From: Candidatus Bathyarchaeota archaeon B26-2
Lineage (GTDB): Archaea; Thermoproteota; Bathyarchaeia; Bathyarchaeales; B26-1
NCBI GenBank assembly: GCA_001593935.1
Contig: LUCE01000003.1
Coordinates: 1-53,388 of the forward strand
Reading direction: 5' to 3'
Length of the DNA: 53,388 nucleotides
The translations under genes were made by a program, and so were the position numbers. Below the pieces are notes generated by a model, which worked only from the letters and a program-made list of their open reading frames with translations, did not search any database and had not been told where the DNA came from. This document shows positions 1 through 53,388 of this stretch, one piece after another. How positions within the stretch are numbered: the stretch's first letter is position 1; each line of letters opens with the position of its first letter.

Positions 1-408
1 CGAGGTTTGAAGTCCTACAACAGGTTGATGTTCGGTGAACCTGGGAGGCTCTTCATCTACAACGTCCATAACAACTGGATGCTCAACATAGTTGCCCACA
101 GGCCGGAAGATGTCGGAGCCGTCTTGATAAGAGCTTTGGAGCCGAGGGAGGGAATAGAGCAGATGAAGAGGAATAGACCTGTTGAAGAGATCACTAAGCT
201 GACGAGCGGGCCGGGGCGGCTTACAAAAGCCCTCAAGATCGATAAGAGCCTGAACGGTGTCCCGGTTACATCTGAGATGAGCGAGGTCCACGTCCTAGAT
301 AACGATGCCAACTTCGAGATAGGGAAGTCTCACAGGATAGGTGTCAAGGTGGACTTGGAACGAGAGCTTAGATTCTTCATCAAGGGAAACCCCTTCGTCT
401 CAAAGTAG
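1..408 (+). CDS. DNA-3-methyladenine glycosylase (AAG/MPG family), C-terminal part; 5' end truncated by the window edge
   Basis: Reads RG..SYNRLMFGEPG...LIRALEP.EGIE.M..NR...LTSGPGRLTKAL.ID...NG...RIGV...RFFIKGNPFVSK, typical of methylpurine-DNA glycosylase; frame is open to base 1. Confidence 0.88.
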   Translation, partial: RGLKSYNRLMFGEPGRLFIYNVHNNWMLNIVAHRPEDVGAVLIRALEPREGIEQMKRNRPVEEITKLTSGPGRLTKALKIDKSLNGVPVTSEMSEVHVLDNDANFEIGKSHRIGVKVDLERELRFFIKGNPFVSK

Positions 409-499
409 ACAAGAAACAAAGCCAACCGACAAACATGGCCATAAAGTATCCTTCACTGAACTCTTCTGACTAGAAGGGCGATATAGAAGGAAAAATCCC

Positions 500-1708
500 T
501 CAGTGGATTAGGCCTCCCATGAGGGCGAAGAACGTTAAGAAGATGAGGTATGAGGCTAGGGCCGCTGGGATCAGTTTCTTGTAGACCGCTTGTAGACGGG
601 CCTTGTAATACTCGACCGTGAGTATGAGGCAGAGGTGCATAGGCGAGATCAGGTAGGCAAAGATCAACGTGGAGTACAAGACGCCCACAACAGCTAAGTT
701 GAGGCTCTCAACCGAGACCAAGGCTATGGGAAAGACTATCGCTATCCCGGCGCTCGGCATAGCCGTAGCAAGCCCTATAACCCAATCCATAACCAAGAGG
801 AGAAAGAGTATAGGCAACCCCACAGCGCTCAGGTAGGGGTAAACTTCAGAGAAGACGTCCGTATACTCGACCATACCCCTAAAGTACATGACCCCAACGA
901 TCGCGAATGGGAGCCTCCAATCGAAGCCCTTAGCTAAGAGCTCGAGGGCTCTACGTGGGGCAGTCCTCCTAAAGAGGAATGTTGAGACTATACCCATGAA
1001 TAAGGCGGCTGCCATGTGGACGCCGAGGAGGTTAAGAGCAACCGTCAAGAGGATCGGGGAGACACCTAAAACTATCGGGATTAGGGCTCCTGGGTCCCTA
1101 GGCTTCTCTGAGCCGCTCTGCTCCTTGATCCTCCTTATCGAGATGACGTATCCAAGCGTTAGGTATAGGAACACGGGGAGAAGGTTCATCAGGATAAGGG
1201 TGTAGAGGCTGAAGCCCGTTAGGCCTGCAAGGAGTATGAGCGGTGACGATAAAGGATAGATGAAGAAGTTCCAGTGCCTAAACCAGACGTTTACGAAGCT
1301 CTTATCCTCCCTGCTTAGGCCGAGCCTCTCAGACTCCTCATCTATAAGCGGGGCTGAGAGGAGGGCTCCTCCAGGCATCGGAAGCGCACCCATCAAGGCC
1401 GGCATTATCGCTAGGACATCACGCCCTAACAGAGCTCCCTTTATACCTCTAATCAAGTCGTCGATCATCCCTGTCTCCTTCATGCAGAAGGCTAGGATAG
1501 GTATCAACGAGACGATCATTACGAGGTCGATGGTCACCTTATCCTCAAGCGTTATGGAGAGAACTCTAAGGAGTTCCTGAGGCCACAGACCTGAGGAGAC
1601 CCCTAATATCAAGGCGCCAAGGATGAGAGCCAACCCATAGTTTATCCGCCTCACGACTAGGACGACCACAACCGTGAGGGCGAGCACAATTCCGAGAACC
1701 CTAAACAA
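500..1708 (-). CDS. DUF401-like polytopic integral membrane protein
   Basis: 402 aa, many hydrophobic helices, MPALMGALPMPGGALLSAPLID motif. Confidence 0.65.
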   Translation of the reverse strand: MFRVLGIVLALTVVVVLVVRRINYGLALILGALILGVSSGLWPQELLRVLSITLEDKVTIDLVMIVSLIPILAFCMKETGMIDDLIRGIKGALLGRDVLAIMPALMGALPMPGGALLSAPLIDEESERLGLSREDKSFVNVWFRHWNFFIYPLSSPLILLAGLTGFSLYTLILMNLLPVFLYLTLGYVISIRRIKEQSGSEKPRDPGALIPIVLGVSPILLTVALNLLGVHMAAALFMGIVSTFLFRRTAPRRALELLAKGFDWRLPFAIVGVMYFRGMVEYTDVFSEVYPYLSAVGLPILFLLLVMDWVIGLATAMPSAGIAIVFPIALVSVESLNLAVVGVLYSTLIFAYLISPMHLCLILTVEYYKARLQAVYKKLIPAALASYLIFLTFFALMGGLIH

Positions 1709-1831
1709 GCTTTGCGCCTCTCTTCCAGAACCAGATGGATGAGGAGCCTCTTAACACTTACCCGAAAAGAGAGAACCAAATAACCAAACAGAAGTAGAGG
1801 ACGGATAAACCTAAGGCTTTGCCTCCTTTCT

Positions 1832-2683
1832 CTAGGTTCTTGGGAAGAGCGGCTTCAACTCGGCGGCGGACTCAAGGAGGCTCTCAACCTCTTCATCGGA
1901 GAGCTCGCGATACCTCTCAGCCGCATCTATAACCAACGGTATCAACCTTGTATCAGAGGGCGTAGTCACGGTCGTCACGTTGTGGCGTAAGGCGAACCAG
2001 AGGCAGAGGTCGATCTCCCGCTGCGTGTCAAAAGGCTCATACCACGTCCGGTATCTCCTCTCTTCGGCTGGCCAAGGCCCCTTTGCGAAAGCCTTCATCA
2101 CTATGGTTCCTAAGTCCCTCTCCCTCGCAATCTTAAGAACCGGTTCGTAATCATTCTCTGGGCAACGATGCCTCCTCAAGACGAAGTTGAGCGGAAAGAG
2201 AACAGTATCGAGGTCGAACCTCCTCAAAGCCTCGAGGATGGTAGGAGGCCTATGACTCGTAATCCCAATATACCGGATGAGGCCTTCATCCCTAGCCTCA
2301 AGCACAGCCTCCAAGGCGCCCCCGGGTCCGAAGGCAACCTCAAGGTCCTTCGGATCATCTAAACCATGGAACTGATAGAGGTCGACTTGGTCGACCCCCA
2401 GCCTCTCCATGGAACGCCTGAGCTCCATAGCAGCCTCATCCTTAGTCCTCTTCGTCGTCTTGCAGGCGAGGAATATCTCGTCCCTATGGTCCTTAAGCCA
2501 TGGGCGGAGCCTCAGTTCAGCCTCGCCATACGAGGGCGCCACGTCGAAGTGGTTCACACCGTGCTCGAGGGCCAGCTCTATCGCGGCGTCAGCCTCTTCT
2601 TGGGAGACCCTTCCCAAGGCCGCGCACCCGAAGGCTACTACGCTGCTCATCTGCCCTGTTCTACCAAGCCTCCTCCTCTCCAT
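1832..2683 (-). CDS. Aldo/keto reductase
   Basis: RRLGRTGQMSSVVAFGCAALG, NHFDVAPSYGEAE, VDLYQFHG motifs. Confidence 0.9.
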   Translation of the reverse strand: MERRRLGRTGQMSSVVAFGCAALGRVSQEEADAAIELALEHGVNHFDVAPSYGEAELRLRPWLKDHRDEIFLACKTTKRTKDEAAMELRRSMERLGVDQVDLYQFHGLDDPKDLEVAFGPGGALEAVLEARDEGLIRYIGITSHRPPTILEALRRFDLDTVLFPLNFVLRRHRCPENDYEPVLKIARERDLGTIVMKAFAKGPWPAEERRYRTWYEPFDTQREIDLCLWFALRHNVTTVTTPSDTRLIPLVIDAAERYRELSDEEVESLLESAAELKPLFPRT

Positions 2684-2769
2684 ACTTTATCACCAAACCA
2701 TGAATAAGATGCCGCATACATTAAAATATCTGCCGTGGCATGCGGCCTCTACAACTGTTCAGAGTGGAG

Positions 2770-4200
2770 TCAGTAGGCTCTGGCCACGTATACTACCCTC
2801 TTGGCTTCTCCTCCACAGGCTATGCACGGCCCGTCGGGCTGCTCCTCCACATCGAAGCGGTGACCCCTGATCTCTCCTCCCGACCCTTCCCTAATCCTCT
2901 CAGCGCACTCCAACCCCTCACACCAGTTGACTCTCCCAATCCTCCTCTTCTCTATCACGCTCTTCAAATCTTCCAAGTTCTGCGTGTTGATGACCATCTC
3001 TTCCAGCGTTTTGAGGCTTCTCTCGGCGAGATCCTCCGTGATCCTGACGAAGAGGCTTCGTATGGCGGGGATCATCTCCTCGATCCCCACTCTACTCCGC
3101 TTCAAGTTCACTCTCTCGGAGAGGGTTACCTGCCTCTCTTTGAGGTCCTTTGGTCCAACCTCAACCCGGACCGGGACGCCGAACATCTCCCAGTGGTAAA
3201 ACTTTTCTCCAGGCTGCATCTTCTCGTTCTCGTCTATCTGGACCCTTATCCCGGCGTCCTTTATCCTCTCGTAGACCTCTCTGGAGTATGCCTCGACCTC
3301 CTTCTCCACACCTTTGTAAGGTATCGGGATGACGACGACTTGAACCGGCGCTATCTCGGGTGGCAGAACCAAGCCGTGGTCGTCACCGTGCTGGCTGATC
3401 ACGGCCGCCAAGGTTCGACTCACCCCGAATCCGTAACAGGTCTGGAAGACGTACCTATGGCTCCCATCAATATCCTCATAGGTTATATCGAAGGCCTTCG
3501 CGAAGTTCTCACCTAGGTTGTGAACAGTTCCTATCTGGTTGACGCGGCCGTCTGGGTTCCAAGCGTCGAAGGCTAGGGAGTAGACGGCTCCAGCGAACTT
3601 GTCGAAGTCAGGCCTCTTGAGTATTAGGAATCCTAGGCCTAGTCTTCTGAAGACGTCGTTGTATATCTTCACAGCCTCCCGAACCTGCCTCTCAGCGTCC
3701 TCCCAGTCTTTATGCGCCGTGTGAGCCTCGTTCCATAGGAACTCCCTCATTCTCAGAAGGGGCCTCGTCGCCTTCGTCTCGTAACGGTAGACTGAGACGC
3801 TCTGGAAAACCCTCAAGGGGAGGTCCGCGTGAGACCTAATCCAGTAAGAGAAGAGCGGGTACATCGCCGTCTCGGAAGTGGGCCTCAAAAGCATCCTCCT
3901 AGCGAGTTTACGGTCTCCAGCATGGGTTATCCAGAAGACCTCCATCTGGAAGCCCTTTATGTGCTCGCCTTCCTTCGCGAAGGATTCCTCAGGTATAACC
4001 ACGGGGAAGAGCATCGGGTCGTGGCCTGAGGCTTCTAACCTCTCCTCAAGCATCTTAACTATCTCCCTCACGATGCGCCATCCCCAACTCTTATAGACCG
4101 CGAAGCCCTTGACCGGATATCTATAGTCAAGTATCTCGGCGTTGAAGAGAACATCGTCGAACCATTCGCTGAAGTTCTCGTACTTCCTCATATGAACCAC
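2770..4200 (-). CDS. proS: Prolyl-tRNA synthetase (archaeal/eukaryal type)
   Basis: Class II motifs LLRPTSETAMYPLFSYWIRSHADLPLRVFQ, RMREFLWNEAHTAH, QTCYGFGVSRTLAAVISQHGDDHGLVLPPEIAPVQVVVIPI; C-terminal Cys-rich zinc domain. Confidence 0.97.
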   Translation of the reverse strand: MVHMRKYENFSEWFDDVLFNAEILDYRYPVKGFAVYKSWGWRIVREIVKMLEERLEASGHDPMLFPVVIPEESFAKEGEHIKGFQMEVFWITHAGDRKLARRMLLRPTSETAMYPLFSYWIRSHADLPLRVFQSVSVYRYETKATRPLLRMREFLWNEAHTAHKDWEDAERQVREAVKIYNDVFRRLGLGFLILKRPDFDKFAGAVYSLAFDAWNPDGRVNQIGTVHNLGENFAKAFDITYEDIDGSHRYVFQTCYGFGVSRTLAAVISQHGDDHGLVLPPEIAPVQVVVIPIPYKGVEKEVEAYSREVYERIKDAGIRVQIDENEKMQPGEKFYHWEMFGVPVRVEVGPKDLKERQVTLSERVNLKRSRVGIEEMIPAIRSLFVRITEDLAERSLKTLEEMVINTQNLEDLKSVIEKRRIGRVNWCEGLECAERIREGSGGEIRGHRFDVEEQPDGPCIACGGEAKRVVYVARAY

Positions 4201-4287
4201 TCTGGAGCAGCTTCATCTAAGCCTCTCTAAGAGAGTTACACCTAATCAACCAGAGATATTCGTTAATAAAGTTTTACGGTTACCCCC

Positions 4288-4959
4288 TCACTCCGGAGGC
4301 TGAAGGGCTCTGTCCGCAGCGTGCAAATGTTTGGCGGTTCTCCACGCGTATATAAGGGCTGTTAGACCCGCGTGAACGGTGATACTCATGAGGGAGTAGG
4401 ATGGAACCCCCATGAGGACGCCGACGAGTATGTGGATGTTGTAGAGGTTTCTCCTCCCGGCTACTCTCCTGAAGGCCCTCTCGAAATCTCCATACACATC
4501 CAGACTCATGTTCATGGTTCTGCTGAAGGTATCGTAGCAGTACCTATAGAACGATATGAAGAGGATCGAGAACATGCAGAATATGAGCGGTAGAGCCTCA
4601 CCCGAGCTGTTATAAAGGAAGAGAGATAACGCTACAAGCCACGAAAACTCGAAGAGGAGGTCAAAGGCATGCTCCATCTTGCCAAGCTTCGTCGTCAGTT
4701 TCTTTGCTCTTGCCAGCTTCCCATCCAGCCCATCCATCAAACCGACCAAGAAACTGAGGATAGAACCGGGCAGGAGGAACCCCGAGAGGTAAAGGGCTGC
4801 CACAAAGTAAGCCACAACGTTCGTCAGGAGAGTTATCTGGTTCGGCGTAACCCTGGTCCTCATCAAGTAGAGGACAATCCTGTTCTCTATCGGCCTATGA
4901 ACATAATGGGCCAGCAGGTCCGAGGCTCCCTTCTCCTTCTCGAAACTTAACTTCTCCAA
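4288..4959 (-). CDS. CDP-alcohol phosphatidyltransferase family protein (candidate di-myo-inositol-phosphate-phosphate synthase or phospholipid synthase)
   Basis: LMDGLDGKLARAKKLTTKLGKMEHAFD resembles D-x2-DG-x2-AR-x8-G-x3-D-x3-D, with deviation in the last part; membrane helices; TTG start. Confidence 0.8.
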   Translation of the reverse strand: MEKLSFEKEKGASDLLAHYVHRPIENRIVLYLMRTRVTPNQITLLTNVVAYFVAALYLSGFLLPGSILSFLVGLMDGLDGKLARAKKLTTKLGKMEHAFDLLFEFSWLVALSLFLYNSSGEALPLIFCMFSILFISFYRYCYDTFSRTMNMSLDVYGDFERAFRRVAGRRNLYNIHILVGVLMGVPSYSLMSITVHAGLTALIYAWRTAKHLHAADRALQPPE

Positions 4960-4976
4960 CGCATTTCACCACGTGA

Positions 4977-5765
4977 TTAGGTCTTCACCGAGACCTCTCG
5001 TTTCTCGCCCAGCTGCGGAAGTCCACCCTTGAAACCATACATCTCGGAATTATGGAGTAGGAGAATCCTCTCGGCAGCCTTTAGGCTCTCAAGAGTATCT
5101 ACATCGATCCAGTAGGCCTCCTCCCCGCCTATGCAGTGAGCCCTCATCTTTCTCCATCTCGCGAGCTCCCTTACACCATCGGTAAGGGAGTATCGACCCT
5201 TCCTGATTGCTTCTTCTAAGGCATCGAAGATCATTGGGGAGCAGAGGAAGATGCCCATATCCACGCCGTTATACTCGTTCAGGTTCTTCCCTATATCAAC
5301 AATCCTGCCGTCGAGAACCATGACCTTCGTGGCGTCCCTAAGATCGATGAGGTTCTTCATGCCTACGTCGACGCATAAGGCGCATTCATCCCCTTCCACA
5401 TCGCAGTCCATCAAGGATTCTAGAATCTTAGGGTTGAAGATATGATCCGACATTAGGAGGATGAACCTCTCATCTAAGAGTCTTCTCGCCTCAAAGACGG
5501 AGAGCCCGTTCCCCATGCTCCAGAACCTACTCTCAACGTACTCTATACTAACGCCGTACTTGGAACCGTCGCCTAGGAATCTCCTTATCCTCTCACCTAA
5601 GTATCCGGTCGCGATCACGAACCCAAGTATCCCGGTCTCCTTGGCTGAGAGGATAACTCTCTCGATTAACCTCAACCCTAACAGCGGTATCAACGGTTTG
5701 GGATTAATATCCGTCAGTGGCCTAAGCCTTTCACCTCTTCCAGCAGCAATTATCAAAGCTCTCAT
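4977..5765 (-). CDS. Sugar/inositol-phosphate nucleotidyltransferase, IPCT-like (CTP:inositol-1-phosphate cytidylyltransferase candidate)
   Basis: MRALIIAAGRGERLRPLTDINPKPLIPL; DATKVMVLDGRIVDIGKNLNEYNGVDMGIFLC; flanked by CDP-alcohol transferase and inositol-phosphate synthase. Confidence 0.78.
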   Translation of the reverse strand: MRALIIAAGRGERLRPLTDINPKPLIPLLGLRLIERVILSAKETGILGFVIATGYLGERIRRFLGDGSKYGVSIEYVESRFWSMGNGLSVFEARRLLDERFILLMSDHIFNPKILESLMDCDVEGDECALCVDVGMKNLIDLRDATKVMVLDGRIVDIGKNLNEYNGVDMGIFLCSPMIFDALEEAIRKGRYSLTDGVRELARWRKMRAHCIGGEEAYWIDVDTLESLKAAERILLLHNSEMYGFKGGLPQLGEKREVSVKT

Positions 5766-5857
5766 TGCTGATCATCCTCAGCGGGTTTGAGGCTGGAGAA
5801 TGCGGCTTCTTCATAAAGTTGGGGAGGAGAGGTTGTGGGTGGAAGGGTTCTCCCCGG

Positions 5858-6928
5858 TCAGCGTTCCCGTTCGCCTCTGATGAACTCCTCAACCCATTTT
5901 CGCGCTATGTGGTCCTCCACTTGGACCGGTGGATGCTTGAAGGCGTATGCCGATATGCTTATCAGCGGCCCGGCCAATCCCCTGTCCAACGCCAGTTTGA
6001 CGGCCCTTATCACGTCGATCACCATGCCCGCGCTGTTCGGTGAGTCCTCAACCTCCAGCTTGGCCGAGACCGTGACCGGCTGGTCCCCGAACTTCCTCCC
6101 CCTCAGGTATATGTAACATATCTTCTTGTCTCTGAGGAAGGGCACGTAATCAGACGGCCCTATCCTCGTCGGGACGTCGTAGGGAACCATGCTCGTAACG
6201 GCCTCGGTCTTACTTATTCTCTTAGTCTTCAACCTCTCCTCGTATGTCATGTTCAGGAAGTCCGTGTTCCCGCCTATGTTCAGCTGGTAAGTCTCGTCGA
6301 TCATCACGCCTCTCTCAACGAAGAGCCTCACCAACGCGCGGTGAAGTATCGTTGCGCCGAGCTGGCTCTTGATGTCGTCTCCGGCTACCGGCAGCCCAGC
6401 CTTCTCGAACCTCCCAGCCCACTTCTCGTCACTCGCTATGAACTCGGGTATACAGTTCACGAAGGCGCACCCTGCTTCCAAAGCAGCCTCCGCGTAGTAT
6501 CGTGTAGCCTCATAGCTGCCGACCGGCAAGAAGTTCACGAGCATATCTGCGTCGGCGTCCCTGAGCGCCTCCGCAACATCGACGGGATCGTCGTCAAGAT
6601 CAACCTTGAACGGCTTCCTCATGTGCGGGGCGACCCCGTCTAAGATCGGTCCTGGCAGAACCTTAACGCCGAGCTTCGGTACGGGGTTAGCGAACCTTGC
6701 ACAGCAGTTAGGCTCTGTGAAGATGGCCTCGCTGAGGTCCTTCCCTATCTTATACCTGTTCACGTCGAAGGCCGCCACGAACTCTATGTCCCTTATGTGG
6801 TAGCCACCGAAGTCTACATGCATTATTCCTGGGACGTTATCCTCCTTTATGTTCTCATAGTAATGGACGCCCTGCACGAGGGCCGACGCACAGTTGCCAA
6901 CCCCAGCTATGGCCACCCGAATCTTCAT
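5858..6928 (-). CDS. ino1: myo-inositol-1-phosphate synthase
   Basis: [20 protein letters not shown]...[25 protein letters not shown]...[11 protein letters not shown]; strong SD GGAGGTGA upstream. Confidence 0.93.
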
Positions 6929-7017
6929 GCTCTCACCTCCTTGTTTCTGTTCAATATGGGGATATTCTTGTGGAAATCGAGTGGGAAACCCCTAGGCTTT
7001 CATCAGTTTTAAGTAAA

Positions 7018-7037
7018 CGATTATTATTATCTAATCG
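7018..7037. promoter_or_regulatory. Inverted repeat CGATTA-N8-TAATCG between divergent ino1 and HTH genes (candidate operator)
   Basis: Perfect 6-bp arms, AT-rich spacer, next to an AT-rich TATA-like stretch (7007-7017) for the minus-strand ino1 operon. Confidence 0.4.
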
Positions 7038-7078
7038 GTTCGATATGTATTACTGGTATCATAGATACTCGGCAACAG

Positions 7079-7087
7079 ATATATAAA
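7079..7087 (+). promoter_or_regulatory. TATA-box-like element upstream of the HTH regulator
   Basis: cagATATATAAAcattttt about 50 nt upstream of the TTG start at 7140. Confidence 0.5.
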
Positions 7088-7139
7088 CATTTTTCCAAGA
7101 CTAACTTAGCGGGATCGCCTAAAGGCGAAGGGTGATCGT

Positions 7140-7772
7140 TTGTCAGAGATAGCGGGTAACAGTGCAACTCTGAGAAGAGCTGTCAAGATAGTTGATGAAC
7201 CGAAGGTATTGGTAGACCCGATAAGGAGAGAGATCCTGAGGTTGCTGGCTCTAGAGCCTCAGACGTCGACCCAGCTTGCCGAGAGACTGAGCCTCACGAA
7301 GTCCACGGTTTGGCATCACATTCAAGTTCTGAAGAAAGCTGGGTTGATAAGAATCAAGTGGGCTAAGATCGGGTCGCATGGCATTCTGGAGAAGTACTAT
7401 GAGCCTGTAGCCGTCCTCTTCATCGAGGATTATCATAAGATACCTGAAGGCATGAAGAAGTACTTCCTCGCGATTCATATGGAGCGTTTGAGGGGAATCT
7501 TCAGCGCCTTCCAGCTTGTTGGGGAGTTTAAGAGGAACAGGAGCGTCGCTTCACCCGGCTTCGACGTCATGAACGAGCTGGCGGAGGAGGCTCTAAGGCA
7601 TATGACTCAAGTAGGCGAGAGGTATGAGGGTAAACTGACAGACCTGGATGGGGAGACTTTACTCGTTAGAATATATAGTGAGACCTTGAAGTCAGTGATC
7701 TCGCGGGAGGTATGGAGCAAGTTCATAGATGAGATGAGCAAAGACAGAGAAGCAATCCCCGGCAGAGAATAG
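7140..7772 (+). CDS. ArsR-like winged-helix transcriptional regulator
   Basis: VLVDPIRREILRLLALEPQTSTQLAERLSLTKSTVWHHIQVLKKAGLI wHTH; TTG start. Confidence 0.85.
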   Translation: MSEIAGNSATLRRAVKIVDEPKVLVDPIRREILRLLALEPQTSTQLAERLSLTKSTVWHHIQVLKKAGLIRIKWAKIGSHGILEKYYEPVAVLFIEDYHKIPEGMKKYFLAIHMERLRGIFSAFQLVGEFKRNRSVASPGFDVMNELAEEALRHMTQVGERYEGKLTDLDGETLLVRIYSETLKSVISREVWSKFIDEMSKDREAIPGRE

Positions 7773-7802
7773 TGAGTAAGCGTCTGTGAGGATGGCGAGG
7801 GG

Positions 7803-8867
7803 CTAACTCTGAATCTCTTTCAGAGTCACTTCCCTCCTCAACCTAGCTGAGAGGTAAGCCATATCGATTACCTGCATAACCTTCAACCCGTCTTCCCTAG
7901 GGGTTTTGGGGCTTCTTCTCTCAACGCAAGCATTTACGAAGTCCTCGATGAGCCTCTCCATCATTGGAACCCGTTTTGAGGAGAGGTCGACGCCGAATGA
8001 GACCTGTTCGCCGTCTTTCTCGGTGTAATACGTGAAGGGGTCGAGTCTTAATCCTCCCAGAGACCCGAGGATCATAACCTCGTTACGGTTCTCCATGTTC
8101 GCCGCCCAAGCTGTCTCGAAGGTTGCGGTGAGTCCTCCCTTAAACCTCGCAAAGGCCGTCGAGTGCTCCTCGACGTCGAAAGGAAATTCGAGCTTCGGAG
8201 CAGGCTCTATACCCCTGAAGGTTACAGCGCTTACGGAGATGGGCTGGGGGCTCCCCGTCAAGTAAAGCAGCAAATCTACATCGTAACACCCTATATCGAT
8301 GAAAGCTCCGCCGCCAGCCCTCCTAGAGTCGATGAACCACTTGGACGCCTTCAAAGAGTCTATGCCGGGTCTCCCCCTGCGGCGGAACTTACTAAACCTC
8401 ACATAGTAGACTCTGCCAAGCCTACCTTCCGATATGTACTTCTTCGCTAACTCGATTTGCGGAGAGAAACGTAACCTTGCTGAGCATATCCCTAAGACGA
8501 CGCCGGCCGCCCGGGATGCCTGAACCATGGCCTCGGCCTCTCTAGAGTTCATGGCCATAGGTTTCTCGCAGAGGACATGCTTCCCTGCGAAGGCGGCGTC
8601 GCAGGTGATCCTCGCGTGGTTGAATGGAGGTGTGCAGACGCTTACGGCCTCAACCTCGTCCATTCTCAGGAGGTCTCGGTAGTCTGTGAAGGCCTTCTCT
8701 ATACCGAACCTCTCAGCTACAGATTTTAGGGCATCCCTATTTACGTCGGCTACGGCGACGACCTCGACGTCCTTCTGGGCCATGTACGCTCGTATGTGAG
8801 CGTTCCCTATAACCCCGACGCCGATCACACCAACCCTCAAGGCTGGAGACATATCGCGGCCCCTCAA
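7803..8867 (-). CDS. Gfo/Idh/MocA family oxidoreductase
   Basis: RVGVIGVGVIGNAHIRAY...VEAVSVCTPPFNHARI...KHVLCEKPMAMN. Confidence 0.92.
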   Translation of the reverse strand: MRGRDMSPALRVGVIGVGVIGNAHIRAYMAQKDVEVVAVADVNRDALKSVAERFGIEKAFTDYRDLLRMDEVEAVSVCTPPFNHARITCDAAFAGKHVLCEKPMAMNSREAEAMVQASRAAGVVLGICSARLRFSPQIELAKKYISEGRLGRVYYVRFSKFRRRGRPGIDSLKASKWFIDSRRAGGGAFIDIGCYDVDLLLYLTGSPQPISVSAVTFRGIEPAPKLEFPFDVEEHSTAFARFKGGLTATFETAWAANMENRNEVMILGSLGGLRLDPFTYYTEKDGEQVSFGVDLSSKRVPMMERLIEDFVNACVERRSPKTPREDGLKVMQVIDMAYLSARLRREVTLKEIQS

Positions 8868-8989
8868 GGATAACAGTTGATTAAGGCTGACAACTGAGGA
8901 ACATCAGCCTATACTTAAGACTATCGCCTTTAAGACCTTAAGAAAGAGATAATAGGATGCTTCTCCAAAACATCTTTCTGGGGAGATTT

Positions 8990-9232
8990 ATGGTTCATGG
9001 GTATGTTCTGATAACTGCGTCTCTAGGTAAGGCCCTTGAGGTTGCGGAGAAGGTTTCTAAGGTCAAGGGTGTAAAGAAGGCCTGCGCGGTCACCGGGAAG
9101 TTCGATGTGATCGCCCCGTTCGAGGTTGAGAACCTCTCTGAGGTTGCTGAGGTAGTCGTTAAAGGGATACACTGCATAGAGGGTGTATGCGGCACGCAGA
9201 CGTCGATATGCGTCCACTGCGAGGAACATTAA
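8990..9232 (+). CDS. Stand-alone Lrp/AsnC ligand-binding (RAM) domain protein
   Basis: MVHGYVLITASLGKALEVAEKVSKVKGVKKACAVTGKFDVIAPFEVENLSE; about 80 aa, no HTH. Confidence 0.8.
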   Translation: MVHGYVLITASLGKALEVAEKVSKVKGVKKACAVTGKFDVIAPFEVENLSEVAEVVVKGIHCIEGVCGTQTSICVHCEEH

Positions 9233-9335
9233 CAACGGACCTAAGCAGTCCCACCTTCCCTTTATTTTTTTGGTAATAGCCAGAAGCAGTGTCACCTTTA
9301 TATGATTCTGGAATCCACTATGAAGAACGGTAGTT

Positions 9336-10046
9336 ATGCCGAGGGAGAAGAGGGCCAAGATATCAGTGATCATACCGACATACAAGGAGGGCAGATACAT
9401 AGAGAACATACTCTCCCAGCTAGTACGCGTAAACAATCCCTTAGAGATTATAGTTGTCGACAGCGGGAGTAGGGATGGAACCGTCGAAACCGCTAGAAGG
9501 TTCACCGGGAACGTCTACCAGCTGAATGAACGCGGAATCTCTAAGGCTAGGAACTACGGAGCGCAGAGGGCTAGCGGAGAGATCCTCGTCTTCATGGATG
9601 CGGACGTCGAACCCCCAATAGACTTCGCGGATAAGGTTCTAGCGGCCTTCAGAGACAGGAGGGTTGTAGGAGCCACATGTAACATAATGCCTGCTGAGCC
9701 GAGGCCGTCTGAGAACGCCTTCTTCAAGTTCTACAACTTGCTATTGAGGCTCTTCACGGTCTTTAGGCCTCATTCCCGAGGGGAATTCCTAGCCGTTAGG
9801 CGTAAAGAGTTCATAAAGGTCGGAGGCTTCAACGAGGACCTGCCATGCCTCGAGGATCACGACTTGGCTTTGAGGCTCTCAAGGCTTGGAAGGTTCATCT
9901 TCATCAACGGTTTAACGGTCTATGAGACTATGAGGCGCATCCGGAGGCTGGGCCTCCTGAACGTCGTGAAGATGTGGACCATAAACTACCTCTTCTTCAT
10001 GCTGCGGGGGAGACCCGTGGCCGAGACTTGGCACGCCGTACGCTGA
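9336..10046 (+). CDS. Glycosyltransferase family 2
   Basis: ISVIIPTYKEGRYIENIL...IIVVDSGSRDGT...VFMDADVEPP. Confidence 0.9.
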   Translation: MPREKRAKISVIIPTYKEGRYIENILSQLVRVNNPLEIIVVDSGSRDGTVETARRFTGNVYQLNERGISKARNYGAQRASGEILVFMDADVEPPIDFADKVLAAFRDRRVVGATCNIMPAEPRPSENAFFKFYNLLLRLFTVFRPHSRGEFLAVRRKEFIKVGGFNEDLPCLEDHDLALRLSRLGRFIFINGLTVYETMRRIRRLGLLNVVKMWTINYLFFMLRGRPVAETWHAVR

Positions 10047-10123
10047 GCCGAGCTTTCCCTAAACCATAAAAGCCTTCTTGGAAAAATAAGATTTCCCAGA
10101 GAGAGAAGTTCAGAGGCAGACGC

Positions 10124-11185
10124 ATGATCCTATCCTCCTCCAAGGTGTGGAGTCTCTTCAAGCGTTCGTTGAAGTCTAAACGTACCTATCACGCTCAGTG
10201 GATGGTGACGAGGCGGTGCAACTACCGCTGCAGAGGATGCAGCGTCTGGACGGATCAGGACTCGTCCGAACTCTCCGCGGAAGAGATCAAGAGGGGGCTC
10301 GAAATCCTACGTGACCTAGGGGTGCTGGAGATCGTCTTCTCGGGGGGAAACCCCCTAGTGAGGGAGGACATCGGGGAGGTTCTCGAATACGCCTCTAGGC
10401 ACTTCGTAACCACGATATACGATAACGGCAGTATGGCCGTTGAGAGGATCGACGACCTTCGGAACGTCGACTTCGTCGCGATCTCGATAGACACCCTAGA
10501 TGAGAAGAAGAACGACTACCTGAAGGGCGTCAAAGGCTCATGGAGGAGGGCCATGGACGCCGTCTTCAAGCTGAAGGAGGAAGGAATCCACGTAGGTGTC
10601 TCGCCGACGATCTCACAGTTCAATATACACGAGATAATAGACTTCACGAGGTACTTCATCGAGAGGGAGGTTCCTGTCTGGTACTGCCTCTACTGGTACG
10701 ACTACCCCTTCAAAGACGGAATGTTCTCTATCGGAAAGAAGGTCGACGAGTACATGATCACCGATAGGAAAGCCTTGGCCGACGTTTGCTCAACCTTGAA
10801 GAGGATGAAACGCGAGAACGGTTTTATATATATAACCGACAAGACCTTGGATGCGGTTAGGCACCTAGCCTTGACGGGCGAGAGAACGTGGAAGTGCAAG
10901 GCTCTCCGGAACTTTTTGGTTGTGGATCACAGAGGTAGGGTTGCCGGATGCCACAGCAGGGAGCCTGTAGCCTCCATATTCGATCTGCCGGAAGTCTGGG
11001 ACAGCCCGAGGTTCGATGAGCTCAGACGCCGATACAGCGAGTGCACCAACTGTGCTTACCTATGTTACATCTTCTACTCCGTCCACGTCGGATTCTCCGG
11101 TATAATAGAAATCTTGCGAGACCAGTGGAAGAACGCTAATCTCTTGATTAGGGAGGCGAACCCGCCGGCAGCCATGAGCCGATGA
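10124..11185 (+). CDS. Radical SAM protein with Cys-rich (SPASM-like) C-terminus
   Basis: CNYRCRGC motif (CxxxCxxC); C-terminal CKALRNFLVVDHRGRVAGC...CTNCAYLC. Confidence 0.88.
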   Translation: MILSSSKVWSLFKRSLKSKRTYHAQWMVTRRCNYRCRGCSVWTDQDSSELSAEEIKRGLEILRDLGVLEIVFSGGNPLVREDIGEVLEYASRHFVTTIYDNGSMAVERIDDLRNVDFVAISIDTLDEKKNDYLKGVKGSWRRAMDAVFKLKEEGIHVGVSPTISQFNIHEIIDFTRYFIEREVPVWYCLYWYDYPFKDGMFSIGKKVDEYMITDRKALADVCSTLKRMKRENGFIYITDKTLDAVRHLALTGERTWKCKALRNFLVVDHRGRVAGCHSREPVASIFDLPEVWDSPRFDELRRRYSECTNCAYLCYIFYSVHVGFSGIIEILRDQWKNANLLIREANPPAAMSR

Positions 11186-11280
11186 GTCCTTTATACCTCC
11201 GTTGAGACGCTGGCCCGAGTAACCTATTTAACTCATCCGCAACTTATCCTTCTGTGTTGCATCTCTAGGGGGATGGTGGG

Positions 11281-11763
11281 TTGGAGATCAAGGTTGTTAA
11301 GATAGATATGCCGGAGGACAGCAACCTCATACTTGGAACTGCGCATTTCATAAAGACCGTTGAGGACCTCTATGAGGCGATGGTGAACTCGGTTCCGGGG
11401 ATAAAGTTTGGGCTGGCGTTCTGCGAGAGCAGTGGTGAACGCCTCGTCCGCACCGAAGGGACCGATGAGGAGCTCAAGAGAGCCGCGGCTGAGAACATGC
11501 TACGCTTAGGTTGCGGCCACTCCTTCATAATCTTTATGCGTGGAGCCTACCCGATAAACGTGCTCAACGCGATAAAGAGGGTTCCAGAAGTCTGCACGAT
11601 CTATGCTGCTACAGCTAACCCCTTGGAGGTTATAGTCGCAGAGACTGAGCAGGGAAAGGGTATACTCGGAGTCATAGACGGTATGAAACCGAAGGGAGTA
11701 GAAGACGAGGAAGGCGTAAAGTGGCGTAAAGAGTTCCTAAGAAAGATCGGATATAAACGTTGA
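11281..11763 (+). CDS. Adenosine-specific kinase family protein
   Basis: [19 protein letters not shown]...[21 protein letters not shown]...[33 protein letters not shown] start. Confidence 0.87.
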
Positions 11764-11974
11764 CGAAATGAAGCCTTTACGTAAGAAACGCCTCTAAACT
11801 CGGCTCATAGATAGAATCGTCAAGGAAAATCCCTTAGTCTATATGCTGATGTGGCCAAATAAAAATAGAAATTGAAGAAAAAACTTCCATAATTTTTAAA
11901 TTGGCTAAATATGATGTTTTGATAAAGAGAACACCTGCCATGATGTTCTTATAAAACTAAATGGAGGTGAAAAG

Positions 11975-12514
11975 ATGAGAAAGAGAACACTCTCTTTGTT
12001 AACGGTTGTGTTGCTGCTCACGCTCTCTCTTGGAACGGTTTTTCTATACGTGTCTGCTGCAAGGCCCTCAAAACGCTCTGGAAGACCTCGGTTCAAGATA
12101 TGGATTACCCGACGAGTAGTTCCGATCGGTGAATCTTTCGATACTTGGCTCTTCGTAACGAACCCTTCTAGGGATATGGAGACTCAGTCAGCTGAACAAT
12201 GGGAAAGAATGCCAGTACACGTAGTTGAGGTTCTCAGCCTAAAGGTATTTATAGTAAGTATGTCGAATGGTGAGACCCAATCTTACGTGTTCCCTCTAGA
12301 AGACCCGAAGGACTGGCAGAAGATCTCGGGTAGATGGAACCCATTTGTGTATCCGGGTGAGCGGTCTCTCGTGTTCTTCGTCGGCTGGTTGCTTAGTGAA
12401 GAGGAAGATTACTGGACGGCAGGCCCTTACGAGTTCATCTATATACTCCAAGTCTCGTTTGAAGGGGAAACCTTTGAACTGGTCAAGACCTTCATGATAA
12501 TGGTGACCGACTGA
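11975..12514 (+). CDS. Secreted or membrane-anchored hypothetical protein
   Basis: 179 aa, N-terminal hydrophobic signal, SD GGAGGTG 5 nt before ATG. Confidence 0.7.
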   Translation: MRKRTLSLLTVVLLLTLSLGTVFLYVSAARPSKRSGRPRFKIWITRRVVPIGESFDTWLFVTNPSRDMETQSAEQWERMPVHVVEVLSLKVFIVSMSNGETQSYVFPLEDPKDWQKISGRWNPFVYPGERSLVFFVGWLLSEEEDYWTAGPYEFIYILQVSFEGETFELVKTFMIMVTD

Positions 12515-12618
12515 CAACCGAGAACATTTCAAAGTCTTTCTCTCAGTTTCGTTGCTCAGTACGCTGATTATGAAGAAGACGAGCGCCCTAGATGATATGC
12601 TTTCTCAATGGATAAGGG

Positions 12619-13356
12619 TTATAAATCTCCGCAGACTGGACAATCAGCCGTTCTTTTTATCTTTACATCCTCAACTGTCATCTCTTCTCCTTCTATAAAC
12701 AAGATTCTTCCAACGAGCGGTGTGCCTATCCCCGTTATGAGTTTAACCGTCTCCATGACTTGAAGTGAGGCGAGGAAGGCCGGCGTCGCACCTAACACCG
12801 GAACGTTCTCTACTTCAGGAGGGGCCTCTGGAAAGATACACCTCAAGCATGGCCCTTCAATTGGTACTATCGTCGTTATCTGTCCGCACATCCCTGAGGC
12901 TCCGGCGTGAACAAAGGGGACGCTCTCCCTCACGCAATACTCGTTTATTATGAACCTCGTTCCCCAATTGTCCAGCCCGTCCACAACCACGTCGGCTTCC
13001 CCCACGATCTCTTTTACGTTCCCCTCGGTGACTTCGCTGACGACAGCTTCAACCTCGATCTCAGGGTTGAACGCCTCGAGCTTCTCCTTTGCAACCTCAG
13101 CCTTGAACCGTCCAAGATCGTCGTGCCAGCAGAGAATCTGGCGGTTCATGTTGTTCAGCTCAAACCTTTCCTTGTCTACAAGGATTATCCTCCCAACTCC
13201 TGCGGCGGCAAGGTAGAGTGATGAGAGGCACCCCAGCCCGCCGATGCCAACCACAACAACCTCCGCACCCTTCAGCCTTCTCTGACCCTCCACCCCCCAA
13301 CCGGCGATCGGAATCTGCCTGCTATACCGCTCCAACTCCAAAGGTGACAGACTCAT
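12619..13356 (-). CDS. ThiF/MoeB/HesA (E1-like) adenylyltransferase
   Basis: RYSRQIPIAGWGVEGQRRLKGAEVVVVGIGGLGCLSSLYLAAAGVGRIILVDKE...NRQILC; C-terminal CPVCG. Confidence 0.92.
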   Translation of the reverse strand: MSLSPLELERYSRQIPIAGWGVEGQRRLKGAEVVVVGIGGLGCLSSLYLAAAGVGRIILVDKERFELNNMNRQILCWHDDLGRFKAEVAKEKLEAFNPEIEVEAVVSEVTEGNVKEIVGEADVVVDGLDNWGTRFIINEYCVRESVPFVHAGASGMCGQITTIVPIEGPCLRCIFPEAPPEVENVPVLGATPAFLASLQVMETVKLITGIGTPLVGRILFIEGEEMTVEDVKIKRTADCPVCGDL

Positions 13357-13480
13357 ATGAGATCACCAGACTCGCCGACATGTAATTATCTTTCAAGAGA
13401 CCGATTTTTATGGTTTGGCGCTCAAAAACGTTAAATTACGAAAGAATAATCTTCCACCAAGTAAAAGATGGTGGAAAAGA

Positions 13481-14830
13481 GTGAGCAGAGAGAAGATAAA
13501 TCTCCTCATTATAGGAGTCGACAGTTTACGGGCAGACCACATGAGCTGTTACGGTTATCATAGAACCACAACCCCCCATATAGACAAGATCGCTGAAAGA
13601 GGCGTCCTATTCGAAGATGCGTACAGCCCTTACATCCCGACGACTCCGGGATATACGACGATGTTGAGCGGCATGGATGTGATGAGTCACCAAGTTGTGA
13701 GCCTAAGGCCGAAGGGTCCTCTTGACCCTGAGATTCGTCTTCTCCCTGAGGTTCTCCGTGAGAGGGGATACGTTTCCGCCTTAGTTGGGTTCGATGGAAA
13801 GTTTTACAGGGGTTTCGACAGGTATGAGACGTATCCCTCTTGGAGCATAGGGGAAGACAACTACATGCACAAGGCTGAGGCTATGAACGAGAAGGCTATT
13901 CCGCTACTAGAGTCGATGGCGGACAAGCCTTTCTTCCTCTTTCTCCGCCACATGGATCCCCACTCTCCGTATCTTCCTCCACCACCCTTTGAACGCATGT
14001 TCTACAGCGGCGACGAAAGAGACACATCAAAGAAGAGTATGGAGCCAGTGTTCTCTTTCAAGCCCTTCGCGGAGTACTTCAAATCTTGGATGCCCGAGGG
14101 GATAACCGACGCCGAGTACATCATCGCCCAGTACGACGCGGCGTTGGCTTACATGGATGTCTGTATCCAACGCATCTTTACGCGCCTAGAGGAACTCGAC
14201 CTTATGGATAGGATGTTGATAGTTATAACGTCGGATCATGGTGAGAGCCTGCTGGAACACGAATGCTACTTCGACCATCACGGACTCTATGAGCCCACAA
14301 TTCACGTCCCGCTGATACTGGTTTATCCAGAGAGGCTGCCCCAAGGCAAGCGGGTTAAGGGTTACGTCCTCCAGCAAGACTTGGCGCCTACTGTACTAGA
14401 GCTCTTGGGATACGGCGAGGTTGCGAAGGAGTTCAAGATGGATGGGAAGAGCCTTCTGCCCTTGATAAATGGAGAGAGACCTACAAACTATACGGAGTTC
14501 TACCTGACGGAGTGCACATGGATGCGTAAGCGCGGCTGGAGGACACCTGAATGGAAGCTCATATGCGCCCTCGAACCGGACTTCCATAACAAGCCTCCTA
14601 TCGAACTCTACAATCTCACTGAAGACCCAGATGAAAACGTTAATCTCGCCGAGGAGGAACCTAAAGTCGTTGAGGTTCTCAAAGAGAGGATGGAGAGATG
14701 GGTCGAGAAACGTATGTCTGAGACTGGGAAACCCGACCCTATCCTACAGTATCACCTAGGGCTCGACCTAAAGATCGGCTCGATAAAGAGGGCCCGTGAC
14801 CTACAGGCTGTCGACGAAGAAAAGAGATAG
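13481..14830 (+). CDS. Alkaline-phosphatase-superfamily (sulfatase-like) hydrolase with a Thr at the FGly position
   Basis: INLLIIGVDSLRADHMSCYGYHRTTTPHIDKIAERGVLFEDAYSPYIPTTPGYTTMLSG; VITSDHGESLLEH. GTG start at 13481 has SD GGTGG 6 nt upstream; the track's 13415 TTG is less likely. Confidence 0.88.
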   Translation: MSREKINLLIIGVDSLRADHMSCYGYHRTTTPHIDKIAERGVLFEDAYSPYIPTTPGYTTMLSGMDVMSHQVVSLRPKGPLDPEIRLLPEVLRERGYVSALVGFDGKFYRGFDRYETYPSWSIGEDNYMHKAEAMNEKAIPLLESMADKPFFLFLRHMDPHSPYLPPPPFERMFYSGDERDTSKKSMEPVFSFKPFAEYFKSWMPEGITDAEYIIAQYDAALAYMDVCIQRIFTRLEELDLMDRMLIVITSDHGESLLEHECYFDHHGLYEPTIHVPLILVYPERLPQGKRVKGYVLQQDLAPTVLELLGYGEVAKEFKMDGKSLLPLINGERPTNYTEFYLTECTWMRKRGWRTPEWKLICALEPDFHNKPPIELYNLTEDPDENVNLAEEEPKVVEVLKERMERWVEKRMSETGKPDPILQYHLGLDLKIGSIKRARDLQAVDEEKR

Positions 14831-14846
14831 AACGAAAGGATGTGAG

Positions 14847-15665
14847 ATGATGAAGTTGGGATGTAACACTGTGCTCTTCAACCGTCTCGACCTCGACGGA
14901 GCCTTACAACATATAGCTTGGACGGGTTATGACGGGGCTGAGCTGGCCTGCCTCCAATCCATGGCGCAACACATAGAGCTAGAACGTGATCAATCCTATT
15001 ATGACAAGGTTAAGAATAAAGCCGAGAAGTACGGGTTGAAACTGTTCGCTATAGAGGCCGCTACCAATATACTCAAAGAGGAGAGAAGAAGGTGGCTACT
15101 TAAAGTGTTCGACGCGGCTAAGAGAACCGGTATACCCGTTGTAGCGATAGGTTCAGGAGGGAGACTCGGCGACCGCGAAGTGACTAGAAAGGTCTTAAGG
15201 TGTATCCAAGAGTTGGGCGAATATGCGGAGAGCTGGGGTATAACGTTGGCTGTTAAACCTCATGTTGGAGCCTCAATCTATAACGTTGAGACCGTGCTTA
15301 TGATGCTCGAGAAGGTTGACTCTCCCGCGGTTGGGGTGAACTTCGACCCAAGTCACCTTTACAGGTCTGGGGACGACCCAGCTGAAGCCGCCTTGAGGAT
15401 AGGCGGCGACAGGATAGTTCACAGCCACTTCCGGGACTGTCCACACCGCAAAGGGTCGCCCGGTCTTCCTGAACAACAGGTGCCAGGAAGAGGTGAGATT
15501 GATATCCCTAGAACTTTGAGGGCTCTTAGAGACGCGGGTTACGGCGGGGGCCTAGACCTTGAAGTGATAGGTGCTTTCGATTACCCGACTTCTAGACAGA
15601 TGGGCATCGCTGCGGAGGCAAGGGGATACCTCCACAGGTGCTTGCAGGAGCTGGAGTTGAGATAA
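14847..15665 (+). CDS. Sugar phosphate isomerase/epimerase (xylose isomerase-like TIM barrel)
   Basis: MMKLGCNTVLFNRLDLDGALQHIAWTGYDGAEL...VGVNFDPSHL...HSHFRDC; start moved from 14796 to avoid overlap. Confidence 0.85.
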   Translation: MMKLGCNTVLFNRLDLDGALQHIAWTGYDGAELACLQSMAQHIELERDQSYYDKVKNKAEKYGLKLFAIEAATNILKEERRRWLLKVFDAAKRTGIPVVAIGSGGRLGDREVTRKVLRCIQELGEYAESWGITLAVKPHVGASIYNVETVLMMLEKVDSPAVGVNFDPSHLYRSGDDPAEAALRIGGDRIVHSHFRDCPHRKGSPGLPEQQVPGRGEIDIPRTLRALRDAGYGGGLDLEVIGAFDYPTSRQMGIAAEARGYLHRCLQELELR

Positions 15666-15700
15666 GGGTGAAAGCGGTCATGGAGGGATAGGAGACGGTT

Positions 15701-16810
15701 CTGAAGGTTGGTGTTGTCGGTACGCCTTATCCCCGCGGGATAGGAATGATTCACGCAGAGTGTTACGTAAAGGACCCTCTAGCTGAGCTCGTTGCTGTAT
15801 GCGATATTGTGAAGGAGAGGGCTGATAACGCAGCTGAGAAGTTCGGTGTTAAAGCCTACTACAGCGTACAGGATATGCTCGAGAGGGAACCCGACCTGGA
15901 TGTTGTGGATGTATGCACCGGTGGACATGAGAACGGAAGCCTACATTACGAACCAACTATGCTGGCTTTAGAGTACGGCAAGCATGTTCTCGTCGAGAAG
16001 CCGATCTCCAACGACATCAAAGAAGCCAGAGAGATGGTTGCCGAGGCTAGACGGAGGAACCTCTACCTCGGATGCAACCTAAACCATTATTTTACGCCCC
16101 CCGCTGAGAGAGCGAAAAAATATATCGAGGACGGAGAGATCGGGGAGCTCATATACTGCTTGCATAAGATGGGCTTCCCTGGAGGAGAGCGGACCTATTC
16201 TGGGCCTTCTCCCTCGCCCAGAATCAAAGGGTATCCGTACTTTCACGTGAAGGCCTTTCTGTCGCATCCCTTCAGTGTTATGCGGTATTTCTGTGGAGAC
16301 GTAACGCACGTCCAAGCATTTTTAGGTCGGCCGAGTTACCGGAAGAAGGCTGGAGACGTTATGCTCTCCATAAACAGTATACATGTACGGTTCGTTAACG
16401 ATTGTGTCGGTTACCTCCTCAGCACAAGGGGAGATACAACTTTCGGTTTAGGAGGATGGTGGAGCATAGAGGTCGGAGGAACCCTAGGAACGTTCTGCAT
16501 CGAGAACTGCGTCGAGAAGGTGACCTACTGGCCGGCGCCGAGACCCGCGGACGCAGCGCATCCCGAAAGACTTAGATTGGGAGCCTCCCCGGAACCTATC
16601 GTAACTCATTCAGGCATAACGGACTTCGGAGAGACCTTCCCAAGGAGAATCCACGCCTTTCTGGAAGATGTCACCAATAATGTTCCGAGAGAACAGTTGA
16701 GAGCATCGGGGAGAGACGCCCTCGCAGCCCTAGAATACACTTGGGCATCTATGGAGTCCTACGAGCTAGGAGGAGCCCTAGTGAGGCCGCATCCGCTGCC
16801 TCCCCCATAG
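15701..16810 (+). CDS. Gfo/Idh/MocA family oxidoreductase, probable CTG start
   Basis: Extending upstream of ATG 15746 restores the Rossmann motif KVGVVGTPYPRG; CTG at 15701 is 6 nt after GGAG; frame is closed by TAG at 15689. Confidence 0.8.
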   Translation: MKVGVVGTPYPRGIGMIHAECYVKDPLAELVAVCDIVKERADNAAEKFGVKAYYSVQDMLEREPDLDVVDVCTGGHENGSLHYEPTMLALEYGKHVLVEKPISNDIKEAREMVAEARRRNLYLGCNLNHYFTPPAERAKKYIEDGEIGELIYCLHKMGFPGGERTYSGPSPSPRIKGYPYFHVKAFLSHPFSVMRYFCGDVTHVQAFLGRPSYRKKAGDVMLSINSIHVRFVNDCVGYLLSTRGDTTFGLGGWWSIEVGGTLGTFCIENCVEKVTYWPAPRPADAAHPERLRLGASPEPIVTHSGITDFGETFPRRIHAFLEDVTNNVPREQLRASGRDALAALEYTWASMESYELGGALVRPHPLPPP

Positions 16811-16836
16811 CCAGAACCTCTAAACCTACACTTGAT

Positions 16837-19038
16837 TCAAACAGTCTTTATGTAAAAGGGGCTGGTGTAGGCTACGGAGCCGTCTACCTGGGTGACCTTG
16901 ATGTAGTAAGCCCCCTCCTTCGGCGGTTCTTCGTCAGTCCATGAGAAGTCGACATCCCATGGCGGGTCGGCGTCTGGGAGACGCCTAACGGAGACCCTCT
17001 GCCCTATCCCCCCAGCCTCGAAAACTCTGGGCTTCGTCCCTACCTCGCCCCAAGATATCTCGAAGCTGCAAGGCTGAGTCTCGAACCGTAAAGTGGCCGT
17101 GGACGGCGCCTCTATGGTTAAGATTACTCCGTCTTCGTCCCCAGCCGTTTGGCTTCGCCACCTAACATACTTCTCAGTCCACTCCGTGATTCCCTCTATC
17201 GGGGTGTCGAAGGCGTAGCCCTTCGCCTCCAAGATTCTTCCATTGCTTAAGGTGAGACTGCCGTCCCAAACCGTTTGGAAGTAGCGGTACCTCTGCCGTA
17301 CGCCCCTCCAAGCGATCTTGAGGTTGTTGGAGGGGGGTGCATCAGCATTTATCGGGTGGATGTAAACGGTCTCCGCCGCCTCATGTCCCGGCTTGAACCT
17401 GAAGACCTCCACCGACTCGATTCCCTTTGTCCCTATGATGCGACAGTGGAAGGTTGGTTTCCCCCTTAGAGTGAACTCCTCCCCCATCTGATGTCCATTA
17501 CACGTCGCATCGATCAAGATTCGCTGCCCTGAGGTGGCGTAGCACCGGCGGGCTTTCAACGCTTCAAAGATTTTCTCCCGTGTAAGTTCCTTTGCCAATA
17601 CACATGTTAACCCGCCGTAGACTCCGAAGATGTGGACGCCCGGCGGAGCCGCTCCGGGACGGCCTTTATGGTCATCGCTTCCGGCGACGAAGCCCACCTT
17701 CATTCCCCGTCTTAACGCCTCGTTTAGGAACCATTCAAAAAGGCCCCAGCCCGAGTAGACCTCGATGACCGGCTCTAATGAGGGTTCGTGAAACCTTAGG
17801 TCTGCGTATCGTCCGCCCACATGCGGGACTAGGAGAACGTCTCCTCTTCCGCTGAAGGCCTCGAAGAGCTCCGTTACGGGATAACAGTCCTTGGAATGGT
17901 CGGATGGGCCCTCCACGTTGGCGTGGCTGGAACGGCATATATCCTCCTCATCTCTGAGGAAGATAACGTTATGGTCGCCGCCTCCAGAGGTGTTGCCTGA
18001 CCACTCGTAACCTAGGAACGTAACGAAACGATGCGGCTCGTTAAAGAGGCGGGTAGCCCGTTTGATTTGTTCCCAGCCTTCGTCGGAGATGTCGAAGTCG
18101 TTTCCTTGGTTGCTCGCATAGTCCAAAGCTGCCACATCTCTGGCGAACCTGAAGTAGTCGAAGGCTGAACCCAGCCCCAAGGCCTCTCCAGATTGGCCGT
18201 GGAGGTCCCCCCAAAGATGCCGGTAACTTAACGGCTTATCGTAGCATCGGCAAGGGTTGGAGAGAGCCTCCCACCCCCTTGTTTTGTCCACCACTCGGAG
18301 GCGATAAACACCAAGCCTCTGAGGAACCAGCCCCCCAAAACGCTTTACACCCTTATCAGACTCCTTGAAAGTGTAGTGGGACGGCAGCCCCTCCCACGCG
18401 TCTCCATCCCCTTCGAGGAGGAGGTGAACGGTTCCTCGATAGTCTTTGGCGGGGTTACCCCACGCGTCTTCCACCCGAACCAGTAGCCATGTCTCCTCTC
18501 CCTTGACGGCGTCGGAGGGGAGTACGGCTACCAGCCGTTCAGCCTCCCCGCTCACCACTTCTAAGACCGGATGAGAATCTAAGGGTACGAAACGCCGCGT
18601 CTGGAAGCAGTCCACTAAGACCTTCCACTCGCACCGCCCTAAAGCTGTGGGGGCCCTCTGACCCGGCGAGCCTTGTGAAGTGTCGCCGAAGGTCAGAATT
18701 ATGTGCTCCCCTGGACGTACCTCTCCGTTTAAGACCTCAACTTGAACGGCGTGATACCATGGGCGTACATAACCCTTAAATTTGTAGGCGACGCGGAGGT
18801 CGGCCCCACTGTCCGTCTGGGCCGTTAGGAAGTTCTCGCCTGAAGGGTCGGTTGTCTGCGGGCGACCCCAATCCCAAGCGAACCTCCAACAGACTAGGAG
18901 CATACCGGTGTTATCTAACCCGTATTTTCCCGCCGTGTAGATCAGCCGCCAAGTGCCGTAGCTCCCAGCGGTTATAGGCCCAGCGGGCTCTACCCTAGCC
19001 CATCCATAATCTCTTCCTTTCACATTATGTCCAACCAT
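16837..19038 (-). CDS. DUF3604 family protein
   Basis: LWGDLHGQSGEALGLGSAFDYFRFARDVAALDYASNQGNDFDISDEGWEQ...FVTFLGYEWSG...GFVAGSDDHKGRPG. Confidence 0.87.
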   Translation of the reverse strand: MVGHNVKGRDYGWARVEPAGPITAGSYGTWRLIYTAGKYGLDNTGMLLVCWRFAWDWGRPQTTDPSGENFLTAQTDSGADLRVAYKFKGYVRPWYHAVQVEVLNGEVRPGEHIILTFGDTSQGSPGQRAPTALGRCEWKVLVDCFQTRRFVPLDSHPVLEVVSGEAERLVAVLPSDAVKGEETWLLVRVEDAWGNPAKDYRGTVHLLLEGDGDAWEGLPSHYTFKESDKGVKRFGGLVPQRLGVYRLRVVDKTRGWEALSNPCRCYDKPLSYRHLWGDLHGQSGEALGLGSAFDYFRFARDVAALDYASNQGNDFDISDEGWEQIKRATRLFNEPHRFVTFLGYEWSGNTSGGGDHNVIFLRDEEDICRSSHANVEGPSDHSKDCYPVTELFEAFSGRGDVLLVPHVGGRYADLRFHEPSLEPVIEVYSGWGLFEWFLNEALRRGMKVGFVAGSDDHKGRPGAAPPGVHIFGVYGGLTCVLAKELTREKIFEALKARRCYATSGQRILIDATCNGHQMGEEFTLRGKPTFHCRIIGTKGIESVEVFRFKPGHEAAETVYIHPINADAPPSNNLKIAWRGVRQRYRYFQTVWDGSLTLSNGRILEAKGYAFDTPIEGITEWTEKYVRWRSQTAGDEDGVILTIEAPSTATLRFETQPCSFEISWGEVGTKPRVFEAGGIGQRVSVRRLPDADPPWDVDFSWTDEEPPKEGAYYIKVTQVDGSVAYTSPFYIKTV

Positions 19039-19395
19039 AAGACCCAGCCTTCATCCGGACTCAGTCTATAACCCTCCATCGTAGCGTCAACCTATTAAAA
19101 TAACGCTTGTTCACTACGCTTGCCTGAGAACAATCTCAACCATTGGAAACCCACAACTTTTGCCAAAAGGAAATCCTATTGGTAACCAAAAGAGGATGAG
19201 TCCCCACCCTCTGGTATCCCTAAGGCTTAACATGAGTGTAAGATAAAATCTCCCGAGAATAAAACTTGACGTTTTTTGGGTGTCTTCTTGCTGCTGAAAA
19301 GAGAGGTTGAATACCGTTAAGATTATGGAAAGAGGTAAAATATTTTAGATTGTAGGCTCTGAAAGTATCTATTGTCTTCTGAGAGATGGTCTGAC

Positions 19396-20436
19396 ATGGC
19401 GGGTAAGGTTAGGGTCGGAGTTATAGGGCTCGTCCATGACCACGTATGGGAGATTCTGGAACAGTTCAGAGGCCTGCCCAACGCGGAGGTTACATCCGCA
19501 GCCGACGTGAATGAGCCTCTCCTCTCCAAAGTGAGGGAAGAGTACGGGGTAGAGAGGACCTATAGACGCTACGATGACCTCCTAGAGAAGGAGGACATCG
19601 AAGCCGTCCTAGTCTACACGGAGAACAGCCGCCACGCCGACGTCACAGAAGCCGCTGCAGAGCGGGGAATCCACGTCATGGTTGAGAAGCCCATGGCGGC
19701 CAACCTAGAGCAAGCTCAGAGGATGCTCGACGCAGCCCGGCGATACGGGACAAAACTGATGATCAACTACCCCACAGCATGGTTCCCAGCTATGCGTCAC
19801 GCGTACGTCTTGGCGGAGGAAGGCCGCATAGGCCGGGTCTACATGGTGAGGTACCGGGCTGCCCATGAAGGACCGAAGGAAATAGGGTGCTCCCCATACT
19901 TCTATGAGTGGCTCTATAACGCTGAGCTGAACGGGGCTGGAGCCTTTATGGACTACTGCTGTTATGGAGCCAACATGTGCCGGTGGATTCTAGGGGTCCC
20001 GGAGAAGGCTACAGCCATCGGAGGAACCTACGTAAGAGACTACCTCACCGTCGAGGACAACGCGATCTTGCTGATGGGCTACAAGCGGGCTATGGGAATA
20101 GCCGAAGCCTCATGGTCCCAGATAGGTGAGGGGCTGCCTCCACGGTACACGTTGATACTGAACGGAAGCGAAGGCGTCATAGCGGCTGGCAAAGACACGT
20201 TCAAGATCTATACGGCTGACAGCGAGGACTGGAGAACCTTGGAGGCGCCTCCGTTGGAGGAGGGCAAGCGTAACGGTCCAGAACACTTCGTCACTTGCAT
20301 AGTTGAGGACCAGCCCTTCGACAGCCTCCTGTCGCCCCTATACAACAGGGACGCCCAAGCCATCTTGGAGGCTGGACTCATCTCGATGAGGGAGGATAGA
20401 ACAGTACACCTGAGTGAGTTAGGAATTGAAGGTTGA
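19396..20436 (+). CDS. Gfo/Idh/MocA family oxidoreductase
   Basis: KVRVGVIGLVHDHVWEIL...HVMVEKPMAANLEQAQ. Confidence 0.9.
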   Translation: MAGKVRVGVIGLVHDHVWEILEQFRGLPNAEVTSAADVNEPLLSKVREEYGVERTYRRYDDLLEKEDIEAVLVYTENSRHADVTEAAAERGIHVMVEKPMAANLEQAQRMLDAARRYGTKLMINYPTAWFPAMRHAYVLAEEGRIGRVYMVRYRAAHEGPKEIGCSPYFYEWLYNAELNGAGAFMDYCCYGANMCRWILGVPEKATAIGGTYVRDYLTVEDNAILLMGYKRAMGIAEASWSQIGEGLPPRYTLILNGSEGVIAAGKDTFKIYTADSEDWRTLEAPPLEEGKRNGPEHFVTCIVEDQPFDSLLSPLYNRDAQAILEAGLISMREDRTVHLSELGIEG

Positions 20437-20451
20437 GGAGGAAAATGGAAG

Positions 20452-21702
20452 ATGCCGAAGAGGATTAATGTCGCTCTTGTTGGGTGCGGCAGGATAATGC
20501 CGGCGCACCTCCACGGATACAAGGCCCTTCTCGAGAAGGATGTAGACGTTAGGATCGCCGCGCTTGTAGCTCGGAAGCCCGGTGACGCTGAGAGATTTAG
20601 GAGGAGGGGTGAAGGCCCTCCTCCGCGGCAGCCTGTGGGGCCTCCGGGTGACCCTCTTAACGTTCCCCACATCTACGTCTATGACTTCCAGAAGGACTTT
20701 CCCGTGGAGACGTACATCGATTACAGGGAGATGTTGAAGAGGGCTGACATCGACGCGGTTGAGATATACACTTCGGTTATGTCACATCACACCATAGCGA
20801 TCGACAGCCTAAACGCTGGTAAGCACGTTCTCGTTGAGAAGCCCATAGCCATAACTGTGAAGGCTGCCCGTAGGATGGTGGAGGCGGCTGAGAAAGCTAG
20901 GAGGGTTCTAGGAGTCGCCGAGAATACGCGGTACTTCCAAGATATAAGGATGGCGAAGTGGGTTATAGACGAAGGATACATCGGCGACGTTCAGATGGTT
21001 CTCTACGGGATACTCGGAGGCTGGTGGTCCCCCGACAAGATCGTGGCCAAGACCGCTTGGCGCCACAAGAAGATATTCGCCGGTGGCGGAGCTACGATCG
21101 ATATGGGTGTTCACCTCTTCCACATATTGAGGTACCTCTGCGGCGAGGTCGACGAGGTCTCAAGCATAGTTCGAACAATCGAGAAAGTTAGGGTGACCCG
21201 GGATGAGGCTGGAAAGATAATAGAGAGTGTTGAGAGCGAGGTCGACGACACGTTCTTCGCTCTAATAAAGTTTGAGACCGGGGCCATAGGAACGGTCTTC
21301 TTCTCTTGGGCTGGACACGGCGAACCTACAACCCTGCCGGGAATCAGGGCCATCTACGGCACGAAGGGCTGCATCAAGGGTGAGAACCTCATCCTAGACG
21401 ACGGAACCAGAACCAAGATAAGGGACCTCTTCGAGAGGGAAGCGTCAAAAGAGGTCAAGGAGAGGTTCTTCCCCTACGGAATAACCGACCCCATGGCCCT
21501 AGAGACCTTGGAGTTCTTAAGGGCGATCTGGGACCGCAGAGAGATGGAGACGAGCGGGAGGGAGGGCCTAAGAGACCTTGCAGCCTCATACGCCTTGATC
21601 GAGTCTTCGCTGCTGAACAGACCTGTCAGGGTCGACGATGTGGAGTCCGGCGTCATCGGCGAATACGAGAAGGAGATAAACGAGTACTACAAGATAGTGT
21701 AG
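20452..21702 (+). CDS. Gfo/Idh/MocA family oxidoreductase
   Basis: INVALVGCGRIMPAHLHGY...HVLVEKPIAITVKAAR. Confidence 0.92.
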   Translation: MPKRINVALVGCGRIMPAHLHGYKALLEKDVDVRIAALVARKPGDAERFRRRGEGPPPRQPVGPPGDPLNVPHIYVYDFQKDFPVETYIDYREMLKRADIDAVEIYTSVMSHHTIAIDSLNAGKHVLVEKPIAITVKAARRMVEAAEKARRVLGVAENTRYFQDIRMAKWVIDEGYIGDVQMVLYGILGGWWSPDKIVAKTAWRHKKIFAGGGATIDMGVHLFHILRYLCGEVDEVSSIVRTIEKVRVTRDEAGKIIESVESEVDDTFFALIKFETGAIGTVFFSWAGHGEPTTLPGIRAIYGTKGCIKGENLILDDGTRTKIRDLFEREASKEVKERFFPYGITDPMALETLEFLRAIWDRREMETSGREGLRDLAASYALIESSLLNRPVRVDDVESGVIGEYEKEINEYYKIV

Positions 21703-21773
21703 GCCAACCTTAAGGCTTCAGAGAACCCTCCTTTTTTGGCAAGGTTCAAGGTTAGGAGAAGGGGAGAATCCCC

Positions 21774-23003
21774 CTGAACGCCCCAGTCGTGGCCTCGGCT
21801 CCGGGTAGGGCAGACTTCCTAAACACCCATCAAGACTACAAGGGTTTACCGGTGGTTCCCGTAGCCATAAACTTGAGGGCTAGGATGACCGCCAAGCCTA
21901 CGGGCAGCAGAAGGTTCACGATAAGGGCTCCGGACCTGGAGGAGTACGGAGAAGAGAGCACCGACTCGTTCGAGGTTGGGGACCAGCCCGTCCCCCTCTT
22001 GGAGAGGGGTTTCTTCGGCAACTACTTCAGGGCAGTCGTGAACTCAATTCTTAGGAGGGGGCATGGCGGGAGGCTCCGAGGGGTAGACGTAACGGTTAGA
22101 AGTCAGATACCGATCGGCTCAGGCTTGGCCAGTAGCGCCGCGATAGAGGTTGCGTTCACAGCCTTGCTGAACCAAATCTGCGATCTCGGTTTCGGTAGGA
22201 GGGAGATCGCCGAGGTCTCCTTCGAGGCTGAGAACAGGGAGATGGGTATCCCTTGCGGTAGGCTGGACCAGTACGGCGTCTCCTTCGGGGGCGTAATCAA
22301 ACTCGAGTGCAGGCCTCCATACGGCGTTGAAGAGCTTCCATTCAAGGACCTAACCTTCGCGGTCATCGACTCGGGGATCAGACATTCGACGAGCGAGATT
22401 CATCCTAGACGCCAAGCCGAGATAGATAGAGGCCTAAAGATTTTGATGGAGACCGAGGGCCTCCCAGAAAATCTCAAGGCTAAGCTCGGATACCGGTACG
22501 ACGAGCCTCTCTGGGAGGAGATCAGCGAAAACGAGATCGCGCCCTACCTCGAATCCGTGGACGAGGAGGCTAGACGCCGCATACTCTTCACGGTCAGGAT
22601 GCAGAGGTTGACGGAGTTCGCCTTGAAGGTTCTTAGGCGAGAAGACTTGGAGATGTGGGAGGTTGTCCAGAACCTAGGTGAGGAGGGTTGGAATCGGGTC
22701 GAGAAGGCTGCCTCCCGAGAGAGGGCGCATCAGATCCTCGGCGAGGTTATGAATAGGCAGCACGCCTTACTCCGGGACCTCTACGACCTCAGCCTACCTA
22801 GGCTCGAGGATATCCGCGAAGCCGCCTTGGAGGCCGGTGCGTACGGAGCTAAGATTTCTGGAGCTGGGCTCGGCGGGAGCATAGTAACCCTCGTGCGCGA
22901 CTGTGAGGTCGGCCGCAGGGTGGTTGAGGCATCTCTGGACGTGGGTGCGAGGAGAGGATGGGTCTCCGATGTAGGGGAAGGCGTAAGGATAGAGTCTCCC
23001 TGA
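21774..23003 (+). CDS. GHMP (galactokinase-like) sugar kinase, possible CTG start
   Basis: SAPGRADFLNTHQDYKGLPVVPVAINL; PIGSGLASSAAIEVAF; GAKISGAGLGGSIVTLV. GGGGAG is 7 nt before CTG 21774 but 22 nt before GTG 21789. Confidence 0.88.
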   Translation: MNAPVVASAPGRADFLNTHQDYKGLPVVPVAINLRARMTAKPTGSRRFTIRAPDLEEYGEESTDSFEVGDQPVPLLERGFFGNYFRAVVNSILRRGHGGRLRGVDVTVRSQIPIGSGLASSAAIEVAFTALLNQICDLGFGRREIAEVSFEAENREMGIPCGRLDQYGVSFGGVIKLECRPPYGVEELPFKDLTFAVIDSGIRHSTSEIHPRRQAEIDRGLKILMETEGLPENLKAKLGYRYDEPLWEEISENEIAPYLESVDEEARRRILFTVRMQRLTEFALKVLRREDLEMWEVVQNLGEEGWNRVEKAASRERAHQILGEVMNRQHALLRDLYDLSLPRLEDIREAALEAGAYGAKISGAGLGGSIVTLVRDCEVGRRVVEASLDVGARRGWVSDVGEGVRIESP

Positions 23004-23176
23004 AGAGTTTGACGTGTCGTGAGCAAGTATATTAGTCTTCATGAGAATTATAGTGTAGGAAATGGAATTATCCTTGGGACTCTAGACGCCTCGAGAGTTG
23101 AGGGCTGAAGTGGGTGGGTCTCTTTTCCATTTTCCGTGGTTGAGGAGCATAAAGCGGTGGGGAGGTGAGATGTGGG

Positions 23177-23773
23177 ATGAGTGTTGAGCTGAAGGAGAGA
23201 TGGCTTGTTGGGAAAGTGGAGTTGGTTATGGCGGTGAGAGGCTACAAGGATGGAGAAAGAGAGGTTTGGAGTGAAGGAGTAGATTATGTCACCTCCCGTG
23301 CCAAGTCGGATGATAAGATACTGTTACGTGTCATTACGGAGCCGAGGTCAAAATCTGGCGTCATAGGTAAGGACGTCGTTAGGGAGATGGCTGAGAAACT
23401 GAGGCATAAAGGCTTCGACACAGGGTTCCTCATAGGCAAGAGGTTCTCTAAAGCGGCGAGGGACGAGATGAGGAGGAAAGGCATAAAGATGATGTCCGAG
23501 AGGTTCATGCCCTTATTCGACCCAAAGAGACTTTACTTCGCGATGCAAGAATACATAGATGCGTTATGTCTATCCAAGTGTGGTTTTTTACCATCTAAAG
23601 AGTCTGATTGTAAGGGTAAGGACCCGGACGGTCACTACTCCTGCAAAGTCAGGCTGATCAACGATAACGCCGCATTTCACTTTGAACGCGGTTGGACGGA
23701 TCTCTTACAGAGAGACTTCGAGCAGCTAATCGCGATACATAACGCCGTAAACAACGGCGAAGACGGTTCTTGA
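23177..23773 (+). CDS. Conserved hypothetical, restriction-endonuclease-like fold plus Cys cluster (tentative)
   Basis: SD GGAGGTGA; DKILLRVITEPRSKSGVIGKDVVREMAEKLRHKGFDTGFLIGKRFSKAARDEM; C-terminal CLSKCGF..C. Confidence 0.55.
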   Translation: MSVELKERWLVGKVELVMAVRGYKDGEREVWSEGVDYVTSRAKSDDKILLRVITEPRSKSGVIGKDVVREMAEKLRHKGFDTGFLIGKRFSKAARDEMRRKGIKMMSERFMPLFDPKRLYFAMQEYIDALCLSKCGFLPSKESDCKGKDPDGHYSCKVRLINDNAAFHFERGWTDLLQRDFEQLIAIHNAVNNGEDGS

Positions 23774-23887
23774 ACCAACGGAACAAACCCGGGTGATAGT
23801 CCAACCCTTTAGGCCGCTTCGAGATAACCTTAAAACCGCGTAGAGGCTGATTTATCTCAACAGCGTTGATGGAGAGGTGAATGCATT

Positions 23888-24307
23888 ATGAAGTCTGTAA
23901 CCGAATATCTCTGGTTCAACACGAGAGATAGGAGAGCCTACATCAATATAACGGATAGGGTCGAGGAGATAGTTAGGAGGAGCGGGATAAAGGAGGGTCT
24001 ATGCCTCGTTAACGCTATGCATATCACCGCAAGCGTCTACATAAACGACGCAGAGCTCGGGCTCATCAGAGATTTCGATAGGTGGCTCGAAGAGCTGGCT
24101 CCACATGAGCCTACATCCCGGTATCTCCACAACAGAACCGGTGAAGACAACGCAGACGCCCACTTGAAGAGGCAGATCATGGGGAGAGAGGTCGTCGTCG
24201 CGGTGACCAACGGGAGACTGGACCTTGGGCCTTGGGAGCAGATATACTACGGGGAGTTCGACGGTCGGAGAAGAAAGAGGGTTCTAGTGAAGGTTATAGG
24301 AGAATGA
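23888..24307 (+). CDS. YjbQ/UPF0047 family protein
   Basis: [45 protein letters not shown]...[26 protein letters not shown]. Confidence 0.93.
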
Positions 24308-24324
24308 CCGCGGAGAAAGACGGC

Positions 24325-24672
24325 TTAATGGATTCTGCTCCCTTCAGCAACATCCCTTTCCGGTTGCAACAACACAACGTTGCCCTCACCGTCTTCGGCG
24401 GCGAGGATCATGCATTGAGACTCTACACCCATGAACCTCCGCCGTTGAAGGTTCAGAATGAAGGCGCATTTTCTCCCGATCAACTCTTCTGGTTTATACC
24501 ACCTCAAAAGTCCAGCCACCGCCTGCCTCTTCTCCGTTCCGAAGTCGACGATCATCCTGATGAGGTTTCTTGAACCCGGTATCTGCTTTGCCTCCAGAAT
24601 CTTTCCGACGCGTAGGTCTAGCTTCTTGAACTCTTCAAACGAAATCTCCATCTTTAAGCCACCATTCCCCAA
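24325..24672 (-). CDS. Stand-alone tRNA-binding (EMAP/CsaA/MetRS-beta-like) domain protein
   Basis: ISFEEFKKLDLRVGKILEAKQIPGSRNLIRMIVDFGTEKRQAVAGL...ESQCMILAAED. Confidence 0.9.
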   Translation of the reverse strand: MGNGGLKMEISFEEFKKLDLRVGKILEAKQIPGSRNLIRMIVDFGTEKRQAVAGLLRWYKPEELIGRKCAFILNLQRRRFMGVESQCMILAAEDGEGNVVLLQPERDVAEGSRIH

Positions 24673-24900
24673 GCTTCAACCAGTGACACTATTAAGTTTT
24701 GTGGCGGAGCTGTGAGACGTGGCAACTTAAGGTGTGCATTTTAAGTGGTTATAGTAGATGGGTTACATCGCTCTTCCATCTTAGTGTTGGCTATGCATTA
24801 GGCTAACCGTAATTTCGTTGAAGAATACCCTTTGTTCGTTGTTTAAAGGATAAGGACGACTCGACTAGCTTCTAGGCCTAAAAAGTTTGATGTTGATGGG

Positions 24901-24960
24901 TGAGCCTAGCTCCATCAAGGCGTCTCTGAGCTATGGAGCTCTGTCCGCCTTGGGCTTCGG
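24901..24960. ncRNA. Structured intergenic RNA-like element with mutually exclusive stems (strand undetermined)
   Basis: AGCTCCAT 24908-24915 pairs ATGGAGCT 24933-24940; CAAGGCG 24916-24922 pairs CGCCTTG 24946-24952 (interleaved with the first stem); GAGCT/AGCTC hairpin inside. Confidence 0.35.
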
Positions 24961-25035
24961 TCTCCCTTATAATGCTTTAGAATTTCTAAAAATCTTATAC
25001 CTTTAGGCTGCTACGTCTCGTTAACTCTGTCGGAA

Positions 25036-25046
25036 GATTTAAATAT
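25036..25046 (+). promoter_or_regulatory. TATA-box-like element for the gene at 25077
   Basis: AT-rich ATTTAAATATTTAC about 35 nt upstream of ATG. Confidence 0.45.
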
Positions 25047-25076
25047 TTACAATTTTAAACTGATACTTGAAAAGAG

Positions 25077-26264
25077 ATGTTTTATAATAGGGATAGAATT
25101 TCTAAATGTATTGTATGCCTTTTAGTATTCACGTCGGTTTTCGTGCTTGATCTTGGTGGCGTCTATGCGTCACGAGAGGTTGATGCGGAGGAGTTCGCTT
25201 TCAAGTTCTTGGAGCAGGTCGCGGGAATAGACCCGGATAGCGTTAAGGTGGCATCTTTTTCTGCGTCAAGCTCTAGGATCGTCGTTTTTGAGGGTGATGA
25301 CCGCCCTAGAAAAAGTGACTTCATAAATGTTGTGTTTGAGAATGGCAGTAACAGGTTTAAAGCCTCGATCAACCTTATAGATGGGAGAATTTGGTGGTAC
25401 AAACTATATCTGTTGTCTGGGAACCTTGGGCCCGATAAGTTAGGGTTTGATGACTGCTTGAGGGTAGCATACAACGCCATTGAGGGTTATCGAATGTTAT
25501 CTAACGCCAGCTACTGTGTTGAGTTCGCTCAGCTTGTCTTAACCGTTTTAAAGAACGAGAGCCTCACCATCGACTTAAATAATCCGAGCCCAACAAACGA
25601 AGAACCCTCCTTCTTTAGAGGGTTGATCTTGCTGGCACGCGTCGACGGGGAGATGGGTTCCCTAGAGATCATTTATGACAAGGAGTCCTCAACGGTCACC
25701 TTCATCTGGTTTGAAAAGATAAAGGGTCGATGGATCACCATATGGAGATCTATCGATTTAGATGTCTCTCTTAAAACAGGCTTAGTAACCTCTCTCGGAG
25801 ACAGCATGATGCATTATGAAGTGGCTACCACAGACGTTAACGTCTCCGAAGAGGAAGCCATCAAGATCGCGATGCCATATATCCAAGCGTACGCCCGTAA
25901 GAATCTACTATTGATAAAGAAGATAGAGGCAACATTCAGCTTTGAAACAGATAGCAGTTTAGATCGCAGACAAGATCGCAACGGGTTTTACTTAATATAT
26001 CCGCGATGGAGCGTCACAGCCACCTTCGATAGAGTAACTCCCCAGAACGTTTTCGCGTACACCGTTATGATTTGGGCCGACAATGGCAAGGTTTACCACC
26101 ACGGTCCACAAGGATACTTCTCTCCAGACGGTGGAAATAACATCTACCAGTTATGGCCATTATCATTTGTACTCGCCACGTTCATAATAATCTTCACCAG
26201 CCTAAGAATACGTAAGAAACATCTAGCAAAAGCTTACCACCAAAAAGTTAGGGAGGTTAGTTAA
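25077..26264 (+). CDS. Membrane-anchored extracytoplasmic protein, PepSY/YcdB-like (tentative)
   Basis: N-terminal signal, C-terminal TM helix (LWPLSFVLATFIIIFTSLRI), 395 aa. Confidence 0.7.
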   Translation: MFYNRDRISKCIVCLLVFTSVFVLDLGGVYASREVDAEEFAFKFLEQVAGIDPDSVKVASFSASSSRIVVFEGDDRPRKSDFINVVFENGSNRFKASINLIDGRIWWYKLYLLSGNLGPDKLGFDDCLRVAYNAIEGYRMLSNASYCVEFAQLVLTVLKNESLTIDLNNPSPTNEEPSFFRGLILLARVDGEMGSLEIIYDKESSTVTFIWFEKIKGRWITIWRSIDLDVSLKTGLVTSLGDSMMHYEVATTDVNVSEEEAIKIAMPYIQAYARKNLLLIKKIEATFSFETDSSLDRRQDRNGFYLIYPRWSVTATFDRVTPQNVFAYTVMIWADNGKVYHHGPQGYFSPDGGNNIYQLWPLSFVLATFIIIFTSLRIRKKHLAKAYHQKVREVS

Positions 26265-27136
26265 GAGTTGTCTCTCGCCTCTTTGAGTAGGTTCTCGATC
26301 CTCATCAGTATCGGTGCCTCTTGGGATTCGAGGCGCCTTCTGCTTATTATTGTGCGGGCCTTCCTTAGGTTCGCTATTCCATAGAGCGAAAAGTACGTTG
26401 CCGCCCTAGGCCTCTGGACGCTCTTTCCACCTCCAACACCAAAGCCCACCGTGGCCTTCTTAACGTTGGCCGCCGCGAATGTTGAGGCGAGTGCTAGGTC
26501 TTCTCCCATGCCGAAGCCTGAGGCCGAGATCGGAACTATAGTTCCGTAATTGAAGATCCTCCCAAGGATTCCCTGTCTCACGTGGATGTCAGTTATCTTA
26601 TCGTAGGTTATCTCCCTCTCCTCCCTGCTTATGAACTTCTTCTTCATGATTATCCTGTAGTCCGTCAAGATGTAGATGTGTCCCCTCCTGTACGCTTCCG
26701 TCATGACCACACCCAACAGAGCAGCTGCCCCCATCAGTATCAGCTTAACCATAACCCTCGGAATAAAGACGGGTGTTGAGAAGTAGAACTCAGAGAACGT
26801 TCCAACCGCCGCGACCGTAACCATGTAGAGGAGAGGCATCTTGGTCACCCAGAGGATGCCTACAACGTATCCCCCTAGCAAGAGAAGAGCCCAGAAGAGC
26901 ACAAGGACAACAACCTCTTCGGTCCTTACTCCCGGAATTACCCCGAAGACCAAATCGAGAACGCTGAGGAGAGATCTGTGCGCCTGCAAGTAGTAATAGA
27001 GCCATCCAAGAAAAACCGAGACAGACATCAAGTAAACCGCGACAAGATGATACCTAACAAAGGATAAGGGGTGGGGCTTCGAAGTAAGTTCCACATTCTC
27101 TCCGGGGAGGAGATCGACGCCGTGAACCCTAGACAT
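26261..27136 (-). CDS. Membrane protein with bacterial PH-like domain
   Basis: RYHLVAVYLMSVSVFLGW; YILTDYRIIMKKKFISREEREITYDKITDIHVRQGILGRIFNYGTIVPISASG. Confidence 0.82.
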   Translation of the reverse strand: MSRVHGVDLLPGENVELTSKPHPLSFVRYHLVAVYLMSVSVFLGWLYYYLQAHRSLLSVLDLVFGVIPGVRTEEVVVLVLFWALLLLGGYVVGILWVTKMPLLYMVTVAAVGTFSEFYFSTPVFIPRVMVKLILMGAAALLGVVMTEAYRRGHIYILTDYRIIMKKKFISREEREITYDKITDIHVRQGILGRIFNYGTIVPISASGFGMGEDLALASTFAAANVKKATVGFGVGGGKSVQRPRAATYFSLYGIANLRKARTIISRRRLESQEAPILMRIENLLKEARDNS

Positions 27137-27288
27137 CTTCTCATTCGTTCTCGTCTCACAGATGTTAAGAAGGTTTCTAACATGGACGTATATCCCTCAA
27201 CGTGAACAGTCCACATTTAAAAGGAAGAGAACATTACGTGACTAGTTAGCTGAGAAAGGAGAAGACCCTAGAGGTCGCCCACGCGGAG

Positions 27289-27726
27289 TTACATAATTGA
27301 GACGTTCTCTATCCGGAAGTACCTCTTAGCTAGGAACCTAAGCCTCTCGGCGTTTCTACCGTTTCTCCCGATAGCTACGCCCTTGTCCCTCGGTTCCACA
27401 GTTACCACGGCTACAGGCTTCCCGTCCAACCTCTGGATCATCCTAACCTCCCTAACGGTGGCAGGCTTGAGGGCGTTCTTTATAAACTGCGTCGGGTTAT
27501 CCGAGAACTCGATGATCTCATGCTTCTTGCCTGTCATCTTCTCGAGCAAGGCGATGTTCTTCCCCCTCTTCCCTATGGCAAGCCCAGCGTCTCCTTCCTT
27601 GATCACAAAGATTATCCGGTTGAGACGGTCGTCCACGATGCAGTCCACAACTGTGGCTCCAGTTACGCTCTCGAAGAGAGCTATGTAACGCATCTCCTTG
27701 TTCGTGAGTTTGATTCCCTTATACAA
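27289..27726 (-). CDS. nusA: Archaeal NusA-like transcription factor (KH domains)
   Basis: DCIVDDRLNRIIFVIKEGDAGLAIGKRGKNIALLEKMTGK; DKGVAIGRNGRNAERLRFLAKRYF; follows rpl30e. Confidence 0.94.
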   Translation of the reverse strand: MYKGIKLTNKEMRYIALFESVTGATVVDCIVDDRLNRIIFVIKEGDAGLAIGKRGKNIALLEKMTGKKHEIIEFSDNPTQFIKNALKPATVREVRMIQRLDGKPVAVVTVEPRDKGVAIGRNGRNAERLRFLAKRYFRIENVSIM

Positions 27727-28030
27727 CCTTCTTCACCGCAACCTTCAGTATATCGGAGTCGCCTGTCTCCCTTATGGTCATAGCTGAAACAGTGAAGGGT
27801 TTCCCGCAGACCGCGCCTAACTCTAGGCTGGTTCCTTCATAAACGATGAGGGGGACGCCTGACAACTTGCAGTAGTACTCGAGGTCAAGACGGGTCTTAA
27901 GCGGGCAGTTGGAAGCGACCACGATAAGCCTAGCCTTCCCGGTCTTGGCGTTCTCGAGGGCGCTCTTGGCGCCGAAGAGAACCTTCCCGGTCTTCACGGC
28001 CATGCTTATGGCCCTATTGATGTTTACCAC
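27719..28030 (-). CDS. rpl30e: 50S ribosomal protein L30e
   Basis: AVKTGKVLFGAKSALENAKTGKARLIVVASNCPLKTRLDLEYYCKLSGVPLIVYEGTSLELGAVCGKPF. Confidence 0.96.
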   Translation of the reverse strand: MVNINRAISMAVKTGKVLFGAKSALENAKTGKARLIVVASNCPLKTRLDLEYYCKLSGVPLIVYEGTSLELGAVCGKPFTVSAMTIRETGDSDILKVAVKKVV

Positions 28031-31000
28031 CCGCCGGATCGCCTCGTTCCTCTTTTTCTCCCCTTAATAGCTGTGAAGCTGACATATAAATGTCAACCAG
28101 CCCCGTCCCGATTGGGATCGCCTGTCCAACGATCACATTCTCGGTGACCCCTTTGAGCGGGTCGCTTCCACCTCTAACAGCTGCCTCCACGATGTTCGGT
28201 ATCGTGATCTCGAACGCAGCCTTGGCTAAGACGCTCGCTTTCTCTCCGCTTATCCCGTGTCTCCCGATCTGCCGAACGCTCCCGGTCGCGGTCATGATGT
28301 CGGCTACGAGCATGACGTGCCGGATGTCGACGTCTAAGCCTTGATCCTCTAGGACTCCCATGGCCTCCTTTATTAAGGCGTTCCTCGCAGCCTCTATACC
28401 AAGCGTCCCAGCGATCTCGTGTACGTTGTTAGTCGTTGTCCGGGTTGGGTCGACGCCTTTGACTTTAAGTACCTCTGAGAGGTTTGATCCGTCAGTCCTT
28501 ATGACCCATTCGCCCTCTTCCTCGGTGACGCGGACTCTCCTTATTCCGGGAACACCCTTAACGTACAGAGATGAGATTTTATCCAGAAGCCTCTTGAGGT
28601 TAATCTCTCTCTTAGGCTCGAAGATTATGCTGTCCTCAACGAACCTGATCGCGCAGTCCGGAACCACAATCCTCTCCTTCAAGAGTTCAAGGGTTACGCC
28701 CTTATCCCTCAGTAAGTTAGGGTCAAGCTTTATTACGACCCCGCCGGTCTGGGGATCTATGTACGCGTCACTTGCGAGGTCTCCGAGCTTTGTGTAGACG
28801 ATTCCCCGCGCGACTTCTGCTGCCTTCTCCCTCTCCCTCTTATGCTCTTCGTCAAGGTATATGGTCATTATCGGGGTTGAAGGAACCCTCCTAGCGTCGA
28901 CGATCTCGATGAGCCTCGGAAGCCCTATGGTCACGTTCTGCTCCCTAACGCCGGCGTAGTGGAAGGTCCTCAAAGTCATCTGGGTTCCCGGCTCGCCTAT
29001 CGACTGGGCTGCAACTATGCCTATGGCCTCACCAGGCTCGACAAGGGCCATCCTATAGTTCTCTATAGTCTGTTCGACCGCCATGTCTACGCCTTTACGG
29101 CTTATCTCGGCCTCGTAGAGGCCTCTCCTAAGCTCATCTATGAGGAGGGGTGTGAGCTGGTTCTCAACCTCTTTAAGTTTCTTCTCGATGTAAGATTTGG
29201 GTGCGGGTTCACCGACGCCCGTCATAAGCTTGATGCGGTCGATGAGCCTCCCAACGTTGACCGCCTTACCGTGATCGCTCTTAGCTGGGTCCACCCCGTC
29301 TTCCCCGTATCTGAACTGAATGATCTCTCCGAGGGGTCCCCTAACGGTCCCGTCGTACTCGACGTGGAGGTGCTCCATGGCGTTTATCAAACGTCTCTGC
29401 ATGTATCCGCTCTGCTGGGTTCTCACAGCAGTGTCGACGAGGCCTTCTCTGCCTCCCATAGCGTGGAAGAAGAACTCCACAGGGTCTAAGCCGTCTCTAA
29501 ATGAGGAGTAGACGAAGCCTCTGGCCTTAGGCGTCGAGTCGCCGATCTTGAAGTGCGGCAGAGCCCTCTCCAAGTATCCGCGCATGATCCTCTTCCCGCG
29601 GACGGACTGTTGGCCTAGGCAGGCGGTCATCTGCCCTATATTGATTATGGAGCCTCTAGCCCCGCTCCTCGTCATCAATATCCCGGCGTTGGTGATGTCC
29701 AAGTCTAAGTCAGCCATCTCCCACGCCTCTTTCTCGGCGAGAGCGAGCTCGTTCATGACGTATATCTCGAAGGAGTCGATCAAGGTCTGTCCTGGAAGCC
29801 TCTCAAGCGTTCCCTTCTGCAACGCCTCGATGAACCCTTGTATCCTCTTCTCAGCATCTTCGTAGATGACCCTCTTTATCCTCTCTTTCACCTTCGATGA
29901 GAGTTCAAGCTCGTCGTACGAGTATGTGAACCCCCTCATCGTTATGAACTTCGTGAGGAGCCTCGAGATACTGTTGAGGAAAGTTCTCCCAGCCTGGGTT
30001 CCATAGTCCTTGATTATCCTGTGTAGAAGACTCTCAGACTTCTCAGCTCCGATCGCGTTCTTATCGATGACTCCGCGTTCGAGAACCCCGTTCTTGATGA
30101 CAACGTAAGCATCGTATTCGCAGTCCTCCTTTAGGCAGACATTGCACTTACGGCAGATGTTCGCCTTCAAAGTGTAGTTCATCCCTGAAGGAATGAAGAG
30201 ACTGAAGATCTGCTTTCCGGTCCACCTCGGCTCCGGCTCTTTTATCTCGGGCTCGGGAAGCGGGCCTTCATACCCCGCCGAGATCAGGAGTTCACAGACC
30301 TCCTTCTTCGTTAGGAGATTCGCCTTCCGAGTGAAGAGGTACGCCGCCGTCACGAAGTCCCTTATGGCTCCGATGATGGGGCCCCCAAACCTCGGTGAGA
30401 GTATGTGGTCTTGAACCTGCATGAGGAGCCTAGCCTCTGTCTGGGCCTCCTCGCTCTGCGGGACGTGGAGGTTCATCTCGTCCCCGTCGAAGTCCGCGTT
30501 GTACGGCGGGCAGACGCAGAGGTGGAGCCTAAAGGTCTTGTGGGGTAGAACCCTGACGTAGTGGGCCATGATCGACATTCTGTGGAGTGAAGGCTGCCTG
30601 TTGAAGATGACGACGTCGCCGTCGCAGAGGTGTCTCTCAACCACGAAATCCGGCTCTAGGGTTTCCGCAACCTTCTCCCTATCGGTCACAAACTCCAGTC
30701 TGACACGTTTCCCGTCGGGCCTCACTATGTAGAGGGCTCCGGGATACTTATCCGGCCCGTTCCTGACGAGTTCACGCATCCTCTCTAGGTTCCACAACGT
30801 CACCTTCTCGGGAACCGTGAGTCTCATAGCTATCTCTAGCGGAACCCCAACCTCGTTTATGTCGAGATTCGGGTCGGGGGTGATCACTGTTCGAGCCGAG
30901 AAGTCAACTCTCTTCCCGGAGAGGTTGCTGCGGAAACGGCCCTCCTTCCCCTTCAAGCGTTGAGAGAGCGTCTTCAGAGCCCTGCCGGAACGGTGGCGGG

Positions 31001-31871
31001 CTGGCGGTATACCGGAAGCCTCGTTGTTGAAGTACGTCGTGACGTGGTACTGTAGGAGCTCCGAGAGGTCTTGAATTATGAGGGTTGGCGCCCCAGCCTC
31101 TATGTTCTCCTTTAGACGCTGGTTTATCCTCGTTATATCGACGAGCTTATGGGTTAAGTCGTCCTCGGAACGGATACCTGACTCCAAAGTTATCGAGGGC
31201 CTAACATAAACCGGAGGAACGGGAAGAACCTGAAGTATCATCCACTCCGGCCTAGCATGATCAGGATCGAAACCGATCAACCTTAAGTCGTCGTCAGGTA
31301 TCCTCTCAAACCTCTCCCTGATCATGTTGGCGGTTAGGCGTTGGGCCCCCTCCTCGAGGTACTCGCGGAAGATCGTGGGCTTCTCGAATTCTATCTTGTA
31401 CTGTTCAGCTCCGCAGTGGGGACACTCTCTATTCCCCTTGGCTTCTCTGAGCACATCCTCGTAGAAGGAGTTTGGGACGCTGCCCATAACTTCCTTAACG
31501 TGGTTTATCCGATCCTTTATCTCGCCGATCCTCTTGTCGGAGAGGAGGATGCGTCCACAGTTTCTGCATGTCGCTTGGAGGAGGCTGTATATGACTTTTG
31601 TAAACTCGACGTGTATGACTGGGACCGCCAGTTCGATGTGTCCGAAGTGGCCTGGACAACCGGCGGCTGTGTTTCCGCAGGTTCTGCAGCGCTGTCTAGG
31701 TTCTAGGGTTCCAAGCCTACCGTCCATCAAACCGGACGTTATGGCTGCTCCATCCTCATCGTACGTGTCCGCTGTCTGTATCTCGACGACTGAGAGCCTA
31801 CGTATCTCTTGAGGGGAGAGCATCCCGAACGTTATCTCGTCGATTATCTTGTAGACTTCCTCATAAGCCAT
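28014..31871 (-). CDS. rpoA: DNA-directed RNA polymerase subunit A, unsplit (A' and A'' fused)
   Basis: [15 protein letters not shown] catalytic loop and [31 protein letters not shown] (A'') in one 1285-aa ORF. Confidence 0.98.
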   Translation of the reverse strand: [1285 protein letters not shown]

Positions 31872-31873
31872 GA

Positions 31874-34800
31874 CTAAGCCCTCTCCTTCAACCTAAGACG
31901 TGGAGATACACACAGGCTCATCAGCTCCTGTAAGAGGAGCTTAAAGGCATATGAGACTACAACCGGGGAGACGTGGCCCTTATCCCCACAGATTCGGCAG
32001 ACATACTTGCGCTGCTTCAAGTCGTAGTAGGCGTAGTATCCGCAGTTCTCACAGACGTATAGGACGTACTTGTCAGACTCTTCTAGGAGGCGGTCCCGGA
32101 GGAGCATAGCAGCCCCATGCCCAATCAAGCAGTCGCGTTCCATCTCGCCGAACCTAAGTCCTCCCCCACGGGCTCTCCCTTCAGTCGGCTGCCTCGTCAA
32201 CATCTGAACTTGGCCTCTAGCCCTAGCGTGAATCTTGTCTGCAACCATGTGGTGAAGCTTCTGGTAATAGACGAGCCCTATGAAGATGTCGGCTACGAAC
32301 TTCTCCCCTGTGATCCCGTTGTACATGACCTCCCTACCCGTGTGGCTGAAGCCCAACTCGACGAGCATACGTTTTATCTCTTCAGGCCTCTCGTTGGCGA
32401 ACGCCGTTCCGTCGACGGGTGTACCCCTCATGGCCGAGACCTTGCCAGCCATGGACTCCAAGAACTGGCCTATAGTCATCCTCGACGGTATGGCGTGGGG
32501 GTTGATTATTATGTCTGGAACCATTCCGTTCGCGCTGAAGGGCATATCCTCCTGCGGGACGATCATGCCTATTACCCCTTTCTGTCCGTGGCGAGACGCG
32601 AACTTGTCGCCCAGCTCCGGGACGCGTTGATCCCTTATCCTAACCTTGACGAGTTTGTTTCCCTCGTTGGTCTCGGTTATGAAGACGGCGTCCACCACTC
32701 CTTTCTCGGAAGGCCTCATATCGATCGATGAGTCTCTCATGGTTGGACCTCTAACCTCGAACTCCTTATACTCCTCGAGGAATCTGGGTGGGCTCATCCT
32801 CCCTATGAGAACGTCTCCGCCCGAGACGGCTGACTCGGGGCCGACGACTCCGTCGGCCTCTAGGAGCCGGTAATACTGTTCACCTCTGTACCCTCTCACC
32901 CCTGCCTCCGGTATGACGAGGCGGTCTCTCAACCCGCCGAGGTACTGCCGGCACTCAGCCTCATAGATTCTGTAGAAGGTGGACCTTGCCAGCCCTCGTT
33001 CTATGGATGCCTTATTGAAGATGAGGGCGTCCTCCATGTTGTACCCCTCAAAGGATAGGACGGCTACGACGCAGTTCTGTCCCGACGGCCTCAACTTGTA
33101 TCCCATGAACTCCATGGGCTTCGTCTCTACCAAGGGCTTCTGTGGATAGTGAATTATGTGCGACCTCGAGTCAACCCTCAAGGGAAAGTTTACGGCGTAT
33201 ATGCCCAAGGCCTGCTTCGACATAGCCGACTCGTAGGAGTTGCGCGGAGACTGGTTATGTTCGGGGTATGGAATGAGGGACGCACATATGCCTAAGATCG
33301 TGTAAGGAGCTATCTCCAAGTGGGTGTGTTCAGGGGTCAACTCCTCGGGCGTAAGCGCTATGTAAGTGTTCTCCTCCTCCTCGGCGTCGATGTACTCGAT
33401 TATGCCGTTCTTAATAAGGTCTTCCCATCCCCACTCCTTAGAACGAATCTTCTCCAAGTGTTCCCTAGTCAGCTTAGGAACACCGTTCTCGACGATTATA
33501 AGCGGCCTCCTCACACGGCCCTGATCACAGTTTATGCAGACCTCTTCTCTGACGCCGTGCTCCTTCGAGAGGTAAGCCACGTTGATCTCGGACGATATCT
33601 CGCCGTTTCTCCGGGCCCGTCTCAGCTCGTCGACGAGTTCCTTCGGGTTGATCGTGTAGCCGACTAGGCGGCCGTCTACAAAGACCTTTGTTCCTGAGAG
33701 TTTTAGGCTCTTGCTCGCCTCGTTGTATGGGATTACGCCCATGTAGTGGAGGAGCCTCTTAACCCTCTCGGGGTTCGTCCCGACCGAGATGGACGCGGAG
33801 AGGGCTAAGTTCTTCACGAGCCCGCAGTTTGACCCTTCAGGAGTCTCGTTGGGGCAGAGTCTACCCCAGTGGGTGGGGTGTAGGTCTCTAGCCTCGAAGT
33901 TGGGTTGACTTCGGCTGAGTGGGGACTGGAGCCTCCTCAAGTGGCTGAGCATAGAGATAGTGTTCGTCCGGTCTAGGAGCTGGGTTATGCCGACTTGTCC
34001 ACGTCCCCAGTTTCCAGTCGCCAAGGCGTGCTGGAGCTTCTCGGAAATTATGCCAGGCCTAACGGAGACAGAGACGCTTATCGACTGCCTCTTCGGCCCC
34101 ATCCTCTCGAGCTGATACTTTATGTCTCGACAGAGGTTTCTGAAGGCCATTCTGAAGAGGTCCGCTAGGAGGGGACCCGCGAGCTTCAGCCTCTTGTTCT
34201 TGAAGTGATCTTTATCGTCAGGCTTACGCATGCCCAGTTTGAGCTCGATTACCCTTAACGCCATCTCGCCTAGGAAGTAAGCCTTCTCTAGACGTTTCTC
34301 CCTGGTTCTCCCTATATGAGGCAGGAAGTTCCTATCGATTATGTTCTCAGCTTTACTGAAACGGTACTCTCTCGGTTGTCCGTGGGCGATTCTGTTCCCT
34401 ATGTACAGGATGGCCTCCTCTACGGTGTCGGCTCTCTTAACAGCCTCGTCGTCGAACGAACCCTCAAGCTCGCCTTGTATGGTTGGATCTACGGAGACGG
34501 CTTCAGCTATCTCGCGGTCCGACTCTAAGCCGAGGGCTCTCATAAGTATGACGAAGGGTATCTCCGCGGGTACTCCGGGAACCGAGACGTACATGGCTCC
34601 GTTCGGCTTCATCCTCAACCCGATGCGGGCTCTGAAGCCCACGGTCGTCGAGAAGACCTTAGCTTGATATACTGGGTTTACGCCCCTCTCGTCTACATCG
34701 ACGAGTATGCGGTTTGGAGCCAAGTCCTCTAGAGCCACTATCACTCTTTCAGAGCCGTTGATTATGAAGTATCCTCCCGGGTCTTCCGGGTCCTCACCCT

Positions 34801-35245
34801 GCCTTATCAGTTCCTCCCTAGAGAGGCCTGAGAGGAGACACCTGCTCGACTTGAGCATCGTCGGGAGGTCCCCAATATAAACGAGTTCGCTGTTGACCTC
34901 CCTGTCGCCGATGACTGTAGTCATCTCCAAGGAGAGGGGCATAGCGTAGGTTAGGTTGCGGAGCCGGGCCTCCATAGGATAGATCTCGTGGTATGTTCCG
35001 TCGACCTCGGTCACGTAGGGGTACTCGATCACGCCCCTGTCGACTTCCCTATATATGTAGATTCTTCCGAGCTTTATCTTGTACGGCTCCCCTGGAACAT
35101 CTATCTCGATCTCTCCAACCTCGTCGACTATCTCTTGGAGTCCGTGTTCGATGAAATCGTTGTAGGAGTCGAGGTGTTGTCTAACTAGGCCCTTCTCATC
35201 GAAGAAGGATTTCAAGAGTGTGAACGCGTTCTCTAAACTATACAA
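31874..35245 (-). CDS. rpoB: DNA-directed RNA polymerase subunit B, unsplit
   Basis: 1123 aa; GYNMEDALIFNKASIERGLARS; GDKFASRHGQKGVIG; C-terminal zinc ribbon CENCGYYAYYDLKQRKYVCRICG; TTG start. Confidence 0.98.
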   Translation of the reverse strand: MYSLENAFTLLKSFFDEKGLVRQHLDSYNDFIEHGLQEIVDEVGEIEIDVPGEPYKIKLGRIYIYREVDRGVIEYPYVTEVDGTYHEIYPMEARLRNLTYAMPLSLEMTTVIGDREVNSELVYIGDLPTMLKSSRCLLSGLSREELIRQGEDPEDPGGYFIINGSERVIVALEDLAPNRILVDVDERGVNPVYQAKVFSTTVGFRARIGLRMKPNGAMYVSVPGVPAEIPFVILMRALGLESDREIAEAVSVDPTIQGELEGSFDDEAVKRADTVEEAILYIGNRIAHGQPREYRFSKAENIIDRNFLPHIGRTREKRLEKAYFLGEMALRVIELKLGMRKPDDKDHFKNKRLKLAGPLLADLFRMAFRNLCRDIKYQLERMGPKRQSISVSVSVRPGIISEKLQHALATGNWGRGQVGITQLLDRTNTISMLSHLRRLQSPLSRSQPNFEARDLHPTHWGRLCPNETPEGSNCGLVKNLALSASISVGTNPERVKRLLHYMGVIPYNEASKSLKLSGTKVFVDGRLVGYTINPKELVDELRRARRNGEISSEINVAYLSKEHGVREEVCINCDQGRVRRPLIIVENGVPKLTREHLEKIRSKEWGWEDLIKNGIIEYIDAEEEENTYIALTPEELTPEHTHLEIAPYTILGICASLIPYPEHNQSPRNSYESAMSKQALGIYAVNFPLRVDSRSHIIHYPQKPLVETKPMEFMGYKLRPSGQNCVVAVLSFEGYNMEDALIFNKASIERGLARSTFYRIYEAECRQYLGGLRDRLVIPEAGVRGYRGEQYYRLLEADGVVGPESAVSGGDVLIGRMSPPRFLEEYKEFEVRGPTMRDSSIDMRPSEKGVVDAVFITETNEGNKLVKVRIRDQRVPELGDKFASRHGQKGVIGMIVPQEDMPFSANGMVPDIIINPHAIPSRMTIGQFLESMAGKVSAMRGTPVDGTAFANERPEEIKRMLVELGFSHTGREVMYNGITGEKFVADIFIGLVYYQKLHHMVADKIHARARGQVQMLTRQPTEGRARGGGLRFGEMERDCLIGHGAAMLLRDRLLEESDKYVLYVCENCGYYAYYDLKQRKYVCRICGDKGHVSPVVVSYAFKLLLQELMSLCVSPRLRLKERA

Positions 35246-35279
35246 TTACTATGTTCTCCTCCGTAAATTCGGTTTTTAG

Positions 35280-35355
35280 GTTCTCGGGCTGGGTTATCCC
35301 CCTGATTGGAGATTCCTCATGCGTGGAAGAGCTCTGTCCAGACATTCCCGAGAAC
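35280..35355 (-). other. Large stem-loop in the rpoB 5' leader region
   Basis: GTTCTCGGG (35280-35288) and CCCGAGAAC (35347-35355), 9 bp, with inner TTCC/GGAA and TGG..AGA/TCTCCA helices; ends about 35 nt before the rpoB start. Confidence 0.45.
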
Positions 35356-35717
35356 TTGATTTCGATTCCTCCGAGCCTTCATGAAGGTTGAAAGAATAAA
35401 AAAGTAGGGATATTAATAAACCTTACCATATTAGCCGTTGAAGAGAAGCCGTTGTAGCATACAAATAACGAGGTTTATGGATGGTTCTCGGCCTTCCGCT
35501 TAATATTACGCTCGATTGTTCATTGGAAGGAGTTTATAACTCTTAATGGATGTGTGTCGGCATGTAACGTAAATGTTTTTTGGTAGATGCTTTCTCTTCT
35601 TGGTTGACGGTTAGATTTATCTGGATAGGTTTAGGCCGCTCTTTTCCGGCGTGGATTGGGCTAGCGCGCGATTAGAGGAACGGACCTTAAAAATAACCTT
35701 ACTGAAGCGGTAACAAG

Positions 35718-36971
35718 TTAAGTTATGGAACGGAGCAGTTTAAGAGTCTCCTCGGTTATGATTTCAGCAGAGCCCTTAGCGAGAATAGTGGCTGAAGGTT
35801 CGTATCCTCCCTCATCGTAAGCTCGAGCTATCGGCACGTATCCTAAACCGCAGTCATTACAGTATCCCAGTGTAATCACGCCTTTAGCTTCCGGCGCGAT
35901 CTCGGTCAGTCTCCTTTTTATCTCTAAACCTATCTCCACAAAGGGTTCTCCAGGTATTCCAGCTATGTAGACCTCTCCAATTTTGAAAGCCTGAACCTCT
36001 GTCTTAACGGTTCCATCTTCTATGTCCCTTTCCTTGATGATTCTCAGTTTTCTGAAGTTCTCCTCTAGAGGTTCTTTTGGGAGGGCCTCTTCCCGTACGG
36101 GGAGATTTATCTCGGCTCTACATGCCTTTATCGGTTCACCTTCTATTGGGCTAGCTAACCTTGACGCTTTCAGAACTTCAGCTGCAAGGATGTAACCCAT
36201 TCTTTCAGGATCTTTCCAGCTTGGTGGGGGATAAAGCCTGTACTGGTTTGGATTTATGTTTCCGCAACATCCTTGAGCGAATAATGCTGTGCATTCCATT
36301 ATCTTCTCAATCATTCTTTGGGCGTAACCGGGATAGTCAGCTGAAATCTCTAAGGGGGCGCCTGCAGCAGTTGCATGACAAGTATAGTTGAAGATTACAG
36401 CGTGAACCCTCTCTTTAACCCTTGATAAGATCACATTTACACTTGGATCCACAGGGCCGAGGGGCTCGTCACTGTTTCCTATCGGCCTGATCACAACTCT
36501 CCCCTTAATCCTTACCCTTCTGTTGCTTCCAATACCCTCGGGGATAGAGCCCATGCCGAACAAGAGATTCGACTCGACCATTCTGTCATGAGCCATCTTA
36601 ACAAGTCCTACTATCTTTTTCTTCAGAACCTCAAGGTACGCTTCGTCAGGATTCTGAAGTTCGGGTTTTAGGTACGGCGTTACCCCCAATATTGGTCCGG
36701 AGTGAGTGTGAGAGCTATTTATGAGGATGTTGTTACCCGGTATTCCAACTTTTTCTTCTATCTCCCTCCGAATCCATTTTGTGTCTTCCCATCTGAAACC
36801 TATAGTGTCGGTTGTGACCAAAATAACTTCAGATCCATCAGACCCGAAGGCTACGGCTTTAGCGTATAATTCGTCATGGATTCCTTTAGAGGCTTCGGTT
36901 CTGCTGCTGTAACCTGCCTGCGGTACACCTACGGGAGGAGTTATATTAACTTTAGCAACTCCAACCTTCAA
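35718..36971 (-). CDS. Neutral/alkaline ceramidase-like (N-terminal domain) protein
   Basis: VGVAKVNITPPVGVPQAGYSSRTEASKGIHDELYAKAVAFGSDG; NSSHTHSGP; GCCGNINP; GYCNDCGLGYVP. Confidence 0.8.
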   Translation of the reverse strand: MKVGVAKVNITPPVGVPQAGYSSRTEASKGIHDELYAKAVAFGSDGSEVILVTTDTIGFRWEDTKWIRREIEEKVGIPGNNILINSSHTHSGPILGVTPYLKPELQNPDEAYLEVLKKKIVGLVKMAHDRMVESNLLFGMGSIPEGIGSNRRVRIKGRVVIRPIGNSDEPLGPVDPSVNVILSRVKERVHAVIFNYTCHATAAGAPLEISADYPGYAQRMIEKIMECTALFAQGCCGNINPNQYRLYPPPSWKDPERMGYILAAEVLKASRLASPIEGEPIKACRAEINLPVREEALPKEPLEENFRKLRIIKERDIEDGTVKTEVQAFKIGEVYIAGIPGEPFVEIGLEIKRRLTEIAPEAKGVITLGYCNDCGLGYVPIARAYDEGGYEPSATILAKGSAEIITEETLKLLRSIT

Positions 36972-37123
36972 AGCGCATCAGATAATAATAGAATTTTATG
37001 CTTTTAAAAACTGTTCCCAGCCACAACATTCTCAGCTAAGAGCCTACCACCTTATAGAAGTCTATCCTAGTTCTCCGAATCTTAGCGGGGAAAATCTTTA
37101 GGCTACATCTTCCACCTTGGATT

Positions 37124-38236
37124 CTACGTTCTCAGCGCGCTCCACCCGGCCTTGTAACCTTCATCATACATGGCTAGGATATTTCTCAACGGGGTGACGG
37201 TCTGTATGTTATGGCAAGGCGCAAGGATGTAGCCTCCTCCCCTACCTAAGATTCGGATGTTATCCCTAACCTCGCTACGGACATCCTCCTCCGTCCCGAA
37301 GGCCAGAGTGTACTGGTTATCCATCCCGCCGTGAAAAACAACCTTATCCCCGAAGTCTCTCTTCAACCCCTCGCGTTCCATGCCCCTACAGCGCCACTGG
37401 ATCGGGTTCAAGATATCGATCCCCGCCTCGATCATATCTGGGATTATCTCTCTTATAGCTCCGTCGCTGTGAAAGAAGGCGTAGGCTCCGTGGTGGTGGG
37501 CAAGGTCGATCATCCTCTTCATCCGGGGGATGAAGAACTCTCGGATGTGATCCGGTGAGTATAGGAGGCCCGTCTGGGAGCCGAAGTCTTCTGCGACGTA
37601 TGAGAGCATGATCATGCGTGGAGCAGCCTTGTAGATGAGTCTCGTGTTCTCGTAGCAGAAGTTGAAGAGCTTGTCGAGGCAGTAATGGACTATATCGGGG
37701 TTCTTTATGAGGTCGATGTATGCTTGGGCTTGACCCCTCAAGTTCTTATAGGTGAGGAAAGGCTCTGAGCCTCCACCCCTAATCGGGTAGTCTTCATACC
37801 CGGCTATCTGTTCCGGTATAACCGAGTAGTCGTATAGGTCTACGGTCGGCCAACTGTAGTTCCGTTTGATCTCGCCCACAGAACTGTACTTGGCCAGCGG
37901 GTGGTAGACGCACTCCCTGTAGACGCCCGAGCTCTCACCTCTCCCATACTTGATGTCCACGTAGCGACATCCGAAGATGTCGGAGTCCTTGGGGATTGGA
38001 GGCCCAACATACTTAGGTCCAACAGTTATCACGGCATCTATGTGGAGGCGTTGGAAGAGTTCCCTCTTACTTCTACATTTCAGATGAGCCATAAGCCTGC
38101 TTGTGACCTCGTCGGTGGCCCAGTAGTCCATGGGGACGCGGTCAAGCTTCCTACGCCTAAGAACGGCGAGCCAACGCTCCTTAGGAGTCATCTCATCCTC
38201 GAAGTTGACGGTTCCGTTTCTCAAGCCTCTCTTCAT
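37124..38236 (-). CDS. Uroporphyrinogen-decarboxylase (URO-D) superfamily protein, paralog 1
   Basis: MTPKERWLAVLRRRKLDRVPMDYW; HSDGAIREIIPDMIEAGIDILNPIQ. Confidence 0.85.
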   Translation of the reverse strand: MKRGLRNGTVNFEDEMTPKERWLAVLRRRKLDRVPMDYWATDEVTSRLMAHLKCRSKRELFQRLHIDAVITVGPKYVGPPIPKDSDIFGCRYVDIKYGRGESSGVYRECVYHPLAKYSSVGEIKRNYSWPTVDLYDYSVIPEQIAGYEDYPIRGGGSEPFLTYKNLRGQAQAYIDLIKNPDIVHYCLDKLFNFCYENTRLIYKAAPRMIMLSYVAEDFGSQTGLLYSPDHIREFFIPRMKRMIDLAHHHGAYAFFHSDGAIREIIPDMIEAGIDILNPIQWRCRGMEREGLKRDFGDKVVFHGGMDNQYTLAFGTEEDVRSEVRDNIRILGRGGGYILAPCHNIQTVTPLRNILAMYDEGYKAGWSALRT

Positions 38237-38257
38237 CTTGAAGCCTCTTCTCCCTTT

Positions 38258-39478
38258 TCATATCCGAATCGGATACTTGCCATACTCCTTCGCAGCCCTG
38301 TACATGGCCATGACGTTCTCAGGGGGAACGCCGGCCTGTATGTTGTGAACTTGGGTGAATATGAACCCTCCTCCCGGCGCCAAGTCTCCTATCCGCCTCT
38401 TAACTTCATCCTCCACGTCTCTGGGCCTCCCGAAGGGGAGAACGCTCTGGGTGTCGCATCCTCCGCCCCAGAAGGTTATCTTATCCCCAAACTCCTCTTT
38501 CAGCCTAGCTGTGTCCATCCCTTTGGCGCTGACTTGGACCGGGTTCAGTATGTCAACACCCATCTCGATGAGGTCAGGTATAAAATCGTAGACCGAACCG
38601 CATGTGTGGATGAAGAGGTAGGCCTCCACGTGCTCCTTTATGTAGCGGAAGAACCTTGCGTGTCGAGGCTTGACGACCTCCCTATAGACTCCGGGCGGAA
38701 TCTGGGGACCGTTCTGGGTTCCCAAGTCATCTCCCACTTGAACGATTTGGACGTAACCATCAACGATGGGCAGGACCTCTTTAAGCCTCTCTATCCGCGC
38801 ATCCACAAGCTTGTCGAGGAGGGCTCCTGCGAACTCTGGGTTCCTAATCAAGTCCATCAAGAAGTTGCTCCATCCCCTCAGCCCTTGAGCCCACTCGTAT
38901 ATGCCGCCGGCGTCGTTGAGCATGAGAGCGTAGTCGGTCTCTTCGTATAATCTCTTAACCCTTGAGCGGAGGCTCTCCAGCTCCTCCTCACATACAGGCG
39001 TATAGAAGTTGTAATCGTCGAGTTCCTCTATGGTCTCGACGTTCTCTAGGGGATGATAGACTCCGTCGAAGTAGTATCCGCCCTTGGGCATCTTGGAGAC
39101 TATGCGTCCTTCTTCGTCGCGGATAACTTTGGAGCCGTCTGGTAAGGTCTCAGGCTTGAAGTAGTCTGGATACTCGCACGGTGACCCGTCCGGAAGCCTG
39201 CCAGCCCACCAGCTCCTCGGCTCATGCATGGGAACCGGTAGGACATCGGCGCCTATAGTCTCCAAGACCTCGAGTTCAGGCTTGGCCAGCTGCTGGCCGA
39301 CATCGTATATCCGAGTTCTCCCACCTTTAATCCCCAAGTACTCTTTAAGCCTGTTGTAGGCTATGCCCATGATCCCTGTGGAGCGCATGCCTCCAAGGTC
39401 GATCGGAACCCTGTCCGGCTCCTCGTGCCTTAATGCCGTGAGAACCCTCTCTCTGTGGCTTAAACTGTCCGGCTTCAT
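38258..39478 (-). CDS. URO-D superfamily protein, paralog 2
   Basis: LSHRERVLTALRHEEPDRVPIDLGG; HTCGSVYDFIPDLIEMGVDILNPVQ; GGGCDTQSVLPFG. Confidence 0.87.
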   Translation of the reverse strand: MKPDSLSHRERVLTALRHEEPDRVPIDLGGMRSTGIMGIAYNRLKEYLGIKGGRTRIYDVGQQLAKPELEVLETIGADVLPVPMHEPRSWWAGRLPDGSPCEYPDYFKPETLPDGSKVIRDEEGRIVSKMPKGGYYFDGVYHPLENVETIEELDDYNFYTPVCEEELESLRSRVKRLYEETDYALMLNDAGGIYEWAQGLRGWSNFLMDLIRNPEFAGALLDKLVDARIERLKEVLPIVDGYVQIVQVGDDLGTQNGPQIPPGVYREVVKPRHARFFRYIKEHVEAYLFIHTCGSVYDFIPDLIEMGVDILNPVQVSAKGMDTARLKEEFGDKITFWGGGCDTQSVLPFGRPRDVEDEVKRRIGDLAPGGGFIFTQVHNIQAGVPPENVMAMYRAAKEYGKYPIRI

Positions 39479-39582
39479 CAGCAGTCGACCAACCGCAACC
39501 CCGCAAACCGATTTATACCCGCATTGATAATATTAGTTTTGGTGCTGAACTTAGGGCGATTCTGGAGGATGGAAGTTTGACT

Positions 39583-40704
39583 ATGTCTCATCGGGAAAGG
39601 TTCTTCACGGCGCTAGAGCTGGGAGAGCCCGACATGGTTCCAGTAACTGACTTGGGGCTAGACCCTCCCATCGTCGAAGCGATACTCGGTAGAACCTTAT
39701 CCGGGTTCAGCCTCATAACGGTCTCGGGTGAGGGTGGAGCTTGGGAGACTTCGGTCAAGAACAGGATAGCACTCTCAGAGGCCTGCGTGAAGCTCGGCTT
39801 CGACGCTGTCCCAGCGGTCAGCGACTATACGCTCTGCAGCCGTAAATACAAGCCTAAAACCCTCTCAGGAGGCAGGTTCATAGATGAGTGGGGCAGAATC
39901 TTGGAGCCCAGGCTTGAGAATAAGACAACATGGTATGTTGGAGGAACCGTTACAAGCGAGGAGGAGATGGAGGAGTATCTCCCCCCAGACCCAGAGGAGG
40001 AGGGGAGGTTCGAGCTCGTTGAGAGGGTTCTCAACTCCTTGAAAGGGAAGGACATCGCCGTCATGTGTCAGGGGCATAGCGGTTGGCACATGGCCTTCCA
40101 AGTGAGGGGAGGAATAGACAAGATTCTAATCGATATGTACCGGAAGCCGGATGTTGTGAGGAGGTTCATGGACAAGGTTGCGAAGGCTTGTCTGGGCATG
40201 GTTAAACTTATGATCGATGCTGGCGTCGAGGTTCTCTTCATAACCGATGACTACGCCGACTGCCACTCAACCCTGATGAATCCCTCGCAGTTTAGAGAGT
40301 TCGAGCTCCCGAACATAAAGAAGGTCGTGGAGACCGCTAGGCGTAAAGGCATCCCCGTCCTGAAGCATTCAGACGGAAACGTTGAGTCGATAATAGAGGA
40401 TATGATAGACGCGGGGATAAGGGGTTTCCACCCCTTCGAGCCTGGGGCCATGGACCTTAAGGAGGCCAAGGTCAAGTATGGAGGGAGAATATGCATTCTT
40501 GGAAACGTCGACTGTAGGTATGTTCTGCCCTTCGGGAGTGAGGAGGATGTGAGGAAGGATGTGAGGCGATGCATAGACGCTGCTGCTGAGGGTGGAGGCT
40601 ACATACTTGCCTCAAGCAACTCCATACACGCAAACTGTAAGGTTGAGAACGTATACACGATGGTAGACGAAGCGAGAAGATACGGTAGATACTCTTCTTT
40701 GTAG
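39583..40704 (+). CDS. URO-D superfamily protein, paralog 3
   Basis: MSHRERFFTALELGEPDMVPVTDLG; HSDGNVESIIEDMIDAGIRGFHPFEP; LGNVDCRYVLPFG. Confidence 0.86.
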   Translation: MSHRERFFTALELGEPDMVPVTDLGLDPPIVEAILGRTLSGFSLITVSGEGGAWETSVKNRIALSEACVKLGFDAVPAVSDYTLCSRKYKPKTLSGGRFIDEWGRILEPRLENKTTWYVGGTVTSEEEMEEYLPPDPEEEGRFELVERVLNSLKGKDIAVMCQGHSGWHMAFQVRGGIDKILIDMYRKPDVVRRFMDKVAKACLGMVKLMIDAGVEVLFITDDYADCHSTLMNPSQFREFELPNIKKVVETARRKGIPVLKHSDGNVESIIEDMIDAGIRGFHPFEPGAMDLKEAKVKYGGRICILGNVDCRYVLPFGSEEDVRKDVRRCIDAAAEGGGYILASSNSIHANCKVENVYTMVDEARRYGRYSSL

Positions 40705-40712
40705 AAATATAA

Positions 40713-41113
40713 GTGATGAGAGAGATTTATGGAGAAAACGATGCGGCTTGGCTCAAAGGAATCAAACTCTTCGAAGGGTTCCTTGAGAGTGTGGCGATGG
40801 ATGCTGAGAGAGGATACTATATAGCGTCCAATGGTGAAAGAAGGGAAAACGACGTCTACCACCTACCACTTACTCCTCTCGTCGCTGGTCGACTCTAACA
40901 GCAGAGTCGAGGCAGGCTGCACCTTAAACGATACGCGAGTCGGTAAGATCGTTCAGGCTATACTCAAGTCTCAACGTGAAGACGGCGGTTGGCGTCCATT
41001 TCTGGACCCAAGACAGCGACCCAGCCTACACCGTGCTCACCCTGAAGATATTGGTATCGCTCGGTGTCCCAGACTTGGATGAATTGAGGAGGCAGGCTGC
41101 GGCCTACATCTGA
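40713..41113 (+). pseudogene. Frameshifted remnant of a prenyltransferase/squalene-oxidase-repeat-like protein
   Basis: Segments MREIYGENDAAWLKGIKLFEGFL..., VGKIVQAILKSQREDGGW and VHFWTQDSDPAYTVLTLKILVSLGVPDLDELRRQAAAYI lie in different frames of one collinear stretch. Confidence 0.5.
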
Positions 41114-41164
41114 TTCGTTGTGGAGTCTCCACTAAGTTTATAACTTGTTCGCCTCCCATCTCTG

Positions 41165-42109
41165 TTGAAGATGCCAGCCGCATGTAGTAGATGTCGTTCT
41201 GCCGCAGCCGAGATTGATCTGCCCTACGCTAAACTCAGATTATGTCCTCGATGCTTCAAGGATTATTATACGAGAAGGATTAGGCGTACAGTTGAGGACT
41301 TTAAGATGTTCGAGCCGAACGACCGTGTAGGCGTCGCGGTCTCCGGTGGCAAAGACAGCATGGCCCTCCTTCACGGTCTCAAGCAAACTTTTCCAGCGGC
41401 CGAGTTCGTTGCCTTACACATCGATCTAGGTATAGGGAGTTACTCCGAGCATTGTAGAGAGAGGGTTAAGGAGCTCGTGGAGATGCTGAATGTTAAACTT
41501 GAGGTCTTCGACCTCCAAGAGGAGCTCGGGTTCTCGATAGAAGACTTCAAAGACACCCTTTACGGGCGTAAAGTCTGTTCTGCCTGTGGAACGATAAAAC
41601 GGCACCTCTTCGAGGTCTTGGCTGAGAGGGCTGGAACAAAAATTCTGGCCACCGGCCATAACCTAGACGACGTCGTCTCTGTGATGTTCAATAACTTCTT
41701 TAACGCTAACTGGCATCAGCTTGTGAGGTTGAAGCCTGTTCTGGAGCCTTCGATGCCTAATCAGACGTTCAAGGTTAAGCCTCTCATAAGGGCTCCTGAG
41801 GAGGAGAATCTCCTTTACTGCTTATACTCTGATGTGCCATTTCGAGAAGAGAACTGTCCACACGCCCACATGGAGAGGCTTAGAAGAAACCGGGAGATTT
41901 TGGAGTACTTGTCTAAAGGTAACCCAAACTTCAAGTATCAGATGCTTAGAACCTTCCTGAAATTGATTCCCATTCTCGAAGAACACGTTGAGAAGCCGAA
42001 ACTCATAAAATGTAAAGTGTGCGGTTACCCTTCTTCCTCTCAAATATGCGCGTTCTGCAGAAGGGTAGAGATCGTCAAGAAGGCTAAACAACGCCGGGAA
42101 TGTCGGTGA
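41165..42109 (+). CDS. tRNA 2-thiolation protein, TtuA/NcsA/CTU1 family
   Basis: CSRCRS...CPRC; VGVAVSGGKDSMALLHGL (PP-loop); ATGHNLDDV; C-terminal CKVCGYPSSSQICAFC. Confidence 0.94.
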   Translation: MKMPAACSRCRSAAAEIDLPYAKLRLCPRCFKDYYTRRIRRTVEDFKMFEPNDRVGVAVSGGKDSMALLHGLKQTFPAAEFVALHIDLGIGSYSEHCRERVKELVEMLNVKLEVFDLQEELGFSIEDFKDTLYGRKVCSACGTIKRHLFEVLAERAGTKILATGHNLDDVVSVMFNNFFNANWHQLVRLKPVLEPSMPNQTFKVKPLIRAPEEENLLYCLYSDVPFREENCPHAHMERLRRNREILEYLSKGNPNFKYQMLRTFLKLIPILEEHVEKPKLIKCKVCGYPSSSQICAFCRRVEIVKKAKQRRECR

Positions 42110-42115
42110 AACCCT

Positions 42116-42502
42116 TTGAAGAGCTCCCTTGAAAGTGGAGAACCGTGTGTGAGGCATAGGTGCGTAAAGTGTTGCGTAGAGACGGAGATGCCTCTCACAA
42201 GAGATGACATAGAGAGAATCTCAAGCCTAGGATACAGAACTGAAGACTTTGCGTTCAAAGATGAGAGAAACTTCAGACTGAAGAACAAGTCTGGGAGATG
42301 CGTTTTCCTAACGAAAGAGGGATGTGGAATCTATGATTTCAGGCCTGAGGGCTGTAGGCTTTACCCCCTCGTCTACGACGAAGATTCGGGTAAACCGGTC
42401 TTGGATGAACTCTGTCCATACCGAGAAGAATTCGATATCAAAAAGAGTGACTTTGAGAGGCTCTTAAGGCTTATCGAAGACCTTTTCCCCGATGAAACGT
42501 GA
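42116..42502 (+). CDS. YkgJ-family Fe-S/Zn cluster protein
   Basis: CVRHRCVKCCVETEMPLT...C.FLTKEGCGIYDFRPEGCRLYPLVY. Confidence 0.88.
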   Translation: MKSSLESGEPCVRHRCVKCCVETEMPLTRDDIERISSLGYRTEDFAFKDERNFRLKNKSGRCVFLTKEGCGIYDFRPEGCRLYPLVYDEDSGKPVLDELCPYREEFDIKKSDFERLLRLIEDLFPDET

Positions 42503-43486
42503 CAGGTTTGTAGCCATCTCCTCCATGCCGCTGGGTGAAGGGTGGACGAGGTCGAAGGTTAATCCCGAAGGCTCCTTCAAGATTGTTCTTCCGTCTACGT
42601 GGACGAGCCTCGGCATACTCAACCTTTCAACAGCGTCTCGAACGACCCTTCTAAATTCGCTATGCTTCTCTGAAGAGGGATCGAAGTCAGCGTAGAAGGT
42701 GAAGAGGTCTATGCAGAATATCCACTTGTCAGGGTGTGACCTTGCAACCTTCTCTACTAGGTACTCAACCCTCTCCTTGAACTCTTCAGTCTCAAACCAG
42801 TTTATCATGTTGATTCCCAACTCCATAGTGGCGAAGTCCCAGTCGCCTCGTTGCGCGATGTAGTCCGCGATCTGTCTTTCACAGTGAGCTCCTCCCCCAA
42901 ACCCCAGATTTATCAGGTCAACCCCGAGGATCTGAGCTGTCCTCATCGCGTATGAGCCGGTCGGCCTTATAGATGCGGTGCCGTGGGTGATCGAGGAGCC
43001 GTATGCGAGATACTTCATCTCTGGGGTCTGACCCTTCCTCGGAGGAGAAGTCTCGCCTTTAATCTCTATCAGCCTTACGGCTGGACGGTAGGGGAGGACC
43101 ACCCTTGTGAGGTAGGGGTCGAAGGGAAGACTTCTCTCCTTCGTAACCTTATGGAGGAGTTCAATGTTCTGTGGGAGGGACAAGGATATCTCCGTAGGCT
43201 TGTTGGATATTAAGTGCCAAGAAATTTGGAAGCTCCCTTGAAAGACCTCTGCGATCGCGGGCGTCTCCCCCTCGCACATCAACACGACCTTCGCGGAGTC
43301 GCCTTCAAGGTTAAACCGAACCTCGCACCCCGCTGGAAAGAGAGCCCTCTCCTTCGCGTTCTCGTTCAGGGTTACTCTCAGCTCGTTCGGAATTCGGCTG
43401 AGGACCTTCCCAACTCCGTCCTCCGGCGTAATGAGTTCCTCTACATTATACAACTCAACGTCTCTGTAGATCATATCTAAACCCAC
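42464..43486 (-). CDS. SGNH/GDSL hydrolase family protein
   Basis: KYLAYGSSITHGTASIRPTGSYAMRTAQILGVDLINLGFGG...LVHPSPSGMEEMA. Confidence 0.85.
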   Translation of the reverse strand: MGLDMIYRDVELYNVEELITPEDGVGKVLSRIPNELRVTLNENAKERALFPAGCEVRFNLEGDSAKVVLMCEGETPAIAEVFQGSFQISWHLISNKPTEISLSLPQNIELLHKVTKERSLPFDPYLTRVVLPYRPAVRLIEIKGETSPPRKGQTPEMKYLAYGSSITHGTASIRPTGSYAMRTAQILGVDLINLGFGGGAHCERQIADYIAQRGDWDFATMELGINMINWFETEEFKERVEYLVEKVARSHPDKWIFCIDLFTFYADFDPSSEKHSEFRRVVRDAVERLSMPRLVHVDGRTILKEPSGLTFDLVHPSPSGMEEMATNLSRFIGEKVFDKP

Positions 43487-43748
43487 AACGTCATCAAAAC
43501 TTTCGATATTAAATTTTTCTATAGTCTCACGGATACCGAAGACTTGGCGCCCTCTCCCGTAAGGTTATGCCCAGCTTCAACCAATCAAACCAGACGAGCG
43601 GGTTACCTACCTCCCCTTTTTGTCCAACAAAATAAAAATCTCATTGTTAGACAAATCAGATGAGGCGTGGAAACGCTGAACCTAAAGTTTACAGCACCGG
43701 TCTAACGGCCTTTTCTCTTCCGAAAAAAGGGGGCCAAAAATAAATAAA

Positions 43749-43758
43749 GTTTAAATCT
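43749..43758 (+). promoter_or_regulatory. TATA-box-like element upstream of tRNA-Asp
   Basis: agTTTAAAtc about 45 nt upstream of tRNA nt 1. Confidence 0.4.
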
Positions 43759-43796
43759 TTCCCAAACATTAAGAGATAACCGGGACCTTCCAGAAA

Positions 43797-43874
43797 GCCC
43801 TGGTAGTATAGTCCGGCCCAGTATAGGCGGCTGTCACCCGCCTGACCCGGGTTCAAATCCCGGCCAGGGCGCCA
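43797..43874 (+). tRNA. tRNA-Asp (anticodon GTC), CCA encoded, no intron
   Basis: Acceptor GCCCTGG/CCAGGGC, anticodon arm GGCGG-CTGTCAC-CCGCC, T arm CCGGG-TTCAAAT-CCCGG, G73, CCA. Confidence 0.97.
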
Positions 43875-43970
43875 TTCACCATCAGTATTGCCTGCCAAAA
43901 CTCCCCCTTTTAACTCTCCGCAGAACCTTTTAAATTCGGGTGCGTTTAACTCTTTATGGGTGTGGAGATT

Positions 43971-44673
43971 GGTTCTGCCAGCTAAAATCTTCGAGGTTAA
44001 GGAGGAGGCCGACCTCGGCCTGATCGCCCGGAAGCTCAAGGATTTCCGCGAAGAGGAGACGTACCAGACTGAGAAGGGGGAGACGGTAACTCTGGTAACC
44101 GAGGTTTTAGACCTTAAACTGCAGGAGGATTCATTATCCGGGGTGTTCAGCAAAGACTTCATCCGTGTCCGGTATTACAAGCGTGAGTTGGTTGAGACCC
44201 CTGTGACGGAGGAGTCCCCCTTCTGGTTCAAACGTTTCAGGGGTAGGCTCTTCCTGATAGTGTTGGCGCCATCCGTGGCTCGTGGAGTGAAGAAGTTGTT
44301 AACGGGCTATGTAGCAAATAAGCTCAGCAGAGTACTCTTCATCAAACCGAACGCGATCGTCGAGGTGAGGATTCCGCATGAGACCCTCAAAGGGCTTCAC
44401 GAGTCGAACCCGCAGGCAACCAAGCTCATATGGTTTGACGACGTCGATATTCCTGGCGTGGAGAAGCTCTGTCTGGCTGGGTCAGACCTCGCCGACACCA
44501 AACTCTACCACGATTACCTTGAACACGGTAAGATATGGTATGTTGTCTTTGAGGTTCAGAAGCGGGGGATAGTAGTCGGGATCACGAGGAACTGCGTCGT
44601 AACCCTCTTCAGCAAGAGCACCATCGACGAGTTCATAAAGTACATCATGGAAGACCTTCTTATCCTCGTCTAA
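43971..44673 (+). CDS. Conserved hypothetical protein
   Basis: Long ORF; likely starts at TTG (MVLPAKIFEVKEEADLGLIARKLKDF) rather than the track's 43888, which abuts the tRNA. Confidence 0.65.
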
Positions 44674-44702
44674 TAGGAGGGTGAACGAGAAGTTTAACGG
44701 AC

Positions 44703-45344
44703 TCAAGACTTGATGAGGCTTTGACGGTCTAGTGGCTGGGCGAGCTTTGACTCCTTTTTCCTTGCAAAGTGAACTGTTGTAGCTATGAAAAACGATGTTG
44801 TTATCACGAATACGAACGTTATGTTCCTGAAAAGATTGTATCTTGATTCTAGCTCTCTGTAATTATAACGAACCTCTATCTCCGTGCTGTCCGTAAAGTA
44901 TCCGACAACTATCCCTTCGATGATGTACTTTCCGGGCTTGAGTGGATAATCTTTAGGAGTGTGGTGGAAGACCCTCACGTAGGAGCTGTGAGCCTCTACC
45001 TTTATGTGCGTAAATGCCATTATGAAGGCTTTGCCATCGGACCAACGATAGATTACGTGTCCCCCCTCCGAGATTATCTTGTAATCAAGCTGGTATCCCG
45101 AAGAGAAGTTGAGAATTACCTCAGAGTCGGTCGGGTTTGTTATGTTCATCTTTATTATTATGGTCTCGTCAACTTCGTAGGTTGACTCATCTGTTGTAAC
45201 TTCAAATATGAGGCGTTGAGCAGACGGCGTCGAAGGACAGTTTCCCCTAGTCCATAGTACATGGGCAAACACTAAATGAGCCGCAGCGACGCTGAAAGCC
45301 ACAACCACCGCCAAGAATACGCCGAGGACCACCCTCCCATCCAT
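44703..45344 (-). CDS. Membrane-anchored protein with BsuPI-like Ig-fold domain
   Basis: N-terminal signal; VDETIIIKMNITNPTDSEVILNFSSGYQLDYKI...YPLKPGKYIIEG; C-terminal TM helix. Confidence 0.65.
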   Translation of the reverse strand: MDGRVVLGVFLAVVVAFSVAAAHLVFAHVLWTRGNCPSTPSAQRLIFEVTTDESTYEVDETIIIKMNITNPTDSEVILNFSSGYQLDYKIISEGGHVIYRWSDGKAFIMAFTHIKVEAHSSYVRVFHHTPKDYPLKPGKYIIEGIVVGYFTDSTEIEVRYNYRELESRYNLFRNITFVFVITTSFFIATTVHFARKKESKLAQPLDRQSLIKS

Positions 45345-45502
45345 GCGAATCTCCCCCTTTAGGAACCCCTAAATTCCCCTTTGAAGAGAGAATCGGTTCC
45401 CTAACTTTCACATATTTTTATCAACAAAGACATCTATAATTCTATATATTCGAACGGGCGTTCAAACCTTTTGAACGCGTCTTCTGGGCTTGACTTCAAG
45501 AC

Positions 45503-46633
45503 TTACCAATCTGCAACAGAGCCGTCATCATGGATGAGGGTTGGACGTTCCCGGATTCCAGAGTAGGCTTTCTCCTTCACGGCTTCTTCATCTATCTCTA
45601 TGCCGAGACCAGGCTTCTCTGGAACCTCTATATACCCGTCTCTAACCTTGAAAGGTTCCTTTAGGTAACCCTCCCCCAGGGTCACCAGCTCCTGTATGAG
45701 GAAATTTGGGGTGCAAGCGTCGAGTTGGAGGCATGCCGAGAGCGCGATCGGTCCGAGCGGACAGTGGGGCGCCACACCAACATAGTAGACCTCAGCCATG
45801 GCCGCTATCTTCCTACACTCAAATATGCCGCCGGCGTGGCTGAGGTCAGGCTGGATCACCGATGCAGCCTGCTTCTCCAAGACCTCTCTGAAGCCCCACC
45901 TAGTGAAGAGGCGTTCACCAGTAGCGATCGGGATGGAAGTTGAACGGGCCACCCTAACCATGGCGTCCACGTTCTCTGGGAGACACGGCTCCTCCAAGAA
46001 CATGGGGCTGTACGGCTCCAACGCCTTAGCCATCAGTATAGCCATAGCCGGGCTAAGCCTACCGTGGCAGTCTATAGCCAAGTCCACATCGTCCCCTAAG
46101 GCTTCCCTAACGGCCCTAACCCTCTCAACAGCCTCCTTAACCTTCCTCGGCGTATCGACAGTCCTAGTAGCCTCAAACGGACACATCTTGACCGATCTGA
46201 AGCCCTCTCTAACCCTCTTTATGGCGTGCTCAACGTACTCTTCGGGGTCCCTGCCCCGGATGTGGGCGTAGACCCTTACCTTCTCTCGAACGGGTCCTCC
46301 AATGAGCTGGTAGACCGGCTGGTTTAGATATTTTCCCAAGATATCCCATAGGGCCTGTTCTATCCCGCTTATGGCGGTCATGATTACTGGTCCTCCCCTA
46401 TAGAAGCTCCACCGATACATGGCTTGCCAGTGATGTTCTATTCTGGTCGGGTCCTTACCTTCAAGGTAACGGAAGAAACTCTTCACAGATGCTTCAACCA
46501 CAGGGGTCTTACCTTCGAGGGTGGGTTCACCGTAACCAACTATGCCCTCGTCCGTGTACACCTTTAGGAAGAGCCACCTAGGCCTAACATGGATGAGATC
46601 GATCCCGGTTATCTTCATACCTTCCCCAGCCAC
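45503..46633 (-). CDS. Enolase superfamily (mandelate racemase/galactonate dehydratase-like)
   Basis: MKITGIDLIHVRPRWLFLKVYTDEGIVGYGEPTLEGK; DLAIDCHGRL; FLEEPC; HAGGIFECRKIAAMAEVYYVGVAPHCPLGPI. Confidence 0.93.
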   Translation of the reverse strand: MAGEGMKITGIDLIHVRPRWLFLKVYTDEGIVGYGEPTLEGKTPVVEASVKSFFRYLEGKDPTRIEHHWQAMYRWSFYRGGPVIMTAISGIEQALWDILGKYLNQPVYQLIGGPVREKVRVYAHIRGRDPEEYVEHAIKRVREGFRSVKMCPFEATRTVDTPRKVKEAVERVRAVREALGDDVDLAIDCHGRLSPAMAILMAKALEPYSPMFLEEPCLPENVDAMVRVARSTSIPIATGERLFTRWGFREVLEKQAASVIQPDLSHAGGIFECRKIAAMAEVYYVGVAPHCPLGPIALSACLQLDACTPNFLIQELVTLGEGYLKEPFKVRDGYIEVPEKPGLGIEIDEEAVKEKAYSGIRERPTLIHDDGSVADW

Positions 46634-46718
46634 TAGAACGGGAAGTGGAATCCTAAACCTTTACTTTTACCCTCCTTTTTAAGCTCAGCACACAGAGCGG
46701 AACCGTGTCCTTTACAAT

Positions 46719-47330
46719 CTATCTTCTCAATCTTTCCTTGCAGTATTCTCGGACAGGACACTCCCCGCATCTACGTTTCTTGCAGTACTCTAAGTTCAGC
46801 CTAACAAGAGCCGATTCGTGATGTTCTACGTTCCTCAATCCTACCCTCCGAGCCGTTTCGACGGCCATCCTAGACGGCCTAGGCTTAGCTTTCTCCCACT
46901 TCCCCCTCAGCTCCCTCAAGAATATGTTGACGCCCACCGGGCCGAGTCCCCTGAACTCCTGTAGACGTCTCTCCAAGTCCACCGGGCTGCTAGCGTCTCT
47001 GTGAAGCCCCTCAAGGTCCCCATACTTCTCTATGAGTTCCTCCATTATCTTCAAGAGGTTCGAGGCTGTCGAAAAGTCGTATCTCACATAGCCTCCAGAA
47101 TCCAGCACCTGAACTAAGCGATCCCACCCAGCTTCCAGTATTCTCTTCGGCGTAGTAAGCCCCTCCTCCTCAAACCGGCGGTATGTTCTCTTAGCGATCT
47201 CAGCTGAGATCCGCTTGGCGAATAAGATCGAGGCTAGGAACCATTTGAACCTGTCCTCTGGCTTCGTCAAGTCTAGGCCGAGCTCCTCGGAGTAGCTCCT
47301 CAGCTCTGAAAGGGCTGCTTCAACGCTCAT
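46719..47330 (-). CDS. HhH-GPD / endonuclease III-like protein with C-terminal Fe-S motif and atypical active site
   Basis: FRGLGPVGVNIFLREL HhH; C-terminal CKKRRCGECPVREYC. Confidence 0.75.
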   Translation of the reverse strand: MSVEAALSELRSYSEELGLDLTKPEDRFKWFLASILFAKRISAEIAKRTYRRFEEEGLTTPKRILEAGWDRLVQVLDSGGYVRYDFSTASNLLKIMEELIEKYGDLEGLHRDASSPVDLERRLQEFRGLGPVGVNIFLRELRGKWEKAKPRPSRMAVETARRVGLRNVEHHESALVRLNLEYCKKRRCGECPVREYCKERLRR

Positions 47331-47730
47331 GTTCTGCTCCCTTCTGTTCGCCGCTCTTGATGTCAATTATCGGCGAGCCGTCTAGGGCGTCCAGCCCCTT
47401 CACGAGCAGGACGTTGCCTTCCCTCTTGAGAAGTCTCACTCTGGTTAATCCTATCGGGTTAGGCCTCATGGGGCTTCTAAGGGAAAATACTCCCCTCAAA
47501 GGCTTACTCCTGTCCCCTTGTGGGTGAACCTTCAGTATCTTTCTATCATCCTCACTGAGCCGGTCCATCCAGTAAAGCACGTAGACGGAGTCTAGGGACT
47601 CAATTCCTTCCAGCCCTTCAGCGTACTGAGGATGGATGACGATTCTCATCGTGTCTTCCCTCTCGGTTAGATAGGCCGTTCCCACAGGACGCAGCCTAAT
47701 CTCCTTTCTCTCCAGGCCTCGTTTCTCCAT
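47320..47730 (-). CDS. TrmO/YaeB (TsaA-like) tRNA methyltransferase family
   Basis: IRLRPVGTAYLTEREDTMRIVIHPQYAEGLEGIESLDSVYVLYWMDR; GVFSLRSPMRPNPIGLTRVRLLKREGNVLLVKGLDALDGSPIIDIK. Confidence 0.93.
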   Translation of the reverse strand: MEKRGLERKEIRLRPVGTAYLTEREDTMRIVIHPQYAEGLEGIESLDSVYVLYWMDRLSEDDRKILKVHPQGDRSKPLRGVFSLRSPMRPNPIGLTRVRLLKREGNVLLVKGLDALDGSPIIDIKSGEQKGAEHER

Positions 47731-47938
47731 ACCATCTCCCCACCAAATGACTCTAATGGAGCACTGCTCTTAAATACCCTTTAGAGGCTGGGTGTGGAGA
47801 GAACATTCTTCTCGTCGCCTCTCCCTCCCCTACGACTTTCCCATAGATGCTTGGAGGAGTCTTCTTTTCTCATCGATGAAGAATTTTGAAAACATTTATG
47901 CCTTACCTAGTTAGTTTAGAGAATTATTGAGGTTTGAG

Positions 47939-50077
47939 ATGAACGAGGCTAGGCTCCTAGTCAGTGAGGCTTTTCAAAGGGATGTCGGTAGGAAGATAGT
48001 TAGGATTCCGCTCAGGGTAATGGCTGAGCTCGAAGTCTCCACAGGAGATGTTGTTGAGATTACCGGTAAGCGTTCTACGTGCGCTATAGTCTGGCCCTTA
48101 AGTTCCGACGCTGGTGAAGATGTAATAAAGATGGATGGGCTTCTGCGTAGGAGCGCCGGCGTATCCCTAAACGACTACGTTTATGTGAAGAAGGCTAAAG
48201 TCAGGGATGCGAGCTTAATAGTTATCTCTCCAAGCGGTTATAAGCTCAGCGGCTTAGACGAAGGTTTCAGCCTCCATGTGAAGTCTGTTTTGCTGGACAA
48301 ACCATACGTAACAGGGGACCACATCTCTCTGCCCATATTCGGAGGAAACCCATTATACTTCACTGTGGCCTCTACTAGACCCAAGGGAATCGTCAGAGTC
48401 ACTAGCGATACAAGAGTTGAGGTGACCCCCGAACCGAGAGAGGTCAAGATTGGCGTTCCACAAGTAACCTACGAGGACATAGGCGGATTGCATGAAGAGA
48501 TACAGAGAATCCGGGAGATGGTTGAGCTGCCATTACGGCACCCTGAACTCTTCGAGAGGCTAGGGATAGAGCCCCCGAAGGGGGTCTTGCTCCACGGCCC
48601 GCCCGGATGCGGGAAGACCCTGCTGGCTAAAGCAGTTGCTAATGAGGCTGAAGCAAACTTCTACTCGATAAACGGTCCGGAAATAATGAGCAAGTTCTAC
48701 GGTGAGTCCGAGGAGAGGCTTAGACAAATATTCAAGGAGGCCCAAGAGAAAGCTCCGAGTATCATCTTCATCGATGAAATCGACGCGATAGCTCCAAAAA
48801 GGGAAGAGGTAACCGGCGAGGTTGAGAAGCGAATAGTCTCACAGCTGCTAACCCTGATGGACGGGCTTGAATCTAGAGGTCAGCTCGTTGTGATCGCCGC
48901 GACGAACCGACCTAACGCTGTAGACCCCGCTCTTAGGAGGCCGGGGAGGTTCGATAGGGAGATAGAAATCGGCATACCGGACAAGAAGGGAAGGCTTGAA
49001 ATACTGCAGATCCACACGAGGAACATGCCTTTAGCCGAGGATGTTGATCTGGAGAGAATCTCTGAGATAACGTATGGATATACGGGAGCCGACCTCGCAG
49101 CCCTATGCAAGGAGGCCGCAATGAAGGCTCTACGCAGATACCTGCCGAAAATCGATCTAGAGAAAGAGAGGATACCAGCTGAAGTCTTGAAGAGCATGGT
49201 TGTAAAAATGGAAGACTTCGTGGGTGCTTACAGAGAGATCGTGCCTACAGCCATGAGGGAAGTCTACATAGAGGCCCCAAACGTGCACTGGGAGGATATC
49301 GGCGGCCTAGATGAAGTAAAGCAGAAACTAAAAGAGATGATTGAGTGGCCCCTCAAAAAGCCGGAGAAATTCAAGAAGATAGGCATTAAACCTCCGAGAG
49401 GCATACTGCTCTACGGGCCTCCGGGATGCGGGAAGACTCTCCTAGCAAAGGCTGTCGCAACAGAGAGCGGAGCGAACTTCATAACGATAAGAGGACCCGA
49501 AGTCTTCTCTAAGTGGGTAGGAGAATCAGAGAGGGCGATAAGGGAGGTCTTCCGTAAAGCCAGATTGGCAGCGCCCTCAATCATCTTCATAGACGAGATT
49601 GATTCAATCGCCTCGCGGAGAGAATTGGGCTTTGGAGACTCCGCCGTCTCAGAGAGGGTTATCAGCCAGCTACTCACAGAGATGGATGGGCTGGTCGCCC
49701 TAGAAAACGTGGTAGTCATGGCTGCGACGAACAAACCGCATCTCCTCGACACCGCGCTGCTGAGGCCTGGACGCTTCGACTACCTCGTCTACGTTCCTAA
49801 GCCCGATCAGAAGGCAAGACTTGAAATACTGAAGGTTCAAACAAGGAAGATGGCACTAGACAGATCGGTTCACCTTAACGACATAAGCGAGAGAACGGAT
49901 GGTTTTTCAGGAGCCGACCTTGAAGCATTATGCAGAGAGGCCGGATTAAACGCTATTAGAAACGATAGGGACGTCGTCACGATGGAGGATTTCGAAGAAG
50001 CCCTTAGAAAGATCAAACCGAGCATAACGTCGCGGATGGAAGAAAGGTACAGAACCTTCCAAGAGGAGAGAGAATAG
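47939..50077 (+). CDS. Cdc48/VAT family AAA ATPase (two AAA domains)
   Basis: Two Walker A motifs [15 protein letters not shown], Walker [16 protein letters not shown] and [16 protein letters not shown]-terminal double-psi barrel domain. Confidence 0.97.
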
Positions 50078-50150
50078 CAGATTCATCCTTCGTCGGCGCT
50101 CAATGTTTTCTCAGCTTTTCGCCAGGTACTATCCACTTGCGGCTCTCCGA

Positions 50151-50489
50151 TTATCTCGGTAAGAGTTTGTTTATTGTGTTCACCCATCTCTGGGTTATCG
50201 TTTTCTGTTTGGGTAGAATGTAGCTGGATCCTAACACCGCTTTTAGGTCGCCACATCTAAAAGTGGTCGCGACCTCTCGGCCGCCGAATATTCTAATCTT
50301 CATGGATGTGACGCCGAGGAACGAGATGTCAGGAATAACCTCAGCGATGTGATTTAAGTTTATTTCCGACACTATTTTGTCTTTCTTTGTGAAGAGTATC
50401 CGTTTATTCGTTAAGATTGCTTTCTTCCCATCTACGTTCCATCCGTTCTCCAACTCGAGAACCACATGTTCATTTTTCTTCAGCCTCAT
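50151..50489 (-). CDS. Small PH-like domain protein
   Basis: MRLKKNEHVVLELENGWNVDGKKAILTNKRILFTKKDKIVSEINLNHIAEV; SD GGAGGTG upstream of ATG 50489. Confidence 0.6.
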   Translation of the reverse strand: MRLKKNEHVVLELENGWNVDGKKAILTNKRILFTKKDKIVSEINLNHIAEVIPDISFLGVTSMKIRIFGGREVATTFRCGDLKAVLGSSYILPKQKTITQRWVNTINKLLPR

Positions 50490-50573
50490 CCCATTTTTCA
50501 CCTCCTTCATCCTGTTGAAACAGCCTGCTCAATGGTACTGTTTGGTAGTGTGGTGGAGGCAACGTGAGATTTG

Positions 50574-50726
50574 TTAGTCGTACTTCTCTTCAATTGTTCC
50601 TTGGACTGCGCCGCATTTGTTGCAGAAGAGAAGTATGAGAGTTTTACCGCCGATGTTGTAATTCCATACCTGAAATGATGTGACGCCAGCACCGCATTTA
50701 AAACATTTAGGTTCGTTAACTGTCAT
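50574..50726 (-). CDS. 50-aa zinc-ribbon-like protein, absent from the supplied ORF track
   Basis: MTVNEPKCFKCGAGVTSFQVWNYNIGGKTLILLFCNKCGAVQGTIEEKYD*; two CxxC knuckles; SD GGGAGGGTGGG and TATA-like CTTATAAATC upstream on the minus strand. Confidence 0.7.
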   Translation of the reverse strand: MTVNEPKCFKCGAGVTSFQVWNYNIGGKTLILLFCNKCGAVQGTIEEKYD

Positions 50727-50848
50727 ATTCCCACCCTCCCTGTTGATTTATAAGGTTTATTGTTGACGGCTCCTAATTAACCTGTTGTTTAGGGATTTCC
50801 CCTCCCCTAAAAAACGACCCAGACCACAATCTTAACCCCCGCCATATT

Positions 50849-51064
50849 TCACCCCTCACCTAAAATCTTCTCTATCCCGACTAAATGCTCAGCAACTCTA
50901 CGACCTTTCTCGGTTAAAGTGAGGAAGCGGGAAAACGGAAATCTTTTGGGAGGAAGACTTTTATGTAGGGAAAACTGTTCTAGAGGCGGCGATAATGGTG
51001 ATAAGAAAAATTCTTGGACCGACTCTATTAGCTTTTTTTGTCTTCGGCTTACTTGTATCTCCAA
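50849..51064 (-). pseudogene. Truncated winged-helix regulator remnant
   Basis: Only the C-terminal wing/helix FSRFLTLTEKGRRVAEHLVGIEKILGEG looks protein-like. Confidence 0.35.
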
Positions 51065-51300
51065 CGCACGCGGCTGAGCTTGTCGAGGATCCGGAGGAAG
51101 TTAGTTGGGAAGATTACCCTGTTCCAGCAGTTCTATGCCTCACCATCTTTCCATCGGATGAAGGTGGGGATACAGCACGATCTAACTTCGAGGAAGCTTG
51201 GCCATGTCAGTGGGAAGGTCCGAATTTCGAACCGTCTGCAACCAGCGAATTTCTCTTGAAAAAGTTAGAGAAAGCAGTAGAGAACGTCGAGAGAGGCTAA
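50995..51300 (+). CDS. Short secreted hypothetical protein
   Basis: MVIRKILGPTLLAFFVFGLLVSPTHAAE signal peptide; 101 aa. Confidence 0.5.
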   Translation: MVIRKILGPTLLAFFVFGLLVSPTHAAELVEDPEEVSWEDYPVPAVLCLTIFPSDEGGDTARSNFEEAWPCQWEGPNFEPSATSEFLLKKLEKAVENVERG

Positions 51301-51451
51301 GAAATTAAGAGTCGCGCGCCGACTCTCTCTATTCTCTTTTTCCGTCAACCTTCTTTCAGTCATAACTGAATCGCTTCGATAACTTGCGCCTTGAAGACTT
51401 GTGTTAACTACTGGTTCGCTGATTTAATCTCCGCTCAACTTTACTCCTCAC

Positions 51452-51634
51452 TTAAATTTTTTCTATTTTGACTAATGAAATTTCAATTTCTGGGTTAATT
51501 ATCTCGATGTTTCCCTTGGTTGAATTGAAATCTATACTCGTCACGAAAATACAAAAATCTTCGATGAAAGGAGGAACGGTTTCACTCCATTCATCCCAAT
51601 AATCACTACTTTTGAAAAATTCCTTTTTAGGCAT
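51452..51634 (-). CDS. Small hypothetical protein (60 aa)
   Basis: SD GTGAGGT 4 nt before ATG; no family recognised. Confidence 0.35.
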   Translation of the reverse strand: MPKKEFFKSSDYWDEWSETVPPFIEDFCIFVTSIDFNSTKGNIEIINPEIEISLVKIEKI

Positions 51635-51724
51635 ATTTACCTCACATACAAAAATGCTTAAAATATTTACGATAAATGTTAGTCTGTTATTCTTCTACCT
51701 CTACTTTTTCTGCAGTCAATCTTT

Positions 51725-51910
51725 TAAGTTTCTCTGAAAGGTAAGAAGGGGCAGTTTTAGGCTTTCCTTAGGAGTCGAGGGCTCCGGGCAGATGTCGATG
51801 ACTTAGTTATAGTAAGGGCTACCACAGCCGTTGAGGCTTAGCCCTATGGGGGTAAAAGGCTCAGGGAGCGGATCGACGAGTTCTTGAACATGATCGCCGA
51901 GAACATCTAA
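51725..51910 (+). pseudogene. Gene remnant with in-frame TAG stops
   Basis: One frame reads QF*AFLRSRGLRADVDDLVIVRATTAVEA*PYGGKRLRERIDEFLNMIAENI*. Confidence 0.35.
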
Positions 51911-51932
51911 CCGAGTGGGGTGGGTGCAGTTA

Positions 51933-52030
51933 TGGTGGGGCCGGTGGGATTTGAACCCACGTCCTCGCACGCCCAAGGCGCGAATCTTAGACCATGCTCG
52001 ACCACGGCTTCATGGGACTACGGTCCTCCC
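51933..52030 (-). tRNA. tRNA-Pro (anticodon TGG), CCA encoded, with a 19-nt noncanonical intron at position 3/4. Exon 1: 52028-52030; exon 2: 51933-52008
   Basis: Minus strand: anticodon arm CGCGC-CTTGGGC-GTGCG, T arm GTGGG-TTCAAAT-CCCAC, acceptor 3' strand CGGCCCC-A-CCA; spliced 5' end GGG+GCCG = GGGGCCG pairs perfectly. Confidence 0.93.
52009..52027 (-). other. 19-nt tRNA intron AGGACCGTAGTCCCATGAA with BHB motif
   Basis: 5'-CGG-CATG-GG^A-GGAC-cgta-GTCC-CATG-AA^G-CCG-3': 4-bp central helix CATG/CATG, two 3-nt bulges on opposite strands, inner helix GGAC/GTCC, outer helix CGG/CCG. Confidence 0.87.
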
Positions 52031-52162
52031 ATGCCGGGTTCCAACGTTGGAGATGTCCGACCCCAACATGAAGGAAGAGTCGTCAGCACACTAATAAAGC
52101 TTAAGGAGACTGTTGAAGGTATTTCCGTCGAAAGCACTACCAATTATATAGAAGGTTTCAAC

Positions 52163-52849
52163 TTGAGATATTGGTCTGGTGATAGCTTATTGAGCAGGGT
52201 TGAGGTTGTGGATGTTACGGTGGACCCGTCTCGTTACGAGGTCTACTTGTATAGATGTCTCTCTCCTATACCTTTCAGAAGGTACAGAAGGCGCCGAGAG
52301 TACCTTAAGGCAGCTATTCCGAAGGGTTTACATAAGAAGGTTCTGTTACTCGAAGGGAGAGCTGTTGGCCAGATCGAATATGCTCCATACGAGGCCTCCG
52401 GCTACCCGATAGTTGGTGAAGATTTGGTAGTCATGAACTGCATATGGGTTCTAAAGAGGGCTAAAGGCCACGGGTTCGGGAAGCTTCTGATAAAAGAGAT
52501 GACTGAAGGCGAAGAGGACGCCTCAAGCTTCGCCACAATAGGTTTAGAGGGCCACTGGAGCCCTTGGCTGAAGAGAGAACACATGGAGCTCCTCGGCTTC
52601 AAACCCATCGACTCCATTACAGTCACTCACAGAACCAAGCATCCTGGTGAAGTTTTCAGGGTCTACCTTATGTGGCTCAAGAAGAAGAGGACCGCGGAAC
52701 CTCCGAGATGGGACGTCCGCAAACTCCTAGAAGGTGTAACCTTCTGTCTCGCCCATCCGCTCTACCATCCTGAAACCCTAAAAGATAGGAATCTCCTCCA
52801 AGAACACGACATAAAGAGGGGAGAAACAAGGCCGAGTAATGCTTATTAA
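52163..52849 (+). CDS. GNAT-family acetyltransferase-like protein (start uncertain)
   Basis: LVVMNCIWVLKRAKGHGFGKLLIKEM; the track's 5' extension (from 51920) is antisense tRNA-Pro; TTG at 52163 is a candidate start. Confidence 0.65.
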   Translation: MRYWSGDSLLSRVEVVDVTVDPSRYEVYLYRCLSPIPFRRYRRRREYLKAAIPKGLHKKVLLLEGRAVGQIEYAPYEASGYPIVGEDLVVMNCIWVLKRAKGHGFGKLLIKEMTEGEEDASSFATIGLEGHWSPWLKREHMELLGFKPIDSITVTHRTKHPGEVFRVYLMWLKKKRTAEPPRWDVRKLLEGVTFCLAHPLYHPETLKDRNLLQEHDIKRGETRPSNAY

Positions 52850-52902
52850 TGTGAATCGTCGTAAATAGTTACTTGGCTATAAGGAAGCCGTAGCTTGGCG
52901 GC

Positions 52903-52952
52903 GTCAACTTCGACAGTTAGAGGCGAGTCCCGCCTCCGGATGAGAAGTTGAC
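52903..52952 (+). other. Two-tier hairpin in the 16S 5' leader
   Basis: GTCAACTTC 52903-52911 / GAAGTTGAC 52944-52952 (9 bp) enclosing GAGGCG 52920-52925 / CGCCTC 52931-52936. Confidence 0.6.
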
Positions 52953-52978
52953 CTCCAGTTACGGATACAAAACATGCG

Positions 52979-53000
52979 GACCTAACTTAGAGGTTAGGTC
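52979..53000 (+). other. 8-bp hairpin in the 16S 5' leader
   Basis: GACCTAAC-TTAGAG-GTTAGGTC. Confidence 0.55.
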
Positions 53001-53054
53001 TAAGGTAGGCTCAACTCACCCGCAGTTCCTAAGATGTCTTGCGACCTACCCTCA

Positions 53055-53388
53055 ACTCCGGTTGATCCTGCCGGACCCCACCGCTATCGGGGTAGGACTA
53101 AGCCATGCAAGTCGAGCGTCTCCGAGCCGACGGCGGAGACGCGGCGGACGGCTCCGTAACACGTAGCTAACCTACCTTCGGGACGGGGATAACCCCGGGA
53201 AACTGGGGCTAATCCCCGATAGGCAAGAAGGCCTGGAACGGTCTCTTGCCTAAAGGGCGTTGGAACCGTGCTTCCGACGCCGCCCGAAGATGGGGCTGCG
53301 GCCGATCAGGTTGTTGGTGAGGTAACGGCTCACCAAGCCTATAACCGGTACGGGCCGTGAGAGCGGGAGCCCGGAGATGGGCACTGAG
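53055..53388 (+). rRNA. 16S rRNA, 5' portion, truncated by window end
   Basis: ACTCCGGTTGATCCTGCCGGACC...GGGGTAGGACTAAGCCATGCAAGTCGAGCG...CGGCGGACGGCTCCGTAACACGTAGCTAACCTACC. Confidence 0.98.

Follow-up and report, generated by a model that had tools for sequence, protein, structure and literature searches.

The window analysed here, a 53,388-nucleotide stretch of Candidatus Bathyarchaeota archaeon B26-2 (contig C9 of the host genome), very probably carries a functional tRNA-Pro gene with a 19-nt bulge-helix-bulge (BHB) intron at position 3/4, within the acceptor stem, which is predicted to be removed by splicing. A real 3/4 intron is considered very probable because a strict BHB motif, an acceptor stem that pairs at 7/7 positions after excision, uninterrupted orthologues, EndA and RtcB genes in the host, and other non-canonical introns among the host tRNAs all point to it.

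Gene layout and the splice motif

Read on the minus strand, the locus consists of CCCGG, CAT, GGG, AGGACCGTAGTCCCATGAA and GCCGTGGTCGAGC, in that order, and the gene ends on CGGCCCCACCA at 51933. The parts of the tRNA-Pro are GGG (52030-52028), a 19-nt insert (52027-52009) and a longer stretch opening on GCCG (52008-51933). An initial annotation of this DNA had already placed the insert at 52009-52027 of a minus-strand tRNA-Pro, and both its sequence and its coordinates are correct to the base. The features of the locus are the following:

52092..52098, minus strand: TATA-like promoter element TTTATTA, from a simple consensus scan
52034..52036, minus strand: leader strand of outer helix h, CGG; its partner is CCG at 52005-52007
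52030..52033, minus strand: 5' strand of the central 4-bp helix, CATG (CAT from the leader, G being tRNA nucleotide 1); its partner is CATG at 52011-52014
52028..52030, minus strand: 5' exon GGG, tRNA nucleotides 1-3; the 5' bulge GG^A lies at 52029-52027
52009..52027, minus strand: putative intron AGGACCGTAGTCCCATGAA, 19 nt, position 3/4
within 52009..52027, minus strand: inner helix h', GGAC (52026-52023) with GTCC (52018-52015), loop CGTA
52010-52008, minus strand: 3' bulge AA^G of the BHB
51933..52008, minus strand: 3' exon, from tRNA nucleotide 4 to the 3' end, encoded CCA included
51973..51975, minus strand: anticodon TGG; GGG in every orthologue inspected
52011..52033, minus strand: competing slipped hairpin, CATGGGA (52033-52027) with TCCCATG (52017-52011), a folding prediction

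In the hBHBh' notation (PMC7714728), the site reads CGG-CATG-GG^A-GGAC-CGTA-GTCC-CATG-AA^G-CCG, with every pair Watson-Crick, so that the strict geometry and the GG^A and AA^G cuts proposed initially were reproduced. It thus displays all the features by which a BHB is defined, namely a central helix of 4 bp, a 3-nt bulge on each strand, and outer helices of at least 2 Watson-Crick pairs. With the 19 nt kept, the acceptor stem pairs at 5/7 positions; once they are excised, GGGGCCG faces CGGCCCC at 7/7, the perfect 7-bp partnership that had been foreseen, and the product is a canonical 79-nt tRNA that matches its orthologues save for point differences. The D, anticodon and T arms and the encoded CCA are all intact. 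The junction GGG|GCCG is fixed by the uninterrupted orthologues, which places the insertion between nucleotides 3 and 4. Upstream, TTTATTA lies 68 nt from the spliced G1 and 87 nt from the unspliced start. The genome's other tRNA genes have a median distance of 42, to which the spliced start comes closer, and it is thereby weakly favoured.

Such a motif is rarely produced by chance. The strict form restoring GGG|GCCG appeared in 0/200,000 dinucleotide shuffles of the 90-nt leader (chance <1e-5), and a relaxed form, admitting G-U pairs and an h' of at least 3, restored the junction in 46/200,000. The strict test was also run on 1,419,126 genuine upstream stretches, taken from this genome and its relatives. 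A single stretch passed, and we take it to be the window's own site, since that site passes and was among those scanned. An unbiased enumeration of BHB-like excisions across 188 nt yielded the 7/7 acceptor stem for the 19-nt intron only; alternative excisions giving a good tRNA were sought in this enumeration, and none emerged.

Gene finders see the locus differently. ARAGORN and the Rfam tRNA model each give an unspliced, mismatched gene (51933/51936-52011), which Rfam scores at 43.6 bits with non-standard pairs at acceptor positions 2 and 3, where the unspliced GAAGCCG had been said to form two A·C mismatches. Both start the tRNA at 52011, bearing out the expectation that a gene caller would report a mismatched molecule. 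Their acceptance of the gene as it stands speaks for use of the tRNA without splicing, the two A·C mismatches being either tolerated or mended by C-to-U editing of the 3' strand. We nevertheless regard unspliced use as highly improbable: a non-G before position 4 was found in no relative searched, the unspliced tRNA folds no better than its own shuffles (z-score -0.42, moving to -2.83 upon splicing), and the BHB would be left unexplained.

Orthologues, distribution and the changed anticodon

When the spliced sequence was compared with 101 genomes of the order, the top matches proved to be tRNA-Pro genes at 82-97% identity, which carry an uninterrupted GGGGCCG, GGGGTCG or GGGGCTG and, without exception, the anticodon GGG. 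These orthologues, up to 97% identical, directly display the exact product predicted for splicing. The alignment to relatives that the initial annotation had recommended as a check for the 19 nt thus returned inspected orthologues that are uninterrupted, with GGGG in place, and a GAAGCCG conserved in relatives, which would have spoken against the intron, was looked for and not seen. A pattern for this tRNA without an in-place G3 (any base but G) matched 1/260 genomes of the class, the host itself, some of the 260 having no gene of this tRNA-Pro subfamily. Likewise, under a precursor covariance model, the window reached 136.5 bits and no other locus exceeded 87, whether the search covered the class or 401 phylum genomes; these searches reach this tRNA only and are blind to 3/4 introns in other tRNA families. 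In other families, Pro(GGG) is diverged and in some cases apparently has a D-arm intron. An orthologue of the gene was not found in the same-genus genome G002, which is 84% complete. Given the absence of the intron from relatives, it is a derived, lineage-specific gain in the Pro(GGG) orthologue group.

We also considered whether the intron is homologous to the leaders of close relatives, and rejected this idea, most leaders of family f9 being dissimilar. Separately, genome G078 contains a tRNA-Pro(GGG)-like sequence (L171:371-443) with a changed D arm and no evident matching 5' acceptor strand, which is probably a pseudogene.

The gene had been named tRNA-Pro(TGG), and this name holds for the anticodon, which is TGG, but not for the ancestry: the gene is the orthologue of tRNA-Pro(GGG), with its anticodon changed. 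The host has a second, ordinary and complete Pro(TGG) on contig C61 and a Pro(CGG) on C38, and no Pro(GGG) was detected in the assembly by either a Pro covariance model or a T-arm/acceptor pattern (up to 3 mismatches). A second Pro(GGG) gene hidden by an intron was entertained and set aside, both searches of the assembly having come up empty. CCC and CCT together make up 163/326 proline codons in nine long open reading frames of the window. Three explanations come into view: the assembly may lack an existing Pro(GGG), U34 may decode the whole four-codon box, or T34 may have been introduced by misassembly; the anticodon change could also mean relaxed constraint.

The changed anticodon bears on the reading of the gene as a recently decayed tRNA-Pro pseudogene, in which acceptor positions 2 and 3 would each have gone from G to A, the anticodon would have undergone a G-to-T change, and the BHB would be coincidental. 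The in-place GAAGCCG does equal GGGGCCG with two G-to-A transitions, the anticodon is unlike that of every orthologue seen, and the complete Pro(TGG) on C61 is present as well. However, decay would have to produce, at a chance below 1e-5, a strict BHB restoring precisely the lost GGG, in a gene whose D, anticodon and T arms and encoded CCA are undamaged, and no other gene of this orthologue group was detected in the genome, which is 99.8% complete. With full acceptor pairing after splicing, the gene shows no damage beyond what processing would repair, and we judge the pseudogene reading improbable and a spliced, functional tRNA-Pro the preferred one.

Splicing machinery, folding and proposed order of processing

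The host genome comprises 1.89 Mb in 73 contigs, with an estimated completeness of 99.8% and contamination of 3.2%. The RNA polymerase A' encoded on the same contig as the tRNA-Pro is 93% identical to that of G002, which belongs to the same genus; elsewhere, identity does not go beyond about 80%, the next full-length match being at 78%. On the strength of this difference (93% versus 78%), the contig is correctly binned, and RNA polymerase A' also rules out a mis-binning from another family, which Cdc48 matches had suggested. The Cdc48-type ATPase in question (window 47927-50077, plus strand) has copies at 83-85% identity in no more than two further genomes among those searched in the order; the remaining full-length matches, including a second copy in the host genome, are below 70%, and its named relatives, the nearest included, are mostly Candidatus Bathyarchaeota.

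Two EndA genes, for catalytic and structural subunits, and one RtcB ligase are encoded in the host genome. The 195-aa EndA matches two tRNA-splicing endonuclease chains, 3p1z and 2cv8, from Aeropyrum and Sulfolobus, and keeps the motif GPGIDHAPYLV; the 208-aa EndA is without the histidine of this motif and looks like the structural subunit. From these sequences, we infer a two-subunit endonuclease of crenarchaeal type, which would form an (alpha-beta)2 assembly able to act outside position 37/38. Enzymes of the (alpha-beta)2 type have been associated with non-canonical introns (PMC12397907, PMC4090602).

Other tRNAs of the host carry introns that call for such an activity. The tRNA-Gly(TCC) gene (L030, contig C23 of G000, 40431-40526, minus strand) is interrupted within its anticodon arm, at a non-canonical site, by an 18-nt intron with a strict BHB, whose 3' bulge AA^G is identical to that of tRNA-Pro. 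Lys(CTT) and Val(CAC) have two introns each and need non-canonical excision, and Arg(TCT) probably needs it near 9/10 (the loci for these tRNAs being L246 on contig C34 of G000, L248 on C17 and L206 on C19). A further locus of this kind, L039 on C7, resembles a tRNA-Trp with a long C/D-box-like intron. The host also has three different tRNA-Cys(GCA) genes (L011 on contig C51, L015 and L017), one without an encoded CCA, for which contamination or horizontal acquisition is possible.

Folding predictions count against the BHB. At 37 °C, the BHB is predicted at -7.9 kcal/mol against -11.5 for the slipped hairpin, which is 3.6 better and remains favoured up to 80 °C. This hairpin, the local energy minimum, engages GGA of the 5' bulge in pairing with UCC, and the 110-nt precursor adopts neither the BHB nor the cloverleaf at its own predicted minimum. 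In tRNA-Gly(TCC), by contrast, the BHB is itself the minimum-energy fold. A BHB that is the preferred local fold is not a strict requirement for an archaeal BHB tRNA intron.

In the processing pathway that we propose, transcription would begin upstream of GGG, and the 5' leader, tRNA nucleotide 1, the intron and tRNA nucleotides 5-7 would, given their pairing potential, assemble as hBHBh'. Judging by the enzymes encoded, the (alpha-beta)2 endonuclease would then cut each 3-nt bulge after its second nucleotide, whereupon RtcB would ligate GGG to GCCG to give a perfect acceptor stem. The anatomy of the motif suggests that splicing would have to precede 5' trimming by RNase P, since the leader contributes to helix h and to three of the four central pairs: were RNase P to act first, all of this pairing would disappear, leaving a 5' exon of only three nucleotides.

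Probable attachment sites, possible intron origin and known systems

In relatives, the 5' end of tRNA-Pro(GGG), over nucleotides 2-20, is probably an integrase attachment site. A tyrosine recombinase open reading frame (L071:602-1525; Phage_integrase, 1.6e-23) overlaps tRNA-Pro(GGG) nucleotides 1-25, and an exact 19-nt copy of tRNA nucleotides 2-20 lies about 1.8 kb upstream in genome G069 (L241:18092-18110). Leader repeats of tRNA nucleotides 1-14 at p<0.05 were detected in 12/43 Pro(GGG) genes versus 0/45 other tRNA genes, although the 43 genes are kin and the cases are not independent. Degenerate leader repeats sit mostly at -21 or -22 (in L071, L061, L069, L072, L233, L051 and others). The attachment site was also sought in viral contigs, where no match turned up. 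The putative intron splits exactly the tRNA 5'-end stretch that looks like an attachment site in these relatives, and its first 12 nt are identical to tRNA nucleotides 1-12 at 9/12 positions (p about 0.05).

The repeats near -21 and the 9/12 match would also suit a reading in which the 19 nt were left in the leader as a scar when a mobile element integrated, would represent a degenerate 5'-end repeat, and are not spliced. Its probability seems to us minimal, as the match has a p of only 0.05 and the strict BHB is not accounted for. Scar and spliced intron are compatible, and a scar could have become the intron. Since the likeness reaches only this p value, we offer an origin of the intron from a tRNA 5'-end repeat as a hypothesis; a copy of the tRNA 5' end was tried as the source of the intron and retained as a hint. 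The intron was likely gained, we infer, in the setting of a 5'-end integrase attachment site. A fuller scenario, in which the intron lies inside the attachment site, was gained from or selected against integration, and was accompanied by a GGG-to-TGG change so that a U34 tRNA reads CCC/CCU in a host with no GGG tRNA, is speculative and rather unlikely.

Attachment in the 5' half of a tRNA gene is unusual in archaea (PMC8371274). Integration at a tRNA 5' end has been tied to intron gain in Caldiarchaeum subterraneum (PMC3293823), whose tRNA-Thr(GGU) resembles the present case in combining tRNA 5'-end repeats and an integrase with a disrupted tRNA gene. There, however, the intron is at 24/25 and the evidence is at strain level, whereas here the evidence for integration comes from relatives and not from the locus itself. 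The idea that introns shield tRNA genes is a proposal of Randau and Soll, as relayed in PMC3293823.

Position 3/4 is extremely rare, yet it has a precedent: the review PMC4090602, citing Sugahara et al. 2008, gives a 3/4 intron for certain Thermoproteales tRNAs, a precedent missing from the initial annotation, which called acceptor-stem insertions rare. The acceptor stem is also among the archaeal intron sites of PMC12397907. As described in PMC4090602, the Thermoproteales introns share the insertion point between nucleotides 3 and 4 and the endonuclease-type intron, but here the host belongs to Bathyarchaeia and the gene to the Pro(GGG) orthologue group. In the literature searched, we found no description of 3/4 introns in Bathyarchaeota, which does not establish that none exists. 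The non-canonical hBHBh' tRNA introns of archaea as a whole measure 11-129 nt (median 15; PMC3218864) and share the strict 3-4-3 BHB, here with 19 nt and a host with an alpha-beta-type endonuclease; what sets the present motif apart is that its outer helix, and its central helix for the most part, draw on the 5' leader instead of on mature tRNA.

Taken together, the locus would extend the rarest archaeal tRNA intron class (3/4) to Bathyarchaeia, with intron-free orthologues as outgroups, in a gene for which two standard tools, ARAGORN and Rfam, give a mismatched tRNA with the wrong 5' end. With leader sequence forming part of the splice motif, it would impose a testable order of splicing relative to RNase P. 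Because the tRNA 5' end of its relatives resembles an attachment site, it may also serve to test both the shielding proposed by Randau and Soll and the gain of introns by integration proposed for Caldiarchaeum.
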